Source: Bradyrhizobium uaiense
GTDB taxonomy: Bacteria > Pseudomonadota > Alphaproteobacteria > Rhizobiales > Xanthobacteraceae
DNA: 64,000 nucleotides
Direction: 5' to 3'
Assembly (NCBI RefSeq): GCF_010811875.1
Contig: NZ_VKHP01000016.1
Span: 1-64,000, forward strand
Under the pieces are notes generated by a model that saw nothing but the letters and a program-made list of their open reading frames with translations, searched no databases and had not been told where the DNA came from. This document shows positions 1 to 64,000 of the stretch, piece by piece. Each line of letters starts with the position of its first letter. The stretch's first letter is position 1. A program made the position numbers and the translations under genes.

Positions 1-78
1 ACGCGGTGCTGCTGCTTGTGATCGTGCTGGCGATGCCGCCGGGCATCACCAGCACGATCACAAGCAGCAGCACCGCGT
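1..78. repeat. Near-perfect palindrome at the window edge (probable foldback)
   Basis: Bases 1-37 are the reverse complement of 42-78 with a single mismatch (31 versus 48) around a 4-base centre. It lies inside the 3' end of livM and converts its C-terminus to non-homologous residues. A palindrome exactly at the end of the sequence is typical of a chimeric or foldback contig end, although a real hairpin cannot be excluded. Confidence 0.85.
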
Positions 79-973
79 AGAGAAAGGTCGACCAGGCCGC
101 GAGCGGCGCGGCGATCTCCGGCAGAATGGTCAGAATGATGGTGCCGAGCATCGGTCCGAGGATCGAGCCGCGACCGCCGATCAGGATCGCGATGAAGAAC
201 AGCACCGAGAGGTCGAAGGTGAAAGCGTCGGGTGTGATGTAGGTCTGCAGGGTTGCGAACAACCCGCCGGCGATGGCCGCCAGCGCCCCGGCGAACAGGA
301 AGATTGCGATCAGCATGTTCGGCTTGGAGATGCCGCTGGCTTCGGCGGCGACCTCGGCGTCGCGCACCGCGATCAGGGCGCGGCCGAACCGGCTGCGTGC
401 GACGTTGGCGCTCATCCAGGTGGTGAACGCGGCAAACGCGATGCAAAGGCCATAGAAGCCCCACGGCGTGTTGAACGGCGCCGGGAATTCCGGACCGGTA
501 ATGCCGATACCGCCGCCGGTCACGCTCTGCCAGGCCAGTGCGATCTGCGTCACGATGGTCGCAAAGCCCAAGGTCGACATCGCGAAGTAGAAGGTGCGCA
601 GGCGCAAGGCCGGCAGGCCGACGATCACGCCGAAGACCGCACCGATCAGGCCTGCGATCGGCAAGGCGGCGAACACCGGAATCGCCGGCATCACGTTGCC
701 GGCGACCAGCACGCTCGTGGTGTAGGCGCCGAGCGTCAGCAGCGCGACATAGCCGATCGCCAGATGGCCGGCAAAGCCGACCACCAGATTGAGGCCGGAC
801 ACCAGCACCCAGTAGATCGCGGCACGCGTGCCGATCAGCACCCAGTAATCATTGCTGACGAAGGGCAGCACCACCGCCAGCACGAGAATGCCGAGAAACG
901 GCAGGACGTGCGGCAGCGCGGCGCGCCATGCGCCGCTGTCGGTCCGGGGCGGCGCGGCTGCGACCGAGGTCAT
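1..973 (-). CDS. livM: Branched-chain amino acid ABC transporter permease LivM (cut by window start)
   Basis: Inner-membrane permease that pairs with LivH in a LivFGHMJ-type importer. The frame is open from ATG at 973 to base 1 (324 complete codons) with many hydrophobic segments. The conserved LivM cytoplasmic motif is visible as GRALIAVRDAEVAAEASGI, followed by the late segment FDLSVLFFIAILIGGRGS. The start overlaps the livH stop by one base (TGATG), so the two are translationally coupled. The reading frame looks normal up to about VMPGGIA (near base 31) and then turns into STITSSSTA, which is not LivM-like. This switch coincides with the palindrome at 1-78, so the last few residues are probably an artefact and the true C-terminus is missing. 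Confidence 0.9.
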   Translation of the reverse strand, partial: MTSVAAAPPRTDSGAWRAALPHVLPFLGILVLAVVLPFVSNDYWVLIGTRAAIYWVLVSGLNLVVGFAGHLAIGYVALLTLGAYTTSVLVAGNVMPAIPVFAALPIAGLIGAVFGVIVGLPALRLRTFYFAMSTLGFATIVTQIALAWQSVTGGGIGITGPEFPAPFNTPWGFYGLCIAFAAFTTWMSANVARSRFGRALIAVRDAEVAAEASGISKPNMLIAIFLFAGALAAIAGGLFATLQTYITPDAFTFDLSVLFFIAILIGGRGSILGPMLGTIILTILPEIAAPLAAWSTFLYAVLLLVIVLVMPGGIASTITSSSTA

Positions 974-1830
974 CACACCCTCCGCGCAGTGGAGCTGCCG
1001 AACAGCCCTTGCGGCGCCGCGAGCAGCACCACGATGAACAACGTGAACACCGCGACCGACGAGAAGATGCCGCCGACCAGGAAATTCGCCGCCTGCTGGA
1101 ACAGGCCGAGCGCCAGCCCGCCGATGATCGCGCCTCTGTTATTGCCAAGCCCGCCGAGAGCCACCGGCACGAAGCCGTAGAAATTCAGCAGTGCGCCATT
1201 GGCGAAGAAGGCGAGCAGCAGCTGCCCGCCGGAGAATCCGGCGATGCCGCCGACCACGCCCGCGAGCGCGTAGCTCGCGACGCGCAGATTGCGCTCCGGC
1301 AGGCCGAGCGCGCGGGCCGCAAAATTGTCCTCTGCGATGGCCAGGAACGCGCGGCCGACCAGCGTGCGGCGGTAGAGATATTCAAGGCCGATGACGGTGA
1401 TAGCGCAGGCAGCGACCGGCAGCCAGAACTTCTCGTCCAGCACGCCCTCACCCATTCCGACCACGCGCGGGAACGGCTGCGGCTCGGTGCCCCATTTGAT
1501 CGCGGTGACCTGCTGGATCATCAGCGCGACCGCCAAGGTCGAGAGCACGTAGAGATGCTGATCGAGGCTCTTGAGCACCGGCCGCACCGCGACGAATTCG
1601 GTAATGATCCCGATCACCGCGCAACAGAGCAGCGTCAGCACGAAGCCTGCGGCAATCGGTAGACCGAGCTTCAGCGTGAACATCGAGCCGAACACGCCGC
1701 CCAGCATCGCAAGCTGGCCGGCGGTGAAGCTCATCACCCGCGAGGTCGAGAACATCGTGTTGTAGGTGACGCCGACCAGCGCGTAGATCGCGCCCGCCGC
1801 GAGACCGGATGCAAGGATCGAGGCCAGCAT
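973..1830 (-). CDS. livH: Branched-chain amino acid ABC transporter permease LivH
   Basis: Inner-membrane permease (285 aa), partner of LivM. It starts MLASILASGLAAGAIYALVG, the usual LivH opening. The permease motif around residues 165-180 reads RAFLAIAEDNFAARALGL, and the C-terminal GLGNNRGAIIGGLALGL is conserved. A GAGGG ribosome-binding site precedes the ATG. It lies 18 bp after the binding-protein gene and overlaps livM by one base. The substrate is inferred only from family: amino acids, amides or aromatic acids are all handled by such systems in this group. Confidence 0.92.
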   Translation of the reverse strand: MLASILASGLAAGAIYALVGVTYNTMFSTSRVMSFTAGQLAMLGGVFGSMFTLKLGLPIAAGFVLTLLCCAVIGIITEFVAVRPVLKSLDQHLYVLSTLAVALMIQQVTAIKWGTEPQPFPRVVGMGEGVLDEKFWLPVAACAITVIGLEYLYRRTLVGRAFLAIAEDNFAARALGLPERNLRVASYALAGVVGGIAGFSGGQLLLAFFANGALLNFYGFVPVALGGLGNNRGAIIGGLALGLFQQAANFLVGGIFSSVAVFTLFIVVLLAAPQGLFGSSTARRV

Positions 1831-1848
1831 CGGCTGCGCCCTCGCTCT

Positions 1849-3045
1849 TTATGTATACCCCGGCGCCAGCGCGAAGGTGCCGTCCTTGGCGGTAGAGGCT
1901 TCCGACATCACGATCTCTTCGGTCAGATAACCGTTATGCTGCGTCGGCGAGAACCGGTAATTGCCGAAATAGCCGGGATAGGTCGACAGCGAGTTCCAGT
2001 AGTTGATGATGCCAGCGCTGTCGGTCGAGCCGCTTTCCCCGATAGCCTTGGCGATCAGCTCGATGCAATCGATGCCGCCGGCGATCCACCACAGGAGGGT
2101 GTCGTTCAACGCGATATTGGCCTTGGTCAGCCGCACGACCAGGTCCGCGCTCTTCGCCGGCAGCTTGCCGGCGCCGTCATAGCTGCAGCTCTTGTAGCCG
2201 ATCGCATAGACCTTCTTCCAGTTCTCCGGCTTGGCGACCAGGCTCGCAAGCTCGCCCGAGGCCAGCGACGGATGCCCGACGAAGGGAACATCCCAGCTCA
2301 TCGCGGCGCGGGTGTTGAACATGCGCGCCTCCATGCCGGTCGAGACGCTCCACACCACGATCGCCTCGGCGCCGGCGTTCTTGGCGCGCAGCATGTCCGG
2401 CGTCATGTCGGGCTGCGTGGCGTCGACATTGGCCTGATAGACGACCTCGGCGCCGTCCTTCTTGAACGCTGCGACGGAGGCGCCGACCGCGGTGACGCCA
2501 TAGCCGGTGGTGTCGCCGATCACCGCGACCTTCTTCACCTTGAGGATCTTGAGGCAATAATTGCGCACGGCATCATCCCATTGATTGTTCGATGGCGCGA
2601 TGCGGAACGCGTTGGGGAACTTGACCGGATCGATCAGGGTCTCGACGACGCAGGGGTGCAGGTCGGGCATCTTGGCGCGCGCCATGATCGGCGTCGTCGC
2701 CAGCGCCTCGCCCGAATTCAGCGGCCCCCAGATCGCGTGGACCTTGGCCTGGCTGATCAGCTCCTGCGTGGCGTTGACAGCCTTGGTCGGATCGCCCTGG
2801 GTGTCGCGCATCACGAGCTCGATCTTGCGGCCCTTCACCCCGCCCGCACCGTTGATGGCATCGACCGCGAAATTGACGCCGCGGTTGAAGCCGACGGTCG
2901 GCGCCGAGCTCGGCCCGGTGATCGCTGCGAGACAGCCGATCTTGATCGGTTCGGATTGCGCGATGGCCGGGGCCGGGAAGGAGAATGATGCGGCGCCCAA
3001 TGCACCGGCGCTGCCCAACAAGACGTCACGGCGTGAAATGGCCAT
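1849..3045 (-). CDS. Periplasmic substrate-binding protein of the Liv-type ABC importer
   Basis: Type-I periplasmic binding protein (398 aa from ATG 3045). The N-terminus MAISRRDVLLGSAGALGAA has a twin-arginine pair, a hydrophobic core and a cleavage region ending PAIAQ, so Tat export is likely. The mature protein opens EPIKIGCLAAITGPSSA, the LivJ-like first beta strand. An in-frame GTG at 3054 exists, but GGGAG sits 8 bases before ATG 3045 and too close to the GTG, so 3045 is chosen. It heads the livH-livM operon. The ligand cannot be named from sequence; LivJ-like proteins of this group bind varied small acids and amino acids. Confidence 0.9.
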   Translation of the reverse strand: MAISRRDVLLGSAGALGAASFSFPAPAIAQSEPIKIGCLAAITGPSSAPTVGFNRGVNFAVDAINGAGGVKGRKIELVMRDTQGDPTKAVNATQELISQAKVHAIWGPLNSGEALATTPIMARAKMPDLHPCVVETLIDPVKFPNAFRIAPSNNQWDDAVRNYCLKILKVKKVAVIGDTTGYGVTAVGASVAAFKKDGAEVVYQANVDATQPDMTPDMLRAKNAGAEAIVVWSVSTGMEARMFNTRAAMSWDVPFVGHPSLASGELASLVAKPENWKKVYAIGYKSCSYDGAGKLPAKSADLVVRLTKANIALNDTLLWWIAGGIDCIELIAKAIGESGSTDSAGIINYWNSLSTYPGYFGNYRFSPTQHNGYLTEEIVMSEASTAKDGTFALAPGYT

Positions 3046-3208
3046 GTGATGCACTCCCTGTTTCCCTCTCGGCGCCCGTCGTTTGTTGCGGGACGTCCGT
3101 TGATTGATTGTCCGCGCGCTCTTTGGCCGCGGTTTTACAGGTTCAAGTTTGAGCTGGATGTAAAGGTCTTGTCCAGCCCTTCCGATAGCATTGGGATCAG
3201 CTGAACTT

Positions 3209-4192
3209 TCATGGCCGAGGCCGCCGCGTCCAGTGCTCGGCGTTGACAGCCCCGACAGGTATTTCTCCGGCGACGATCTTCGCGACCTGGCGCACGGTCT
3301 CCGACGATTGATGCTCGATGGCCTGCGGCGTCAGGCCGCCGACATGCGGCGTTGCGATTACATTGCCGAGCTTCGCAAGTTCCGGCGTCGGCATCTGGTC
3401 GGGCGCGCGGCCGACATCCAGCGCCGCGCCCGCAATGCGGCCATCGCGCAGCGCGGCCGCCAGCGCCGCTTCGTCGACGAGATTGCCGCGCGACAGGTTG
3501 ATGAAGAACGCGTGCCTCTGCATCCGCGCCAGCGCCGCCTGCCCGATCAGGTTCTCGGTCTGCGCATTGGCGATGGCGAGGCAGACGACGTAGTCGGCGC
3601 GCGCCAGCAGATCGTCGAGCGGCAGATGCGCGATCACCACATCGTCGATGGCCGCAAAGGGATCGGCGACCAGCACATTCATGCCGAGCGCCTTGGCAAG
3701 GCCGGCAAGATAGCGCCCGATGCTGCCATAGCCGATGATGCCGATCGTGCTGCCCGCAAGCTGGCGGCCCATCACGACCTCGGGCGCGCTGCCCGCATGA
3801 TAGTCCGCAGTGGCCCGCGACACGCCGCGCGACAGATCGACCATGAAGCCCAGCGCGAGTTCGGCGACCGACTGCACGAATCCGGCGCTCGCCTGCGTCA
3901 CCAGCACGCCCGCGGCGGATGCCGCGGCCACGTCGATATTGCGGATATCGACCGCGCAGCGCACGAAGGCGCGCAGCTTCGGCAGAACCGGGAAGATCGC
4001 GCCTGGCCCCTGGGTCATGCGATCGGCGACGATGATGTCGGCGTCGGCCGCGGCCTCGACGAGGGCGGTTGCATCGAGGGCCTCGTCGTCCTCGTGAAGT
4101 TTGACGTCAGCGACCGCGCGCAAGCCGTTCAGGCTGCGCTCGCCGTAATAGTCGCGGCGCATTTGCGGGGTATGGGCGAGCAGCACCTTCAC
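3209..4192 (-). CDS. D-isomer-specific 2-hydroxyacid dehydrogenase family protein
   Basis: NAD(P)-dependent oxidoreductase (327 aa), cytoplasmic, probably interconverting a 2-oxoacid and a 2-hydroxyacid. The Rossmann motif is GIIGYGSIGRYLAGLAKALG (about residues 147-166). The substrate-binding/catalytic Arg region is NLSRGNLVDEAAL and the catalytic His is in TPHVGGLT. The usual catalytic Glu in DVFxxEP is absent: the segment reads DVGRAPDQMP. It starts with GTG, preceded by GGGAG at 7 bases. It follows the TRAP permease gene by 12 bp, so it probably acts on the imported substrate. Confidence 0.88.
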   Translation of the reverse strand: MKVLLAHTPQMRRDYYGERSLNGLRAVADVKLHEDDEALDATALVEAAADADIIVADRMTQGPGAIFPVLPKLRAFVRCAVDIRNIDVAAASAAGVLVTQASAGFVQSVAELALGFMVDLSRGVSRATADYHAGSAPEVVMGRQLAGSTIGIIGYGSIGRYLAGLAKALGMNVLVADPFAAIDDVVIAHLPLDDLLARADYVVCLAIANAQTENLIGQAALARMQRHAFFINLSRGNLVDEAALAAALRDGRIAGAALDVGRAPDQMPTPELAKLGNVIATPHVGGLTPQAIEHQSSETVRQVAKIVAGEIPVGAVNAEHWTRRPRP

Positions 4193-4204
4193 GACAGCAC
4201 TCCC

Positions 4205-6061
4205 CTAATAGCCGAGCGCATGCGGCAAGGCCGTGCTGATGGCCGGCACGAAGGCGATCACCAGCAGGCACAGCAACAGCAGGCCGAGATAGCCCAAAAT
4301 CGGCTTGATGGTCTGCTCGATCGGCACGTTGCCGATCAGGCAGGCGCCGTAGAGCCCGAGCCCGAGTGGCGGCGCAAACAGGCCGAGCCCCATCGCGATG
4401 ACCAGCACGACGCCGAAATGCAGGGGATCGACGCCGAGCTTGACGGCCACCGGCAGCAGCAGCGGGCCGAAGATGATCAGCGCCGCGGCGCCCTCGAGCA
4501 CCGAGCCCATCACCACCAGCACCAGGATCGAAAGCAGCATGAACAGCCAGGCGCCATGGCTGCCCGAGATCGCCAGCATGAGGTCGCCGACCGCGTGCGG
4601 CACCTGTTGCAAGGTCAGGATGAAGGCGAGCGATTGCGCCGCGGCGACGATGAACAGCACCAGTCCCGAGCGCGTTGCGGATTGCACGAAGCAGTGCGCC
4701 AGGCTTTTCACGCCGAGCTCGCGGAACAACAGGCTGCCGACCGCGATGGCGTAGACCGCGGCAAAGGCCGAGATCTCGGTCGCGGTGGCGAAGCCGCTCT
4801 TGAAGCCGAAGAAGATCATGAAGATCAGCCCGAACGAGGCGATCGCGCCGGTCCACAAGCCCGATACCGCGGCGCGCGGCTCGGCTTCCGCGTTCGCGGC
4901 GGGACGCTTGCCGAAGATGATCGACACCGCGATCAGCGCCAGCGCCATCAGTGCAGCCGGCAGCATGCCGGCGACGAACAGTCCGCCGATCGAGAGGTTG
5001 GCGACGAAGCCGAGGATGATCAGGTTGATACAGGGCGGAATGGTTTCCGCCATCACCGCGGAGGCCGCAAGCAGCGCCACTGCCCCGCCCGGGTTCTGCC
5101 GCGAGCGGCGCGCCGCCGGGATCAGCACCGAACCGACCGCGGCGACATCGGCCATCTTCGAGCCTGATATGCCCGAGAACAGCACCATCGACATCACCAT
5201 CACGACGTTGAGCCCGCCGCGCATCCGCCCGACCGCGCGTTGCAACAGCTCGATCAGCCGGACCGACATGCCGTTGGCTTCCATCAGATAGCCGACCAGG
5301 ATAAAGAACGGGATCGCCAGCAGCACGAAATTGTCGATGCCGCGCGCCATCTGCTGGGCGAAGATCACGCCAGGCAACGTGCCCTCGACCCAGATGAAGA
5401 TCAGCGCCGCCAGCGCCAGCGCGAAGCCGATCGGCAGTCCGCCGAACAGCGTGAGGAAGAAGCCGACCAGCATCAACGTCTGCGACGACGGCACCGACGA
5501 CGGCGCTAACGCGTCCCAGGCCAGATAGAGACCAATGATGACGGCCGTCGCGACGATGCCTGCCACCATGTCGCGCAACGTCCGGCCGCAGAATGTCTCG
5601 AACGCGAAGATGGTCATGAACGCCGCGCCGACGCCCATCGGATAGAACGTCCACTCCAGCGGCAGCCCCGAGCCCGAGGTCTGCCCCGTGGTCAGCCAGC
5701 CCATCTTGATGGCATTGAACGCGACGTAGGCCGCGATGATGGTGACGAGCAGCGCGCCGACCGCGTCGACGATCCGGCGCACGCCCGGCGCCAGCATGTC
5801 GACGAAGAAGGCGACACCGAGATTCTCGCTGCGCGCGAGCGCGCTCGCCGCACCGAAGAAGCTCGACCCGACCATCAGGCCGCGGGCGACGTCGTCGGAC
5901 CACTCGACCGGCGCATTGAACAGGAAGCGGGCCAGCACCGAGACGCAGACCACCACGAGATCGGCAGCGAGCAGGACCGCGGCGATCGCATCACTGAGCG
6001 CAAGCAATGGCGCCGTGATCCGATCGGTGCGGCTTCGCGTCGCAACTGCGGCGACTGACAT
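4205..6061 (-). CDS. TRAP transporter fused permease DctQM
   Basis: Inner-membrane protein of 618 aa that joins the two TRAP permease subunits, which are often separate. Residues 1 to about 170 are DctQ-like (ARFLFNAPVEWSDDVARGL). From about 195 on it is DctM-like, with the family motif SGISGSKMADVAAVG and many hydrophobic segments. It uses an ion gradient rather than ATP to import a carboxylate delivered by the binding protein. The gene lies 9 bp after dctP and 12 bp before the dehydrogenase gene, consistent with one operon. Confidence 0.93.
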   Translation of the reverse strand: MSVAAVATRSRTDRITAPLLALSDAIAAVLLAADLVVVCVSVLARFLFNAPVEWSDDVARGLMVGSSFFGAASALARSENLGVAFFVDMLAPGVRRIVDAVGALLVTIIAAYVAFNAIKMGWLTTGQTSGSGLPLEWTFYPMGVGAAFMTIFAFETFCGRTLRDMVAGIVATAVIIGLYLAWDALAPSSVPSSQTLMLVGFFLTLFGGLPIGFALALAALIFIWVEGTLPGVIFAQQMARGIDNFVLLAIPFFILVGYLMEANGMSVRLIELLQRAVGRMRGGLNVVMVMSMVLFSGISGSKMADVAAVGSVLIPAARRSRQNPGGAVALLAASAVMAETIPPCINLIILGFVANLSIGGLFVAGMLPAALMALALIAVSIIFGKRPAANAEAEPRAAVSGLWTGAIASFGLIFMIFFGFKSGFATATEISAFAAVYAIAVGSLLFRELGVKSLAHCFVQSATRSGLVLFIVAAAQSLAFILTLQQVPHAVGDLMLAISGSHGAWLFMLLSILVLVVMGSVLEGAAALIIFGPLLLPVAVKLGVDPLHFGVVLVIAMGLGLFAPPLGLGLYGACLIGNVPIEQTIKPILGYLGLLLLCLLVIAFVPAISTALPHALGY

Positions 6062-6070
6062 GCGCCGACC

Positions 6071-7102
6071 TCAGGCCTGGGTGGCGCGGATCAGATCGAC
6101 GACGGCCTTCGCCTCGGGCCGCGCCTTGATGAAATTGTCGGTCTGCGGCAGCACGCGCTTGCGGAACGCCTCCTTGTCGCATTCGACCACCGTGACGCCC
6201 TTCTCCGCCAGCGACGCCAGCGCTTCCTTCTCCACCGCGAGGCCGTGCGTACGGGTATCGGCCGCAGCCTTCTTCGCTGCATCGAGGAACCCTTCGCGCA
6301 GCTTGGGATCCATCCGGTTGAAGGTGGTGTCGCTGAAATAGACCGCGAGCGGCGAGAAGATGTGCTGGGTCAGGGCGTAGTTCTTCGACGTCTCGTAGAA
6401 CTTGCTCGCGAGGATGGTCGGCGGATCGTGCTCGAGGCCGTCGAGCACGCCGGCTTGCAGCGCCGTATAGATCTCGCCGAACGCCAGCGGCGTCGCGGCG
6501 GCGCCCATCAGCCGCAGGCATTCGGTGATGATCGGATTGGGCAGCGTGCGGATCTTGAGGCCGGCGAGATCTTCCGGCGTCTTCACCGGCTTCTTCGACA
6601 ACACGCTGCGCGCGCCGAAATTGTAGGCCCAGGCGATGATGTGGATGCTGCCACCCTTGAGCAGCGCATCCTCGATCGGCTTCGCCGCGCCGGCGTCGAA
6701 CGCCTTGGTCTGCTGCTCGTAGCTGGTGAAGAGGTAGCCGAGGTCGAACGTGCTGACGAGCGGCACGAGATTCGCCGAGATCGACGAGCCCGACACCATC
6801 AGGTCGATCACCCCGAGCTTCACCGAGTTGATGACGTCGATCTCCTGGCCGAGCTGGTTGTCGGGGAAGAACGTCACCTCGATCTGCTCGCCGAGCCCGT
6901 TCGCCTTCAGGCTCTTGACGAGGTTGTCGTTGTAGACGCGGCCGTTGGCGTATTTGGGATCATTCGGCAGCGACGACGAGCAGCGCAGCTTCATGGCCGC
7001 GGCCTCTGCGCGGCCGATGATGGCAGGCGCGGCGGCGAGCCACGCCGCAGCAGTGACCGATGACCGCAACACGATACGGCGGCTCATGCGCGTCGACGTC
7101 AT
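6071..7102 (-). CDS. TRAP transporter solute-binding protein DctP family
   Basis: Periplasmic binding protein (343 aa from ATG 7102). The N-terminus MTSTRMSRRIVLRSSVTAAA has twin arginines and a hydrophobic stretch ending in GRAEA, a likely Tat signal. DctP motifs include GLKIRTLPNP, with the Arg that usually binds the ligand carboxylate, and LQAGVLDGLEHDPPTI. A longer frame reaches 7225 but would run through the operator palindrome; GGGGAGGAG 7 bases before 7102 supports the shorter start. First gene of the TRAP-dehydrogenase operon. The ligand is probably an organic or sugar acid. Confidence 0.92.
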   Translation of the reverse strand: MTSTRMSRRIVLRSSVTAAAWLAAAPAIIGRAEAAAMKLRCSSSLPNDPKYANGRVYNDNLVKSLKANGLGEQIEVTFFPDNQLGQEIDVINSVKLGVIDLMVSGSSISANLVPLVSTFDLGYLFTSYEQQTKAFDAGAAKPIEDALLKGGSIHIIAWAYNFGARSVLSKKPVKTPEDLAGLKIRTLPNPIITECLRLMGAAATPLAFGEIYTALQAGVLDGLEHDPPTILASKFYETSKNYALTQHIFSPLAVYFSDTTFNRMDPKLREGFLDAAKKAAADTRTHGLAVEKEALASLAEKGVTVVECDKEAFRKRVLPQTDNFIKARPEAKAVVDLIRATQA

Positions 7103-7183
7103 GATGGTGCTCCTCCCCAGGAACGGATCGTTATTGTCTTGGCATTCTCTCGCCTGCCCGCCGGTTAGCCCGAGCTTGGCAGC

Positions 7184-7210
7184 GCTTTTGTCATAATGTA
7201 TGACAAAAGC
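7184..7210. promoter_or_regulatory. Perfect palindrome, candidate operator of the GntR regulator
   Basis: Arms GCTTTTGTCATA (7184-7195) and TATGACAAAAGC (7199-7210) are exact reverse complements around a 3-base centre. It lies between the divergent TRAP operon and the GntR/FCD gene, the usual place for an autoregulatory operator. The symmetric TTGTCAT...ATGACAA core resembles FadR-subfamily sites in form. Confidence 0.7.
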
Positions 7211-7273
7211 AATACGGTTGTGCAAGAGCGCGGCGCTGCGGCGGCGCAGGCTTCAACCGCAGCGAGGCTTCCG

Positions 7274-8020
7274 ATGTTCCAGACATCCAACGCGTTGCGT
7301 CGGAGCGTGCACAGCCAGGTCACCGACCGGGTCGGCAGCAGCATCGTGCGCGGCGAGATCGGCGTCGGCGAGACGCTGCCGCCGGAAATGCAGATCTGTG
7401 AGATGATGGCTGTCAGCCGCACCGTGGTGCGCGAGGCGATCCGCACCCTGACCGGCAAGGGCCTGATCGAGTCGCGTCCCAAGAGCGGCACAAGGGTGCG
7501 ACCGCCCGAGCAATGGAATCAGCTCGATCCCGACGTGCTGCGCTGGCACCTCGAGAGCGCCGAGATCGATCGCTATCTGGCAAAGCTGTTCCAGCTGCGC
7601 TCGGCGGTCGAACCGGCCGCGGCGGCGCTTGCGGCCACCCATGCCCACGAAGACGACATCGCCCGCATCCGCGCCGGATGCGACGGGATGGACGCGGCGC
7701 AGACCAACGAGGCGTTCGTTGCCGCCGACATCATGTTCCACCAGGCAATCTATTTCGCGACCCGCAACGAGTTCTTCTGGCCGATCGCCCAGATGTTCGA
7801 GATCACGCTTCGGCAGAGCTTTACGATCGCCGCAACCGGCTCGCACCGTCCACGCGCGCTAATCGAGCACCGCGCGGTGCTGGACGCAATCGTGGCCGGC
7901 GATGCGGAGGCCGCGCGCGCGGCCACGGTGGTGCTGTTGGCGCATTCCGCCGACGATCTGGTGCGGATTCGCGGCCGGGAGTTCGAGACGCCATCGCCAC
8001 GGGACGCGCGCAAGCGGTAA
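7274..8020 (+). CDS. GntR-family transcriptional regulator, FadR/FCD type
   Basis: DNA-binding regulator (248 aa from ATG 7274). The N-terminal winged helix-turn-helix includes GETLPPEMQICEMMAVSRTV and VVREAIRTLTGKGLIESR. The C-terminal FCD ligand domain starts near residue 90; residues in FQLRSAVEP, DIMFHQAIYFAT and IEHRAVLDAIVAGD carry the acidic and His positions that bind a metal and acid ligand. An upstream ATG at 7196 lies inside the palindrome; GAGG 6 bases before 7274 supports the later start. It probably represses the divergent TRAP-dehydrogenase operon until the substrate or a product binds. Confidence 0.9.
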   Translation: MFQTSNALRRSVHSQVTDRVGSSIVRGEIGVGETLPPEMQICEMMAVSRTVVREAIRTLTGKGLIESRPKSGTRVRPPEQWNQLDPDVLRWHLESAEIDRYLAKLFQLRSAVEPAAAALAATHAHEDDIARIRAGCDGMDAAQTNEAFVAADIMFHQAIYFATRNEFFWPIAQMFEITLRQSFTIAATGSHRPRALIEHRAVLDAIVAGDAEAARAATVVLLAHSADDLVRIRGREFETPSPRDARKR

Positions 8021-8043
8021 CAAGCGGGCAACTCTCTCCCCGT

Positions 8044-8166
8044 CGTCGTCCCGGCGAAAGCCGGGACCCATACGCCGCAGCCGATGTTACGAAGGGGGAC
8101 TCGTCATTCCAGCATCACGAGATAATCAGCATCGGTGGTTATGGGTCCCTGCTTTCGCAGGGACGA
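8044..8166. repeat. Palindromic intergenic repeat, divergent member of the 32433/33993 family
   Basis: The ends are inverted: GTCGTCCCGGCGAAAGCCGG near 8045 and CCTGCTTTCGCAGGGACGAC near 8147. They resemble the CCCCGCGAAAGCGGGG ends of the copies at 32433 and 33993, but the middle differs. It fills much of the 352-base gap between the GntR gene and ccdA. The rest of the gap (8167-8372) holds the ccdA leader with no recognisable element. Confidence 0.75.
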
Positions 8167-8372
8167 CATCGAATATGTTGCGCGACCGCTGAAATTGCGC
8201 ACCGGGGAATGACGGAACTATAAGCCGCTAAGGAGCCGGATGGCGCCCGCCTTGGCCTGCCCGCCCCCGGACACGACCCTGTGACCATAGTTGAATGCCA
8301 GGCTGACGAAACTTCTGGATTGTTGGCTGCGTAGACGCCAAGACAGCACGGTAATTCCGCGAAGGTCCTTTG

Positions 8373-9104
8373 ATGCACGACGTCTCGATCCCGGCGGCCC
8401 TGATTGCCGGCCTAGTCAGCTTCCTGTCGCCCTGCGTGCTGCCGCTGGTGCCGCCCTATCTGATCTATTTGACCGGGGCGACCATCGAGCAGGTCAACCA
8501 GGACGGCGCCACCGCGGCCTCCAAGCGCGCGGTCATGATGGCGGCGCTGATGTTCGTGCTCGGCTTCTCCACCGTGTTCGTCGCACTCGGCGCCAGCGCG
8601 TCCATCGTCGGCGGGCTGGTGCGCGCCTGGTCGGCCGAGTTCTCGATCCTGGCTGGCATCGTGATCATCGTCATGGGCCTGCATTTCCTCGGCATCACGC
8701 GGATCGGCCTTCTGATGCGCGAGGGGCGACTGACCGCGCCCAAGCCGGTCGGGTTGTGGGGCGCCTATGTCATGGGCCTTGCGTTCGCTTTCGGCTGGAC
8801 GCCGTGCATCGGGCCGATCCTCGCCGCGATCCTCTCGATCGCAGCCGCGGAGGCCACCGTGACCAAGGGTGCCGGCCTGCTCGCGATCTATTCCGCCGGG
8901 CTCGGCATCCCCTTCCTGCTCGCAGCCTTCCTGGTCGAGCAGTTCTCCTCACTATTCGCACGGATGAAGCGTCACCTCGACACCGTCGAACGCGTGATGG
9001 GCGCGCTGATGGTGGTCACCGGCATCGGCTTCCTGACCGGCGCCGTCTCCAGCGTCAGCGTCTGGCTGCTCGAGACTTTCCCGGCGCTGCAGAATATCGG
9101 CTAG
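8373..9104 (+). CDS. ccdA: Cytochrome c biogenesis protein CcdA (DsbD family)
   Basis: Inner-membrane thiol-electron carrier (243 aa) that passes reducing power from cytoplasmic thioredoxin to periplasmic partners. Two paired membrane motifs each hold one redox Cys: SFLSPCVLPLVPPYL (about residues 16-30) and AFGWTPCIGPIL (about 140-151). About six membrane helices, the normal CcdA size. ATG 8373 is chosen over TTG 8370 because GAAGG lies 7 bases upstream. No thioredoxin-like partner is adjacent; the next gene is a SulP transporter 93 bp on. Confidence 0.92.
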   Translation: MHDVSIPAALIAGLVSFLSPCVLPLVPPYLIYLTGATIEQVNQDGATAASKRAVMMAALMFVLGFSTVFVALGASASIVGGLVRAWSAEFSILAGIVIIVMGLHFLGITRIGLLMREGRLTAPKPVGLWGAYVMGLAFAFGWTPCIGPILAAILSIAAAEATVTKGAGLLAIYSAGLGIPFLLAAFLVEQFSSLFARMKRHLDTVERVMGALMVVTGIGFLTGAVSSVSVWLLETFPALQNIG

Positions 9105-9197
9105 CCGTTCGCGCCTGCACACGCGCGTTCGCTGGCTTTTGGCCACGTGATGTCCGACTATTGCGGCCCCTTTCGCCGCCAGCTGAGTCGGAGACCG

Positions 9198-10886
9198 ATG
9201 GCCCCCACCCCCGCGACACCCACCAACTGGCCGATCTTCCGTTCGCTCAGTGCGTTCCGGCCGAGCGACCTGCCGGGTGACTTGATCGCCGGACTGACGC
9301 TCGCCGCGATCGCAATCCCGGAGCAGATGGCGACCGCGCGGCTTGGCGGCTTCTCGCCGCAGATCGGCTTCTTTGCCTTCATGGCGGGCTCGCTCGGCTT
9401 TGCGATGTTCGGCGCCAACCGCTTCCTGTCCTGCGGCGCCGATTCCACGATCACGCCGATCTTCGCGGGCGGGCTGGCGCTGATGGCGACGGCAGGCTCG
9501 CCCGACTATCAGGCGTTCGCGATGGCGCTCGCGCTGATGGTCGGCGTCATCATGATCGCCGGCGGCCTGTTCAAGCTCGGCTGGATCGCCAATCTGCTGT
9601 CGACGCCGGTGACCGTCGGCTTCCTCGCCGGCATATCCGTCCACATCCTGGTCTCGCAGCTGCCCGGCGTGCTCGGCCTGACCACGCCGGACGGGCCGAC
9701 GCTCTACAAGCTCGGGGTTCTCGCCGGGAAGATCGGCGAGACCAATCTCTACACGCTCGTGATCGGCCTCGGCGTGCTGGCGCTGGTCGCCGGATCGGAG
9801 AAGATCAGCGCGCGGATTCCGGGTGCGTTGATCGGCCTTGTCGCGGCCACCATCGCCGTGATCGCCGGCCATCTCGAAACCAAGGGCGTGAAGGTGGTCG
9901 GCACAGTGCCCGGCACGCTGCCGACGCCATCCTTTCCCGACATCGCACCGGAGCGATGGATCAAGCTGCTGTCGCTGGCGATCCTGATCGCCGTCGTCGT
10001 CATGGTGCAGACCGCGGCGACGACGCGCTCATTCCTGTCCGATCCGAACAAGCCGGCCGACGTAGATCGCGACTTTCTCGGCGCCGGCGCCGGCAGCGTT
10101 CTATCCGGGCTGTTCGGCGCCTTTCCCGTCAACGCCAGCCCGCCGCGCACCGGCATCGTCTCGGAGACCGGCGGACAAACGCAGCTCTCGGGGCTGTTTG
10201 CCGCGGCCATCGTGCTCGCACTGCTCGCCTTCGGCGCAACACTGCTGCAGCACGTGCCTGATGCTGCGCTCGGCGGCGTCCTGCTGTTCGTGGCGCTGCG
10301 CATCATCCGCATGAAGCAGATCGTCGCGATCTACCGCCAGTCGTTCTACGAGTTCCTGCTGGTGGTGGCGACGGCTGCCTCGATCATCGTGCTGCCGATC
10401 GAGCAAGGCGTCGCCGTCGGCATCGCGCTGTCGCTGCTGCACGGCATCTGGACCACGACGCGGGGCCAGCTGGTGGAATTCGTCCACGTGCCCGGCACCA
10501 CGATCTGGTGGCCGACGGGCCCGCACGTCACCGGCGAGCGTAAGCCCGGCATTGCCGTGGTCGGCCTGCAGGCGCCGTTGTCGTTCCTCAACGCGGAAGG
10601 TTTTCACGGCGGCGTGCTCAAGACCATCGGCCATGCGACGCCCAAGCCGCGGCTGCTGGTGATCGAGGCCAGCGGCATGGTCGAGATCGATTTCACGGCG
10701 GCGCAGGCGCTGCGCGATTTGTTCCGCGAATGCCGCGATGACGGGGTGACGGTGGCGGTGGCGCGGCTCGAATCCGAGCGCACGCAGGAGGCTTTCGAGC
10801 GCTTCGATCTCTACGAGGTGCTGCAGCGGGACCACGTCTTCCACAGCGTCGATGAGGCGGTGCGCACGTTGGGTGGGCAGAGCTAG
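9198..10886 (+). CDS. SulP-family anion transporter with STAS domain
   Basis: Inner-membrane anion transporter (562 aa from ATG 9198). The membrane domain opens DLIAGLTLAAIAIPEQMATA, the SulP signature, and holds roughly a dozen hydrophobic segments to about residue 410. The C-terminal STAS domain (about 450-560) includes LLVIEASGMVEIDFTAAQAL. Substrates in the family include sulfate, bicarbonate and dicarboxylates; none can be assigned here. Upstream in-frame starts exist at 9147 (GTG) and 9150 (ATG); 9198 is preferred because of a GGAG just upstream and the natural family N-terminus. Confidence 0.88.
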   Translation: MAPTPATPTNWPIFRSLSAFRPSDLPGDLIAGLTLAAIAIPEQMATARLGGFSPQIGFFAFMAGSLGFAMFGANRFLSCGADSTITPIFAGGLALMATAGSPDYQAFAMALALMVGVIMIAGGLFKLGWIANLLSTPVTVGFLAGISVHILVSQLPGVLGLTTPDGPTLYKLGVLAGKIGETNLYTLVIGLGVLALVAGSEKISARIPGALIGLVAATIAVIAGHLETKGVKVVGTVPGTLPTPSFPDIAPERWIKLLSLAILIAVVVMVQTAATTRSFLSDPNKPADVDRDFLGAGAGSVLSGLFGAFPVNASPPRTGIVSETGGQTQLSGLFAAAIVLALLAFGATLLQHVPDAALGGVLLFVALRIIRMKQIVAIYRQSFYEFLLVVATAASIIVLPIEQGVAVGIALSLLHGIWTTTRGQLVEFVHVPGTTIWWPTGPHVTGERKPGIAVVGLQAPLSFLNAEGFHGGVLKTIGHATPKPRLLVIEASGMVEIDFTAAQALRDLFRECRDDGVTVAVARLESERTQEAFERFDLYEVLQRDHVFHSVDEAVRTLGGQS

Positions 10887-10909
10887 AAATCGATGAGATC
10901 GGAGGCTGC

Positions 10910-11031
10910 GTAGCCCGGATGAGGCGCAGCGCCATCCGGGATCCTCTCGCACGTTGATAAACCGTCCCGGATTTCGCGGAGCCTGTCATCGGGCGCGCGT
11001 TCGCGCGACCCGTTGGCTCCATCCGGGCTAC
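10910..11031. repeat. Palindromic repeat with GTAGCCCGGATG ends
   Basis: GTAGCCCGGATG at 10910-10921 is exactly inverted as CATCCGGGCTAC at 11020-11031, with nested CCGGGAT/TCCCGG words between. It occupies most of the 329-base gap after the SulP gene (10887-11215); the rest shows no gene. Confidence 0.75.
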
Positions 11032-11215
11032 GGGGACTGGGGCGAGCGTGCATCTGCGCGATTTCGGAATTTTGGAAAAATATCCGTGAGTTGCCCGACG
11101 TGTCAAGTAGCCTGGTCGAATGCCGGCCACCGCCGGCTACTTTGCATGGGGTTGTTTTCGATATTTTGGCAACGCGCCTCCCCGCAAGCGGGCGAGGCGC
11201 GCCGGATCAACCGAC

Positions 11216-11635
11216 TCAAGCCTGCTCACCCTCCAACGTCGGATACTCCCTCAGCACCTCGGCCTTGATCGAACCCGCATGGATGGCGCGGAACAGCGCC
11301 CGCCCCGCCTTGATGTTGTTGGCCTTCATGCAGAGGCCGACGATCTCGCGCACCGCGGAATCCCGCACCAGCTGGTCGGATATCTTCATCGCGGTCTCCA
11401 TCGCGGCCTTGGCGGCACGCTCGTAGCGAGCGCGCTCGATCTGCTGCTGCTTCGGCGAACGCTTGTCGGGTGAGCCGATCGCCTCGGCACAGCCGGCCGC
11501 ATCGCGGCAGATCGCACGAATCCTGTGCGCAGCCTCGATGTCGCCGAGCGGCTGCTCAGCGGGATCGTCCCAGATGTCCTTGCGCTCGGCCTTGTTGAAC
11601 AACCACATCGCCGTACCCAAAAGCGAGGCAAGCAT
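11216..11635 (-). CDS. Hypothetical protein with N-terminal hydrophobic segment
   Basis: A 139-aa protein I do not recognise. It begins MLASLLGTAMWLFNKAERKD, a possible membrane anchor. The rest is charged and helical in character, rich in Ala, Arg and Glu, with two Cys in ICRDAAGC. Codon use matches the neighbours, so it is probably a genuine lineage-specific gene. It stands alone, downstream of and on the same strand as the FAD-dehydrogenase gene, with a 171-bp gap. Confidence 0.65.
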   Translation of the reverse strand: MLASLLGTAMWLFNKAERKDIWDDPAEQPLGDIEAAHRIRAICRDAAGCAEAIGSPDKRSPKQQQIERARYERAAKAAMETAMKISDQLVRDSAVREIVGLCMKANNIKAGRALFRAIHAGSIKAEVLREYPTLEGEQA

Positions 11636-11806
11636 AGCTGGCCCTGGTGCAACCTGTGAATGGCAGAGTCTGCGCGACGCCGAGCAAGCGGCGAACTATG
11701 GCGTTGAGGTCACACCAAACCGGCTGTTCCACGCGCAATGTGCGCCCGGAGCGAGAAGCCGCGGTCACACTGCGTCACACACGCCGCGCAAGAAAGTGCT
11801 GCGCGC

Positions 11807-13231
11807 TCAGGCGGCAGGAACGATCTTTCCGGGGTTGAAAATGTTTTGCGGATCGAGCGCGTGCTTCAGCGCCCGCATCGCGTCGAGCGCCTCGGGGCCG
11901 AGCTCGGCCTTCAAATATTTCTGCTTGCCCTGGCCGATGCCGTGCTCGCCGGTGCAGGTGCCGTCCATCGATTGCGCGCGCTCGACCAGGCGGTGCATGA
12001 ACTCCTCGCCGCGCGCCATTTCGTCCTTGTTGTTGACGTCGCAGAGCAGCGAACAGTGGAAATTGCCGTCGCCGACATGGCCGACGATCGGCGACAGCAG
12101 ATTGAGCCGCTTCAGGTCGTCTTCGGTCTCGGTGACACAGTCGGCAAGCCGCGAGATCGGCACGCAGACGTCGGTTGCAACGACGCCGATGCTGTCGCCG
12201 GGACGCAGCGCCTTGACCGACCAGTAGGCGTCATGCCGGGCCTGCCATAGCTTGGTGCGGTCTTCCGGCTTGGTGGTCCAAGTGAAGTCGCCGCCGCCGC
12301 ATTCGGCGGCGATATCGCGGAAGTTCTTCGACTGCTCGGCGACCTCGACCTCGCTGCCGTGGAATTCCAGCAGCAGCAGCGGCGTCTCCGGCAGCGACAG
12401 TTTCGAGTAGCTGTTGCAGGCTTTCACCTGCGCGGCATTGAGCAGTTCGATCCGCGCGACCGGAATTCCGGTCTGGATCGCGAGGATGGTGGCCTGACAG
12501 GCGCCAGCCACCGTCTCGAACGAACAGGCGGCGGCCGCGATCGTGTCCGGGATGCCGCGCAGGCGGATGGTCAGTTCGGAGATGATGCCGAGCGTACCCT
12601 CGGCGCCGACGAACAGATGCGTCAGGTCGTAGCCGGCCGACGACTTCTTGGCGCGCGTGCCGGTCGTGATGATCTCGCCGTCGCCGCGCACCACCTTCAG
12701 CGCCAGCACGTTCTCGCGCATGGTGCCGTAGCGCACCGCGTTGGTGCCGGAGGCGCGGGTCGAGGTCATGCCGCCGAGCGAGGCGTCGGCGCCGGGATCG
12801 ATCGGGAAGAACAGGCCCTGGTCGCGCAGATGCTCGTTCAGCGCCTTCCGCGTCACGCCGGGCTGGATCACGCAGTCGAGGTCCTCGGCATGCACCTCGA
12901 GCACCTTGTTCATGTCGCGCAGATCGATGCAGACACCGCCCGCGGGCGCGTTGACCTGGCCCTCGAGCGAGGTTCCGGTACCGAACGCGATGACCGGCAC
13001 GCGATTGGCCGAGCAAATCCGCACCACGTCCTGGATGTCGGCGGTTTCCTGCGCCATCACCACCGCGTCCGGCGGCTGGGTCGGCAACCATGTGGTGGTA
13101 TGGGCGTGCTGTTCGCGCACCGCCTGCGACGTGACGAGCCGGTTGCCGAACCGCGCCGCCAGCGCGTCGATCGCGCGCTTCAAGGCCTGCGGCTCAGGTC
13201 GCGTCACATTGCTCGAAATCGTTGTCGCCAC
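11807..13231 (-). CDS. FAD-linked oxidase, D-lactate dehydrogenase (cytochrome)/GlcD family
   Basis: Flavoprotein (474 aa) of the VAO/PCMH fold that oxidises a 2-hydroxyacid, probably D-lactate or glycolate, and passes electrons to the respiratory chain. The FAD-binding half contains PVIAFGTGTSLEGQVNAP and PGADASLGGMTSTRASGTNA (about residues 80-170). The C-terminal FAD-oxidase domain includes GHVGDGNFH and ends GTCTGEHGIGQGKQKYL and ALDPQNIFNPGKI. A frame runs up to 13267, but GGAGG 9 bases before GTG 13231 supports the shorter start. Divergent from the thioesterase gene, with 111 bp between. Confidence 0.9.
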   Translation of the reverse strand: MATTISSNVTRPEPQALKRAIDALAARFGNRLVTSQAVREQHAHTTTWLPTQPPDAVVMAQETADIQDVVRICSANRVPVIAFGTGTSLEGQVNAPAGGVCIDLRDMNKVLEVHAEDLDCVIQPGVTRKALNEHLRDQGLFFPIDPGADASLGGMTSTRASGTNAVRYGTMRENVLALKVVRGDGEIITTGTRAKKSSAGYDLTHLFVGAEGTLGIISELTIRLRGIPDTIAAAACSFETVAGACQATILAIQTGIPVARIELLNAAQVKACNSYSKLSLPETPLLLLEFHGSEVEVAEQSKNFRDIAAECGGGDFTWTTKPEDRTKLWQARHDAYWSVKALRPGDSIGVVATDVCVPISRLADCVTETEDDLKRLNLLSPIVGHVGDGNFHCSLLCDVNNKDEMARGEEFMHRLVERAQSMDGTCTGEHGIGQGKQKYLKAELGPEALDAMRALKHALDPQNIFNPGKIVPAA

Positions 13232-13342
13232 GTCAAATTTCCTCCCGGCTTTAGCCGACCGTGGCAAAGCTTGTATAAGGGGTCAAGAGAGCCTGACTTG
13301 AAAAAAGTTCATGCTCGAACGCCAGCAAACCGGGGATGGAAG

Positions 13343-13861
13343 ATGACTTCAGTGACTGCCGCCAGCGAGATGCCTATTCCGGCCGCCCCGTTCAAATCTT
13401 CGGTGATGCAGATCGACCCGCAATGGATCGATTACAACGGCCATCTCAACATGGCCTACTACAATGTGATGTTCGACCGCGCCATCGACGAGATGTGGCT
13501 GCAGCTCGGCATCGGCCCGGCCTACATGAAGGCGCGGCATTGCTCGACCTTCACCGCCGAGTGCCATGTCCGTTACATCAGGGAAATTCATCTCGGCGAT
13601 CCCGTGCAGGTCTCGGTCTTCCTGCTCGGCGCCGACGAGAAGCGGCTGCACACATTCGAGGAGCTGCGCCACGCCACCGAGGGCTGGCTCTCGGCGACCT
13701 CGGAAAACCTCACGCTGCACATCGACATGGAGGCGCGCAAGGTGGCGCCCTTTCCGCCCGATATCCGCGCCCGGGCGCAAGCGATCGTGGCGAGCTATGC
13801 GGGGGTGCCGCGTCCCGAGGGCATCGGCCGCAACGTGGCGATGCCCTCGGCGAAGACGTGA
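13343..13861 (+). CDS. Thioesterase-family (hotdog fold) protein
   Basis: A 172-aa single hotdog-domain protein, probably hydrolysing an acyl-CoA. The core motif IDYNGHLNMAYYNVMFDRA (about residues 32-50) has the Asp and His/Asn positions typical of 4HBT-like enzymes. The following strands AECHVRYIREIHLGDPVQVS and LHTFEELRH are also family-like. ATG 13343 follows GGGGATGGAAG. Longer open frame upstream is antisense to the divergent dehydrogenase and is not coding. The acyl substrate is unknown. Confidence 0.85.
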   Translation: MTSVTAASEMPIPAAPFKSSVMQIDPQWIDYNGHLNMAYYNVMFDRAIDEMWLQLGIGPAYMKARHCSTFTAECHVRYIREIHLGDPVQVSVFLLGADEKRLHTFEELRHATEGWLSATSENLTLHIDMEARKVAPFPPDIRARAQAIVASYAGVPRPEGIGRNVAMPSAKT

Positions 13862-13876
13862 CCGAACGAACGTCCG

Positions 13877-14050
13877 CTACACTCTCGTGCGACCTCGCGC
13901 CAATCCGACCACCGCCGACACCAGGAACAGGATGATGGCGATGAAGAAGATCGCCTTGGCGATTTCGATCGAGGCGCCGGCGATGCCGCCGAACCCTAAA
14001 ATGCCCGCGATCAGGGCGATGACCAGGAATGTGACGACCCAGCTCAGCAT
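13877..14050 (-). CDS. DUF1328 (UPF0391) small membrane protein
   Basis: A 57-aa protein with two hydrophobic segments separated by a small turn. It starts [20 protein letters not shown] and continues [17 protein letters not shown], which match the DUF1328 family. Function is unknown; related genes are often stress-responsive. AGAGG lies 7 bases before the ATG. It converges with the thioesterase gene, 15 bp away. The 293-base region to uvrD (14051-14343) holds its promoter and the uvrD leader, with no other gene seen. Confidence 0.88.
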
Positions 14051-14343
14051 GATCAAACCTCTGCTTTGTTTCCCTGTCTGCTTTCTTGCGCGGGCCGCTG
14101 CCCGACGCCGCACCTGTTGAAACAATCCGGCGAGGAAACGCTGGTTCCTGAGCCCGAAACGGCGAAATTTCCGTCGAGTTTTGGAACCAGGCCGACTGCA
14201 AGGCTGCTGCCAAAAGCGTTCCTGTCGACCGCGATAAAACCTGTCAAAACGGCCGGTCAGGCCCTATATGGCCTTCAATCCCTGTTAAGAAGGCTCCCCT
14301 TCACCGTCCCACGGTGCCATCGTGGGGCCGAGACGATTCGCCA

Positions 14344-16932
14344 ATGACCGAGCCGAGCAAATTGCCCCATCACGGCGTTCCCGAGCACCAGCCGGTGGCT
14401 GGCGGCATCGCTGCGCGTGCGCGGGCAACCGCCGGTCCGCAATATCTCAACGGCCTCAATCCGGAGCAGCGCGAGGCGGTCGAGACGCTCGACGGTCCCG
14501 TGCTGGTGCTCGCCGGCGCCGGCACCGGCAAGACGCGTGTGCTGACCACGCGCATCGCGCACATCCTGAGCCAGGGCCGTGCGCGGCCGCAAGAGATCCT
14601 GTCGGTGACCTTCACCAACAAGGCGGCGCGCGAGATGAAGCTGCGGCTCGGCCAGATGCTGGGACAGGCGGTCGAGGGCATGCCGTGGCTCGGCACCTTC
14701 CACTCCATCGGCGGCCGCATCCTGCGCATCCATGCCGAGCTGGTGCAGCTCAAATCCAACTTCACGGTGCTCGACGTCGACGACCAGGTGCGGCTTCTGA
14801 AGCAGTTGCTGCAGGCCGAGAACATCGACGACAAGCGCTGGCCGGCGCGGATGCTGGCCGGCCTGATCGACAGCTGGAAGAACCGCGGGCTGTCGCCGTC
14901 GCAGGTGCCCGCGGGCGAGGCCGCTTCATTCGGCAACGGCAAGGGCGGCAAGATCTACGCGACCTATCAGGAGCGGCTGAAGATCCTCAACGCCGCCGAT
15001 TTCGGCGACCTCCTGCTCGAGAACATCAGGCTGTTCCGCGAGAATCCCGACGTTCTCCGGCAGTACCAGAACCGCTTCAAGTTCATCCTGGTCGACGAAT
15101 ATCAGGACACCAACGTGGCGCAGTATCTGTGGCTGCGTCTGCTGTCGCAGGCGCCGTCGCGGCCGGGGCGGTCTCTTGCCGATGTCATTCCGGGCGACCT
15201 TACCTCGCCCCGCTTGCGGGGAGAGGTCGGATCGCAAAGCGATCCGGGTGAGGGGGACTCTCCGCAGACCGTGCTCGTGGAGACTCCCCCTCACCCCGAC
15301 CCTCTCCCCGCAAGCGGGGAGAGCGAGCAGCCTGCCCTCAAGAACATCTGCTGCGTCGGCGACGACGACCAGTCGATCTATGGCTGGCGTGGCGCCGAGG
15401 TCGACAACATCCTGCGCTTCGATCATGATTTTCCCGGCGCCAAGGTGATCCGGCTCGAGCGCAATTACCGCTCCACCGGCCACATCCTGGCCGCGGCCTC
15501 GCATCTGATCGCGCATAACGAAGGCCGGCTCGGCAAGACGCTGCGCACCGAGGATGTCGACGGCGAGAAGGTCACCGTCACCGGCTCCTGGGATTCGGAA
15601 GAGGAAGCGCGTGCGATCGGCGAGGAGCTCGAGGAGCTGCAGCGATCGGGCGAGAATCTCAACAACGTCGCCATCCTGGTCCGCGCCTCGTTCCAGATGC
15701 GCGAATTTGAAGACCGCTTCGTCACGCTCGGCCTGCCCTACCGCGTGATCGGCGGCCCCCGATTCTATGAGCGCGCCGAAATCCGCGATGCGCTGGCCTA
15801 TCTGCGTACGATCAATTCGCCGGCCGACGATCTCGCCTTCGAGCGCATCGTCAACGTGCCCAAGCGGGGGCTCGGCGACGCCACCGTGCAGCTGCTGCAC
15901 GACCATGCCCGCAAGCGCCGCATTCCGCTGTTCGAGGCGGCGCGTGCCGTGGTCGAGACCGACGAGCTGAAGCCGAAGGCGCGCGGGTCCCTGCGCGACC
16001 TCGTGATGCAGTTCGACCGCTGGCGCGCTCAGCGCGAGGTCACCTCGCATACCGAGCTCGCCGAGATCGTGCTCGACGAGAGCGGCTATACCGAGATGTG
16101 GCAGAAGGACCGCTCGGCCGACGCCGCGGGCCGGCTCGACAACCTCAAGGAACTGGTGCGCTCGATGGAGGAATTCGAGAACCTGCAAGGGTTTCTCGAA
16201 CATATCTCGCTGGTGATGGACCGCGACGGTGAGGCCGGCGACGAGGCGGTGTCGCTGATGACGCTGCATTCGGCCAAGGGCCTGGAGTTCGATAACGTGT
16301 TCCTGCCGGGCTGGGAGGAAGGCCTGTTCCCGAGCCAGCGCACGCTCGACGAACAGGGCCGCGCCGGGCTCGAGGAGGAGCGCCGCCTCGCTCATGTCGG
16401 GCTCACGCGGGCACGCCGCCGCGCAAAAATCTATTTCGCGACCAACCGCCGCATCCATGGCACCTGGTCGACCACGATCCCGTCGCGCTTCCTCGACGAG
16501 CTGCCGGCGCACAATGTCGAGATCACCGAGTCCAAGGGCGGATCGGGCTGGGGCGGCAGCGGCGGCTATGGCGCCTCGCGCTTCGACAACCTCGAATCAT
16601 TCGGCTCGAGCTATTCGACCCCGGGCTGGCAGCGCGCCCAGGCCAACCGCAACCGTGGCGGCGGGGGACGTAGCGGCGGGTTCGAGGAGCGGCAGTCGTC
16701 GTTTACCTCTTCCGATAGCTTCAGCCGCACCAAACGCGGCCCCATGGTGATCGAAGGCGAGCTGGTGGCAAAGTCCACGGGCACGACGTCGGAATTTTCG
16801 CTGGACGACCGGGTGTTTCACCAGAAATTCGGCTACGGCCATGTGGTGAAGATCGACGGCAACAAGCTGACCATCGCCTTCGAAAAGGCCGGCGAGAAGA
16901 AGGTGGTCGACAGCTTTGTGGAACGGGCGTGA
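14344..16932 (+). CDS. uvrD: UvrD/Rep (PcrA-like) superfamily 1 DNA helicase with repeat insertion
   Basis: 3'-to-5' ATP-dependent helicase (862 aa) for DNA repair. Motifs in order: Walker A VLAGAGTGKTRVL (about residue 58), VTFTNKAAREM, motif II ILVDEYQDTN (about 248), motif III GDDDQSIYGWRGAE (about 340), motif IV LERNYRSTGH, motif V MTLHSAKGLEFDNVFLPGWE, motif VI HVGLTRARRR. The glycine-rich tail ends in a UvrD C-terminal fold (DRVFHQKFGYGHVV). Between motifs II and III are about 60 extra residues encoded largely by a palindromic repeat. ATG 14344 fits the family; an in-frame GTG at 14314 is possible. Confidence 0.93.
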   Translation: MTEPSKLPHHGVPEHQPVAGGIAARARATAGPQYLNGLNPEQREAVETLDGPVLVLAGAGTGKTRVLTTRIAHILSQGRARPQEILSVTFTNKAAREMKLRLGQMLGQAVEGMPWLGTFHSIGGRILRIHAELVQLKSNFTVLDVDDQVRLLKQLLQAENIDDKRWPARMLAGLIDSWKNRGLSPSQVPAGEAASFGNGKGGKIYATYQERLKILNAADFGDLLLENIRLFRENPDVLRQYQNRFKFILVDEYQDTNVAQYLWLRLLSQAPSRPGRSLADVIPGDLTSPRLRGEVGSQSDPGEGDSPQTVLVETPPHPDPLPASGESEQPALKNICCVGDDDQSIYGWRGAEVDNILRFDHDFPGAKVIRLERNYRSTGHILAAASHLIAHNEGRLGKTLRTEDVDGEKVTVTGSWDSEEEARAIGEELEELQRSGENLNNVAILVRASFQMREFEDRFVTLGLPYRVIGGPRFYERAEIRDALAYLRTINSPADDLAFERIVNVPKRGLGDATVQLLHDHARKRRIPLFEAARAVVETDELKPKARGSLRDLVMQFDRWRAQREVTSHTELAEIVLDESGYTEMWQKDRSADAAGRLDNLKELVRSMEEFENLQGFLEHISLVMDRDGEAGDEAVSLMTLHSAKGLEFDNVFLPGWEEGLFPSQRTLDEQGRAGLEEERRLAHVGLTRARRRAKIYFATNRRIHGTWSTTIPSRFLDELPAHNVEITESKGGSGWGGSGGYGASRFDNLESFGSSYSTPGWQRAQANRNRGGGGRSGGFEERQSSFTSSDSFSRTKRGPMVIEGELVAKSTGTTSEFSLDDRVFHQKFGYGHVVKIDGNKLTIAFEKAGEKKVVDSFVERA
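15203..15326. repeat. Palindromic repeat inserted in frame inside uvrD
   Basis: CCCCGCTTGCGGGGAGAGG near 15208 and CCTCTCCCCGCAAGCGGGGA near 15301 are inverted, with GTGAGGGGGA and TCCCCCTCAC nested inside. It encodes LTSPRLRGEVGSQSDPGEG and PPHPDPLPASGE, residues with no counterpart in ordinary UvrD proteins. Similar CCCTC-rich palindromes lie between genes at 46931-47094. Confidence 0.88.
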
Positions 16933-16995
16933 CAGAGAGGCCTTCTCTGTTCGTAGCTCTTGACCCCAGTTGATTTCATGGGTTGAGATACAGCC

Positions 16996-17409
16996 ATGGT
17001 CCGGGGTGGGTTTTTCCTTTTTGTCGTTGCGCTCACTGCGCCGTCGCTGGCGGTCGCGGAGACAATGAGCTTTGGCGATTTGGCAGCGCAGCTCGCCAAG
17101 GCGTGCGGCGCCGACATCACCGCGAACTGCCGCGGCGTCAATCTCGACTCCAACCGCCTCAAGGAATGCCTGTCGCGCAACCGCGACGTGATATCGCCGC
17201 AGTGCAAGGAGAGCTACTTCTCCACCCTCGACGCGATCCAGAAGCGGATCGCGGCGCGCGTCACCGTGGCGAACGCCTGCACCCGCGAGATCGTCAAGGT
17301 CTGCGGCGGCTCGACCAAGGAAACCAGCAAGTCGGTCCCCTGCCTCGTCGGCGCCAAGGGCCTCAGCCGCAATTGCGCCCAGGCGATCAATGACGCGGGG
17401 TATCAATGA
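16996..17409 (+). CDS. Exported cysteine-rich repeat protein
   Basis: A 137-aa protein with a signal peptide (FFLFVVALTAPSLAVAE). The mature part holds two similar Cys units: C-x7-C followed by C-x11-C (ACGADITANC, CLSRNRDVISPQC), and C-x7-C followed by C-x10-C (ACTREIVKVC, CLVGAKGLSRNC). This spacing matches the cysteine-rich repeat family also seen in eukaryotic GLG1. Disulfides are likely in the periplasm; function is unknown. The stop overlaps the start of the OmpA-domain gene by 4 bp, so the two are probably co-expressed. Confidence 0.85.
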   Translation: MVRGGFFLFVVALTAPSLAVAETMSFGDLAAQLAKACGADITANCRGVNLDSNRLKECLSRNRDVISPQCKESYFSTLDAIQKRIAARVTVANACTREIVKVCGGSTKETSKSVPCLVGAKGLSRNCAQAINDAGYQ

Positions 17410-18092
17410 TGCGGCCGTCGACGCGAGGCCTGCGCGACATTGGTCTTTTGGGCCTGCTCGGCACGCTGGCGTTGCTGGCGATGCCGACCGCGCACGCGCA
17501 GACCGCCATCACGCGCGACGACGTCATCGCCAAGCTGAATCACTACGAGACAGACACCGAAATCGATGTCCTAGCGCTGCGCCAGCAGGCGGCCGAACGA
17601 TCGAAGTCACGCTCGAAGAACGAGCCGCCGCCCTCGAAGCGCCCGCCGATCGCCCCTGACCTGACCAAGCTGCCGACGTTCAACGCCGATATCCAGTTCG
17701 ACGTCGACACGCCGATCGTGCTGCCGGACTCCTACCAGACCGTCGGGCGCATCGCCGATGCGCTGACGCAGTCCTCGCTGCTGCCGTACACCTTCCTGAT
17801 CGTCGGCCATATCGAATCGACCGGACGGCGCGAGAATAACGTGCTGCTGAGCCAGCGGCGGGCCGACGCCATCCGCGACATCCTGATCAACACCTTCAAG
17901 ATCACACCGAAGCGCCTGCAATCGGTCGGGCTCGGCGAAGAGCAGTTGCTCGACCCCGCCCGGCCCAATGCACCTGTCAACAACCAGGTGCAGATCATGC
18001 TGGTCGGCAAGCTCGCCGACACCGCGCCGCCCGCGCACCCTGCGCCAGCGGCCGCCGCCAAGAAGCCGGCCAAGCCCGCGAAGCGGCATTAG
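17406..18092 (+). CDS. OmpA-family (C-terminal peptidoglycan-binding) exported protein
   Basis: A 228-aa protein with a signal-like N-terminus ([16 protein letters not shown]), a charged linker ([17 protein letters not shown]), an OmpA-like domain (about residues 95-205) and a Lys/Ala/Pro tail. OmpA features are [36 protein letters not shown], and [10 protein letters not shown]. The usual Asp and Arg that hold diaminopimelate appear only partly conserved (HIEST rather than HTDxxG), so binding is uncertain. Its ATG overlaps the stop of the Cys-rich gene; ATG 17409 is an alternative start. Confidence 0.85.
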
Positions 18093-18241
18093 CGGCCTTT
18101 CCGCCACACCGCAGAACGAATTTTCTGCCCCGGCTGGTGATTGCAGAACGGATTATGCGTCCCTATCTGCGGTTGACCCCGCATCTCGCCGCGCCCGGGC
18201 CGCAATCCGCGCGCGCCCTTTCCTCACGCTTCCGATCCTCC

Positions 18242-19150
<909 letters not shown>

Positions 19151-19165
<15 letters not shown>

Positions 19166-19223
19166 AGTTCCTATCAGTTTTGCCGCACCCTCTTCATAGG
19201 AACTTCAAACTCCAATGCCGCAC
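19151..19223. repeat. Inverted duplication of the ABC-ATPase gene end
   Basis: GTGCGGCAAGTTTGAAGTTC (from 19151, including the stop codon) reappears inverted at 19196-19223 as ATAGGAACTTCAAAC, four extra bases, then TGCCGCAC. A further TTGCCGCAC at 19180-19188 in the loop can pair with the first arm instead, giving alternative structures. Confidence 0.85.
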
Positions 19224-19239
19224 CAGAATCATAAGTTTT

Positions 19240-19314
19240 CTAGCGCTCCTTCGATTTCGAAGTTCGCATCGGAGGCTCCCCAAAAGCATGCGAACTTCGA
19301 AATCAGAGCGCTAG
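19240..19314. repeat. Large perfect-stem hairpin before the ABC permease gene
   Basis: CTAGCGCTC (19240-19248) and GATTTCGAAGTTCGCAT (19253-19269) are inverted as ATGCGAACTTCGAAATC (19288-19304) and GAGCGCTAG (19306-19314). It ends 10 bases before the permease ATG, so it covers the leader and could affect readthrough or translation. Confidence 0.85.
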
Positions 19315-19324
19315 TGAGGGCGCC

Positions 19325-20086
19325 ATGAACTACCGCGCAATCCGGGCGATCTATCTGTTCGAAATGGCGCGCACGTGGCGAACGCTGCTGCAGAGCATCG
19401 TCTCGCCCGTGGTCTCGACGTCGCTGTATTTCGTGGTGTTCGGCGCCGCGATCGGCTCGCGCATCACCGAGGTCGAGGGCGTCAGCTACGGCACGTTCAT
19501 CGTGCCCGGGCTCGTGATGCTGTCGGTGCTGACCCAGAGCATCTCCAACGCCTCGTTCGGCATCTACTTCCCGAAATTCGCCGGCACGATCTACGAGATC
19601 CTGTCGGCGCCGATCTCCTATCTCGAGATCGTCATCGGCTATGTCGGCGCGGCCGCCACCAAGTCGATCATCCTCGGCCTGATCATCCTGGCGACCGCCG
19701 GACTGTTTGTACCTCTGCACATCCAGCATCCGGTATGGATGCTGACCTTCCTGGTGCTGACCGCCGTCACCTTCAGCCTGTTCGGTTTCATCATCGGCAT
19801 CTGGGCCGACGGCTTCGAGAAGCTGCAGATGATTCCGATGCTGGTGGTAACGCCGCTCACCTTCCTCGGCGGCAGCTTCTATTCGGTGAACATGCTGCCG
19901 TCGGGCTGGCGCACCATCACGCTGTTCAATCCGGTGGTCTATCTGATCTCCGGCTTCCGCTGGAGCTTCTACGAGATCGCCGATGTCAGCGTCGGGCTCA
20001 GCCTCGGCATGACCGCGGGCTTTCTGATCGCCTGCTTGATGATCGTGGCCTGGATCTTCAGGACCGGTTACCGGCTGAAGAACTGA
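19325..20086 (+). CDS. ABC-2 type transporter permease
   Basis: Inner-membrane permease (253 aa) with six hydrophobic segments, YadH-like. Conserved features are [20 protein letters not shown] near the N-terminus, the re-entrant [19 protein letters not shown] region and the late [17 protein letters not shown] followed by [18 protein letters not shown] lies just before the ATG. It forms an exporter with the upstream ATPase. Substrate unknown. Confidence 0.9.
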
Positions 20087-20104
20087 CTTGCGAAAGCAAG
20101 TCAT

Positions 20105-20133
20105 TCCGGGGCGCGCCTTAGCGCGACCCCGGA
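20105..20133. repeat. Short hairpin between convergent genes
   Basis: TCCGGGGCGCGC and GCGCGACCCCGGA are inverted with one unpaired base. It lies just after the permease stop and before the end of the convergent glycine-zipper gene, and may stop transcription from one or both sides. Confidence 0.55.
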
Positions 20134-20146
20134 CTGACGATCCCGA

Positions 20147-20476
20147 TCAGTAGCAATGGAAATGGCCGTGGCGGTAATAGCCGCGGCAGCGGTGGCCACG
20201 GCGGTAGCCGCGATCCGGGATGCCGAACACGCCCTTCACCGCACCCATGGCCCCGCCAACACCGGCGCCGACGGCGCCGCCAACCACACCGCCTACCGGC
20301 CCGGCGACCCGATTGCCCTCATAGGCGCCCTCGTGGGCTCCGCGGACGATGCCCTGGGCATGGCCGGCATGGGGCACTGCGACCAGCGTCAATGCGAGGG
20401 CTGCGGCCGCAAGCAGGAGCCGCGCGGAGAGGCCGGCTGGGACGATGGCCGCGGTCTTGACCTTGGAGTTGTTCAT
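20147..20476 (-). CDS. Small exported glycine-zipper protein, His-rich C-terminus
   Basis: A 109-aa protein of unknown function. The signal peptide is hydrophobic (ARLLLAAAALALTLVAVPHA) and is followed by a glycine-zipper stretch (PVGGVVGGAVGAGVGGAMGA, about residues 65-84) and a basic His/Tyr tail (GHRCRGYYRHGHFHCY). The chosen ATG 20476 has AAGGAA at 6 bases; a longer frame to 20584 lacks support. Such proteins are common in this group. The tail could bind metal, which is inference only. Confidence 0.75.
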   Translation of the reverse strand: MNNSKVKTAAIVPAGLSARLLLAAAALALTLVAVPHAGHAQGIVRGAHEGAYEGNRVAGPVGGVVGGAVGAGVGGAMGAVKGVFGIPDRGYRRGHRCRGYYRHGHFHCY

Positions 20477-20765
20477 CGAGGTTCCTTGATGCGCGACGCG
20501 AATGCGCCGCCGGGCGGGATTTGTGAAACGCCCATGCGGCCAAATGGTTGCGTACAAACGATCGCTTGAGGGCGCCGGTCGCACCCTGCTCGCGAAAAAG
20601 TCAGCCCACCGTGACGGGCCGGCCCGGCTTCGGCCTTGTTTGCGCCGTGCGCGGGATTAACGATGCCGCGGGTCCGTCACTGGAACCAAATTCGGATTCC
20701 GTGCATATTGGTTGCCGGGGACGGAGAGCCGCGGCTTTGCAATCAGGCCTGGAGGCCAAAGGTAA

Positions 20766-21566
20766 ATGCGTTCGTTCCTCATTGCGTTCACGTCCGTGAT
20801 GCTTTTCACGGCCGGCGCCGCGCAGGCCAAGGTCGATATCACCATCGACAAGGACAACCAGCAGATGACCGTCGCGGTTGATGGCGTCGCGCGCTATCAC
20901 TGGCCGGTATCGAGTGGCATTCCCTCGCGCGAGACGCCGAACGGCACGTTCCGCGCCTTCCGCATGGAAGAAGATCACTACTCCAAGGAATTCGACGACG
21001 CGCCGATGCCGCATTCGATCTTCTTCACCAAGATCGGTCACGCGATTCACGGCACCGACTCGGTGAATCGCTTGGGTACCCCGGCCTCGCATGGTTGCGT
21101 GCGACTGTCGCGCGACAACGCGACGACGCTCTACGCGCTGGTCCAGAAGGAAGGCGTGCTCAACACCACGGTTACGCTGACCGGTTCGGCGCAGGTCGCG
21201 CTGGCGCGCAATCCGCGCGGGCGCAACGGCACCGCCGTCGCCCGCTCCGCGCCGCAGCAAGTTGACGGGCAGTACGGCACCGCCGCCGCCGGCGACCCTG
21301 TCGTCCTGACACCGCAGCCGCGCGAATATCCGGCGCAGGCCCGGGCCGACGACGGCTACATCTATCCGGCCGACGGCAGTTCGACCGACCAGCGCTATCC
21401 CGCACCGCCGTCAAGCCGCCGCGCCTACGGCGCGCAGGCCTATGGCCAGCAGCAATATTACGGCAACCAGGGCTACGCGGCGGCACCGCAGGGCTACTAT
21501 CAGCCGCGGCCTTACTACCAGCAGCAGCAGCGCGGCGGCTTCTACGGCAACAGCTACCAAGACTGA
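20766..21566 (+). CDS. L,D-transpeptidase (YkuD domain) with Gln/Tyr-rich tail
   Basis: Periplasmic cell-wall enzyme (266 aa) that makes 3-3 cross-links or attaches proteins to peptidoglycan. The signal peptide is LIAFTSVMLFTAGAAQA. The YkuD domain spans about residues 25-140; the active site is SHGCVRLS (Cys near 116), with the His in HAIHGTD. The last 100 residues are low complexity, rich in Gln, Tyr, Pro and Gly (YGQQQYYGNQGYAAAPQGYY), and probably disordered. A GGAGG lies upstream of the ATG. The gene stands alone. Confidence 0.92.
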   Translation: MRSFLIAFTSVMLFTAGAAQAKVDITIDKDNQQMTVAVDGVARYHWPVSSGIPSRETPNGTFRAFRMEEDHYSKEFDDAPMPHSIFFTKIGHAIHGTDSVNRLGTPASHGCVRLSRDNATTLYALVQKEGVLNTTVTLTGSAQVALARNPRGRNGTAVARSAPQQVDGQYGTAAAGDPVVLTPQPREYPAQARADDGYIYPADGSSTDQRYPAPPSSRRAYGAQAYGQQQYYGNQGYAAAPQGYYQPRPYYQQQQRGGFYGNSYQD

Positions 21567-21822
21567 GACGCGCTCCTGATCCACTGACGGCGCCGCAGAC
21601 AGTGCGCCGTCAGTTCACACGCCCCTCACCCGCTTGTGACCGCCGCAAAGGGCCCGTGCCGCCGCACGCCGTGGCTGGTCGTCGCGCCGTCATCTGATTG
21701 TAAAATTAGCCCGATATTCGGCGGCAAAAGCGCCCGCTTGGCCTCTGGAGGCCGATTCACGCGGAATGCCCGACGAGATCAAGGCCAAAGCGCGGGTCAG
21801 TTAGGCAAGATCAGAGGTCGAA

Positions 21823-22671
21823 ATGAAACGGGGCATCATTGTCCTTTGCCTGTGCGTCGTGACGATGGCCGGCTACTTCACCACGGACAGATGGGCCATC
21901 AGTCACACGACCATGACGTTCCACGACGTGCTGCGCGACGACCGCAACGTCACGGTCGAGGTCGCGGTCCGTCGCGACCGGCAAATGCAGGCGATGGCGG
22001 AGATGATCGAGCTGCCGGTCGCGATCCTGAGCCACGGCAACACCGTCAGGAACACCGAGTACTCGTTCCTCACCAACGTGTTCGCATCGCGCGGCTACCT
22101 CGTGGTCAGCATTCAGCACGATCTCGACACCGATGCGCCGATGGTGACCAAGGTCGGCGAGGAATATGTCGGCCGCCGCATGCAGTACAATCGCGGCGTC
22201 TTCAACATCATGTATGCGATCGACGAGCTCAAGAAGCGTTATCCGAACGCCAACTATCGCCAGCTGACCTTGATCGGCCACTCCAACGGCGGCGACATCT
22301 CGATGTTCTTCGCCAAGCAACATCCCGACCTGGTCAAGAAGGTCGTGACGCTGGACAATCTGCGCGTGCCCTTCATTACCGACAGCAAGATCAAGATCCT
22401 GTCGTTCCGCTCCAAGGACCCGGTGTTCAAGGCCGATCCGGGCGTCGTGCCCGACGACGAAACCTGCGCCAAGCTCGGCATCAAGGTGGTCCGGACCGAA
22501 TTCCATCACAACGACCTCACCGACCGCGGCCCGGACAGCGCGAAATCATCGATCCAGGCGGGGGTGGAGCAATTCCTCGACGAGGACGCCGGCGAAACAA
22601 CGCCGACGATGCCGCTGATTGCCGCGTCGGCGCCCACCGCAGCGAATGCAGCGCTGCCGGAGAAGAAATAG
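21823..22671 (+). CDS. Alpha/beta hydrolase with N-terminal signal or anchor
   Basis: A 282-aa protein. Residues 1-19 (MKRGIIVLCLCVVTMAGYF) are a signal or membrane anchor. The nucleophile elbow is LIGHSNGGD (Ser near 148), preceded by an oxyanion-type ILSHGNT. A catalytic His may lie in TEFHHNDLTDRG. AGAGGT precedes the ATG. The substrate is unknown. The 256-base gap before it (21567-21822) shows no gene or strong repeat. Confidence 0.82.
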   Translation: MKRGIIVLCLCVVTMAGYFTTDRWAISHTTMTFHDVLRDDRNVTVEVAVRRDRQMQAMAEMIELPVAILSHGNTVRNTEYSFLTNVFASRGYLVVSIQHDLDTDAPMVTKVGEEYVGRRMQYNRGVFNIMYAIDELKKRYPNANYRQLTLIGHSNGGDISMFFAKQHPDLVKKVVTLDNLRVPFITDSKIKILSFRSKDPVFKADPGVVPDDETCAKLGIKVVRTEFHHNDLTDRGPDSAKSSIQAGVEQFLDEDAGETTPTMPLIAASAPTAANAALPEKK

Positions 22672-22683
22672 CGTCGCGGACGG

Positions 22684-23241
22684 TTACGCACGCGCGCTGC
22701 GATAGGCCGTGGCAAAGAGCCAGATTGCGGACAGCAGGAAATAGAACGCGCCGAAGCCCGCATAGGGAGCGACGTCGAGAATCGTCGGCGCGACGGTGCC
22801 GATGGATCGGCTGATCATGTAGCCGCCGGCGAGTGCCGACTGGGCGCCGCTCAGGATCATCGCCCATTGCGCGCCATCAAGGCGCCAGCGTCTGACGCCG
22901 GTGGACAATTGCAATACACCCGCGAGGATCGCCCAAATCCCAAACACGCCGAGAACAGCGAAGCTGCTGTGGCTGATCGCCACGATCACGGCGAGTGCCG
23001 TTATCGCGCTGACCACGACATTCAATGCCTGGGACGGGTTGGCCTTCAGCCCGCCATTGACCCGGGCGTCGGCCAGATTGGCGACGGCGTCCCATGCCGG
23101 GTAGATCACGAGCAGGAACGCTGCGGGACCGGTTTGCCCGCTGAAAACGACGGCGGCGGCAACCCAGGCGATCGAGAAGATCGCGCGCCCGAAATAGTAG
23201 GATTGCAGCCAGCTGGATTGGGCCGAAAGTCGGCTTTGCAT
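22684..23241 (-). CDS. DUF308/HdeD-like membrane protein
   Basis: A 185-aa protein with about five or six hydrophobic segments, for example FGIWAILAGVLQLSTG and GFGAFYFLLSAIWLFA. The pattern GIWAILAGxxQL resembles DUF308 proteins. Function is unknown. AGGAG lies 8 bases before the ATG. It diverges from the TetR gene, and its leader carries an operator-like palindrome (23262-23279), so it is probably the regulator's target. Confidence 0.75.
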   Translation of the reverse strand: MQSRLSAQSSWLQSYYFGRAIFSIAWVAAAVVFSGQTGPAAFLLVIYPAWDAVANLADARVNGGLKANPSQALNVVVSAITALAVIVAISHSSFAVLGVFGIWAILAGVLQLSTGVRRWRLDGAQWAMILSGAQSALAGGYMISRSIGTVAPTILDVAPYAGFGAFYFLLSAIWLFATAYRSARA

Positions 23242-23261
23242 TGATGAGCTCCTGTGTTTAC

Positions 23262-23279
23262 CTATCTACTAGTAGGTAG
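23262..23279. promoter_or_regulatory. Operator-like palindrome in the DUF308-gene leader
   Basis: CTATCTACTAGTAGGTAG is an 18-base palindrome with one mismatched pair. It lies 21 bases upstream of the DUF308-like gene start and matches the second site at 23351-23368 at most positions. Confidence 0.75.
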
Positions 23280-23350
23280 ACGTTCTCAGGTCAATCCGGC
23301 GCTCGGACACCTTCTTGTGTCAGACCGGAGTGCCGCGCTGGCTTGACAAG

Positions 23351-23368
23351 CTACCTACCGGAAGGTAG
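23351..23368. promoter_or_regulatory. Operator-like palindrome in the TetR-gene leader
   Basis: CTACCTACCGGAAGGTAG is an 18-base palindrome with one mismatched pair, 10 bases before the TetR start codon. It shares CTAYCTACYRGWAGGTAG with the site at 23262-23279. A TTGACA at 23343-23348 just before it could be the -35 box, in which case the site lies over the promoter. Confidence 0.75.
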
Positions 23369-23378
23369 GCGCGCGAAC

Positions 23379-23966
23379 ATGAAACCGGTGGCTTCGACCT
23401 CAGAACAGATTCTCGACGTCGCGCAGTCGCTCATCGTCGCGGGGGGCTATAACGGCTTCAGCTATGCCGATATTGCCGATGCGATCGGCATCAGGAAGGC
23501 GAGCATCCACCATCACTTCCCGACCAAGGCCGAGCTGGTCTCGGCGCTGGTGGATCGCTACAGGCAGCAGACGGAGCTGGGCCTGAAGTCGCTTCAGGCG
23601 CAGTCCGCAAGCCCAGCCGACCAACTGCAGTCTTACGTGGACTTCTGGAAGGCGTGCATTGGAAATGCTTCGCTGCCCTTCTGCGTCTGCGCGATGCTTG
23701 CCGGCGAGATGCCGATGTTGCCGGACGAGGTCGCATCACGCGTCCGCGGCCATTTCCATCATCTCGCGGAATGGCTGACGTCGGTGCTGCAAGCGGGCGC
23801 GAAGCAGCACCTGTTCCGGCTGGACAAGCGGCCGGAACAGGAGGCCCAAATGCTGATGGCATCGGTTCATGGCGCGATGCTCTCGGCGAGGGCTTTCGAC
23901 GATCCCGGGCTGTTTGCCGCAATCGTCGAGCCTCAGATCGCCAGGCTGCGGGCACCGGTTCGCTAG
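23379..23966 (+). CDS. TetR/AcrR-family transcriptional regulator
   Basis: A 195-aa repressor. The helix-turn-helix (about residues 22-50) reads FSYADIADAIGIRKASIHHH followed by FPTKAELVSALV, a textbook TetR recognition helix. The C-terminal ligand domain is variable and contains two Cys (FCVCAML). An upstream start at 23343 would run through the operator, so ATG 23379 is chosen. The two matched palindromes suggest autoregulation plus repression of the divergent DUF308-like gene. The inducer is unknown. Confidence 0.9.
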   Translation: MKPVASTSEQILDVAQSLIVAGGYNGFSYADIADAIGIRKASIHHHFPTKAELVSALVDRYRQQTELGLKSLQAQSASPADQLQSYVDFWKACIGNASLPFCVCAMLAGEMPMLPDEVASRVRGHFHHLAEWLTSVLQAGAKQHLFRLDKRPEQEAQMLMASVHGAMLSARAFDDPGLFAAIVEPQIARLRAPVR

Positions 23967-23991
23967 AGAAGTCTGGGGCAGCCGCTCGCGC

Positions 23992-26256
23992 CTACTGTTC
24001 GCCGTCGCGCAGGCGCCGGTAGACGGCGCCCAGCACGTTCGAATAATCGTCGGTCCAGACCCGCTGCTTCTCGTCGGCATCGGTCTCGGTCCAGAGGTTT
24101 GACGATGCGAGCTTGCCGACATCGGCGTCCTCGCGCGCGGAGACCACGACAGAGGTCGAGAAGATATACTCGTTGTCGCGGCCGGAATCCTCACTGTAGA
24201 CCCAGCTCTTCATGTCGTTTGCGTCCGCAATGCCGACCACGACGCTGGCGAGTTCGAGATGGCGGTTGGACACGTGCATTACGACGGCGCCCCGCGGCGC
24301 CAGCTTCTGCTTGTAGATCGCCATCGCCTCTTCGGTCGCGAGATGGATCGGGATCGCGTCCGACGAATAGGCGTCGACGATGATGAGATCGTAGACCCCG
24401 TCCGGCTCCTTGGCGATGGTCAGCCGCGCGTCGCCGATCACCGGCTTCAGGTTCGGCTCGCAGTTCTGGATGTAGGTGAAGTACTTCGGGTCGCGCGCGG
24501 TATCGACCATCGACTGGTCGATCTCGAAGAACTTCCAGTCCTCGCCGGGCACTGACGCACAGGTCAGCGTCCCCGAGCCGAGCCCGATGACAGCGACCTT
24601 CAGCGGCGCGCCCTTGCGCTCGCGGATTGCCGTGATCGCCTGCCCGATGCCGCCGTCCTTGTGGTAGTAGCTGATCGGTTCGGGCCTTCCGGTGACCGGC
24701 GTGCCGTTGTCGTTCTTGAACTTCTCGGCGCCGTGGATCGTGGTGCCGTGCATCAGCACGTGATACTGACCGTTCGACGTCACCACGATCTTGTGCACGC
24801 CGAAGAAGCTGCGCACCGTTTCGACGCGGCCATCGCCGGACGGATAGGCGCGCAGCACCACCAGCGCGACCACGACGGTCGCGAAGATCTTCCAGCGATT
24901 GGCATTGAGCGCAAGCGCGAGCAGCGCCGAGAGCACGCCGACCGCACCGATCACCCAGATCCGGTGATCGTCGAGCCAGTTGAAGGTGCCGCCGGCCGAA
25001 TAACTCGGCGCGATCAGCCCAACCGCCAGCCCCGCAAGGAACGGCCAGTACCAGGCGGCCCAGCGCGGCAGCCGCTCGGCACCGCCAGGCGGACGGCACA
25101 GCGCCGCGAGTGCCAGCAGGATCGGATATTCGGCGACCCACGAGAAAGTAAAAGGCGCAATGAGCCCCGCGAACAGGCCACCGACCATGCCGCCGAACGA
25201 CAGCGCGACATAGAAGCCGGTGAGATATTTTGCCGCCGGACGGGTGCGCGCGAGTTCGCCATGACAGGCCATCGCGATGATGAAGAAGCAGAGCTGATGG
25301 CCGCCGAGCGTCAGCAGCAGGTTCTGCTCGCCGCCGACCGCGAGCAGGATCACGACGCCGGCGATCGCCAGCGGCTGCGCCCGCAGCATCCATTTGTGCG
25401 GCAGCAGCGGCCGCGACTGGAACACCAGCACCCAGGTCAGCAGATACAGCGACAGCGGCAGCACCCAGAGCAGCGGCGCGGCGGCGACGTCGGTCGAGAT
25501 ATGCGCGGTCACCGCGATCAGCAGGCCGGACGGCACAGCAGCGAGGAAGATCCAGCGCGCCCGCAGCGACCAGGACGGCGCCGGCGCTTTGGCGTCATCG
25601 ACCTGCATGTTGAGCGCGCCGGCATTGACCGGCGACCGCAATAGCAGCACACCGCAACCCGCGATCAGCACGATCAGCAGGCCATAGCCGCCGGTCCAGA
25701 TCAGGTTCTGGGTGCGCAAGGTGAACATCGGCTCGAGCAGCACCGGATAGGACAGCAGCGCCAGGAAGCTGCCGATGTTCGAGGACGCGTAGAGGAAATA
25801 CGGGTCGGGGCCGTTGGGATGGCCGGTGCGCACGAACCAGGCCTGCAGCAGCGGATTGTTGGCGGCGAGCGCGAAGAACGGCAGCCCGATCGAGACCGCG
25901 AACAAGCCGAGCAGCCAGACCGAATAGCCCGAATTCGGCGGCTCGCCCCAGCCGCTCCTGATCGACAGCGGCAATGTCAGCAAGGCTATGACGAGCAGCA
26001 CCAGATGCACCGCGATCGGCACGATGCGACTGTTCAGCTTCATCAGGAGATGCGCATAGGCGTAGCCGCCGAGCAGCAGCGACTGGAAGAACACCATCGC
26101 CACCGACCACACCGCCGGCGAACCGCCGAGCCGCGGCAGCACCATCTTGGTGAACAGCGGCTGCACCGAGAACAGCAGCAGTGCACTGACGAAGATCGCA
26201 GCGGTGTAGACCACCAGCACCAGCCGGTTTCGCGAGGCGGACGGCTCAGATGTCAT
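23992..26256 (-). CDS. Polytopic membrane protein fused to spermidine-synthase-like domain
   Basis: A 754-aa protein. The first ~480 residues hold many hydrophobic segments, beginning with ALLLFSVQPLFTKMVLPRLG, typical of the fused MFS/spermidine synthase family. The C-terminal ~270 residues are a spermidine-synthase-like fold: the nucleotide site VAVIGLGSGTLTCASVPGE, the acidic FFEIDQSMVD, and DLIIVDAYSSDAIPIHLATE, which matches the catalytic-loop region. Polyamine synthesis is not certain; these fused proteins are mostly uncharacterised. It converges on the TetR gene with 25 bp between. Confidence 0.85.
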   Translation of the reverse strand: MTSEPSASRNRLVLVVYTAAIFVSALLLFSVQPLFTKMVLPRLGGSPAVWSVAMVFFQSLLLGGYAYAHLLMKLNSRIVPIAVHLVLLVIALLTLPLSIRSGWGEPPNSGYSVWLLGLFAVSIGLPFFALAANNPLLQAWFVRTGHPNGPDPYFLYASSNIGSFLALLSYPVLLEPMFTLRTQNLIWTGGYGLLIVLIAGCGVLLLRSPVNAGALNMQVDDAKAPAPSWSLRARWIFLAAVPSGLLIAVTAHISTDVAAAPLLWVLPLSLYLLTWVLVFQSRPLLPHKWMLRAQPLAIAGVVILLAVGGEQNLLLTLGGHQLCFFIIAMACHGELARTRPAAKYLTGFYVALSFGGMVGGLFAGLIAPFTFSWVAEYPILLALAALCRPPGGAERLPRWAAWYWPFLAGLAVGLIAPSYSAGGTFNWLDDHRIWVIGAVGVLSALLALALNANRWKIFATVVVALVVLRAYPSGDGRVETVRSFFGVHKIVVTSNGQYHVLMHGTTIHGAEKFKNDNGTPVTGRPEPISYYHKDGGIGQAITAIRERKGAPLKVAVIGLGSGTLTCASVPGEDWKFFEIDQSMVDTARDPKYFTYIQNCEPNLKPVIGDARLTIAKEPDGVYDLIIVDAYSSDAIPIHLATEEAMAIYKQKLAPRGAVVMHVSNRHLELASVVVGIADANDMKSWVYSEDSGRDNEYIFSTSVVVSAREDADVGKLASSNLWTETDADEKQRVWTDDYSNVLGAVYRRLRDGEQ

Positions 26257-26420
26257 GAAAGCTCCGGCATGGACCCGGCGGGCGCCGGAGGCGGACGGTC
26301 CGGCGGCACCGCACCGGAGGAATTGAACTGAGCATATGGCAGTATCACGGACAAGAAACCGCGGTCACGTGGACTTGACGACGCGCCGCTGCGGCGCCAC
26401 AGCACGCTGGATCTTTTCTC

Positions 26421-26468
26421 GAGCATGATCCTTTCGGAAAACCGGTTTCCACTTTTCCGGATCATGCT
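26421..26468. repeat. REP-like palindrome (GAGCATGATCC...GGATCATGCTT)
   Basis: AGCATGATCC and GGATCATGCT are inverted around an AAACCGGTTT core. A second copy is at 29613-29661. It lies in the leader shared by the divergent synthase-like and oxidoreductase genes. Confidence 0.88.
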
Positions 26469-26493
26469 TTAATCACTGCTTCTTGAAGCGGAC

Positions 26494-28095
26494 ATGAATG
26501 AAACAGACGTCGTCATCATCGGTGCGGGGCATAACGGCCTCACCTGCGCGGCCTATCTCGCGATGGCAGGGCTGCGGGTAAAGGTCGTGGAACGCCGCAA
26601 GGTGGTCGGCGGTGCCGCCGTCACCGAGGAGTTCTGTCCGGGCTTCCGCAATTCGGTCGCCGCCTACACGGTGAGCCTGCTCAACCCGCAGATCATTTCC
26701 GACCTGAAACTTGCCGATCACGGCCTCAAGATCGTCGAGCGCCGCGCGCAGAACTTCCTGCCCGCACCCGACGGCGGCTACCTCTTGACCGGCGAAGGCC
26801 GCACCCAGCAGTCGGTCGCGAAACTCAGCCGGCGCGACGCAACCACAATCGGCGTGTTCTCGGCGGAACTCGAAGCCATCGCCGATGTGCTGCGCCACTT
26901 CGTGCTGCGCGCGCCGCCGAACCTCGTCGAGGGTTTCGGCATCGGTGCGATGAGCGAGGCCTTCAACGCACTCGGCACCGCCAACATCCTGCGGCGGCTG
27001 TCGCTGGAACAGCAGCGCAATCTGCTCGACCTGTTCACACGCTCGGCCGGCGAGATGCTCGACGAGCGTTTCGAGAGCGACCTCGTCAAGGCGCTGTTCG
27101 GCTTCGATGCCATCGTCGGCAATTACGCCAGCCCCTACGCGGCCGGCTCCGCCTACGTGATGCTGCACCATGCATTCGGCGAGGTGAACGGCAAGAAGGG
27201 CGTCTGGGGCCATGCGATCGGCGGCATGGGTGCGATCACTCAGGCGATGGCAAGCGCTGCGCGCAGCCATGGCGTCGAGATCGAGACCGATGCGGGAGTC
27301 CGCGAGGTGATCGTCGAGAAGGATCGTGCCACCGGCGTGATCCTCGACAATGGCGAGACGATCCGCGCCAAATATGTTGCCTCGAACGTCAATCCGAAGC
27401 TGCTGTACACACGTCTGGTGCCGGACGGCGCACTGCCAGGCGAATTCCTCGCGCGCATCTCACGATGGCAGAATGGTTCCGGCACGTTCAGGATGAATGT
27501 GGCGCTGAGCGCCCTGCCCTCGTTCACCGCGCTGCCCGGCCAGGGCGATCACCTCACGGCGGGCATCATCATTGCCCCAAGTCTCGGTTACATGGATCGC
27601 GCCTGGCGCGATGCGCGCGAATTCGGCTGGAGCCGCGCGCCCGTCGTCGAGGTGCTGATCCCCTCGACGCTCGACGACAGCCTGAGCCCGCCGGGCCAGC
27701 ATGTCGCGAGTCTGTTCTGCCAGCACGTCGCGCCGCAATTGCCCGACGGCAAGTCGTGGGACGACCATCGCGAACAGGTCGCCGATCTGATGATCGCAAC
27801 CGTGGACCAATACGCCCCCGGCTTCGCAGGTACCGTGCTCGGCCGCCAGATCCTGTCGCCGCTCGATCTCGAGCGGCAGTTCGGCCTGCTCGGCGGCGAC
27901 ATCTTCCATGGCGCGCTGACGCTGAACCAGCTGTTCTCGGCGCGGCCGATGCTCGGCCACGCCGACTATCGTGGACCGCTCCGGGGGCTCTACCACTGCG
28001 GATCCGGCGCCCATCCCGGCGGCGGCGTCACCGGCGCCCCCGGCCACAACGCCGCGCGGGCTATCCTGGCCGACCACCGCGCGCTGTTCGCGTAG
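26494..28095 (+). CDS. Phytoene-dehydrogenase-like NAD(P)/FAD oxidoreductase
   Basis: Flavoprotein (533 aa). The N-terminal Rossmann motif is VVIIGAGHNGLTCAAYLAMA followed by VKVVERRKVVGGAAVTEE, the FAD-binding pattern of the phytoene desaturase/PYROXD2 group. The C-terminal FAD motif is GLYHCGSGAHPGGGVTGAPG. No carotenoid genes are nearby, so the name reflects the fold rather than the pathway. A GAAG lies before the ATG. The REP-like palindrome at 26421 sits in its leader. Confidence 0.88.
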   Translation: MNETDVVIIGAGHNGLTCAAYLAMAGLRVKVVERRKVVGGAAVTEEFCPGFRNSVAAYTVSLLNPQIISDLKLADHGLKIVERRAQNFLPAPDGGYLLTGEGRTQQSVAKLSRRDATTIGVFSAELEAIADVLRHFVLRAPPNLVEGFGIGAMSEAFNALGTANILRRLSLEQQRNLLDLFTRSAGEMLDERFESDLVKALFGFDAIVGNYASPYAAGSAYVMLHHAFGEVNGKKGVWGHAIGGMGAITQAMASAARSHGVEIETDAGVREVIVEKDRATGVILDNGETIRAKYVASNVNPKLLYTRLVPDGALPGEFLARISRWQNGSGTFRMNVALSALPSFTALPGQGDHLTAGIIIAPSLGYMDRAWRDAREFGWSRAPVVEVLIPSTLDDSLSPPGQHVASLFCQHVAPQLPDGKSWDDHREQVADLMIATVDQYAPGFAGTVLGRQILSPLDLERQFGLLGGDIFHGALTLNQLFSARPMLGHADYRGPLRGLYHCGSGAHPGGGVTGAPGHNAARAILADHRALFA

Positions 28096-28133
28096 AGCCG
28101 ATGGCGCATCGGGCGACGAGGTCCGTGCGACAG

Positions 28134-28297
28134 CTGTGGACAGGCCTGTTGAGAAGCCGTGGGTTGGCCGTGGTGTCCCCTGGCGGGAAAAGCCAGTGGA
28201 CATCCCGGTGGACTGGCTGTGGAGGCCTGGCTGACAACCGCGGGAGAACGCGCCTGATATCTTGTGGAGCAGCTGCGCAAGGCCCTGTGGACAACCT
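28134..28297. other. Cluster of GTGGA words, DnaA-box-like in part
   Basis: Six plus-strand GTGGA words occur in about 160 bases, at 28136, 28196, 28208, 28219, 28264 and 28287. The first and last are CTGTGGACAGG and CTGTGGACAACC, one base off the reverse complement of TTATCCACA. It lies between the oxidoreductase stop and the pilin terminator. No gene is seen in 28096-28358. Confidence 0.5.
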
Positions 28298-28300
28298 GTC

Positions 28301-28332
28301 AAAAAGAAAACACCGGGCCTCGTTGCCCGGTG
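28301..28332 (-). terminator. Rho-independent terminator of the Flp pilin gene
   Basis: On the minus strand, CACCGGGC/GCCCGGTG (28325-28332 with 28311-28318, 6-base loop) is followed by TTTTCTTTTT (28310-28301), a strong GC stem plus U-tract. It starts 26 bases after the pilin stop codon. Confidence 0.88.
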
Positions 28333-28358
28333 CTTGCCTCAGAATGCGATCCGCTGAA

Positions 28359-28523
28359 TTACTTGAGTGAGCCGGAAATCGTGCTGAAAGTTCCGCTCAG
28401 CGTGGTACCGACACCATTCACCGCAGCGATGATGGCGATGGCGATACCGGTCGCGATCAGTCCGTATTCGATGGCGGTCGCGCCGGAATCATTCTGCAAA
28501 AACCTAACGATAAAAGCCTTCAT
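28359..28523 (-). CDS. Flp/Fap-type pilin
   Basis: A 54-aa type IVb prepilin, the subunit of Flp (Tad) pili. The short basic leader MKAFIVRFLQNDSG precedes a hydrophobic stretch containing the Flp motif ATAIEYGLIATGIAIAIIAA, with the conserved Glu and Tyr. Prepilin peptidase would cut before the hydrophobic part, near G-A. A longer frame to 28709 has no support. No cpa/tad assembly genes are in the window, so it is an orphan pilin gene here, with its own terminator. Confidence 0.9.
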   Translation of the reverse strand: MKAFIVRFLQNDSGATAIEYGLIATGIAIAIIAAVNGVGTTLSGTFSTISGSLK

Positions 28524-28693
28524 AGTAGCCCTGCCCTTGGTTGTGATGCCCTGGAACCGGGGAGTTCCCGGTTCCGGAACTGGTACTACTACGGTAAAAT
28601 CTAAAGTTGCCTTCATCGGGAACCTATCAATTCTCGCGAAATTCAATTGAATCCCGGTTGAAATTTTAACAAAAACCGCGCTACCGGCCTCCG

Positions 28694-29578
28694 ATGACCC
28701 CGTCCACACACCGCGCCAGTATCACCCTTTCAGACGAACCGACCGCAAAACGCGTGGTCGACGCGCTTTCCGAGCTGTTTTTCGAGGATCAGGCGGCATT
28801 TGCGGCCTTCGAGCGGCCGGATGGCCGCTGGGACGTTACCGTCCATTTTGCCGAGCCGCCGGACCAGGCCTTGCTGCGCGAGCTGATCGGCCAGATCGTG
28901 CGGCCGGATGTCGCATCAACTTTGGTCTTTGACACCGTGGAGGCGAAGGATTGGGTGAAAGCCAGCCTCGAGGACCTCGTCCCGGTCGCGGCCGGCCGCT
29001 TCATGGTCCACGGCCAGCATGACCGGCACAGGATCCCCCCCAACAAGCTCGGGATCGAGATCGAGGCGGCGCTCGCCTTCGGCACCGGCCATCACGGCAC
29101 CACGCGCGGCTGCCTGCTGCTGCTCGACCACGTGCTGAAGGCCTATCAGCCTCGCCGCGTGCTCGATCTCGGCACCGGGACCGGCGTGCTGGGGATTGCC
29201 GCCGCCAAGGCGCTGCACGGCAAGGTGCTGGCGAGCGATATCGACGCTCCGTCGGTCAGGGTCGCCGAGGAGAACGCCTGGCTGAACGGGGCTGGACACC
29301 TCGTGGATGTGATCCGCGCCACCGGCTTTGCGTCACCACGCTTCGCCGAGGACGGGCCGTTCGATCTCGTGCTCGCCAACATCCTCGCCAATCCGCTGCG
29401 GCAACTTGCCGGCCCGATGGCGCGCCACCTCGCTGCGTCGGCGCAGGTCATCCTCTCCGGCCTGCTGACGCACCAGGCACCGGCGGTCATCGCCGCCTAT
29501 CGCGCCCGCGGGCTGGTGCCGCTGCGGCATCTGAAGATCGAGGGCTGGAGCAGCCTGCTGCTGCGCTCAAGATCATGA
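28694..29578 (+). CDS. prmA: Ribosomal protein L11 methyltransferase PrmA
   Basis: SAM-dependent methyltransferase (294 aa) that modifies lysines and the N-terminus of ribosomal protein L11. The N-terminal substrate-recognition domain covers about residues 1-90. The catalytic domain has AFGTGHHGTTRGCLLLLD, motif I VLDLGTGTGVLGIAAAKAL, ASDIDAPSVRVAEENAWLNG and DLVLANILANPL, the NPPY-equivalent in PrmA. The stop codon lies inside a hairpin that probably ends its transcript. It diverges from the pilin gene. Confidence 0.93.
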   Translation: MTPSTHRASITLSDEPTAKRVVDALSELFFEDQAAFAAFERPDGRWDVTVHFAEPPDQALLRELIGQIVRPDVASTLVFDTVEAKDWVKASLEDLVPVAAGRFMVHGQHDRHRIPPNKLGIEIEAALAFGTGHHGTTRGCLLLLDHVLKAYQPRRVLDLGTGTGVLGIAAAKALHGKVLASDIDAPSVRVAEENAWLNGAGHLVDVIRATGFASPRFAEDGPFDLVLANILANPLRQLAGPMARHLAASAQVILSGLLTHQAPAVIAAYRARGLVPLRHLKIEGWSSLLLRSRS

Positions 29579-29606
29579 TGCAAAATCGCATCATGATCTT
29601 TTCTTC
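29569..29606 (+). terminator. Hairpin plus T-rich tail at the end of prmA
   Basis: AAGATCATGATGC (29569-29581) and GCATCATGATCTT (29588-29600) are exact inverted repeats, followed by TTCTTCTTG. The stem overlaps the prmA stop codon. Confidence 0.7.
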
Positions 29607-29612
29607 TTGTCT

Positions 29613-29661
29613 GAGCATGATCTTTTCGGAAAACCGGTTCCCACTTTTCCGGATCATGCTC
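29613..29661. repeat. REP-like palindrome, second copy, abutting the next start codon
   Basis: GAGCATGATCTTTTCGGAAA and the inverted TTTCCGGATCATGCTC enclose an ACCGGT core; nearly the same as 26421-26468. It ends 3 bases before the ATG of the Cys-cluster gene, occupying its ribosome-binding region. Confidence 0.88.
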
Positions 29662-29664
29662 TAA

Positions 29665-30171
29665 ATGACCACCACCGGCAGACAGTGCGGTGACTGCACG
29701 CTCTGCTGCAAGGTGATGGCGATCGAGGAACTGGCGAAGCCCGCCAATACATGGTGTCCGCATTGCAAGCCGGGGCGCGGCTGCCGGATCTACCCAAGCC
29801 GGCCGGCGGAGTGCCGCACGTTCAGCTGCGTCTGGCTGCTCAATGAACTGCTGGAGGAGCACTGGAAGCCCTCCAGATCGAAGCTTGTCCTGACCACGTC
29901 GGACGACGGTCTCGAGGTCAGATGCGATCCGGGCTTCCCCGACGCCTGGCGCAGGGAGCCGTTTCGCAACGAGCTCAAGGAATGGGCGATCTCCGGCGAG
30001 ACGCTCGACATGACCGTCGTCGTCATCGTCGGTCAGCGCATGACGCTACTGACGCTTGAGCGCGAATTCGATCTCGGTATCGTCGGCCCCGATGAGCGGA
30101 TCGTACGCGAACTCGACGGCACCAGGGTCGTCAATGCGACCGTGGTGAAGGCGTCGGACCTCGCGCAGTAG
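29665..30171 (+). CDS. YkgJ-type cysteine-cluster protein
   Basis: A 168-aa protein with the N-terminal Cys cluster CGDCTLCCK, CPHC, GCRIYPSRPAECRTFSCVWL (about residues 8-57), which fits the putative zinc or iron-chelating YkgJ family. The C-terminal part is not recognisable. Function is unknown. No clear ribosome-binding site is visible because a palindromic repeat ends 3 bases before the ATG; a hairpin there could limit translation, or the true start could differ. Confidence 0.8.
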   Translation: MTTTGRQCGDCTLCCKVMAIEELAKPANTWCPHCKPGRGCRIYPSRPAECRTFSCVWLLNELLEEHWKPSRSKLVLTTSDDGLEVRCDPGFPDAWRREPFRNELKEWAISGETLDMTVVVIVGQRMTLLTLEREFDLGIVGPDERIVRELDGTRVVNATVVKASDLAQ

Positions 30172-30189
30172 ACGCAATCTGCGGACCGG

Positions 30190-30375
30190 CTATTTGGGCG
30201 CACCGGAATCGCGGCCGGCCGCCTCGACCTTGTCCTGACTGGCTGCACGCCGGGCACGCGCCTCGGCAAAGCGATCCAGCATCTGGACGATGACGCCGCG
30301 CGGCTTCTGTTCGACCGGCGCGATCGGGCCGCGGGGGATCGGCGGCGAGATCTTCTCAAACGTGAATGCAGGCAT
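30190..30375 (-). CDS. Short hypothetical protein
   Basis: A 61-aa protein starting MPAFTFEKISPPIPRGPIAP, Pro-rich at first, then a basic helical part (MLDRFAEARARRAASQDKV). GAGGAG lies 10 bases before ATG 30375. I do not recognise it, but the good ribosome-binding site and the unusual N-terminus argue for a real gene. It converges on the Cys-cluster gene with 18 bp between. The 191 bases to the aminopeptidase gene hold both leaders. Confidence 0.6.
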   Translation of the reverse strand: MPAFTFEKISPPIPRGPIAPVEQKPRGVIVQMLDRFAEARARRAASQDKVEAAGRDSGAPK

Positions 30376-30566
30376 CGGGCATCTCCTCACCGTTGAGTTG
30401 AGACACTCCTGGACACTCCCCGTACGCTTGACCATCGACGTGCAGTGGACATCGTCCGGTCAGTTCTACTATGCCATGTTTCAAGCAGAAGTTATGCCAA
30501 AAATATGGTCACGCTTGACTGCACTTGCGCGAAGCTCATGCTCGACCCGAAGAGAGTACGACAGCG

Positions 30567-32396
30567 ATGTTCGAAGCCCATTTCCAGACGTTCGAAGAAC
30601 CCGAAGGCGGCGTGGCGCTGACCGCACGGCTGAGCGCGCTGCGCGAGGAACTGGCGCGGCGCAAGCTGACGGGATTTGTGGTTCCGCGCGCCGATCAGCA
30701 GCAGAATGAATATGTTGCCGCATCCGAGGAGCGGCTCGCCTGGCTCACAGGCTTCACCGGATCGGCCGGGCTCGCGATCGTGCTGAGCAAGGAAGCCGCC
30801 CTGTTCGTCGACGGCCGCTACACCTTGCAGGCCGCCAAGCAGGTCGACCGCAAGGCCTGGCAGGTCGAGCCGCTGGTCGAGCCGCCGCCGGAGCACTGGC
30901 TGACCCGGCATCTGGCGGCCGGCGACCGCCTAGGATTTGACCCCTGGCTGCACACTTCTGCGGCAGCCGAACGGCTGGCGGCAGCCTGCACCAAGGCGGG
31001 CGCCGAGCTGGTCGCCGTCGACGGCAACCCGGTCGATACGATCTGGCACGAACGTCCGGCACCGCCGCTCGGCCCGGTCTCTGTTCACGGCGCGCAGTTT
31101 TCCGGCGAGATCGAAGCCGAGAAGCTCAAGCGCATCCGGCTCGAGATCAACAAGCTCGGCGCCGATGCGCTGGTGCTCTCCGACAGCCACGCGGTGGCCT
31201 GGGCCTTCAATATCCGCGGCGCCGACGTCTCGCACACGCCGCTGCCGCTGTCCTACGCGGTGGTGCCGAAGGAAGGCCGGCCGCTGGTGTTCATCGATCA
31301 CCGCAAGCTGTCCAACTCGACCCGCGACCATCTCGAACAGTCGGCCGATGTCGAGGAGCCGGCGGCGCTGGCACCGAAGCTCACCGAGCTCGCCAGGCGC
31401 GGCGCCTCGATCGCACTCGACAGCGCGACCGCCGCGGACGCTCTGAGCCGCCTGATCTCGGGTGCCGGCGGCAAGCCGGTGCGCGGCAACGATCCGGTCA
31501 GCCTGCTGAAGGCGGTCAAGAACATCACCGAGATCGAGGGCACGCGCACGGCGCATCAGCGCGACGCGGTGGCGCTGACCCGCTTCCTCGCCTGGATCGA
31601 CCGCGAGGCGCCGTCCGGCGCCCTCACCGAGATCGACACCGTCGAGGCGCTGGAGACGTTCCGCCGCCAGACCGGCGCGCTCAAGGACGTCTCGTTCCCG
31701 ACCATCGCCGGCACCGGGCCGAACGGCGCCATCGTGCATTACCGCGTGACGCGCAAGAGCAACCGCCGCATCGAGCCCGGCGACCTGCTGCTGATCGATT
31801 CCGGCGCGCAATATCAGGACGGCACCACCGACGTCACCCGCACCATCGCGATCGGCCAGCCGACCGACGAGATGCGCGACCGCTTCACCCGCGCGCTGCG
31901 CGGCCATATCGCAATCGCCCGCGCGGTCTTCCCCGACGGTACCACCGGCGCGCAGCTCGACACGCTGGCGCGGCAATATCTCTGGCAGGCCGGGATCGAT
32001 TTCGAGCACGGCACCGGCCACGGCGTCGGCAGCTATCTCAGTGTCCATGAAGGCCCGGCGCGGATCTCGAAGCTCGGCACCACGCCGCTGAAGCGCGGCA
32101 TGATCCTGTCCAACGAGCCCGGCTACTACAAGACCGACGCCTATGGCATCCGGATCGAGAACCTCGAACTTGTGATCGGCACCGACATTGCCGGCGCCGA
32201 GAAGCCGGTCAACGCCTTCGAGACGCTGACCCTGGCGCCGATCGATCGCCGCCTGATCGAGGTGAGCATGCTGAGCTCCGGTGAACTGGCCTGGCTCAAC
32301 GACTACCACGCCCGCGTCGCGCGCACGGTGCGCCCGCATCTCGACGACAACGCCACCAAGCTCTGGCTCGACGAGGCCACGGCGGCGCTGACGTAG
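30567..32396 (+). CDS. Aminopeptidase P family (M24B) Xaa-Pro peptidase
   Basis: Metallopeptidase (609 aa), the long eukaryote-like APP1 form with three domains. Two creatinase N-terminal-like domains span about 15-310: VVPRADQQQNEYVAASEERL and the second SDSHAVAWAFNIRG. The catalytic pita-bread domain holds the metal ligands in LLIDSGAQYQDGTTDVTRTI (two Asp), GHGVGSYLSVHEGP (His), LSNEPGYY and IRIENLELV (two Glu). It removes N-terminal residues before proline. ATG 30567 matches the family start; the upstream extension to 30525 does not. Confidence 0.93.
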   Translation: MFEAHFQTFEEPEGGVALTARLSALREELARRKLTGFVVPRADQQQNEYVAASEERLAWLTGFTGSAGLAIVLSKEAALFVDGRYTLQAAKQVDRKAWQVEPLVEPPPEHWLTRHLAAGDRLGFDPWLHTSAAAERLAAACTKAGAELVAVDGNPVDTIWHERPAPPLGPVSVHGAQFSGEIEAEKLKRIRLEINKLGADALVLSDSHAVAWAFNIRGADVSHTPLPLSYAVVPKEGRPLVFIDHRKLSNSTRDHLEQSADVEEPAALAPKLTELARRGASIALDSATAADALSRLISGAGGKPVRGNDPVSLLKAVKNITEIEGTRTAHQRDAVALTRFLAWIDREAPSGALTEIDTVEALETFRRQTGALKDVSFPTIAGTGPNGAIVHYRVTRKSNRRIEPGDLLLIDSGAQYQDGTTDVTRTIAIGQPTDEMRDRFTRALRGHIAIARAVFPDGTTGAQLDTLARQYLWQAGIDFEHGTGHGVGSYLSVHEGPARISKLGTTPLKRGMILSNEPGYYKTDAYGIRIENLELVIGTDIAGAEKPVNAFETLTLAPIDRRLIEVSMLSSGELAWLNDYHARVARTVRPHLDDNATKLWLDEATAALT

Positions 32397-32432
32397 CGGC
32401 GTCACCTTTACGTTCCCCCTCCTCACATTCAG

Positions 32433-32535
32433 TGTCATCCCCCGCGAAAGCGGGGGATCCAGTACGCCGCGGCCTATCGGCTCAACAACGGCGGCCTCTG
32501 GAATACTGGGTCCCCCGCTTTCGCGGAGGACGACA
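32433..32535. repeat. Palindromic repeat upstream of the MFS gene
   Basis: GTCATCCCCCGCGAAAGCGG at one end is inverted as CCCCCGCTTTCGCGGAGGAC at the other, with ATCCAGTA and TACTGGGT nested inside. The same element recurs exactly 1560 bases later at 33993. The remaining gap (32397-32686) holds only the MFS leader. Confidence 0.9.
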
Positions 32536-32686
32536 GCGGAGTTTGCGGCCGACGACAGCGACCTAATTGCGCGAGACGAAACATCACGACATCGTCATCC
32601 GAAATCGCATGGGCGTATGCCGAAACACCCGTATTCCGCACGAACGGCCACGCTACAGTCGTTCCACAATGCGGAAACGGACCTGA

Positions 32687-33964
32687 ATGCACGGCGTGAT
32701 GGGCAAGCCGCCCGGCGCGGCTAAAGACAACATCGCGACATCGAAGGTTATGCTGCTGATGCTCGTCGTGATGACGGGCGTCGCGCCGATCTCGCTCTAC
32801 ATGCTGGTCCCGGCGCTGCCGGTGCTGGCGAGCACTTTCGGCCGCGACATCGGCATCGCGCAGATGACCGTGTCGCTTTACATGGTCGGCATTGCGCTCT
32901 CGCAGCTCATCATGGGTCCGCTGTCCGACAAGTTCGGCCGCCGCCCGGTGCTGCTCGCAGGCCTCGGCCTGATGGTGGTGGCGGGCATCGGCTCGGTGTT
33001 CGCCGAGACCCTGCCGCAGCTGATCGCCGCTCGCTTCTTCCAGGCGCTCGGCGGCGCCAGCGGCATGGTGATCAGCCGTGCCATCATCCGCGATCTCTAT
33101 CCACGCGAGCGGGTCGGCGCCATGATCAGCCTCGTCGTCGCCGCGCTGATGATCGCGCAGATGGTCAGCCCGTTGACCGGCGGCCTTCTGGAAACCGCAT
33201 TCGGCTGGCGCGCGATCCTCTATCTCATCACCGCGGCGTCGCTGACCGTCACGATCTTCATCGCATTGGCGTTGCCCGAGACCCGCCGCGACCGCGCCGA
33301 CAGTTCGAGCTTTCGCGGCGACCTCGGCGGACTGCTGCGCAGCCGCGCCTTCGTCGGCTATCTCATGTGCCAGGTGCTGGCGTCGCAGATCATCTTCGCC
33401 TTCGCCGGCGGCGGCCCCTACATCGTGGTGACCCAGATGGGCCGCAGCAGCGCCGAATATGGCGCGTGGTTCGCGATGACGGGGTTCGGCTACTTCATCG
33501 GCAATCTCTTGTGCGTGCGGTTCGCGCCGCGGCACTCGCTGGAGAAACTGATCTGGTTCGGCCTCGCGCTGCAGCTCGGCGGCAGCCTGCTGAACCTGAT
33601 CTGGAGTTTTGCCGGGCTGAACCAGGCGCCGCTCTGGCTGTTCGGCACCCAGATGATCGTGATGGTCGCCAATGCCTTCGTGATGGCCAATTCCGCCGCC
33701 GGCGCCATCAGCATCCGCCCCGAGGCGGCCGGCACCGCCTCCGGCGCCATGGGCTTCCTGCAGCAGGGCATCGGCTCGCTGATCTCGCAATTCGGCGCCT
33801 ATCTCGGCGGCCACTCCACGACGACCCTGCCGCTGACATCGGCGATCTTCGCGATCTCGATCGCCTGCGCCTGCACCATGATCTTCGTGGTGCCGCGGCG
33901 GAACGTGATGGTAAGCGAGGAGCTGATCGCGCAGGCGGAAGAGGACGAGCAGGGGATGATGTGA
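32687..33964 (+). CDS. Bcr/CflA-type MFS multidrug efflux transporter
   Basis: Inner-membrane proton antiporter (425 aa, about 12 helices). The family opening ISLYMLVPALPVLASTFG is followed by the loop motif A GPLSDKFGRRPVLLAG and motif RFFQALGGASGMVISRAIIR, characteristic of Bcr/CflA proteins. Typical substrates are drugs such as bicyclomycin or chloramphenicol; the substrate here is not known. ATG 32699 is an alternative start. The gene is flanked by two nearly identical direct repeats. Confidence 0.9.
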   Translation: MHGVMGKPPGAAKDNIATSKVMLLMLVVMTGVAPISLYMLVPALPVLASTFGRDIGIAQMTVSLYMVGIALSQLIMGPLSDKFGRRPVLLAGLGLMVVAGIGSVFAETLPQLIAARFFQALGGASGMVISRAIIRDLYPRERVGAMISLVVAALMIAQMVSPLTGGLLETAFGWRAILYLITAASLTVTIFIALALPETRRDRADSSSFRGDLGGLLRSRAFVGYLMCQVLASQIIFAFAGGGPYIVVTQMGRSSAEYGAWFAMTGFGYFIGNLLCVRFAPRHSLEKLIWFGLALQLGGSLLNLIWSFAGLNQAPLWLFGTQMIVMVANAFVMANSAAGAISIRPEAAGTASGAMGFLQQGIGSLISQFGAYLGGHSTTTLPLTSAIFAISIACACTMIFVVPRRNVMVSEELIAQAEEDEQGMM

Positions 33965-33992
33965 GGCGCGCGAATGCGTCACATCCTCACCT

Positions 33993-34095
33993 CGTCATCC
34001 CCCGCGAAAGCGGGGGATCCAGTACGCCGCGGCCTATCGGGTAAATCACTGCGGCCTCTGGAATACTGGGTCCCCCGCTTTCGCGGAGGACGACA
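33993..34095. repeat. Palindromic repeat downstream of the MFS gene
   Basis: Nearly identical, in the same orientation, to 32433-32535; only a few bases in the loop differ (GGTAAATCACTG versus GCTCAACAACGG). It lies between the MFS stop and the convergent ligA stop. Confidence 0.9.
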
Positions 34096-34114
34096 GTGGC
34101 AACTGCGGCACCGC

Positions 34115-37940
<3,826 letters not shown>

Positions 37941-37953
37941 GCGAGGACAATTC

Positions 37954-38862
37954 CTAGCCGAGACCTATCTTCTTGAAGGTCCTGCTGATCCAGGATCCCT
38001 GATTCTCGCTCGGCTCGAGACCGCCGGACTTTACTAGATTATATGCGTCCTTGTACCAGCGGCTGTCCGGAAAATTGTGGCCGAGCACGGCGGCTGCGGT
38101 CTGCGCCTCGCCGACGATGCCGATCGCCATATAGGCCTCGGTGAGCCGGTAGAGCGCCTCTTCGACATGGCGCGTGGTCTGGTACTGCGTGACCACGGTC
38201 TTGAAGCGGTTGATCGCGGCGGTGTAGTCGCGCTTCTCGACGTAATAGCGGCCGACCGCCATCTCCTTGCCGGCGAGCTGGTCGCGGGCGGCTTGGATCT
38301 TGTTCTTGGCCTGGGTGGCGTATTCCGAGGTCGGATATTTGCGCACCACCTCTTCGAGCGCGGCGATCGCCTTCTCGGTGCGGCCCTGGTCGCGCGAGAT
38401 GTCCGGGATCTGGTCGAAATGCGATGCCGCAATCAGGTACTGGGCGTAGGCGGCGTCCGGGCTGCCGGGATGCAGCGTGACGTAGCGGGTCGCGGAGCCG
38501 ATGCAGCTGTCATAGTCGCCGGCCTGGTAATACGAATAGGCCGACATCAGCAGCGACTTGCGCGCCCAGTCCGAATAGGGATGCTGACGGTCGACTTCCT
38601 CGAACTTCTTCGAGGCGGCCTTCAGATCCTTCTTCTCGTTCATCATGTACAAGCCCTCATTGTAGAGCTTGTCCGCGGGCTCATCGACGAACGTGTCGTC
38701 CTTGGCCATGAACTTGTCCCAGAGCGCGCCGGTGCCGCAGCCTGAGAGCGGCATTGCCAGCACGACCAGGCCCGCCGCAAAGCGCAGCGTACGCACGGCC
38801 TTGGTCAGGCCGGAGACGTCAGAAGGAGAGCGTGGTTCGAGCGCCATACGCATTGCCGACAT
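37954..38862 (-). CDS. bamD: Outer-membrane assembly lipoprotein BamD
   Basis: Lipoprotein (302 aa) of the BAM complex, which inserts beta-barrel proteins into the outer membrane. The signal ends in lipobox LSGCG (Cys 42). The rest is TPR-like: LYNEGLYMMNEKKDLKAASK, HPYSDWARKSLLMSAYSYYQ and similar helices to about 265. Alternative starts lie at 38853 and 38847; no site clearly decides. The 259 bases to lpxC (38863-39121) hold its promoter; no gene is seen. Confidence 0.95.
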   Translation of the reverse strand: MSAMRMALEPRSPSDVSGLTKAVRTLRFAAGLVVLAMPLSGCGTGALWDKFMAKDDTFVDEPADKLYNEGLYMMNEKKDLKAASKKFEEVDRQHPYSDWARKSLLMSAYSYYQAGDYDSCIGSATRYVTLHPGSPDAAYAQYLIAASHFDQIPDISRDQGRTEKAIAALEEVVRKYPTSEYATQAKNKIQAARDQLAGKEMAVGRYYVEKRDYTAAINRFKTVVTQYQTTRHVEEALYRLTEAYMAIGIVGEAQTAAAVLGHNFPDSRWYKDAYNLVKSGGLEPSENQGSWISRTFKKIGLG

Positions 38863-39121
38863 GAATTGTAAAACCTGACGCCTTTGATGCGGTTAACGGC
38901 GACCCCACTCCACCCATGAACCGCGATCATGGATGCAATATCTCTGGTGCCGTTGGCGCCATGTTGGGCAACCGCGGGCCTGTTTAACCGAAAAATGACC
39001 GTGGACCAACCGAATACGGAGCCATTCCGCCGGGAATAAGGCGACCCGACGATGCTCACAGCCTGCTGTGGTTATTACGGAAATTGGGCCCGACCGGCTA
39101 GACGATCAAGACCTGCGGCGA

Positions 39122-40084
39122 TCAGGACACGTCCGGGCCGTAGGCTGGGGCCACGAGACCGCCCACGGTGCCTGCACCGGCTTCGACATGGCCGCGGACC
39201 GGCCGCCGAGCGGTCTCCGATTCGACCACGCGCCAAGCGCTGCGGTCGGCCAGCAGCGCCTTCAGCACTGCGTTGTTGAGCTTGTGACCGCCGCATACCG
39301 AACGATAGCTACCGAGCAGCGGCAGGCCGGCCAGCGCGAGGTCGCCGATCACGTCGAGCACCTTGTGGCGGGCGCATTCGTTGGCGTAGCGCAGGCCCTC
39401 AGCGTTGAGCAGGCGGGCCTCGTCGAACACCACCGTGTTGTCGAAGGAGGCGCCGAGCGCGAAGCCTGCGCCCCACAGCCGCGCCACGTCGTTCATGCAG
39501 CCGAAGGTGCGGGCGCGCGCAACCTCGCGGCGGAAGCCTTCCGGCGAAAGATCAAAGGAGAAGGTCTGCTGGCCGATCACCTTGTTGGTGAAATCGATCT
39601 CGACCTCGACGCGGAAACCGCCGGCGAACGGACGCAGCTCGCCCATCGCATCGCCGATCTTGACCTGCACCGGCTTCAGCACCTGGATGAAGCGGCGGAC
39701 ACCGGGCTGGGTCACGATGCCGGCCTGATCGATTGCTGCGACAAACGCCGCGGCGCTGCCGTCCATGATCGGAACTTCGGCGCCATCGACTTCGATCGTG
39801 GCGTTGTCGACGCCCATGCCGCGCAGCGCCGCGAGCACATGCTCGGCAGTCGAGACCAGCGGCCCTTCGCGGTCACCCAGCACTGTCGCAAATTCGGTTG
39901 CGATCACGGCGTCGGCGGTGGCCGTAACTTCGCGGTCAGCACCATCGAGACCGGTGCGGACAAAAATAAAACCTGCATCAACAGGTGCAGGTCCCAACGT
40001 GAGACTGACAGGAAGACCGGAATGAACGCCTACGCCAGTCACGGTGGCTTGCGACCGAAGCGTTGTTTGGCGGCTGAATTTCAT
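39122..40084 (-). CDS. lpxC: UDP-3-O-acyl-N-acetylglucosamine deacetylase LpxC
   Basis: Zinc enzyme (320 aa) for the first committed step of lipid A synthesis. It opens MKFSRQTTLRSQATVTGVGV. Zinc ligands are the His in STAEHVLAAL and the His and Asp of ARHKVLDVIGDLAL; the catalytic His is in GSYRSVCGGHKLNN. The frame extends to 40111, but the family start is ATG 40084. It lies in the usual place downstream of ftsZ and upstream of bamD. Confidence 0.96.
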   Translation of the reverse strand: MKFSRQTTLRSQATVTGVGVHSGLPVSLTLGPAPVDAGFIFVRTGLDGADREVTATADAVIATEFATVLGDREGPLVSTAEHVLAALRGMGVDNATIEVDGAEVPIMDGSAAAFVAAIDQAGIVTQPGVRRFIQVLKPVQVKIGDAMGELRPFAGGFRVEVEIDFTNKVIGQQTFSFDLSPEGFRREVARARTFGCMNDVARLWGAGFALGASFDNTVVFDEARLLNAEGLRYANECARHKVLDVIGDLALAGLPLLGSYRSVCGGHKLNNAVLKALLADRSAWRVVESETARRPVRGHVEAGAGTVGGLVAPAYGPDVS

Positions 40085-40423
40085 TCGATAATGCCCACTA
40101 CCCGACTTCACTCAATTCAAGTGGCCAAACTTCCCCAAGGCCGACTCGCTTGAGCTCCCCAAGTCACGGGAGACCATAGTGATTTCCTAAACCGCGCCAA
40201 CTCACGCTTCTTTACCGATTGTTACCCCATCTCCGCCGCATTCACGCCCAAGGTTAACCAAATTGCGGCAGCGAAAACGGTCCTCGGCGGGCGATCATCT
40301 GACCACCGAAAGAATAATTAATGATTTAAAATCAGTTGCTTGTTTACCGGCTGCCCATCAAAAGGAGAAGGCCCCGACGGTTCCCCGCCGAGGCCTTCTT
40401 TGTGATCAAGGTTGTAACAAAAC
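40085..40423. other. Non-coding gap between ftsZ and lpxC
   Basis: 339 bases, less GC-rich than the genes. It holds the ftsZ terminator at one end and the lpxC leader at the other. GGTTAACC at 40253-40260 and TTAATGATTTAA near 40319 are visible; neither fits the full TTAA-N7-TTAA CtrA site. No gene is seen. Confidence 0.7.
40360..40399 (-). terminator. Rho-independent terminator after ftsZ
   Basis: AGAAGGCCCCGACGG (40366-40380) and CCGCCGAGGCCTTCT (40385-40399) pair with two weak positions. On the minus strand the stem is followed by CCTTTT. It starts 25 bases after the ftsZ stop. Confidence 0.75.
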
Positions 40424-42211
40424 TCAGTTTGCCTGCCGGCGCAGGAAGGCCGGGATATCAAGATGGTCGTCGCCCTGTGGCGCCGGAGCAACAGGCGCCT
40501 GACGGCCATGAGCGTCCAATCCCTGCGGTGCCGGGCGCTTCGCATATTCCGATACCGGCGATTCGTTTGCCGAGATCTGCTGCGCGACGCTGCGGGCCGG
40601 CTTGCGCTCGGGCAGCGGCGGCATCGTCGGCATGGCCGGACCGGAGGCGCGGGCCGCGATCGGCGGCTCGGTCTCTTCGTCGCGGCGGCCGAGGCCGACA
40701 TTGGCCAGCCGCTGCAACAGCGACAGCCGGGTCTTCTGCGGGTGTTCAGCCTCACCGTCACCGCTGGCCTGGCGGATTTCCGCCTGCGCCGGCATCGGCA
40801 GATCCTCGAACTTCGGCATCCGCGGAGCACGGACCGGCGAACGCTCGGCCGCCTGCGGGATGAAGGTCTCGGGCGGCATCGGTTCGTGCTGCTCGGCCCG
40901 GGACGCCTCGTGGTCCGGGAACAACGAGGGCTTCTGGGCGATCGGGCGCACGGTGACGTCACCGTAGGAGGCCTGCTGCAGCGGCGCCTGGGCAGCCGGT
41001 GCGCTGTCCGGGGCAACTGCGGCTGCGATCGCCGCGAGCGCGGCGCGCTCGACGGCCGGACGCTGCTGGGCTGCGGCCGGAGCCGCAATCGGCGCAACGG
41101 TCACGCCGGTCGGCGGTTCCAGCTTCTGGGCCCGCTCGGCCATGCGCTGATTGTCGGCACGCAGGCGGGCGGTGAGATCGGCCAGCCGGCTCTCCGGCGA
41201 ACCACCCGACTGCTGCGCGGGCGCCTGGGCACGGGACGCGATCGCGGCCTGCTCGATGCCGGTTGCGACCACAGAGACGCGAATGATGCCGTCGAGCGAT
41301 TCGTCGAAGGTGGCGCCGACGATGATGTTGGCGTCGGCATCGACTTCTTCGCGGATGCGGGTTGCGGCTTCGTCGACCTCGAACAGGGTGAGGTCCTTGC
41401 CGCCCGTGATCGAGATCAAGAGGCCGCGGGCGCCCTTCATCGAGCTGTCGTCGATCAGCGGGTTGGCGATCGCGGCCTCCGCGGCGGTCAGCGCACGCTT
41501 CTCGCCGGTGGCCTCGCCGGTGCCCATCATCGCCTTGCCCATCTCACGCATCACTGCGCGGACGTCGGCGAAGTCGAGGTTGATCAGGCCTTCCTTGACC
41601 ATCAGGTCGGTGATGCAGGCGACGCCCGAGTACAGCACCTGGTCGGCCATCGCGAACGCGTCGGCGAAGGTGGTCTTCTCGTTGGCGACCCGGAACAGGT
41701 TCTGGTTCGGGATGATCAGCAGCGTGTCGACTACCTTGTGGAGCTCGGAAATACCGTGCTCGGCGGTGCGCATGCGGCGCTGACCTTCGAAGTGGAACGG
41801 CTTGGTGACCACGCCGACGGTGAGGATACCCATTTCGCGGGCAGCCTTGGCGATCACGGGCGCAGCACCGGTGCCGGTGCCGCCGCCCATGCCGGCGGTG
41901 ACGAACACCATGTTGGCGCCGGTGAGATGATCGCGCAGCTCGTCCATGACTTCCTGCGCCGCCGCAGCACCGACATCGGGCTGCGAACCGGCGCCGAGGC
42001 CCTGGGTCACCTGGGTGCCCATCTGGACGATGCGCTGCGCCTTCGACATGGTCAGCGCCTGAGCGTCGGTGTTGGCGACGACGAAGTCGACGCCCTGCAA
42101 CCCGGCGGTGATCATGTTGTTGACGGCATTACCACCCGCGCCGCCGACGCCGAAGACGGTGATCCGCGGTTTCAGCTCGCTGATGTCAGGGGGTGTCAGA
42201 TTGAGTGCCAT
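40424..42211 (-). CDS. ftsZ: Cell division GTPase FtsZ
   Basis: Tubulin homologue (595 aa) that forms the division ring. The GTP loop is [19 protein letters not shown] (about residues 104-122), with the opening [19 protein letters not shown]. The T7 catalytic region is [11 protein letters not shown]. After the core (about 320) comes an unusually long Pro/Ala-rich linker, normal for this group, ending in the conserved partner-binding tail [19 protein letters not shown] lies 6 bases before the ATG. It follows ftsA by 89 bp. Confidence 0.98.
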
Positions 42212-42300
42212 GGTTGCCTCTCTCGATTATGCGCGCGTTGGTTCGTCCCGGCCGCTGGCCGCGGGAGCTGGTGAAAATGCAGTGAGCCGGGGTGCGGTCA

Positions 42301-43617
42301 TCAGAAGCCCTCGCGAAGCCATCGTCCGACCTTTCCGAAGTAACCGTCTGTCCCTGTCCTGAGCTGCCGCGTGCGCCGCGGTTCGACATGTTCAAGATGT
42401 GCGTATTGCGGATAGACCAAGAGGCCCGTCGGCACCGAGAACGAGGCGCCCTTCGCCTCGTTCGGCAGCCGGCCGAAACCGAGCGGGCGACCGATGCGGA
42501 CCTGACGGTTCAGGATACGGGCGGCAAGCTCGACGGTGCCGGTGAGCTGCGATGCGCCGCCGCTCAGCACGACGCGCGCCCTCGGCTCTGCCGCAAAGGG
42601 GGAATCCGCGAGCCGGTCACGGACCATTTCGAAAATCTCCTCGGCGCGATGCCGGACAATGTTCGCGATCGTGGCGCGGGACACGATTTGCGGTGTCTCC
42701 CGATCATCCCCCGCAGCGGGAACGGACATCAGCTCACGCGAGTCCGAACCGCCGGTCAGCACTGTGCCGTATAAAGTCTTGATTCGCTCGGCATCCGCAA
42801 TGCATGCGCCGATGCCGCGCGCAAGATCCATCGTGATGTGTTGCCCACCGAGCGCAAATCCGGATGCGTGCACGAGGCGGCCGCCGGAGTAAGTCGCGAT
42901 CGTGGTCGAGCCCGCGCCCATCTCGACGACGGCAGCGCCGAGATCGGCCTCGTCATCGGTCAGCACCGAGAGGCCCGCGACATAGGGGCTCGACGCCATG
43001 GCTTCCACATTGAGATGGCAGCGCTCGACCACCAGCATCAGGTTCTTGGCAACCGTCGCATCCGACGTCACCACGTTCATGTCGACGCCGAACTGGCGCG
43101 CCACCATGCCCCTGGGATCGCGGATGCCCTTGACGCCGTCGAGCGCGTAGCCGACCGGCAGCGCGTGCAGCACGGTGCGGCCGGCACCGGCGGCGTGGCG
43201 CATGCCGGCCGAGGTGACGCGGCTGATATCGTCCGAGGTGACCGAGCCGCCGCGGATATCGGCTGCGGCTTCAACCAGCTGACCATGCTGCCTGCCGCCG
43301 GAGACCGACAGCAGGACGGATTCGACGCGGACCTTGGCCATGCGCTCGGCCAGCGCGACGGCATGGCGCACCGCCTTCTCGCATTCGGCGAGATCGACGA
43401 CGGAGCCGGCCTTGACGCCGCGCGACTGGATCTGGCTGTAGCCGATCAGCTCGACCGCATGGGTGCGGCCGCGCAGCGCCTCGTTCGGCGGCGACGGCCG
43501 GAGCCGTGCGATCATGCAGGCGATCTTGCTGGAGCCGACATCGAGCGAAGCCACCATCGCGGTGCGCTTCTGCATCGGGCGGGTCTTCGGGGTCAGATTG
43601 CGATCGAGGCCGGTCAT
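42301..43617 (-). CDS. ftsA: Cell division protein FtsA
   Basis: Actin-like ATPase (438 aa) that anchors FtsZ to the membrane. Actin-fold motifs are MVASLDVGSSKIACMIARL (phosphate 1), DLGAAVVEMGAGSTTIATY (phosphate 2) and VVLSGGASQLTG (adenosine). The C-terminus VGRWLREGF is a membrane-binding amphipathic helix. The start overlaps the ftsQ stop by 4 bp, showing coupled translation. Confidence 0.97.
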   Translation of the reverse strand: MTGLDRNLTPKTRPMQKRTAMVASLDVGSSKIACMIARLRPSPPNEALRGRTHAVELIGYSQIQSRGVKAGSVVDLAECEKAVRHAVALAERMAKVRVESVLLSVSGGRQHGQLVEAAADIRGGSVTSDDISRVTSAGMRHAAGAGRTVLHALPVGYALDGVKGIRDPRGMVARQFGVDMNVVTSDATVAKNLMLVVERCHLNVEAMASSPYVAGLSVLTDDEADLGAAVVEMGAGSTTIATYSGGRLVHASGFALGGQHITMDLARGIGACIADAERIKTLYGTVLTGGSDSRELMSVPAAGDDRETPQIVSRATIANIVRHRAEEIFEMVRDRLADSPFAAEPRARVVLSGGASQLTGTVELAARILNRQVRIGRPLGFGRLPNEAKGASFSVPTGLLVYPQYAHLEHVEPRRTRQLRTGTDGYFGKVGRWLREGF

Positions 43618-44624
43618 GCGGAGTCACCGGCCTTCTTCTTGGACTTCTTGTCCTTGAACAATTCGTCACGCGCCTTGCCGGCTTCCTCGGACAATTGCAC
43701 GATCAGGCGATCGGGCAGCCGCATGTCGACGGCGACGATGTCGCGCGAGAACAGCTTCTCGTCCCTGTCGAGCCTGGAGAGCGCGGCGAGCGCGTTGCCG
43801 ACGTCGTTCTCCGGCAGCCGGACGTCGAGGCCGTCCTTCAGGCGCAGGTTCCAGCGCCGTTCGCCGACGAAGATCGCGGCCTTGGTCACCGCGCGCACCT
43901 GCGGGTAGCGGTCGAGCAGCGCAAGGAAGTCCTGGGCGCGGGTGTCCGCCCCCTTGCCCACCACCAGCGGCAGATTGAGGAAGCGGCGCGTGACGTAGGG
44001 CTCGAGCACGGCGCCGTCGGAGGCGATCACCGACAGGCGACCGTTCTGCTGCCACAGCGCGAAGGCGGTGCGCTCGACAATGTCGATCTGCAACCGGCCC
44101 GGATAGAGCTTGAGGATCGTGGCGTCCGCGATCCAGGGATTGGCCTTCAACTTGGCGCGCACGGTATCGGCGTCGAGGAACAGCAGCGAGGAGCGGCCGT
44201 TGACGCCGCCGATCGCAAGCACCTCGTCCTGGCTCAGCTGCTTGCGGCCGTTGATGCCGACGGTGGTGATGCGGAAGCCTGCGGAATTGGCCAGCGCGTT
44301 GCGGGTGTCGCTGAGCGCCGTGGTGAACTCTTCGAGGTGGCCGCCCTTGACGATGCCGAAGCCCAGGCTGCCGAACAGGATCGCGAGCGTCGCCACCAGG
44401 CCGATGCGGCGCGGCAGATAGCGTTCGACCATCTGGATGTAGCGGTTCGGCGGCTCGCGATCGATCACCTGCGGCCGCTTTGCGGAACGCGCGCGACGGC
44501 GACGAGCGAGATGGGCGCCGACATACTCGCGCAGCAGCACTGCCGCTCCAATAGCGGCTGCTCTCAGGTCAGCTTGAGGCCCCAGCGATCGCAGCGATCG
44601 AGTGAGGCGTCCTGCACCATCCAT
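43614..44624 (-). CDS. ftsQ: Cell division protein FtsQ
   Basis: Bitopic divisome protein (336 aa). A basic cytoplasmic part (ARRRRARSAKRP) precedes one membrane helix (RIGLVATLAILFGSLGFGIV, about 73-92). The periplasmic POTRA domain includes FRITTVGINGRKQLSQDEVL, followed by the FtsQ domain (DATILKLYPGRLQIDIVER). The Lys-rich C-terminus is DKKSKKKAGDSA. It links FtsL and other division proteins in the periplasm. It begins the ftsQAZ group. The ribosome-binding site before ATG 44624 is weak. Confidence 0.93.
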   Translation of the reverse strand: MDGAGRLTRSLRSLGPQADLRAAAIGAAVLLREYVGAHLARRRRARSAKRPQVIDREPPNRYIQMVERYLPRRIGLVATLAILFGSLGFGIVKGGHLEEFTTALSDTRNALANSAGFRITTVGINGRKQLSQDEVLAIGGVNGRSSLLFLDADTVRAKLKANPWIADATILKLYPGRLQIDIVERTAFALWQQNGRLSVIASDGAVLEPYVTRRFLNLPLVVGKGADTRAQDFLALLDRYPQVRAVTKAAIFVGERRWNLRLKDGLDVRLPENDVGNALAALSRLDRDEKLFSRDIVAVDMRLPDRLIVQLSEEAGKARDELFKDKKSKKKAGDSA

Positions 44625-44956
44625 TGCACGAACTCGTCACGTGTTGCGCCCGCAAACCCCGCGGGTCCCGGCACAAATCACGTCTCGGCAAGACCGGTGG
44701 GATTAGAGTGGCCCCCTGTTCCCTGGTTGCGATCCTCGAAGCGGAATTCCGCGACAGCTCACGCCCCGGCAGCCAAGCGCTACATGCGCCGCCAGCGTTA
44801 ACCTTCGGGCTTCCTGGTAAACAAACGGTAAATGAGTTCGGCCTGGAGCGTATTTTGATCAACGCTGTGAGTACTTTGCCGCGTACCCGTTAGCATTTTA
44901 GCAACAGCGCCCGGGTTCCATCCGGCCGAGTCGGGCGGGTTCCCGCCTGATCGGCC
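44625..44956. other. Gap between ddl and ftsQ, likely ftsQAZ promoter region
   Basis: 332 bases without a convincing gene. Towards ddl it is AT-richer (GTAAACAAACGGTAAATGAG near 44817). GTTAACC occurs at 44798-44804, a CtrA-half-site-like word, without a second half at the expected spacing. Confidence 0.6.
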
Positions 44957-45943
44957 TTAACTTCTGGCGCGGCGGCGGGCGAGCTCGATCTGGTCGTTGA
45001 GGAAGTCGGCAAAAGCGATCCCCTGTGCTTTCAAGGCCTTAGGGTACAGCGATGCCGCGGTGAGGCCCGGCAGCGTGTTGGTCTCGAGGTAGACCGGGCC
45101 ATTGGCCGATACGATGAAATCGCTGCGCGAGTACCCGGCGCAGGACAACGCGCGATGCGCCTTCAACGCATGATCCATGATCGCGGCACTGACCTCGGGC
45201 GCGAAGCGGCCGGGACAAATCTCCTGGGTCGACTTCAGAAGGTATTTGGCTGTGTAGTCGAAGGCTCCCTCCCCGGGCACGATCTCGACCGGCGGCAGCG
45301 CCAACACCGTGCCGTCGGATTGCTCGAGCACCCCGCAGGTCGCCTCCACGCCCGTGACGTACGGCTCGATCAGATAGTCTTCATGCTTGGCGGCATTGCG
45401 GACCGCGACGAGATCCTGCTGTGCGTTGACGAAGATCAGCCCGTAGCTCGATCCGTCCTTGGCCGGCTTTGCGATCAGCCTGCCATGTTGCGCGAAGGCC
45501 TCGTCGAGCTGTGCGACGGTGATGCCCTGCGGTGCGTTGAGGCCGGCGATCGCCGCGAAGCGCTTGGCCGACGGCTTGTCGAACGCGAGATGCGACGACG
45601 CCGAGCCGGAGCCGGTGAACGCAACGCCGCGCAACTCGCACATCGCCTGCAATTCGCCATTCTCGGCGCGGCCACCGTGCAGGCCGAGCACCAGCACGCG
45701 CTGCTCGGCGCTCGCTTTGTCGAGCGCCTGGTCGAGCGCGATGCCGCGCCCGTCGGGCTTGAAATCGACCTCGAAGGGCCGCGAATGGCCAAGCAGCTTC
45801 TCGGACGTCACCGCGTGCACGGTGTCGTCAACGTCCCAGAACCACAGGTCCGCGTCGGGCAGCGCGCGGTGCAGCGCCTGCGTGCTCGCGACCGAGACCA
45901 GCCGCTCCTTGTTGGTGCCGCCGAACAGAATGGTCACCTGCAT
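44957..45943 (-). CDS. ddl: D-alanine--D-alanine ligase
   Basis: ATP-grasp ligase (328 aa) making the D-Ala-D-Ala end of the peptidoglycan stem. It opens [23 protein letters not shown]-grasp features are LIAKPAKDGSSYGLIFVNAQ and the metal-binding YLETNTLPGLTAASLYPKA, where the usual Asn-Thr-P-G-L-T is exact. It is somewhat divergent from E. coli DdlB in the middle. The start overlaps the murB stop by one base (TGATG); the frame to 45973 is not used. Confidence 0.92.
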   Translation of the reverse strand: MQVTILFGGTNKERLVSVASTQALHRALPDADLWFWDVDDTVHAVTSEKLLGHSRPFEVDFKPDGRGIALDQALDKASAEQRVLVLGLHGGRAENGELQAMCELRGVAFTGSGSASSHLAFDKPSAKRFAAIAGLNAPQGITVAQLDEAFAQHGRLIAKPAKDGSSYGLIFVNAQQDLVAVRNAAKHEDYLIEPYVTGVEATCGVLEQSDGTVLALPPVEIVPGEGAFDYTAKYLLKSTQEICPGRFAPEVSAAIMDHALKAHRALSCAGYSRSDFIVSANGPVYLETNTLPGLTAASLYPKALKAQGIAFADFLNDQIELARRRARS

Positions 45944-46860
45944 CAGCTTTTCCCGATCCGCTTGATTTCCCAATGTAGCTCAATGCCGCTGGTTTGCTTG
46001 ACCCGTTCGCGCACCGTCTCTCCGAGCGTCTCGATGTCGTGCCCGGTGGCGTTGCCGGTGTTGATCAGGAAATTGCAGTGCATCTCCGACACCTGCGCGC
46101 CACCGACCTTGAGGCCGCGGCAGCCGGCGGCGTCGATCAGCTTCCAGGCGCTGTTGCCGGGCGGGTTCTTGAAGGTCGAGCCGCCGGTCTTCTCGCGGAT
46201 CGGCTGCGCGGTCTCGCGATGGGCCTGCACCTCGCTCATGCGGGCGCGGATCGCATCCGCATCGGTGATCCTGCCGCGAAAGCGCGCCGAGGTGAAGACA
46301 ACAGACGGATCGACACCCGAATTGCGATAGACGAACTTCATGTCGGCATTGCTGAATGTATGCTTCACGCCGTCGCGGCCGACGCCGACGGCCTCGACCA
46401 GCACATCCTTGGTCTCGCCGCCGTTGGCGCCGGCGTTCATGCGCAGCGCGCCACCGACCGTGCCGGGAATGCCGAAAAAGAATTCCATGCCGCCAATGTT
46501 CGCCGCCGCCGCCGTCTCGGCGACGCGCTTGTCGAGCGCAGCAGCGCCGGCAGTGACGACATCGCCGCCCGCGCTGGTTTCGCCGAACGCGCGCGGCGCC
46601 AGCCGGATCACGACCCCAGGCATGCCGCCGTCGCGCACGATCAGGTTGGAGCCGACGCCGACGACGTAGACCGGCAATTCCTGTGGCAGGTGCTTCAGGA
46701 AATAGGCGAGATCGTCTTCATCCGCCGGCGTAAACAGCACCTGCGCCGGACCGCCGACGCGAAACCAGGTCAGCTCGGCCAGCGACTGGTTCGCCAGCAG
46801 CCGCCCGCGCAACTCCGGCATCGCGGCTTTCAGGTCGGGCGTAATGTCGGGGAAGGTCAT
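45943..46860 (-). CDS. murB: UDP-N-acetylenolpyruvoylglucosamine reductase MurB
   Basis: FAD/NADPH enzyme (305 aa) that reduces UDP-GlcNAc-enolpyruvate to UDP-MurNAc. FAD motifs are [18 protein letters not shown] and [20 protein letters not shown]. The catalytic Ser is in [18 protein letters not shown], the type II MurB pattern, and the Glu in [12 protein letters not shown]. It is coupled to ddl by a one-base overlap. The 271-base gap to murC holds a palindromic repeat. Confidence 0.97.
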
Positions 46861-46930
46861 GACGCGGTGAACGATGTGCGAGCTAGATTGAGATGGCGCC
46901 GCATTGCATCTGCAGTCGCCACCCGGGGCT

Positions 46931-47094
46931 TACCCCTCTCCCTAGCCCTCCCCCGCAAGGGGGGAGGGAGTCTGACGATCCTGCTCACCTCACTTGGCGC
47001 CACAACCGCATTCTGATTCGTTGCACGAGTCAGGGAGGCACCGGCGGAAGGGTTCCCTCCCCCCTTGCGGGGGAGGGTTAGGGAGAGGGGTGAG
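46931..47094. repeat. CCCTCTCCC-type palindromic repeat between murC and murB
   Basis: ACCCCTCTCCCTAGCCCTCC with a short inner CCCCGCAAGGGG hairpin at one end is inverted as GGAGGGTTAGGGAGAGGGGT at the other, which also has an inner CCCCTTGCGGGG hairpin. It resembles the repeat inside uvrD and fills most of 46861-47131. Confidence 0.88.
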
Positions 47095-47131
47095 CCGCAA
47101 AGGCGGTGCTGATCGTAACCGAACAACATCA

Positions 47132-48535
47132 TCACCCCAGCGCCTTCAATTCGCCGGGCAGCGCGTAGGCCCATTGCGTGATGTTGCCGGCGCCGAGACA
47201 GACCACGAGGTCGCCGGACTTGGCGAGACCGTGAACGATCTTCGCGAGCTCGCCCGCGTTCGGCAGCGGGACAACGTTGCGATGGCCGTGGGCGCGCAGG
47301 CCGGCGGCGAAATGATCGCGGTCGACACCGGCGATCGGCGCCTCGCCGGCCGGATAGACCTCGGCGACCACGACCGCGTCGGCATCGTTGAAGCAGGTGC
47401 AGAATTCCTCGAACAGCGATTGCAGGCGGGTGTAGCGATGCGGCTGCACCACGGCGACGATCTTGCCGTTGGTGGATTCGCGCGCCGCCTTCAGGACGGC
47501 TGCGATCTCGACCGGATGATGTCCATAGTCGTCGATCACGGTAACGCCGTTGGTCTCACCGGTCTTGGTGAAGCGCCGCTTGACGCCGCCGAAACCGGCC
47601 ATTGCCTGGCGGATGACGTCGTCGGAAACGCCGAGCTCGTGCGCGACCGCGATCGCCGCCGTCGCGTTGGATGCGTTGTGGCGCCCCGGCATCGGCAGCA
47701 TGATATCGGCGATCTCATGGACCGCGCCGGATTTGCGATCGCGGATTGCGACCTTGAATTTCGAGCCGCCGCCCATCGGCGTGAGATCCAACAGCTGTGC
47801 ATCGGCCTGCGGGTTCTGGCCATAGGTGATGATGCGGCGATCCTCGATCTTGCCGACCAGGGTCTGCACCACCGGGTGGTCGGTGCACATCACGGCGAAA
47901 CCGTAGAACGGAACGTTCTCGACGAAATTGCGGAACGCGTCCTGGATCGCCTCGAAGGTCTTGAAGTGATCGAGATGTTCGGGATCGATATTGGTGACGA
48001 TGACGACATCGGACGGCAGCTTCAGGAAGGTGCCGTCGCTCTCGTCGGCCTCGACCACCATCCAGTCGCCGGCGCCTAACCGCGCGTTGGAGCCATAGGC
48101 ATTGATGATGCCGCCGTTGATGACGGTCGGGTCGAGCCCGCCGGCATCGAGCAAGGTCGCGACCATCGTGGTGGTGGTGGTCTTGCCGTGGGTGCCGGCG
48201 ATCGCGACGCAACTCTTCAGCCGCATCAATTCCGCCAGCATCTCGGCACGCCGCACCACGGGAATGCGCCGTTCGCGCGCCGCCATCAGTTCGGGATTGT
48301 CGCGCTTGATCGCGGTCGAGACCACGATGACGTCGGCGCCGTCGACGTTCTCGGCGGCGTGGCCGACTGAGACCTTGGCGCCCTTCTTGCGCAGCCGATC
48401 GAGATTGTAATTATCCGACGCGTCGGAGCCCTGCACGGTGTAGCCGAGATTGATCAGCACCTCGGCGATGCCGCTCATGCCGATGCCGCCGATCCCGACG
48501 AAGTGAATGGGTCCGATCTCGCGCGGCAGTCTCAT
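47132..48535 (-). CDS. murC: UDP-N-acetylmuramate--L-alanine ligase MurC
   Basis: Mur ligase (467 aa) adding L-Ala to UDP-MurNAc. The N-terminal Rossmann motif is [20 protein letters not shown]. The ATP loop is [20 protein letters not shown] (about residues 110-129), and the middle-domain ligands are in [12 protein letters not shown]. The C-terminal domain has [18 protein letters not shown], a MurC signature. It stands between murG (120-bp gap) and murB (repeat-filled gap). Confidence 0.97.
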
Positions 48536-48655
48536 CTTGCTAGCACCTTCATCGTGTCCTGGCTCACCCGGCAGTCCTCCGACTTATGGAAGACTGACAT
48601 GGCCGTAACAAGCCCGTCAGTGGCATTCCATAGACGAAAAATCCACGAAAGCGGC

Positions 48656-49756
48656 CTAAATACCCGCCACTTTCGCCACCAGATCGGCGAGCCGCTCGGC
48701 GGCATCGAGCCGGCCGACACTGCGCGCGGCCGCCGCCATCGCGGTCAACCTCGAGGGCTCTGCGGCAAACGCCGTGATCTCGGCCGCCAGCCGCTCGGGC
48801 GTAAAGTCGCTCTGTGCGATACGCAGCGCACCGTTCGCCTGCGACAGCACGCCGGCATTGGCGAACTGGTCCTGATCGATCGCGCCCGGCAGCGGCACCA
48901 GGATCGAGGGCCGCCCGATCGCGGCGAGCTCGGCGACCGTGCCGGCGCCGGAACGCGAGATCGCGAGCTGGCTCGACGCAAGGCGCGCCGGCAGATCCGG
49001 GAAGAACGGCGCCAGCTCGGCGTTGATCTTGAGCCGATCATAGACCTCGCGCACCCTGGTCATGTCCTCGTCGCGCACCTGCTGGGTAATGATCAGGCGG
49101 CTCCACAGCGCAGGCGCGAGCTTCTCGATCGCAGGCGGCACGATGTCGCTCATCACCCGCGCGCCCTGGCTGCCGCCGACGACGAGCAGGCGCAGCGGCC
49201 CGTCCACCTCGACCGGCGTGTACTTCACGGCCGCCGCCGCAAGGATCGCCGGCCGCATCGGCGTGCCGACTGTGGTCGCCTTGCCGGCGAGCGCCGGATC
49301 GCGATCGAGCACGCCGGGCAGCGAGGTCGCGATCGCGTTGACGCGGCTGGAGAGGAACCGGTTGGCGCGGCCGAGCACCGCGTTGGCATCGTGAATGATG
49401 CCGGGAACGCCGAGCATCCGCGCCGCCACCAGCGGCGGCAAGGTCGGGTAGCCGCCGAAGCCGACGACGGCCGCGGGCCTCAGCCGGCGCACCAGGTTGG
49501 CGGCAACCAATGTGCCGTAGCCGAGCATCAGCACGGTCTGCGCCAGCGAGATCGGATTGCGGCTGCGCACGGTGGCGCTCGGCACCAGGTCGATGCTCTC
49601 CCGGCCGAACAGGCCGGAGTAGCGCAGCGCGCGGCCGTCAGTCGCGAGCCGGACGCGCAGGCCACGCCTGAACAGTTCCACGGCTAGTGCTTCGGCCGGG
49701 AACAGATGGCCGCCGGTGCCACCGGCCGCCAGCAGAATCAAGGGCGCGTTGTCCAT
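48656..49756 (-). CDS. murG: Lipid II synthase MurG
   Basis: Membrane-associated GT-B glycosyltransferase (366 aa) that adds GlcNAc to lipid I. It opens PLILLAAGGTGGHLFPAEAL, the first G-loop. Other motifs are VVGFGGYPTLPPLVAA, the third G-loop LLVVGGSQGARVMSD, and the donor-binding AISRSGAGTVAELAAIGRPS. Start ATG 49756 fits. The 111-bp gap from ftsW is filled by a palindromic repeat. Confidence 0.97.
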   Translation of the reverse strand: MDNAPLILLAAGGTGGHLFPAEALAVELFRRGLRVRLATDGRALRYSGLFGRESIDLVPSATVRSRNPISLAQTVLMLGYGTLVAANLVRRLRPAAVVGFGGYPTLPPLVAARMLGVPGIIHDANAVLGRANRFLSSRVNAIATSLPGVLDRDPALAGKATTVGTPMRPAILAAAAVKYTPVEVDGPLRLLVVGGSQGARVMSDIVPPAIEKLAPALWSRLIITQQVRDEDMTRVREVYDRLKINAELAPFFPDLPARLASSQLAISRSGAGTVAELAAIGRPSILVPLPGAIDQDQFANAGVLSQANGALRIAQSDFTPERLAAEITAFAAEPSRLTAMAAAARSVGRLDAAERLADLVAKVAGI

Positions 49757-49772
49757 GACCGCCTTTTATATC

Positions 49773-49855
49773 GTCATTGCGAGCGAAGCGAAGCAATCCA
49801 TAGCCCGGCAAAACGGACGGATGGATTGCTTCGTCGCTTCGCTCCTCGCAATGAC
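49773..49855. repeat. GTCATTGCGAGCGAAGCG palindromic repeat between ftsW and murG
   Basis: GTCATTGCGAGCGAAGCGAA... and the inverted ...TTCGCTCCTCGCAATGAC form the ends; GCAATCCA and TGGATTGC pair inside. It fills nearly the whole ftsW-murG gap. Confidence 0.9.
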
Positions 49856-49867
49856 AACAAGAGCCAC

Positions 49868-51019
49868 CTACGCGTAGGCGCGCTGAGCACTGGCGCCTTC
49901 CATCGATTCGATCTCGGTGCGCGGCCGCTGCCGCGTCAGCGCCAGCATCATGCCGACGCCATAGGCGAGCGAGACGAAGGACGAGCCGCCATAGGAGATG
50001 AACGGCAGCGTCATGCCCTTGGCCGGGATCAGTTGCAGATTGACCGCCATGTTGATGGTCGCCTGCACGCCGAACAGGATCGCGAGCCCCGACGCCGCAA
50101 AGCGCGAGAACATGTCCTCGGTGGCATAGGCGCGGGTCAGCGTGCGGATCACGATGAAGCCGAACAGCGCGACCAGCATCAGGCAGAGGATGATACCGAA
50201 CTCTTCCGCCGCGACCGCGAACACGAAGTCGGTGTGGCTGTCCGGCAGGCTGCGCTTGGCGATACCCTCGCCCGGCCCGAGTCCGAACCAGCCGCCGTTC
50301 CAGAACGCCTCCATCGCGGTGTCGACCTGGAAGGTGTCGCCGGAGGCGGGATTCATGAAGCGCTTGATGCGGCCCGCGACGTGCGGCACCAGCAAATAGG
50401 CGCCGAACAGGCCCGCGCCGGCGGCGCCGGCGAGCCCGAACACCCAGATCATCCGCATGCCCGCGATGAAGAACAGCGCTCCCCACACGGTGAGGATCAG
50501 CATGGTCTGACCGAAGTCCGGCTCCATCACCAGGAGCGTGACCAGCATCATCAAGAGCACCAGCGCCATCGAGGTCGCCGGCATCTCCGGCCGCTTGGTC
50601 GATTCCGCGAACAGCCAGGCCGCGACGATCACGAAGGCCGGCTTGGCGGCCTCCGAAGCCTGGATGTTGACGCCGAGCAGCGTGATCCAGCGCCGCGAGC
50701 CCTTGACCTCGGGCCCGATCAAAAGCGTGAGCACGATCAGCGCGATCGAGACTGCGAACACGATCAGCGCGGTGCGCCGGATCTGCCGCGGCGTCATGAA
50801 CGACACCCCGATCAGCACGATCAGCGACGGCACCAGGAACATGACGTGGCGGTTGAAGAAGTGGAACGGATCGAGCCCGATCCGGGTCGCCACCGGCGGG
50901 CTCGCCGCCAGCGACAGGATGACACCGGCCAGCATCAACGCGGCGATCGCCACAAGCAGCAACTTGTCGACGGTCCACCACCAGTCCGAGAACGGGGTGC
51001 GTTGGTCACGGGCGAGCAT
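49868..51019 (-). CDS. ftsW: Divisome SEDS glycosyltransferase FtsW
   Basis: Polytopic SEDS-family protein (383 aa, about 10 helices) that polymerises lipid II at the septum with FtsI. Motifs are VKGSRRWITLLGVNIQASE, the conserved catalytic-region sequence LVMEPDFGQTMLI, and FVFAVAAEEFGIILCL near residues 258-273. The C-terminal GMTLPFISYGGSSFVSLAYG is a SEDS signature. It lies between murD (229-bp repeat-filled gap) and murG. Confidence 0.96.
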   Translation of the reverse strand: MLARDQRTPFSDWWWTVDKLLLVAIAALMLAGVILSLAASPPVATRIGLDPFHFFNRHVMFLVPSLIVLIGVSFMTPRQIRRTALIVFAVSIALIVLTLLIGPEVKGSRRWITLLGVNIQASEAAKPAFVIVAAWLFAESTKRPEMPATSMALVLLMMLVTLLVMEPDFGQTMLILTVWGALFFIAGMRMIWVFGLAGAAGAGLFGAYLLVPHVAGRIKRFMNPASGDTFQVDTAMEAFWNGGWFGLGPGEGIAKRSLPDSHTDFVFAVAAEEFGIILCLMLVALFGFIVIRTLTRAYATEDMFSRFAASGLAILFGVQATINMAVNLQLIPAKGMTLPFISYGGSSFVSLAYGVGMMLALTRQRPRTEIESMEGASAQRAYA

Positions 51020-51136
51020 GGGTGTCCCCAGATGGCAGAGATAACGTCCATTCGTGGCGCAGGATGGTTTCCAAGGGGTTAACGGGATGCATCACTTTTG
51101 AGGGAGAGGTTTGGAAGCCTCGGCAAGCGCCATCGC

Positions 51137-51241
51137 CGTCATTCCGGGGCTCGCGAAGCGAGAGCCCGGAATCCATCAGGCCGCATCATCGTGGATCAAT
51201 GGATTCCGGGCTCGCGCCAAGAGGTGCGCCCCGGAATGACG
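51137..51241. repeat. GTCATTCCGGGGCTCGCG palindromic repeat between murD and ftsW
   Basis: CGTCATTCCGGGGCTCGCGA at one end and GCGCCCCGGAATGACG at the other are inverted, with GGAATCCAT and ATGGATTCC inside. It fills about half of the 51020-51248 gap; the rest is the ftsW leader. Confidence 0.88.
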
Positions 51242-51248
51242 GAGCAAA

Positions 51249-52649
51249 TCACACCACCGGCTTCACGCCCGGCAGTGCCTGGACGATGTCGCGGAAAGCC
51301 GCGCCGCGGATTTCGAAATTGCGGTACTGGTCGAACGACGCACAGGCCGGCGACAGCAGCACGACAGCTTCCGCAAGTCCCGAAATTTCTGCATCGCGCG
51401 CGGCGCTGGCGATCGCGACGTCGAGCGTGCCGGACATGTCGTGCGGCACGCGATCGCCCAGCGTGCCGGAGAACTCCGCCGCCGCTTCACCGATCAGATA
51501 GGCCTTGCGGATGCGCGGGAAATATTCTGACAGACCGGTGATGCCGCCGGCCTTCGGCTTGCCGCCGGCGATCCAGTAGATGTCGGCGAACGACGACAGC
51601 GCATGCGCCGCCGCATCCGCATTTGTGCCCTTGGAGTCGTTGACGAACAGCACGTTGCCGCGGCGGCCGACCTGCTCCATGCGGTGCGCGAGGCCCGGAA
51701 AGCTGCGCAGCCCGTTCTGCAACACATCCGTGGCGATCCCCATCGCCAGCGCGCAGGCAGAGGCGCAGGCCGCGTTCTGCGCATTGTGCAGGCCGCGCAG
51801 CGAGCCGATGCCCCCCAGGCGCGCGATCTCGCTGCGTGCCGCGCCCGAAGCGCGCACGATGGTCTCGTGCTCGACATAGAGACCGTCGGGCAGCGGGTTC
51901 TTCACGGAGATGCGCACCACACGCTTGCCGACGCGATCGAGCCGGTCGGCGATGTTGCGGCACCAGCCGTCATCGACGCCGACGATCGCGGTACCGCCCT
52001 GCTGCACGCCGGCAACCAGCCGCTCCTTCACCGCCGCATAGTGCTCGAGCGTACCGTGGCGATCGATGTGGTCTTCGCTGATGTTGATCAGGATGCCGAC
52101 CGAAGGATCGAGCGACGGCGCGAGGTCGATCTGGTAGGACGACATCTCGATCGCATGGACGCGCCCCATCCGCGGCGGCTCCAGCGACAGGATCGCGGTG
52201 CCGATATTGCCGCCCATCTGGGTGTCGTAGCCGGCAACCTTCATCAGGTGCGCGATCAGCGCTGTCGTGGTCGACTTGCCGTTGGTTCCGGTGATGGCGA
52301 CGAACGGCGCATTCGGCGCGTGACGGCGCCGCTCGCGGCAGAACAGTTCGACGTCGCCGATCACCTCGCAGCCCACCTCGCGCGCCTTCAGCACGCTCCA
52401 ATGCGGCGCCGGATGCGTCAGCGGCGCGCCGGGGGTCAGGATCAGCGCAGCGAAATTCGCCCACGACACGGTGCGAAGATCAGCGGTGGTGAAGCCGGCC
52501 TGTGCCGCCCGGGCGACATTGTCGGCATTGTCGTCGGCCGCGATCACCTCCGCGCCACCGGCCTTCAACGCCTGGCAGCTCGCGAGCCCGGAGCCGCCGA
52601 GCCCGAACACCGCGACCGTCTTGCCCGAGAAGGAGGTGACCGGGATCAT
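51249..52649 (-). CDS. murD: UDP-N-acetylmuramoylalanine--D-glutamate ligase MurD
   Basis: Mur ligase (466 aa) adding D-Glu. It starts [20 protein letters not shown]. The ATP loop is [20 protein letters not shown] (about 113-132), and the UDP-binding part includes [20 protein letters not shown]. The C-terminal domain has [20 protein letters not shown] and [11 protein letters not shown]. The open frame continues upstream to 53015 but that part is shadow of mraY. ATG 52649 is 8 bp after the mraY stop. Confidence 0.96.
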
Positions 52650-52657
52650 GATGGCGC

Positions 52658-53764
52658 TCAGCGCAGCTTGAGGGTGGAGAGGCCGGCGAGCGCCAGCATC
52701 ACCGAGATGATCCAGAACCGGATCACGATCTGCGGCTCGGTCCAGCCCTTCTGCTCGAAATGATGGTGCAGCGGCGCCATCCGGAACACGCGTTTTCCCG
52801 TGAGCTTGAACGAGGTGACCTGGACGATGACCGAGACGGCTTCGAGCACGAACAGTCCGCCGATCACCGCCAGCACGATCTCGTGCTTCACCGCAACTGC
52901 GGTGGCGCCCAGCATGCCGCCGAGCGCGAGCGAGCCGGTATCGCCCATGAAGATCGAGGCCGGCGGCGCGTTGAACCAGAGGAAGCCCAGGCCCGCGCCC
53001 AACACCGCGCCGCACAGCACCGCCAGTTCGCCGGTGCCGGCGACGTAATTGATCTGCAGGTATTCGGCGAACACCGCGTTGCCGGTGAGGTACGAGATCA
53101 AGCCGAAGCTCGCGGCGGCGATCATGACCGGCACGATGGCAAGGCCGTCGAGGCCGTCGGTAAGGTTCACCGCGTTGCCGGCGCCGACCATGACGAAGGC
53201 GCCGAAGATCACGAAGAACCAGCCGAAATTGATCACGAGGTCCTTGAAGAACGGAATCACAAGCGAGGTCGAGGAGACGTCGCGGCCGAGCCGGACCAAC
53301 GCGTAGGTGGCGGCAAGCCCGATCGCGGCCTCGATCAACAGCCGCAGCTTGCCGGCGAAGCCACTGTGTGACTGCTTTGTGACCTTCAAATAATCGTCAT
53401 AGAAGCCGACGAAGCCGAAGCCGAGCGTCACCGCCAGCACGATCCAGACATAGGGATTGAGCGGATTGGCCCAGAGCAGCGTCGACACCACGAGCCCGGA
53501 CAGGATCATCAGCCCGCCCATGGTGGGCGTGCCCTTCTTGGAGATCAGATGCGACTGCGGCCCGTCGGTGCGGATCGGCTGCCCCTTGCCCTGCCGCAAC
53601 CGCAAATGATCGATGATCCAGGGCCCGAACAGGAACACGAACAGCGCGCCGGTCACCATCGCTCCGCCGGTGCGGAACGTGATGTAGCGGAACACGTTCA
53701 GCGCGCTGCGGAATGCCCCAAACCCCGGAACGGTGTTGGACAGTTCGATCAACCAGTAGAACAT
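52658..53764 (-). CDS. mraY: Phospho-N-acetylmuramoyl-pentapeptide transferase MraY
   Basis: Polytopic enzyme (368 aa, about 10 helices) that attaches the UDP-MurNAc pentapeptide to undecaprenyl phosphate, making lipid I. Motifs are [11 protein letters not shown], the magnesium-binding [20 protein letters not shown], and the uridine-region [12 protein letters not shown] near the C-terminus. It is 10 bp after murF and 8 bp before murD. Confidence 0.97.
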
Positions 53765-53774
53765 TCAAAAAGTC

Positions 53775-55208
53775 CTATACCGCCTCTTCGTGCGCGGCCT
53801 TGTCGGGGAAGCGTTTTTCCAGCGCGCTGACAATGACCTTCATCTTCGATCCCAGCGAGCCCTTCACCATGATCACGTCACCGGCACGGACCGCGGCGAC
53901 CGCCTGCGCTTCGAGCGCCGCCGAACTCTCGGCATAGCCTCCCCGCTTGCCGGTGGAAAGGGCATCCCACAAATTCCGCATCAGCGGACCACAACAATAT
54001 ACGAGGTCGACGCGGTTGGCCGCGACGGCCTCGGCGAGGCCGCGGTGCAGGTCGGGCCCGGTCGGCCCGAGTTCGAGCATGTCGCCGAGCACGGCAATGC
54101 GCCGGCCATGCGGTCCGACCTTAGCCTGGCCGAGCACGTTGAGGGCTGCGCCCATCGAGGCCGGGTTGGCGTTGTAGCTCTCGTCGATCAGCGTCGCCTC
54201 GCCATGGCCGACCTCGACGGTACGGCGGAGACCGCGACCGGTCGGCGCCTCGAGCTGCGACAGCGACAGCGCCGCGCGCGCGATGTCGGCGCCGAGCAGC
54301 GAGGCGCCCGCGAGCACCGCGAGCGAGTTCATCGCCATGTGGCGGCCGGACATGCCGATCTTGTAGGTGATGTCGTGGTCCAGGATATCCGCATGCACCG
54401 CCGAGCAGGTCGCGTGCAGCGAGAGGTCGAGCAGCCGTGCCTCGGCGCGCTTGTCGGCGCCGAACGAGACGATGCGCGAGATGCCGGCCTTCCTGGCCTG
54501 CTTCTGCAACCGCGCGAACTGTCCATTGTCGCGGTTGAGCACGACCGCACCGCCAGGTTCGACGCCTGAAAAAATCTCCGCCTTGGCGTCGGCAATCGCC
54601 TCGATGCCGGCGAAGAATTCAAGATGCACCGGCTCGATCGTGGTGATGACGGCGACATGCGGCCGCACCATCTTCACCAGCGGCGTGATCTCGCCGGCAT
54701 GGTTCATGCCGATCTCGAACACCGCAAAGCGCGTGCTCGCCGGACAGCGCGCCAGCGACAGCGGCACGCCCCAATGATTGTTGAACGACGCCACCGACGC
54801 ATGGGTCTCGCCCTGCGCCGACAGCACACGCCGCAGCGCCTCCTTGGTCGAGGTCTTGCCGACCGAACCGGTCACCGCAATGATCTGCGCGCTGAGCCGC
54901 GCACGCGAGGCGTGCGCAAGCTCGACGAGGCCGGCGAGCACATCGTCGACCACCAGCAGCGGCGCGTCGGCGGGAAATTTTGCGCGCTGCGCGGCCTCGA
55001 CCACCGCAAGCCCGGCGCCGGCCTTCAGCGCCGTCTCGACGAAGGCGTGGCCGTCATGGACGTCGCCCTTGATCGCGAAATACGCCTCGCCCGGCGCGAT
55101 GGTACGGCTGTCAATCGAGAGCCCGGTGACACCGTCCGGCAGCGTGCCTTGCGTCGCGGCGCGCATCGCCGTCGCCATCGCATCAGACGTCCATAACAGC
55201 GTGCTCAT
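53775..55208 (-). CDS. murF: UDP-MurNAc-tripeptide--D-alanyl-D-alanine ligase MurF
   Basis: Mur ligase (477 aa) adding the D-Ala-D-Ala dipeptide made by Ddl. N-terminal VTGLSIDSRTIAPGEAYFAI is the UDP-MurNAc-binding pattern. The ATP loop is IIAVTGSVGKTSTKEALRRV, followed by FNNHWGVPLSLARCP and EIGMNHAGEI, MurF signatures. The C-terminal domain includes DESYNANPASMGAALNVL. Its ATG overlaps the murE stop by 4 bp. Confidence 0.97.
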   Translation of the reverse strand: MSTLLWTSDAMATAMRAATQGTLPDGVTGLSIDSRTIAPGEAYFAIKGDVHDGHAFVETALKAGAGLAVVEAAQRAKFPADAPLLVVDDVLAGLVELAHASRARLSAQIIAVTGSVGKTSTKEALRRVLSAQGETHASVASFNNHWGVPLSLARCPASTRFAVFEIGMNHAGEITPLVKMVRPHVAVITTIEPVHLEFFAGIEAIADAKAEIFSGVEPGGAVVLNRDNGQFARLQKQARKAGISRIVSFGADKRAEARLLDLSLHATCSAVHADILDHDITYKIGMSGRHMAMNSLAVLAGASLLGADIARAALSLSQLEAPTGRGLRRTVEVGHGEATLIDESYNANPASMGAALNVLGQAKVGPHGRRIAVLGDMLELGPTGPDLHRGLAEAVAANRVDLVYCCGPLMRNLWDALSTGKRGGYAESSAALEAQAVAAVRAGDVIMVKGSLGSKMKVIVSALEKRFPDKAAHEEAV

Positions 55209-56674
55209 GCGCCCTCCGCAGCCAAAGCGGCAGCAACCGCCTCATGATCGCTGAACGGCAGCGTCGTGCTGCCGACGATCTGCCCGACCTCGTGGCCCTT
55301 GCCGGCCACGACCAGCGCATCGCCCGGCTCGAGAGCCGCAATGCCGGCACGGATCGCGGCGGCGCGGTCGCCGATCTCGCGCGCGCCCCTTGCGGTTGCC
55401 ATGATCGCGGCGCGGATAGCCTCGGGCTTCTCGCTGCGCGGATTGTCGTCGGTGACGATAATGTGATCGGCATTCTCGGCCGCGATCGCGCCCATGATCG
55501 GACGTTTGCCGGCGTCGCGGTCGCCGCCGGCGCCGAAGATCACGACCAGCTTGCGCCTGGCATAAGGCCGCAGCGCCTGCAGCGCCTTGGCGAGCGCATC
55601 GGGCTTGTGCGCATAATCGACGAAGATCGGCGCGCCATTGTGCTCGCCGACGAATTCCAGCCGACCCTTTGCGCCTTCGAGATGCGCGAGGCAGCCGAAC
55701 ACGTCGTCCGCCGCGCTGCCGGTGCCGATCGCAAGGCCGGCTGCGACCAGCGCGTTCTCGATCTGGAATTCGCCGACCAGCGGCAGCCGGATTGCGTGCC
55801 TGCGGCCGCGATGTTCGATCGCGAGCTTCTGGGCAAAGCCTTCGATCGCGGCGTCCGTGAGCTTGATGCCATCGGCGGCATCGGCGTTGCGGCCGACCGC
55901 GATGATGCACAAGCCGCGCGCGCGCGCTGCGCCGATTACCTCGGGCGAGCAATCATGATCGGCAGAGATCACGGCGGTGCCGCCGTCGACGACGAGATCG
56001 CGGAACAGCCGGAGTTTTGCGTTCAGGTAGTGCGCGACATCGGGATGATAGTCCATGTGATCGCGCGACAGATTGGTGAAGCCGCCGGCGGCGATGCGCA
56101 CGCCGTCAAGCCGATACTGGTCGAGGCCGTGCGATGAGGCTTCGAAGGCGAGATGCGTGACGCCGTCGCCCGTGATCTCGTCGAGCTGGCGATGCAGCGC
56201 GATCGGGTCGGGCGTGGTCAGCGAGCCGTAGACGGTGCGCTTGTCCGAGACGAGGCCGATGGTGCCGATGCTCGCGGAGGAATGACCGAGCCGCTGCCAG
56301 ATCTGGCGCGTGAACGCCGCGACCGAGGTCTTGCCGCTGGTGCCGGTCACCGCCGCGATCGTCGCGGGCTGGCGCGGGTAGAATTTGGCGGCGGCGAGCG
56401 CCAGTGCGCGGCGCGGATTTGGCGTCGTCACAAACGGCACGCGGAGGGCCGCCTGCGGCGGATGGTCGCCGGCAACAGCGACCGCGCCCGCAGCAATCGC
56501 CGCATCGACGAAACGCGCGCCGTCGGTCTTGCTGCCCGCCAATGCGAAGAACAGGTCGCCCGGCTTCACCGCACGGCTGTCGACCACAAGCCCGCCGACG
56601 ACAACGGCGTCAGCACTTGGATCGTCCCTTGGATCGATCGTGGCATCGGCGCTGAAGAGGTCGCGAAGTCTCAT
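55205..56674 (-). CDS. murE: UDP-MurNAc-L-alanyl-D-glutamate--meso-diaminopimelate ligase MurE
   Basis: Mur ligase (489 aa) adding the third residue. The ATP loop is IAAVTGTSGKTSVAAFTRQI. The TTPDPIALH and FEASSHGLDQYRLDG motifs are conserved. The amino-acid-specificity loop is DDNPRSEKP, the DNPR form that marks meso-diaminopimelate as substrate. The frame reaches 56809, but homology starts at MRLRDLFSADATIDP (ATG 56674, GGAAG upstream). It follows ftsI by 49 bp and overlaps murF by 4 bp. Confidence 0.97.
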   Translation of the reverse strand: MRLRDLFSADATIDPRDDPSADAVVVGGLVVDSRAVKPGDLFFALAGSKTDGARFVDAAIAAGAVAVAGDHPPQAALRVPFVTTPNPRRALALAAAKFYPRQPATIAAVTGTSGKTSVAAFTRQIWQRLGHSSASIGTIGLVSDKRTVYGSLTTPDPIALHRQLDEITGDGVTHLAFEASSHGLDQYRLDGVRIAAGGFTNLSRDHMDYHPDVAHYLNAKLRLFRDLVVDGGTAVISADHDCSPEVIGAARARGLCIIAVGRNADAADGIKLTDAAIEGFAQKLAIEHRGRRHAIRLPLVGEFQIENALVAAGLAIGTGSAADDVFGCLAHLEGAKGRLEFVGEHNGAPIFVDYAHKPDALAKALQALRPYARRKLVVIFGAGGDRDAGKRPIMGAIAAENADHIIVTDDNPRSEKPEAIRAAIMATARGAREIGDRAAAIRAGIAALEPGDALVVAGKGHEVGQIVGSTTLPFSDHEAVAAALAAEGA

Positions 56675-56723
56675 GATCTTCCAGTCTGGCCGGCGCCGTT
56701 CTGGCGCCGCGTGAATATACGCC

Positions 56724-58484
56724 TTACTGGGTTGCTCTAGATGCCGCAAGAATAAGGCGGTCGGACGGCGGCAGGTCGAATCGCGGTTCAACGCCCAAAA
56801 GCGGCGCAATTCGGGCGATCACGTTGCCGCCGGTCGGCACCGCATTCCAGCCCGAGGTGATGAAACCGTGTGTTTCCGGCGTCGTCTGCGGCTCGTCCAG
56901 CATAATCAGAATCTGGTACTTCGGATCGTCGGCCGGCATGATCGCGGTGAAGGAGTTGAGCACCCGCTTCTTGGCATAGCGGCCGTTGATCACCTTCTCC
57001 GACGTGCCGGTCTTGCCGCCGACATAGTAGCCCTTGACGTCGGCGGTCTTGGCGGTGCCGATCTCGGCGTTGAGCCGCATCAGATAGCGCATCTTGTCCG
57101 AGGTCTCGGGCTTGATGACCCGCTTCGCCAGCGCCATCGCTTCTTGCTCGGTGCGCTTCATAAAGGTCGGCGGAATCAAATAGCCGCCGTTGACCAGCGC
57201 GTTGATGCCCATCACCGCCTGCAGCGGCGCCACCGACAGGCCCTGGCCAAATGCGATGGTCACCGTGTTCAGTTCGCCCCAGCGGCGCGGCACCAACGGG
57301 GCCGCGCTCTCCGGCAACTCGGTGCGCAGCCGGGTCAACTGGCCCATCTTGGCCAGGAAGGCCTTGTGCGCCTCGACGCCCTGGCCGAGCGCGATCCGCG
57401 CGGCGCCGATATTGGACGAGTAGGTGAACACTTCCTTGGTGTTGATGAAACGTCCGAGCGAATGGCTGTCATGAATGGTGAACTTGCCGTAGTGCAGGTT
57501 TCCCCGCGCATCCCACGACGAGTTCAGGTTGATCTTGCCGCTATCCAGCGCCATCGCCAGCGTGAACGCCTTGAAGGTCGAGCCCATCTCGTAGACGCCC
57601 GTGGTCAGGCGGTTGATGCGATCAGGATCGTGCGCTTCCTTCGGATTGTTCGGATCGAAATCCGGCAGCGACACCATCGCCACGATCTCGCCGGTGCGCA
57701 CGTTGGAGACGAGGCCGGAGGCGGCCTTGGCCTTGAACTTCTCCTTCGCCTTGATCAGTTCGTCGCGCAGCGCATGCTCGACGCGCAGGTCGATCGACAA
57801 TTCGACCGGCTTCTGCAGCCGGTCGGTGGCGAAGCCCGCGCGATGCAGATCGGCCAGACCGTTATTGTCCAGCCACTTCTCCATGCCGGCGATGCCCTGG
57901 TTGTCGATGTTGACGAGGCCGATCAGGTGGGCGACCTCGTTGCCGGTCGGATAGACGCGCTTGTTCTCGCGCAGGAAGCCGACGCCGGGAAGGCCGAGGC
58001 GATGGATGTCGAGCTGCTGCTTCGGCGTGATCTCGCGCTTGAGCCAAACAAAACCCTTGCGCGACGACAGACGGTCGCGCACTTCGCCGGTGTCGAGATC
58101 GGGCAAGGCCGCGGTCAGCAGCTCGATCGCCTCGTCCTTGTCGATCAGGCGGCGCGGCTCGGCGAACAGGCTCGGCGCCTTGACGTCGGTGGCGAGGATT
58201 TCGCCGTTGCGGTCGGTGATGTCGGGCCTGGCGGTTGCGATCGCGTCCTGTGAGGCGGTGCGCCGCGCGCCATGGCTGTCGGCGCCGACGGCGAACAGCA
58301 CCAGACGTCCGGCCAGCACACAATAGACCGCGGCGAAAGCGAGAATGGCAAGGCCAACGCGTGCGCGCGCCTTGGCGGCACGGTCCACATTGTTGCCGTA
58401 CAGCAGCGTGCGGATCAGCCGCGCGCGCCAGGGTTCAGCCGGCTTGTTGGCGGGTGCCGGATCGGTCATGGCTGGTCCCGTCAT
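56724..58484 (-). CDS. ftsI: Septal peptidoglycan transpeptidase FtsI (PBP3)
   Basis: Class B penicillin-binding protein (586 aa), cross-linking septal peptidoglycan with FtsW. One membrane helix near residues 45-65 ([20 protein letters not shown]) follows a basic cytoplasmic tail. The catalytic triad of motifs is GSTFK (Ser about 302), YSSN and GGKTGTSEK (Lys about 491). The long frame to 58760 is antisense shadow. ATG 58484 has GGGAG 8 bases upstream and overlaps the ftsL stop by 4 bp. Confidence 0.97.
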
Positions 58485-58918
58485 TGCTGGTCTCCCCCGC
58501 CCTGCTCGGAATCCTCGGTTGGCGCGGGCTGGTCGGTCGCCGGCTTGTCGATCGATCCGGTCGTGCTGTCGGGCGCGGCGGCGGCCTCGATGGTGCCGAT
58601 CATCGCGCCGATCGGATCGCGCGAACCGGGCCGCGTGAAGCTCGGCGGCCGTTCCGGCAGGTTCTTCAGGGAATCGTACTGGTTGGCGTTGACCGGCTTC
58701 AACGGCAGATGGCGTTCGGCAAGCCCTTGCAGCCGGAGCGGCGCATCGAGCTTGGCCCATTCGGCACGCAAGGTCGCGATCGCGTTGCGCTGCTCGCGGA
58801 TCTCGGCATTGAGCTGCAGCACGCGTTCGACGCGCGCGGTCGATTCCATCTTGATCCGGTAGACGTAGGATGCCGCGAAGATCAGCATGCCGATGACGAG
58901 GAGGTGGAGAAGGCGCAT
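58481..58918 (-). CDS. ftsL: Cell division protein FtsL
   Basis: Small bitopic divisome protein (145 aa). The membrane helix is near the N-terminus (LLHLLVIGMLIFAASYVY), followed by a leucine-zipper-like coiled coil (VLQLNAEIREQRNAIATLRA). The last 60 residues (RDPIGAMIGTIEAAAAPDST onwards) are low-complexity and acidic, a likely disordered periplasmic tail. Identification rests on position between rsmH and ftsI as well as on the helix plus coil pattern. It lies 2 bp after rsmH and overlaps ftsI by 4 bp. Confidence 0.88.
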   Translation of the reverse strand: MRLLHLLVIGMLIFAASYVYRIKMESTARVERVLQLNAEIREQRNAIATLRAEWAKLDAPLRLQGLAERHLPLKPVNANQYDSLKNLPERPPSFTRPGSRDPIGAMIGTIEAAAAPDSTTGSIDKPATDQPAPTEDSEQGGGDQQ

Positions 58919-58920
58919 CG

Positions 58921-59916
58921 TCAGCCTCCCCGCCTCAGGTCGGACAGCCGCGGCCAGGACGGCAGGTCGTCGTCCGCATGCCCCGGCGCCGTGGTGCGTT
59001 CGGCCGCGCGCAGTTTTGCGGAACGCGCGCGCGGGTTCGCCGCGATCTCCGCATCGGAGGGCACAACCGGGCGCTTGGTCAGGATCTGGAAGCTCGGCGC
59101 TGGCTGCGCGACCTCGGGCAGATGCCGCGAGCCGCCCGCGACCTTGCCGCGCTCAGTGAGGAAGTTCTTGACGATGCGGTCTTCCAGCGAATGGAACGAG
59201 ACCACCGCGAGCCGCCCGCCCGGTTTCAGCACGCGCTCGGCCGCAGCGAGCGCCAGGTGCAGCTCGTCGAGCTCTTCATTGACGAAGATGCGCAGCGCCT
59301 GAAAGGTCCGCGTCGCCGGATGGATTTCGTTCGGCTTGGCGCGCACGACCTTCGCGACAATCTCGGCCAGCGCCTCGGTCGTCGTGATCGGCGCGTCCTT
59401 GCGCGCAGCGACGATGGCGCGGGCAACGCCGCGCGAATGGCGCTCCTCGCCGAAGATATAGATGATGTCGGCGAGCTGTTTCTCGGAAGCGGTTGCGACC
59501 ACATCGGCCGCGGAGGGGCCGCTCTGGGCCATCCGCATGTCGAGCGGGCCTCCCAGGCGGAAGGAGAAGCCACGCTCGGCCTGATCGAGCTGCATCGAGG
59601 AGACGCCGACATCCATCACGACGCCGTCGACCTTCTCCACCCCCTGCGATGCACAGACCTCGGCAAGATCGGAGAAGCGGTTTTCGACCAGCGTCAGGCG
59701 GCCGCCCGCGCCGTCGACCAGATCGAAGCCGCCTGTGATCGCAGTGCGGTCGCGGTCGATACCGATGACACGCGTGTCAGCGACGTCGAGGATCATGCGG
59801 CTGTAACCGCCGGCGCCGAAGGTCGCATCGACATAGATGCCGCCGGCGCGCGGATCGAGATAGGCGACCGCCTCGCGGCCCAGCACGGAAATGTGACGCG
59901 GCGCACGCTCGCTCAT
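58921..59916 (-). CDS. rsmH: 16S rRNA (cytosine-N4)-methyltransferase RsmH (MraW)
   Basis: SAM-dependent methyltransferase (331 aa) for N4 of C1402 in 16S rRNA. It opens [20 protein letters not shown]. The SAM motif is [17 protein letters not shown], followed by [10 protein letters not shown] and [20 protein letters not shown], the RsmH signature. The C-terminal part has [20 protein letters not shown]. The frame to 60156 is not homologous; ATG 59916 is chosen. It is the first gene of the main dcw operon here. Confidence 0.96.
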
Positions 59917-60408
59917 GCGCCGCCCCCGGGAAGGGCCGCGTAACTGGCATGCAAGCTGGCTGCGCGCCGACTCATTGCGCCTCGAATCCTCGCGCCTTGT
60001 CTGAGCGCCTCGGTGAAAAAGCCGCTGCGTGAACCCAGCGCCAACTCCCGTCCTCGGTCGCAAAACCTGATATCCGACCGGAATTGGGAGGGTTTCCATG
60101 GGATTTCGCGCAACAGCGGACCTTGGCCGTCCCCCGAAACCGGTTCGGCACTTCACCTCTCAGTAACGGCACTTAACGTTAAGAAAACGTTGATGAAGGG
60201 TTAGCGGAATCGCGCGACTTTAGTCCGCATTCGAGTGATACCCTCGGCATCCTCCCGGCATCCCCTCGGCCCGCGCTCCGGGCATCATTGCGCGTTCGGG
60301 AACCGGCAGGGCCGATTGCGCGGCCCGCACGGTAAGGAAATAGTAAACGCCTATTTGTTTATCCATATGTCAAAATGCTTTCTTCTGGTTCGGGTTTGAG
60401 TGATTCGT
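59917..60408. other. Divergent promoter region of the dcw operon and amidase gene; no mraZ
   Basis: 492 bases with no convincing gene, although mraZ is usual in this position. Short open frames exist but show no MraZ motif (no LDxKGR). The part 60155-60380 is AT-richer, with TTAACGTTAAGAAAACGTT near 60173 and TAGTAAACGCCTATTTGTTT near 60341, plausible promoter material for both strands. Confidence 0.7.
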
Positions 60409-61281
60409 ATGGCTTCTGGTTCGTCCTCGTCCGGCAACGCTGATTCGAAGCGTCAGCGCGTCCTTCCTGTTCCGAAGGGCGTGGCCGACGTGAAGACGTT
60501 CACGCCGGATTCCTCGATCGCTTCCGACGTGATCCCGTCGGTGAATTTCGGCGATCGTGCCGATGGCCGGCAGCCGGACATGATCCTGCTGCACTACACC
60601 GGCATGCCCGACGTCGAGGGTGCGATCGCCCAGCTCTGCACCGCCGGCACCGAGGTCTCGGCGCATTACATCGTGCTCGAGGACGGCCGCATCGTGCAGT
60701 GCGTGCCTGAGAGCAAGCGCGCCTGGCACGCCGGCGTGTCCGCCTGGGCCGGCGAAGACGACATCAATTCCTGCTCGATCGGCGTCGAGATCGTCAACCG
60801 CGGTCACGATTGGGGCTATCCCGACTTCCCGCTGCGCCAGATCGCGGCTGTGATCGCGCTGTGCCGCGGCATCATGCTTCGCCGCAAGGTGGTCTCGCAT
60901 CGCGTGCTCGGCCATTCCGACGTCGCACCGGGGCGCAAGAAGGATCCCGGGGAGAAATTCCCGTGGCACTCATTGGCCAATTCCGGCGTCGGGCACTGGG
61001 TGCAACCGGCGCCGATCGTGCGCGGCGACGCGCTGCAACTCGGCGCGATCAGCGATGCCGTCTCCAACATGCAGGCCGCGTTCCGCCGCTACGGCTACAA
61101 CATCCCGACCAACGGCAAATTCGACGGCCCGACCATGGAGGTCGTCACCGCGTTCCAGCGTCACTTCCGCCCCGAGCGCGTCGACGGCATTGCCGACCGT
61201 TCCACCATGGCGACGTTGTACGCGCTGCTCGAGAGCCTACCGCCGGATGCGGCGAAGGCTCCCGCGGTCGCATCGAAATAG
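60409..61281 (+). CDS. N-acetylmuramoyl-L-alanine amidase (Amidase_2 + peptidoglycan-binding domain)
   Basis: Cell-wall amidase (290 aa), AmpD/AmiD-like, which cuts between MurNAc and the stem peptide. Zinc-ligand regions are MILLHYTGM (His) and VLGHSDVAPGRKKDPG (His and Asp), with the Glu in SIGVEIVNRGHDWGY. The C-terminal PG_binding_1 domain is AFRRYGYNIPTNGKFDGPTM and on to LYALLES. No signal peptide is clear, so it may act on recycled muropeptides in the cytoplasm. GTG 60400 is a possible alternative start. Confidence 0.92.
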   Translation: MASGSSSSGNADSKRQRVLPVPKGVADVKTFTPDSSIASDVIPSVNFGDRADGRQPDMILLHYTGMPDVEGAIAQLCTAGTEVSAHYIVLEDGRIVQCVPESKRAWHAGVSAWAGEDDINSCSIGVEIVNRGHDWGYPDFPLRQIAAVIALCRGIMLRRKVVSHRVLGHSDVAPGRKKDPGEKFPWHSLANSGVGHWVQPAPIVRGDALQLGAISDAVSNMQAAFRRYGYNIPTNGKFDGPTMEVVTAFQRHFRPERVDGIADRSTMATLYALLESLPPDAAKAPAVASK

Positions 61282-61374
61282 CGCCACTTTTTTCCCCTGA
61301 TCGCGTGTACGAAACTGGAACCTTTCACCACCTGCCGTCTTCTTCATTGGGGCGCTCTGAGTGGAGATTCGTCC

Positions 61375-61593
61375 ATGTTCAAAGCACTCATCGCGGGAGC
61401 TGTCGCCGTTGGCCTGATCGCCGCTCCGGCAGCCGCTATGACGACCCAAGGCAAATCCACGTCGACCATGCACAAGACCCACAAAGTCCATCACGCGCAG
61501 AAGAAGATGGCACCGGGGACCACGACTGGCATGTCGAGCGGAACGACGACCGGGCAAGCGACCGGCGGCGCCAAGGCAAAGACCGGGTACTGA
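61375..61593 (+). CDS. Small exported Thr/Lys/Gly-rich protein
   Basis: A 72-aa protein with a signal peptide (ALIAGAVAVGLIAAPAAA) and a short low-complexity mature part (HKTHKVHHAQKKMAPGTTTG). It has no Cys and is His/Lys/Thr-rich. GGAG lies 9 bases before the ATG. Similar small secreted proteins are frequent in this group; function is unknown. It follows the amidase gene by 93 bp. Confidence 0.75.
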   Translation: MFKALIAGAVAVGLIAAPAAAMTTQGKSTSTMHKTHKVHHAQKKMAPGTTTGMSSGTTTGQATGGAKAKTGY

Positions 61594-61667
61594 TTCAAGC
61601 CGGCGCGGCACGCCGCGATCGTTGATCGGAGAGGCGTGCCGTCACAAGCGACGCACGAGATGGCGTG

Positions 61668-62954
61668 TCACGCCATCTCGGCGATCCTTCGCGCATAGAG
61701 CCGCCGCAGCGGCTCGAGCTGCGTCGCGGCGGTTGCGGCGAGATACGCCTGCCGCGCCTCGTCCTTGCGGCCGAGACGGCGCAGCAGATCGGCGCGCACC
61801 GCGGGGAGCTGATCGTATCCCTTCAGGCTGCCGCGTGCGTCCAGCGCGTCGATCAGATCGAGCGCGCGCGCCGGGCCGTCGACCATCGACACCGCGGCGG
61901 CGTGGTTGAGCTCGATCACCGGCGACGGGCTGATCCGGAGCAGCACCTCATAGAGACCGGCGATCTGCGGCCAGTCGGTGTCATGATAGCTCGGCGCCCG
62001 CGCATGCAGCGCGGCGATCGCGGCCTGCACCGCATAGGATTGCGGCCGGCCCGGCATCCGCAGCGCCTCCTCGACCAACCGCACGCCTTCGGTGATCTGA
62101 TCAAAATCCCACAGCGAGCGGTCCTGCTCCTCGAGCAGCACGATGTCGCCGCCGGCGGTCTGGCGGCCGGCGCGGCGCGCATCGTGCAGCAGCATCAGCG
62201 CCAGCAGGCCCTTGATCTCGCCGCGCGCCGGAATCAAACCATCGAGCAGCCGCGCCAGCCGGATCGCCTCGCGCGCAAGATCGGGCCGCATCAGATCCTC
62301 GCCGGCGGTCGCGGCATAGCCTTCGGTGAAGACGAGATAGATCACCGCGAGCACGCCCGTCAGCCGCGGCTCCAGCGCCTCGCGCTCCGGCACCTGATAG
62401 GGAATGCCGGCGAGCTTGATCTTCTGCTTGGCGCGCAACAGCCGCTGCGCCATGGCATCTTCGCTCACGAGGAATGCGCGCGCGACCTGCGCCGTCGTCA
62501 GCCCGCACACCGTGCGCAAGGTCAGCGCGACCTGCACCTCGGCGGCGAAGGACGGATGGCAGCAGGTGAAGATCAGCCGCAACATATCGTCGTCGAGCAT
62601 TGCATCGGGCTCGGGCGACGCCTCCGCGTCGAGCAATAATTGATGCGTCAATTCCTGCTGCTTGCCGCGAAAGCTGACGGCGCGGCGGACCCGGTCGATC
62701 GCCTTGTTGCGGCCGACATTGACCAGCCAGGCGCGCGGATTGGCGGGGAATTCGCCGATCGGCCAGCGTTGCAGCGCCACCGCGAAGGCATCCTGAAGCG
62801 AATCCTCGGCGAGATCGAAATCGCCGACGAGGCGGATCAGCGTTGCGAGCGCCCGGCCCGCCTCGTCGCGAAACACCTTTTCGATTTGGCTCGGGGTCAT
62901 GACCATCGATCGTTGCTCAGCGGCCGCGCCCGGCGACGCGACCGCTGTGTCCAT
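61668..62954 (-). CDS. ECF-type sigma factor, ECF42 group with long C-terminal extension
   Basis: A 428-aa sigma factor. Region sigma2 (about residues 25-95) includes [20 protein letters not shown] and [20 protein letters not shown]; sigma4 (about 130-190) includes [20 protein letters not shown]. The remaining ~230 residues are the TPR-like extension typical of ECF42 ([22 protein letters not shown]). No anti-sigma factor is nearby; ECF42 proteins pair instead with a YciI/DGPF protein, encoded 15 bp upstream. The start codon is uncertain because no ribosome-binding site is evident. Confidence 0.9.
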
Positions 62955-62969
62955 CGGGAGATGACGGCG

Positions 62970-63329
62970 CTAGCGCGGATTATCGTAGATCATAACCGGC
63001 CTGACTTCGATCGAGCCGGTCTTGGCGCCGGGAATCCGTGCCGCGAGGCCGAGCGCGGTGTCGAGATCCTTGGCCTCGACCAGATAGTAGCCGCCGAGCT
63101 GTTCGCGGGTTTCCGCGAACGGCCCGTCGGTCGTCATCGTCTTGCCGTCACGGACCCGCACGGTGGTGGCCGTCGACACCGGCTGCAGGCCATCGCCGGC
63201 CTTGAAGTGCCCGCTCTGGATGATGGACTGGGTGTAGGCCCCGTACTCCGCCGTAACCGCCTTGCGATCGTCGGCAGTCATGCGGCCATATTCAGCATCG
63301 CTCCGGTAGATCAGCAGCAAATATTGCAT
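62970..63329 (-). CDS. YciI-domain (DGPF) protein, ECF42 partner
   Basis: A 119-aa protein with a single YciI/YCII fold. It starts MQYLLLIYRSDAEYGRMTAD and contains the diagnostic TTDGPFAETREQLGGYYLVE, then DLDTALGLAARIP and IEVRPVM. Family members are small dimeric proteins; in ECF42 loci they are the usual partner and target. GAGGAGAG lies just upstream of ATG 63329; a frame to 63389 is not needed. The sigma gene follows after 15 bp. Confidence 0.92.
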   Translation of the reverse strand: MQYLLLIYRSDAEYGRMTADDRKAVTAEYGAYTQSIIQSGHFKAGDGLQPVSTATTVRVRDGKTMTTDGPFAETREQLGGYYLVEAKDLDTALGLAARIPGAKTGSIEVRPVMIYDNPR

Positions 63330-63440
63330 CTCATCTCTCCTCTTGATCGGCTGGATCGCCGACACCCAGTCGAACGGGCGACAGGCCAAACGACATCTTC
63401 AGGATAATTTATTTTGGCCGCTTTGGCGGGCGTTATCCGC

Positions 63441-63469
63441 TTGACGGGACCGACCTAAACGCCCATGCC
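63441..63469 (+). promoter_or_regulatory. rnpB: Probable rnpB promoter
   Basis: TTGACG (63441-63446) and a weak CATGCC (63464-63469) at 17-base spacing would start transcription close to the inferred 5' end of RNase P RNA. Confidence 0.5.
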
Positions 63470-63474
63470 ATGGG

Positions 63475-63890
63475 CGTCAGTCGGCCGGACGGCCGCTCCC
63501 GCAAGCGCCGAAAGGCCGCGGGGGAGGAAAGTCCGGGCTCCATCGACATGCGGTGCCGGATAACATCCGGCGGGGGCGACCCCAGGGAAAGTGCCACAGA
63601 GAACGAACCGCTCCCTCCTCGGAGGAAGTAAGGGTGAAAAGGTGCGGTAAGAGCGCACCGCGTTTCCGGCAACGGAGACGGCATGGCAAACCACACCGGG
63701 AGCAAAACCGAATAGGGACGGCAACGCGGTTAGTTCGCGCATGCGCGATAACACCGCAGGGCGATGTCAGGCCCGCTGTCCGGGTAGGTTGCCCGAGGCA
63801 AGGTGCAAATCTTGTCCCAGAGGAATGGCCGTCGCGTACCATTCGCAAGAATGGTGCCCTACAGAACCCGGCTTACAGGCCGGCTGATAT
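63475..63890 (+). ncRNA. rnpB: RNase P RNA (bacterial class A)
   Basis: Catalytic RNA that removes 5' leaders from pre-tRNA. The conserved 5' core GAGGAAAGTCCGGGCTCC begins near 63530, and the conserved 3' core ACAGAACCCGGCTTACAGGC begins near 63861. The ends pair: TCAGTCGGCC (63477-63486) with GGCCGGCTGA (63878-63887), one wobble. Size of about 415 bases fits. Open frames over this stretch on the minus strand are not genes. The 5' and 3' limits are approximate. Confidence 0.96.
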
Positions 63891-63903
63891 TTTGGAGTAT
63901 GAG

Positions 63904-63928
63904 GGGCTCGGCGTAACACGCCGGGCCC
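63904..63928 (+). terminator. Hairpin after rnpB, possible terminator
   Basis: GGGCTCGGCGT and ACGCCGGGCCC pair with one wobble around a 3-base loop, 14 bases after the P RNA end. There is no U-tract, so termination here is uncertain. Confidence 0.4.
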
Positions 63929-63994
63929 ATCGCCATATCCGTCGCCACGATTGCGTCCCGTTTGCTAGAATGCCCACCTCGCGGAGGATCGCAG

Positions 63995-64000
63995 ATGGAC
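63995..64000 (+). CDS. Start of a further gene, cut by window end
   Basis: GGAGG (63983-63987) is followed after 7 bases by ATG GAC at the very end of the window. The spacing is good for a true start, but only two codons can be seen. The product cannot be identified. Confidence 0.4.

Follow-up and report, generated by a model that had tools for sequence, protein, structure and literature searches.

We analysed a window of 64,000 nucleotides from Bradyrhizobium uaiense (contig NZ_VKHP01000016.1 of assembly GCF_010811875.1), in which the ATPase and the permease genes of an ABC exporter follow each other on the forward strand (Table 1). The permease starts 159 bases downstream of the ATPase end. 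The two large hairpins that the original prediction had placed between the genes were confirmed by folding: the region 19120-19330 reaches -97.5 kcal/mol, compared to -53.4 +/- 4.1 kcal/mol in 200 dinucleotide shuffles, none of which is as low (z -10.7). The first hairpin is indeed an inverted copy of the end of the ATPase gene, and an extra TTGCCGCACC is present in its loop. The nine letters TTGCCGCAC that had been singled out do have a third copy in the loop, but the 3' arm reads ATGCCGCAC and matches them at 8 of 9 positions. In the second hairpin the perfectly paired stems of 9 and 17 bases are present as proposed, and 10 bases separate its end from the permease ATG at 19325. The predicted end of the feature at 19314 holds, whereas its start at 19151 has to be moved three bases upstream, to the true edge of the element at 19148, where the left end (19148-19151) reads CTGG and is paired with CCAG. 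What had been missed is that the two hairpins and their linker form a single dispersed element, and that relatives exist which lack it.

Table 1. Features at the junction of the exporter genes (positions in the window).
Feature	Position	Strand	Basis or remark
ABC transporter ATPase	18242..19165	+	PF00005; start ATG read from the sequence, earlier GTG in the ORF list
Whole double-hairpin element (167 nt), fitting an IS630-type non-autonomous repeat	19148..19314	+	Covariance model, empty orthologous loci
Hairpin 1 (79 nt)	19148..19226	+	5' arm contains the last ATPase codons and the new stop codon
Loop segment TTGCCGCACC	19180..19189	+	Complementary to the 5' foot of hairpin 1 (alternative pairing)
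GAATC, a GANTC (CcrM-type) site where hairpin 1 meets the linker	19226..19230	+	
13-nt linker AATCATAAGTTTT joining the hairpins	19227..19239	+	Pattern common to the family
Hairpin 2 (75 nt)	19240..19314	+	3' end 10 bases before the permease start
Outer CTAG (target motif), right end	19311..19314	.	Outer ends elsewhere mostly CTAG
ABC-2 type permease	19325..20086	+	PF01061

The suggestion to look for the hairpins at the same site in relatives proved informative. In 28 of the 30 orthologous loci recovered by our first search of relatives the site is empty, and the ATPase stop and the permease start overlap as ATGA. The ATPases of relatives, with this overlap, mostly end in RAP* or RTS*. The C-terminus of the ATPase in the window reads LVRQV* rather than LVRAP* or similar, RQV* and the stop codon being supplied by the insert. 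Seven distant outgroup loci have a readable junction, which is ATGA in five, TGATG in one and a short gap without the element in one (L352). Judged by these junctions, the window element is an insertion that abolished the ATGA overlap, and removal of the overlap should end translational coupling.

A dispersed family of double hairpins

The original prediction had allowed that the hairpins may simply be repeats, and had proposed a search for them elsewhere in the genome. This was borne out: the window element is a member of a dispersed family of transposable double hairpins, and related units are found in the same genome and at many unrelated places. Using the linker and the flanking CTAG as a query, we found a second copy in this genome without linker mismatches, whose arms differ from those of the window copy and are equally long and nearly as complementary, as well as a third copy with two linker mismatches. 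We also built a covariance model from 56 diverse copies, all selected by a GANTC-containing linker pattern with up to three mismatches. With the model, no fewer than four full copies, plus a partial one, are detected in this genome, and in the window the element is its sole match (model R1; 156 bits on the plus strand and 107 bits on the minus strand).

In the genus the linker pattern gave 50 matches in 15 of 265 genomes, compared to a single match for the reversed pattern, and the covariance model recovers further genomes that the pattern missed. A linker scan of named public genomes found at least 115 stretches. Among the 80 matches listed, most are alphaproteobacteria by title, including Hyphomicrobium, Methylocystis, Mesorhizobium, Phyllobacterium, Acidiphilium, Rhodoplanes, sphingomonads and others, and a few, such as Bacteroides (L120), resemble chance matches. 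The covariance model has matches in 16 of 289 genomes of the class, and in 12 of 299 genomes of a phylum sample, all 12 of which belong to this order or genus. Because few candidates were scored per genome (nine in the class and phylum searches with the model, three in the genus search with the window copy and at most 40 in high-copy genomes), the copy numbers, as well as the 13 genomes in which the exporter site is filled, are lower bounds. At first look G236, G253 and G090 had 382, 130 and 141 candidates, respectively, 40 of which were scored in each. Carriage by plasmids or viruses was rejected: the window copy was not found in plasmids, and a search of viral contigs with one linker pattern gave no match.

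Among the collected loci, both hairpins are present in 133 of 148 deduplicated linker matches and 15 lack this arrangement. The 133 intact copies are 145-195 nt long, most of them 163-173 nt, and contain no transposase. Their typical layout is CTAG-hairpin-CTAG-linker-CTAG-hairpin-CTAG, and either hairpin carries a small bulge of a few bases on its inner side. Across the 56 copies of the model 97.0% of the cells are paired, and both partners have changed in 39 of 50 pairs, with 521 doubly changed cells compared to 134.9 in shuffles. Across alphaproteobacteria the family thus keeps its structure, while much of its arm sequence turns over in concert. Wobble pairs occupy only 59 of 2795 cells, compared to 84 mismatches, and without four pairs that are ragged or rich in wobbles 19 of 2573 cells, compared to 45. 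This scarcity of wobble pairs fits arms that are maintained as inverted repeats of DNA rather than as RNA. As regards a preference of insertion for stop codons, an in-frame TAG with at least 100 open codons occurs at 65 of 240 element ends, compared to 83 of 480 in shifted frames, which is a modest excess.

A number of loci depart from this layout. Tandem copies share one CTAG in L078 and L156, and L080 has three hairpins and two linkers; these arrays give the impression that the CTAG ends of existing copies served as targets for later ones. A compact form with the same two-arm layout, 121-133 bases long and with loops of 3-4 bases, occurs in G344 and G562 (L361-L366). In G133 the second hairpin of a type-A element (L075, around 1498 on the reverse strand) is interrupted by about 100 bases of other sequence. 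The copy at 452-618 of L187 starts 17 bases after a gene for bacterial small SRP RNA (339-435). Membership in an Rfam family was considered and rejected: the window gives only sub-threshold matches to miRNA families, and in 15 loci with copies no match at gathering score lies over any copy, the only such match being the SRP RNA beside the copy in L187.

IS630-like ends and relation to known repeats

The DDE_3 profile, which is typical of IS630, detects 11 loci in this genome, two in G236 and none in either G253 or G090. In three of the 11 loci the transposase hit lies between inverted ends that start with CTAGTG, 1137-1211 bases apart, and a 376-aa ORF of one of these loci is IS630 (NF033545, 4.4e-80). 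Five of these ends agree with the outer arm of the type-A repeat in 22 to 28 of 31 bases; the window copy belongs to a divergent subtype. The conserved arm positions common to the family and the IS630 ends are CTAGTG, GA, T and C. In its architecture of two hairpins and a short linker, the window element fits an IS630-type (Tc1/mariner group) non-autonomous repeat. To judge from the matching ends, it was most likely mobilised in trans by an IS630 transposase recognising CTAGTG...GAnnTTCG. Since G253 and G090 contain many copies and yet no DDE_3 hit, mobilisation in these two genomes would be old or due to something else. In a scan of the first-collected loci for an autonomous version, end pairs were found only in L156, which has tandem copies, and in L213, where they are 332 bases apart. 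Just inside the right end of the IS630 in L237 lies AATCATAGATTCG, which is close to the family linker AATCATAnnnTTG, and the linker may derive from a subterminal IS630 sequence of this kind.

In part, the insertion sites fit an IS630-type element as well. Among the 128 copies away from the window site, the left outer end is CTAG in 108 and the right one in 113. For the second copy of this genome the empty site in a relative (G004) is a single CTAG, and at another insertion site this CTAG closes the gene in 8 of 17 relatives. The window site is less regular: its left end reads CTGG, both CTAG and CTAGTG are absent from all 28 empty alleles, and an ancestral CTAG is an assumption there. According to the title of one paper, IS630 reportedly prefers the TA in CTAG. 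For ISY100, a relative of IS630, duplication of TA upon insertion has been shown, as stated in an excerpt of PMC2170065.

The family is best filed among the IS630-type non-autonomous repeats. It shares the CTAGTG...TTCG ends with the IS630-family insertion sequences of this genome and differs from them in that it has no transposase gene and four end-like arms instead of two. A comparable repeat is RUP of Streptococcus pneumoniae, which the available sections of PMC2229807 and PMC3049150 describe as 107 bp long, with IS630-Spn1 as the proposed mobiliser and TA as the target. By that account the two have in common that they are small repeats with IS630-like ends and a TA target. However, each half of our element forms its own hairpin and its hosts are alphaproteobacteria, whereas in non-CIR repeats a stem loop arises by pairing of the 5' and 3' ends (PMC2229807, same sections).

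CIR, a repeat of Caulobacter, Brucella and other alphaproteobacteria, is described in the same excerpt as two long inverted repeats that comprise two arms and a linker, with TA termini and GANTC sites; it is about 110 bp long, has GANTC at the terminal loop and is listed without TIRs (PMC2229807). As far as this description goes, the likeness extends to the two arms, the linker, the TA ends and GANTC. The differences are that our family is mostly about 165 bp long, has GANTC mainly in the linker and hairpin 2, and carries IS630-like ends. At least one GANTC is present in 54 of the 56 representatives: in the linker in 48, a number inflated by the linker-based selection, in hairpin 2 in 33 and in hairpin 1 in 9. 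Counting the hairpins alone, there are 1.27 sites per element compared to 0.60 in shuffles. By its length, short variants of 121-133 bases included, and by the main location of GANTC in the representatives, the family does not match CIR. Compared by description, the two are possibly of the same lineage.

RIME consists of two palindromes. It is an intergenic repeat of Rhizobium and Sinorhizobium (PMC2573895, in excerpt), and resembles our family, by description, as an intergenic rhizobial repeat. ERIC, Correia and BIME elements are transcribed into hairpins that can alter the expression of neighbouring genes via attenuation, RNase E or RNase III, and intergenic hairpin repeats of other families attenuate, destabilise or direct the cleavage of transcripts, according to the accessible part of PMC3049150. 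The likeness, again by description, is that these are hairpin repeats in operons; their hosts differ. Having searched the open-access literature, we make no claim to the first description of CTAG-tagged double hairpins.

History and stem constraint at the exporter site

A genus search with the window copy matched 26 of 265 genomes at 1e-20, and at least 13 have the element at the exact junction. These 13 site copies form one clade relative to 21 others (support 95/99; 93% of bootstraps), which argues for a single insertion at the exporter. In the gene tree, which contains 12 filled and 37 empty rows, loci with and without the element are intermingled, so that a minimum of six changes is forced; when the tree is rooted with L356, one gain requires 13 losses. 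Left out of this tree were L336 (permease start not matched), L009 (the same as L322), six of 15 outgroup loci without a usable junction, and also five distant outgroup rows. In pairwise comparisons of five filled loci the identity of the element falls with that of the genes, from 0.982/0.973 for the closest to 0.905/0.876 for the farthest pair, as expected for vertical descent. Since it was lost repeatedly, the exporter element is not needed. Its presence, absence and stem integrity can be traced at this site through a genus.

We then compared rates of change. In 11 orthologous copies, all compared with this genome as the one shared reference and thus not independent, 0-8.7% of the stem bases, 4.8-24% of the unpaired bases and 6-33% of the four-fold sites are changed. 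The stems have changed at least three times more slowly than four-fold sites, and they lie below them in all 11 comparisons (p 0.0044 or less). In 10 of the 11 comparisons unpaired bases changed slightly less than four-fold sites, significantly so in one (G075, p=0.042). A twelfth copy (G113) is decayed and was omitted from the four-fold comparison. When stems are compared to unpaired bases, with gaps omitted from the pair counts, p is below 0.05 in 9 of 12 cases, the exceptions being G131 (0.052), G175 (0.14) and the decayed G113 (0.21). Moreover, the 13 site copies contain eight pairs that changed on both sides (12 cells), compared to 1.6 pairs in shuffles; further pair types are not above shuffles (67 of 500). 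The GAATC where hairpin 1 meets the linker is retained in 11 of the 13 copies.

The stem constraint is not special to the exporter, because a site at dinB (PF00817) shows the same, with 0 of 96 stem bases and 8 of 70 unpaired bases changed. At two younger sites 12 of 480 stem cells and 5 of 334 unpaired cells are changed, figures that comprise few changes and shared references. Five compensatory pairs are seen at a site next to dapF (PF01678) that is identified by one flank, and L161/L179 are uninformative (1 of 102 stem and 2 of 67 unpaired bases changed). Among the control rows, those of L080 and L156 overlap and represent a single locus, and the assignment of L095/L183 and L333/L338 is based on one flank. 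These sequence comparisons suggest selection on the exporter-site hairpins, and one other old site looks alike. At the exporter the constraint is real, if not unique, and selection is the likelier, not the sole, reading of it.

The copy at dinB, shared by L339-L341, sits at the 5' end of a gene resembling dinB (ORF L339:216-1526:-). In the listed reading frames the start of this gene falls inside hairpin 2 of the element, so that the repeat may supply the start codon.

Candidate roles of the exporter-site element

We lean, at a little better than an even chance, towards the view that an old IS630-type double hairpin, moved in trans, split the exporter gene pair and that its stems were kept as a putative control of permease output. 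An IS630 transposase would have moved the repeat into the ATPase-permease junction. By comparison with relatives, the insertion split the ATGA-overlapping pair, ended the ATPase in RQV* and placed 159 bases between the genes. In most lineages with the element the stems are largely undamaged, and the loops have drifted about like four-fold sites. The most probable cause would be that the transcribed double hairpin sets permease output relative to the ATPase, by a route in which translational coupling is removed and the intergenic mRNA is protected or processed. An effect of the element on expression, such as the tuning of the permease that the original prediction had offered, is plausible in view of the lost ATGA overlap, the slow stems and the compensatory changes; the repeated losses and the conserved stems at dinB speak against it. 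If the constraint is functional, the site would provide a clear natural example of a transposon remnant turned into an operon control element, and the site offers ready-made controls in the empty relatives and the decayed copy.

The same transposable origin could also go along with no function at the exporter, the element being tolerated passenger DNA whose stems stay intact through DNA processes, namely correction of the arms by template switching or fewer mutations at paired bases. This fits a family in which the arms change together as DNA and wobble pairs are rare, as well as the conserved stems at the dinB site and the repeated loss, which suggests dispensability. However, arm correction alone would be expected to double changes rather than to lower the rate of stem substitution, stem changes at the two younger sites were no less frequent than changes at unpaired bases, and the loops are not hypermutable, since unpaired bases stay within the four-fold rate. 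We therefore see a passenger as a real possibility, if on the whole an unlikely one.

That the loop copy can compete for pairing, as had been predicted, holds in part. When 5' fragments of increasing length are folded, those of 46 to 65 nt from hairpin 1 adopt an alternative hairpin of -23.2 kcal/mol, which is later displaced by the full hairpin at -41.8 kcal/mol. At the exporter site, 9 of the 13 copies have a foot-loop run of eight pairs or more. However, the variability of the motif's columns is not significantly lower than that of the other unpaired columns (4 of 10 vs 31 of 54, p=0.49). The pairing is not clearly conserved, and a working switch is, on these folding predictions, possible. 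An RNA that evolved as a dedicated attenuator or switch of the exporter operon, with the competing pairings as the switch, could draw on the early fold and on the foot-loop runs. It is at odds with the occurrence of related units at many unrelated genomic places rather than in one operon, and with the family at large: hairpin 1 has runs of at least eight in only 4 of 133 copies, all of them among the five from the exporter site, and in 0 of the 128 tested copies away from it. Moreover, no promoter or terminator match was found in the ATPase-permease gap. Such a dedicated RNA seems decidedly improbable to us. In hairpin 2, one of the 133 copies has a foot-loop run that reaches 11.

A bolder form of the capture that we favour would combine both lines. 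A parasitic double hairpin would have been captured once, early in Bradyrhizobium, as a structural control element of the exporter operon. Translational coupling would have given way to a folding RNA, in which an early 46-nt hairpin at the last ATPase codons is later displaced by the full hairpin, and this folding would set the permease dose. Captured copies of the family might then be a recurrent source of regulatory RNA, with the dinB copy as a second candidate. We regard this as speculative and unlikely to hold as a whole.

Another origin for the element would be a REP/BIME-type repeat that owes its mobility to a Y1 (RAYT) transposase. The two palindromes in mirror orientation and the conserved tetranucleotide do resemble BIMEs, and in G236 a full copy (L243, 1185-1353) lies about 150 bases from a Y1_Tnp gene. 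However, Y1_Tnp (PF01797) has no hit in this genome (G000) or in G090, both of which have copies. G236 has five hits and G253 two, and only one of these seven Y1 loci has a copy within 1500 bases, which by our estimate is about chance given the density of copies in G236. The ends and the target of the family match IS630, and CTAG is absent from the accessible part of a paper on GTAG/CGTC REPs. A Y1/REP transposase was rejected as the carrier because Y1 genes are missing or mostly distant, and a REP/BIME origin is extremely improbable. The copy in L243 is the single finding that points to another carrier; nineteen other transposase loci gave no match to the covariance model.

Finally, in one filled locus (L321 of G249) the permease start is now GTG and the right CTAG is altered; none of the other 12 filled loci has such a start.
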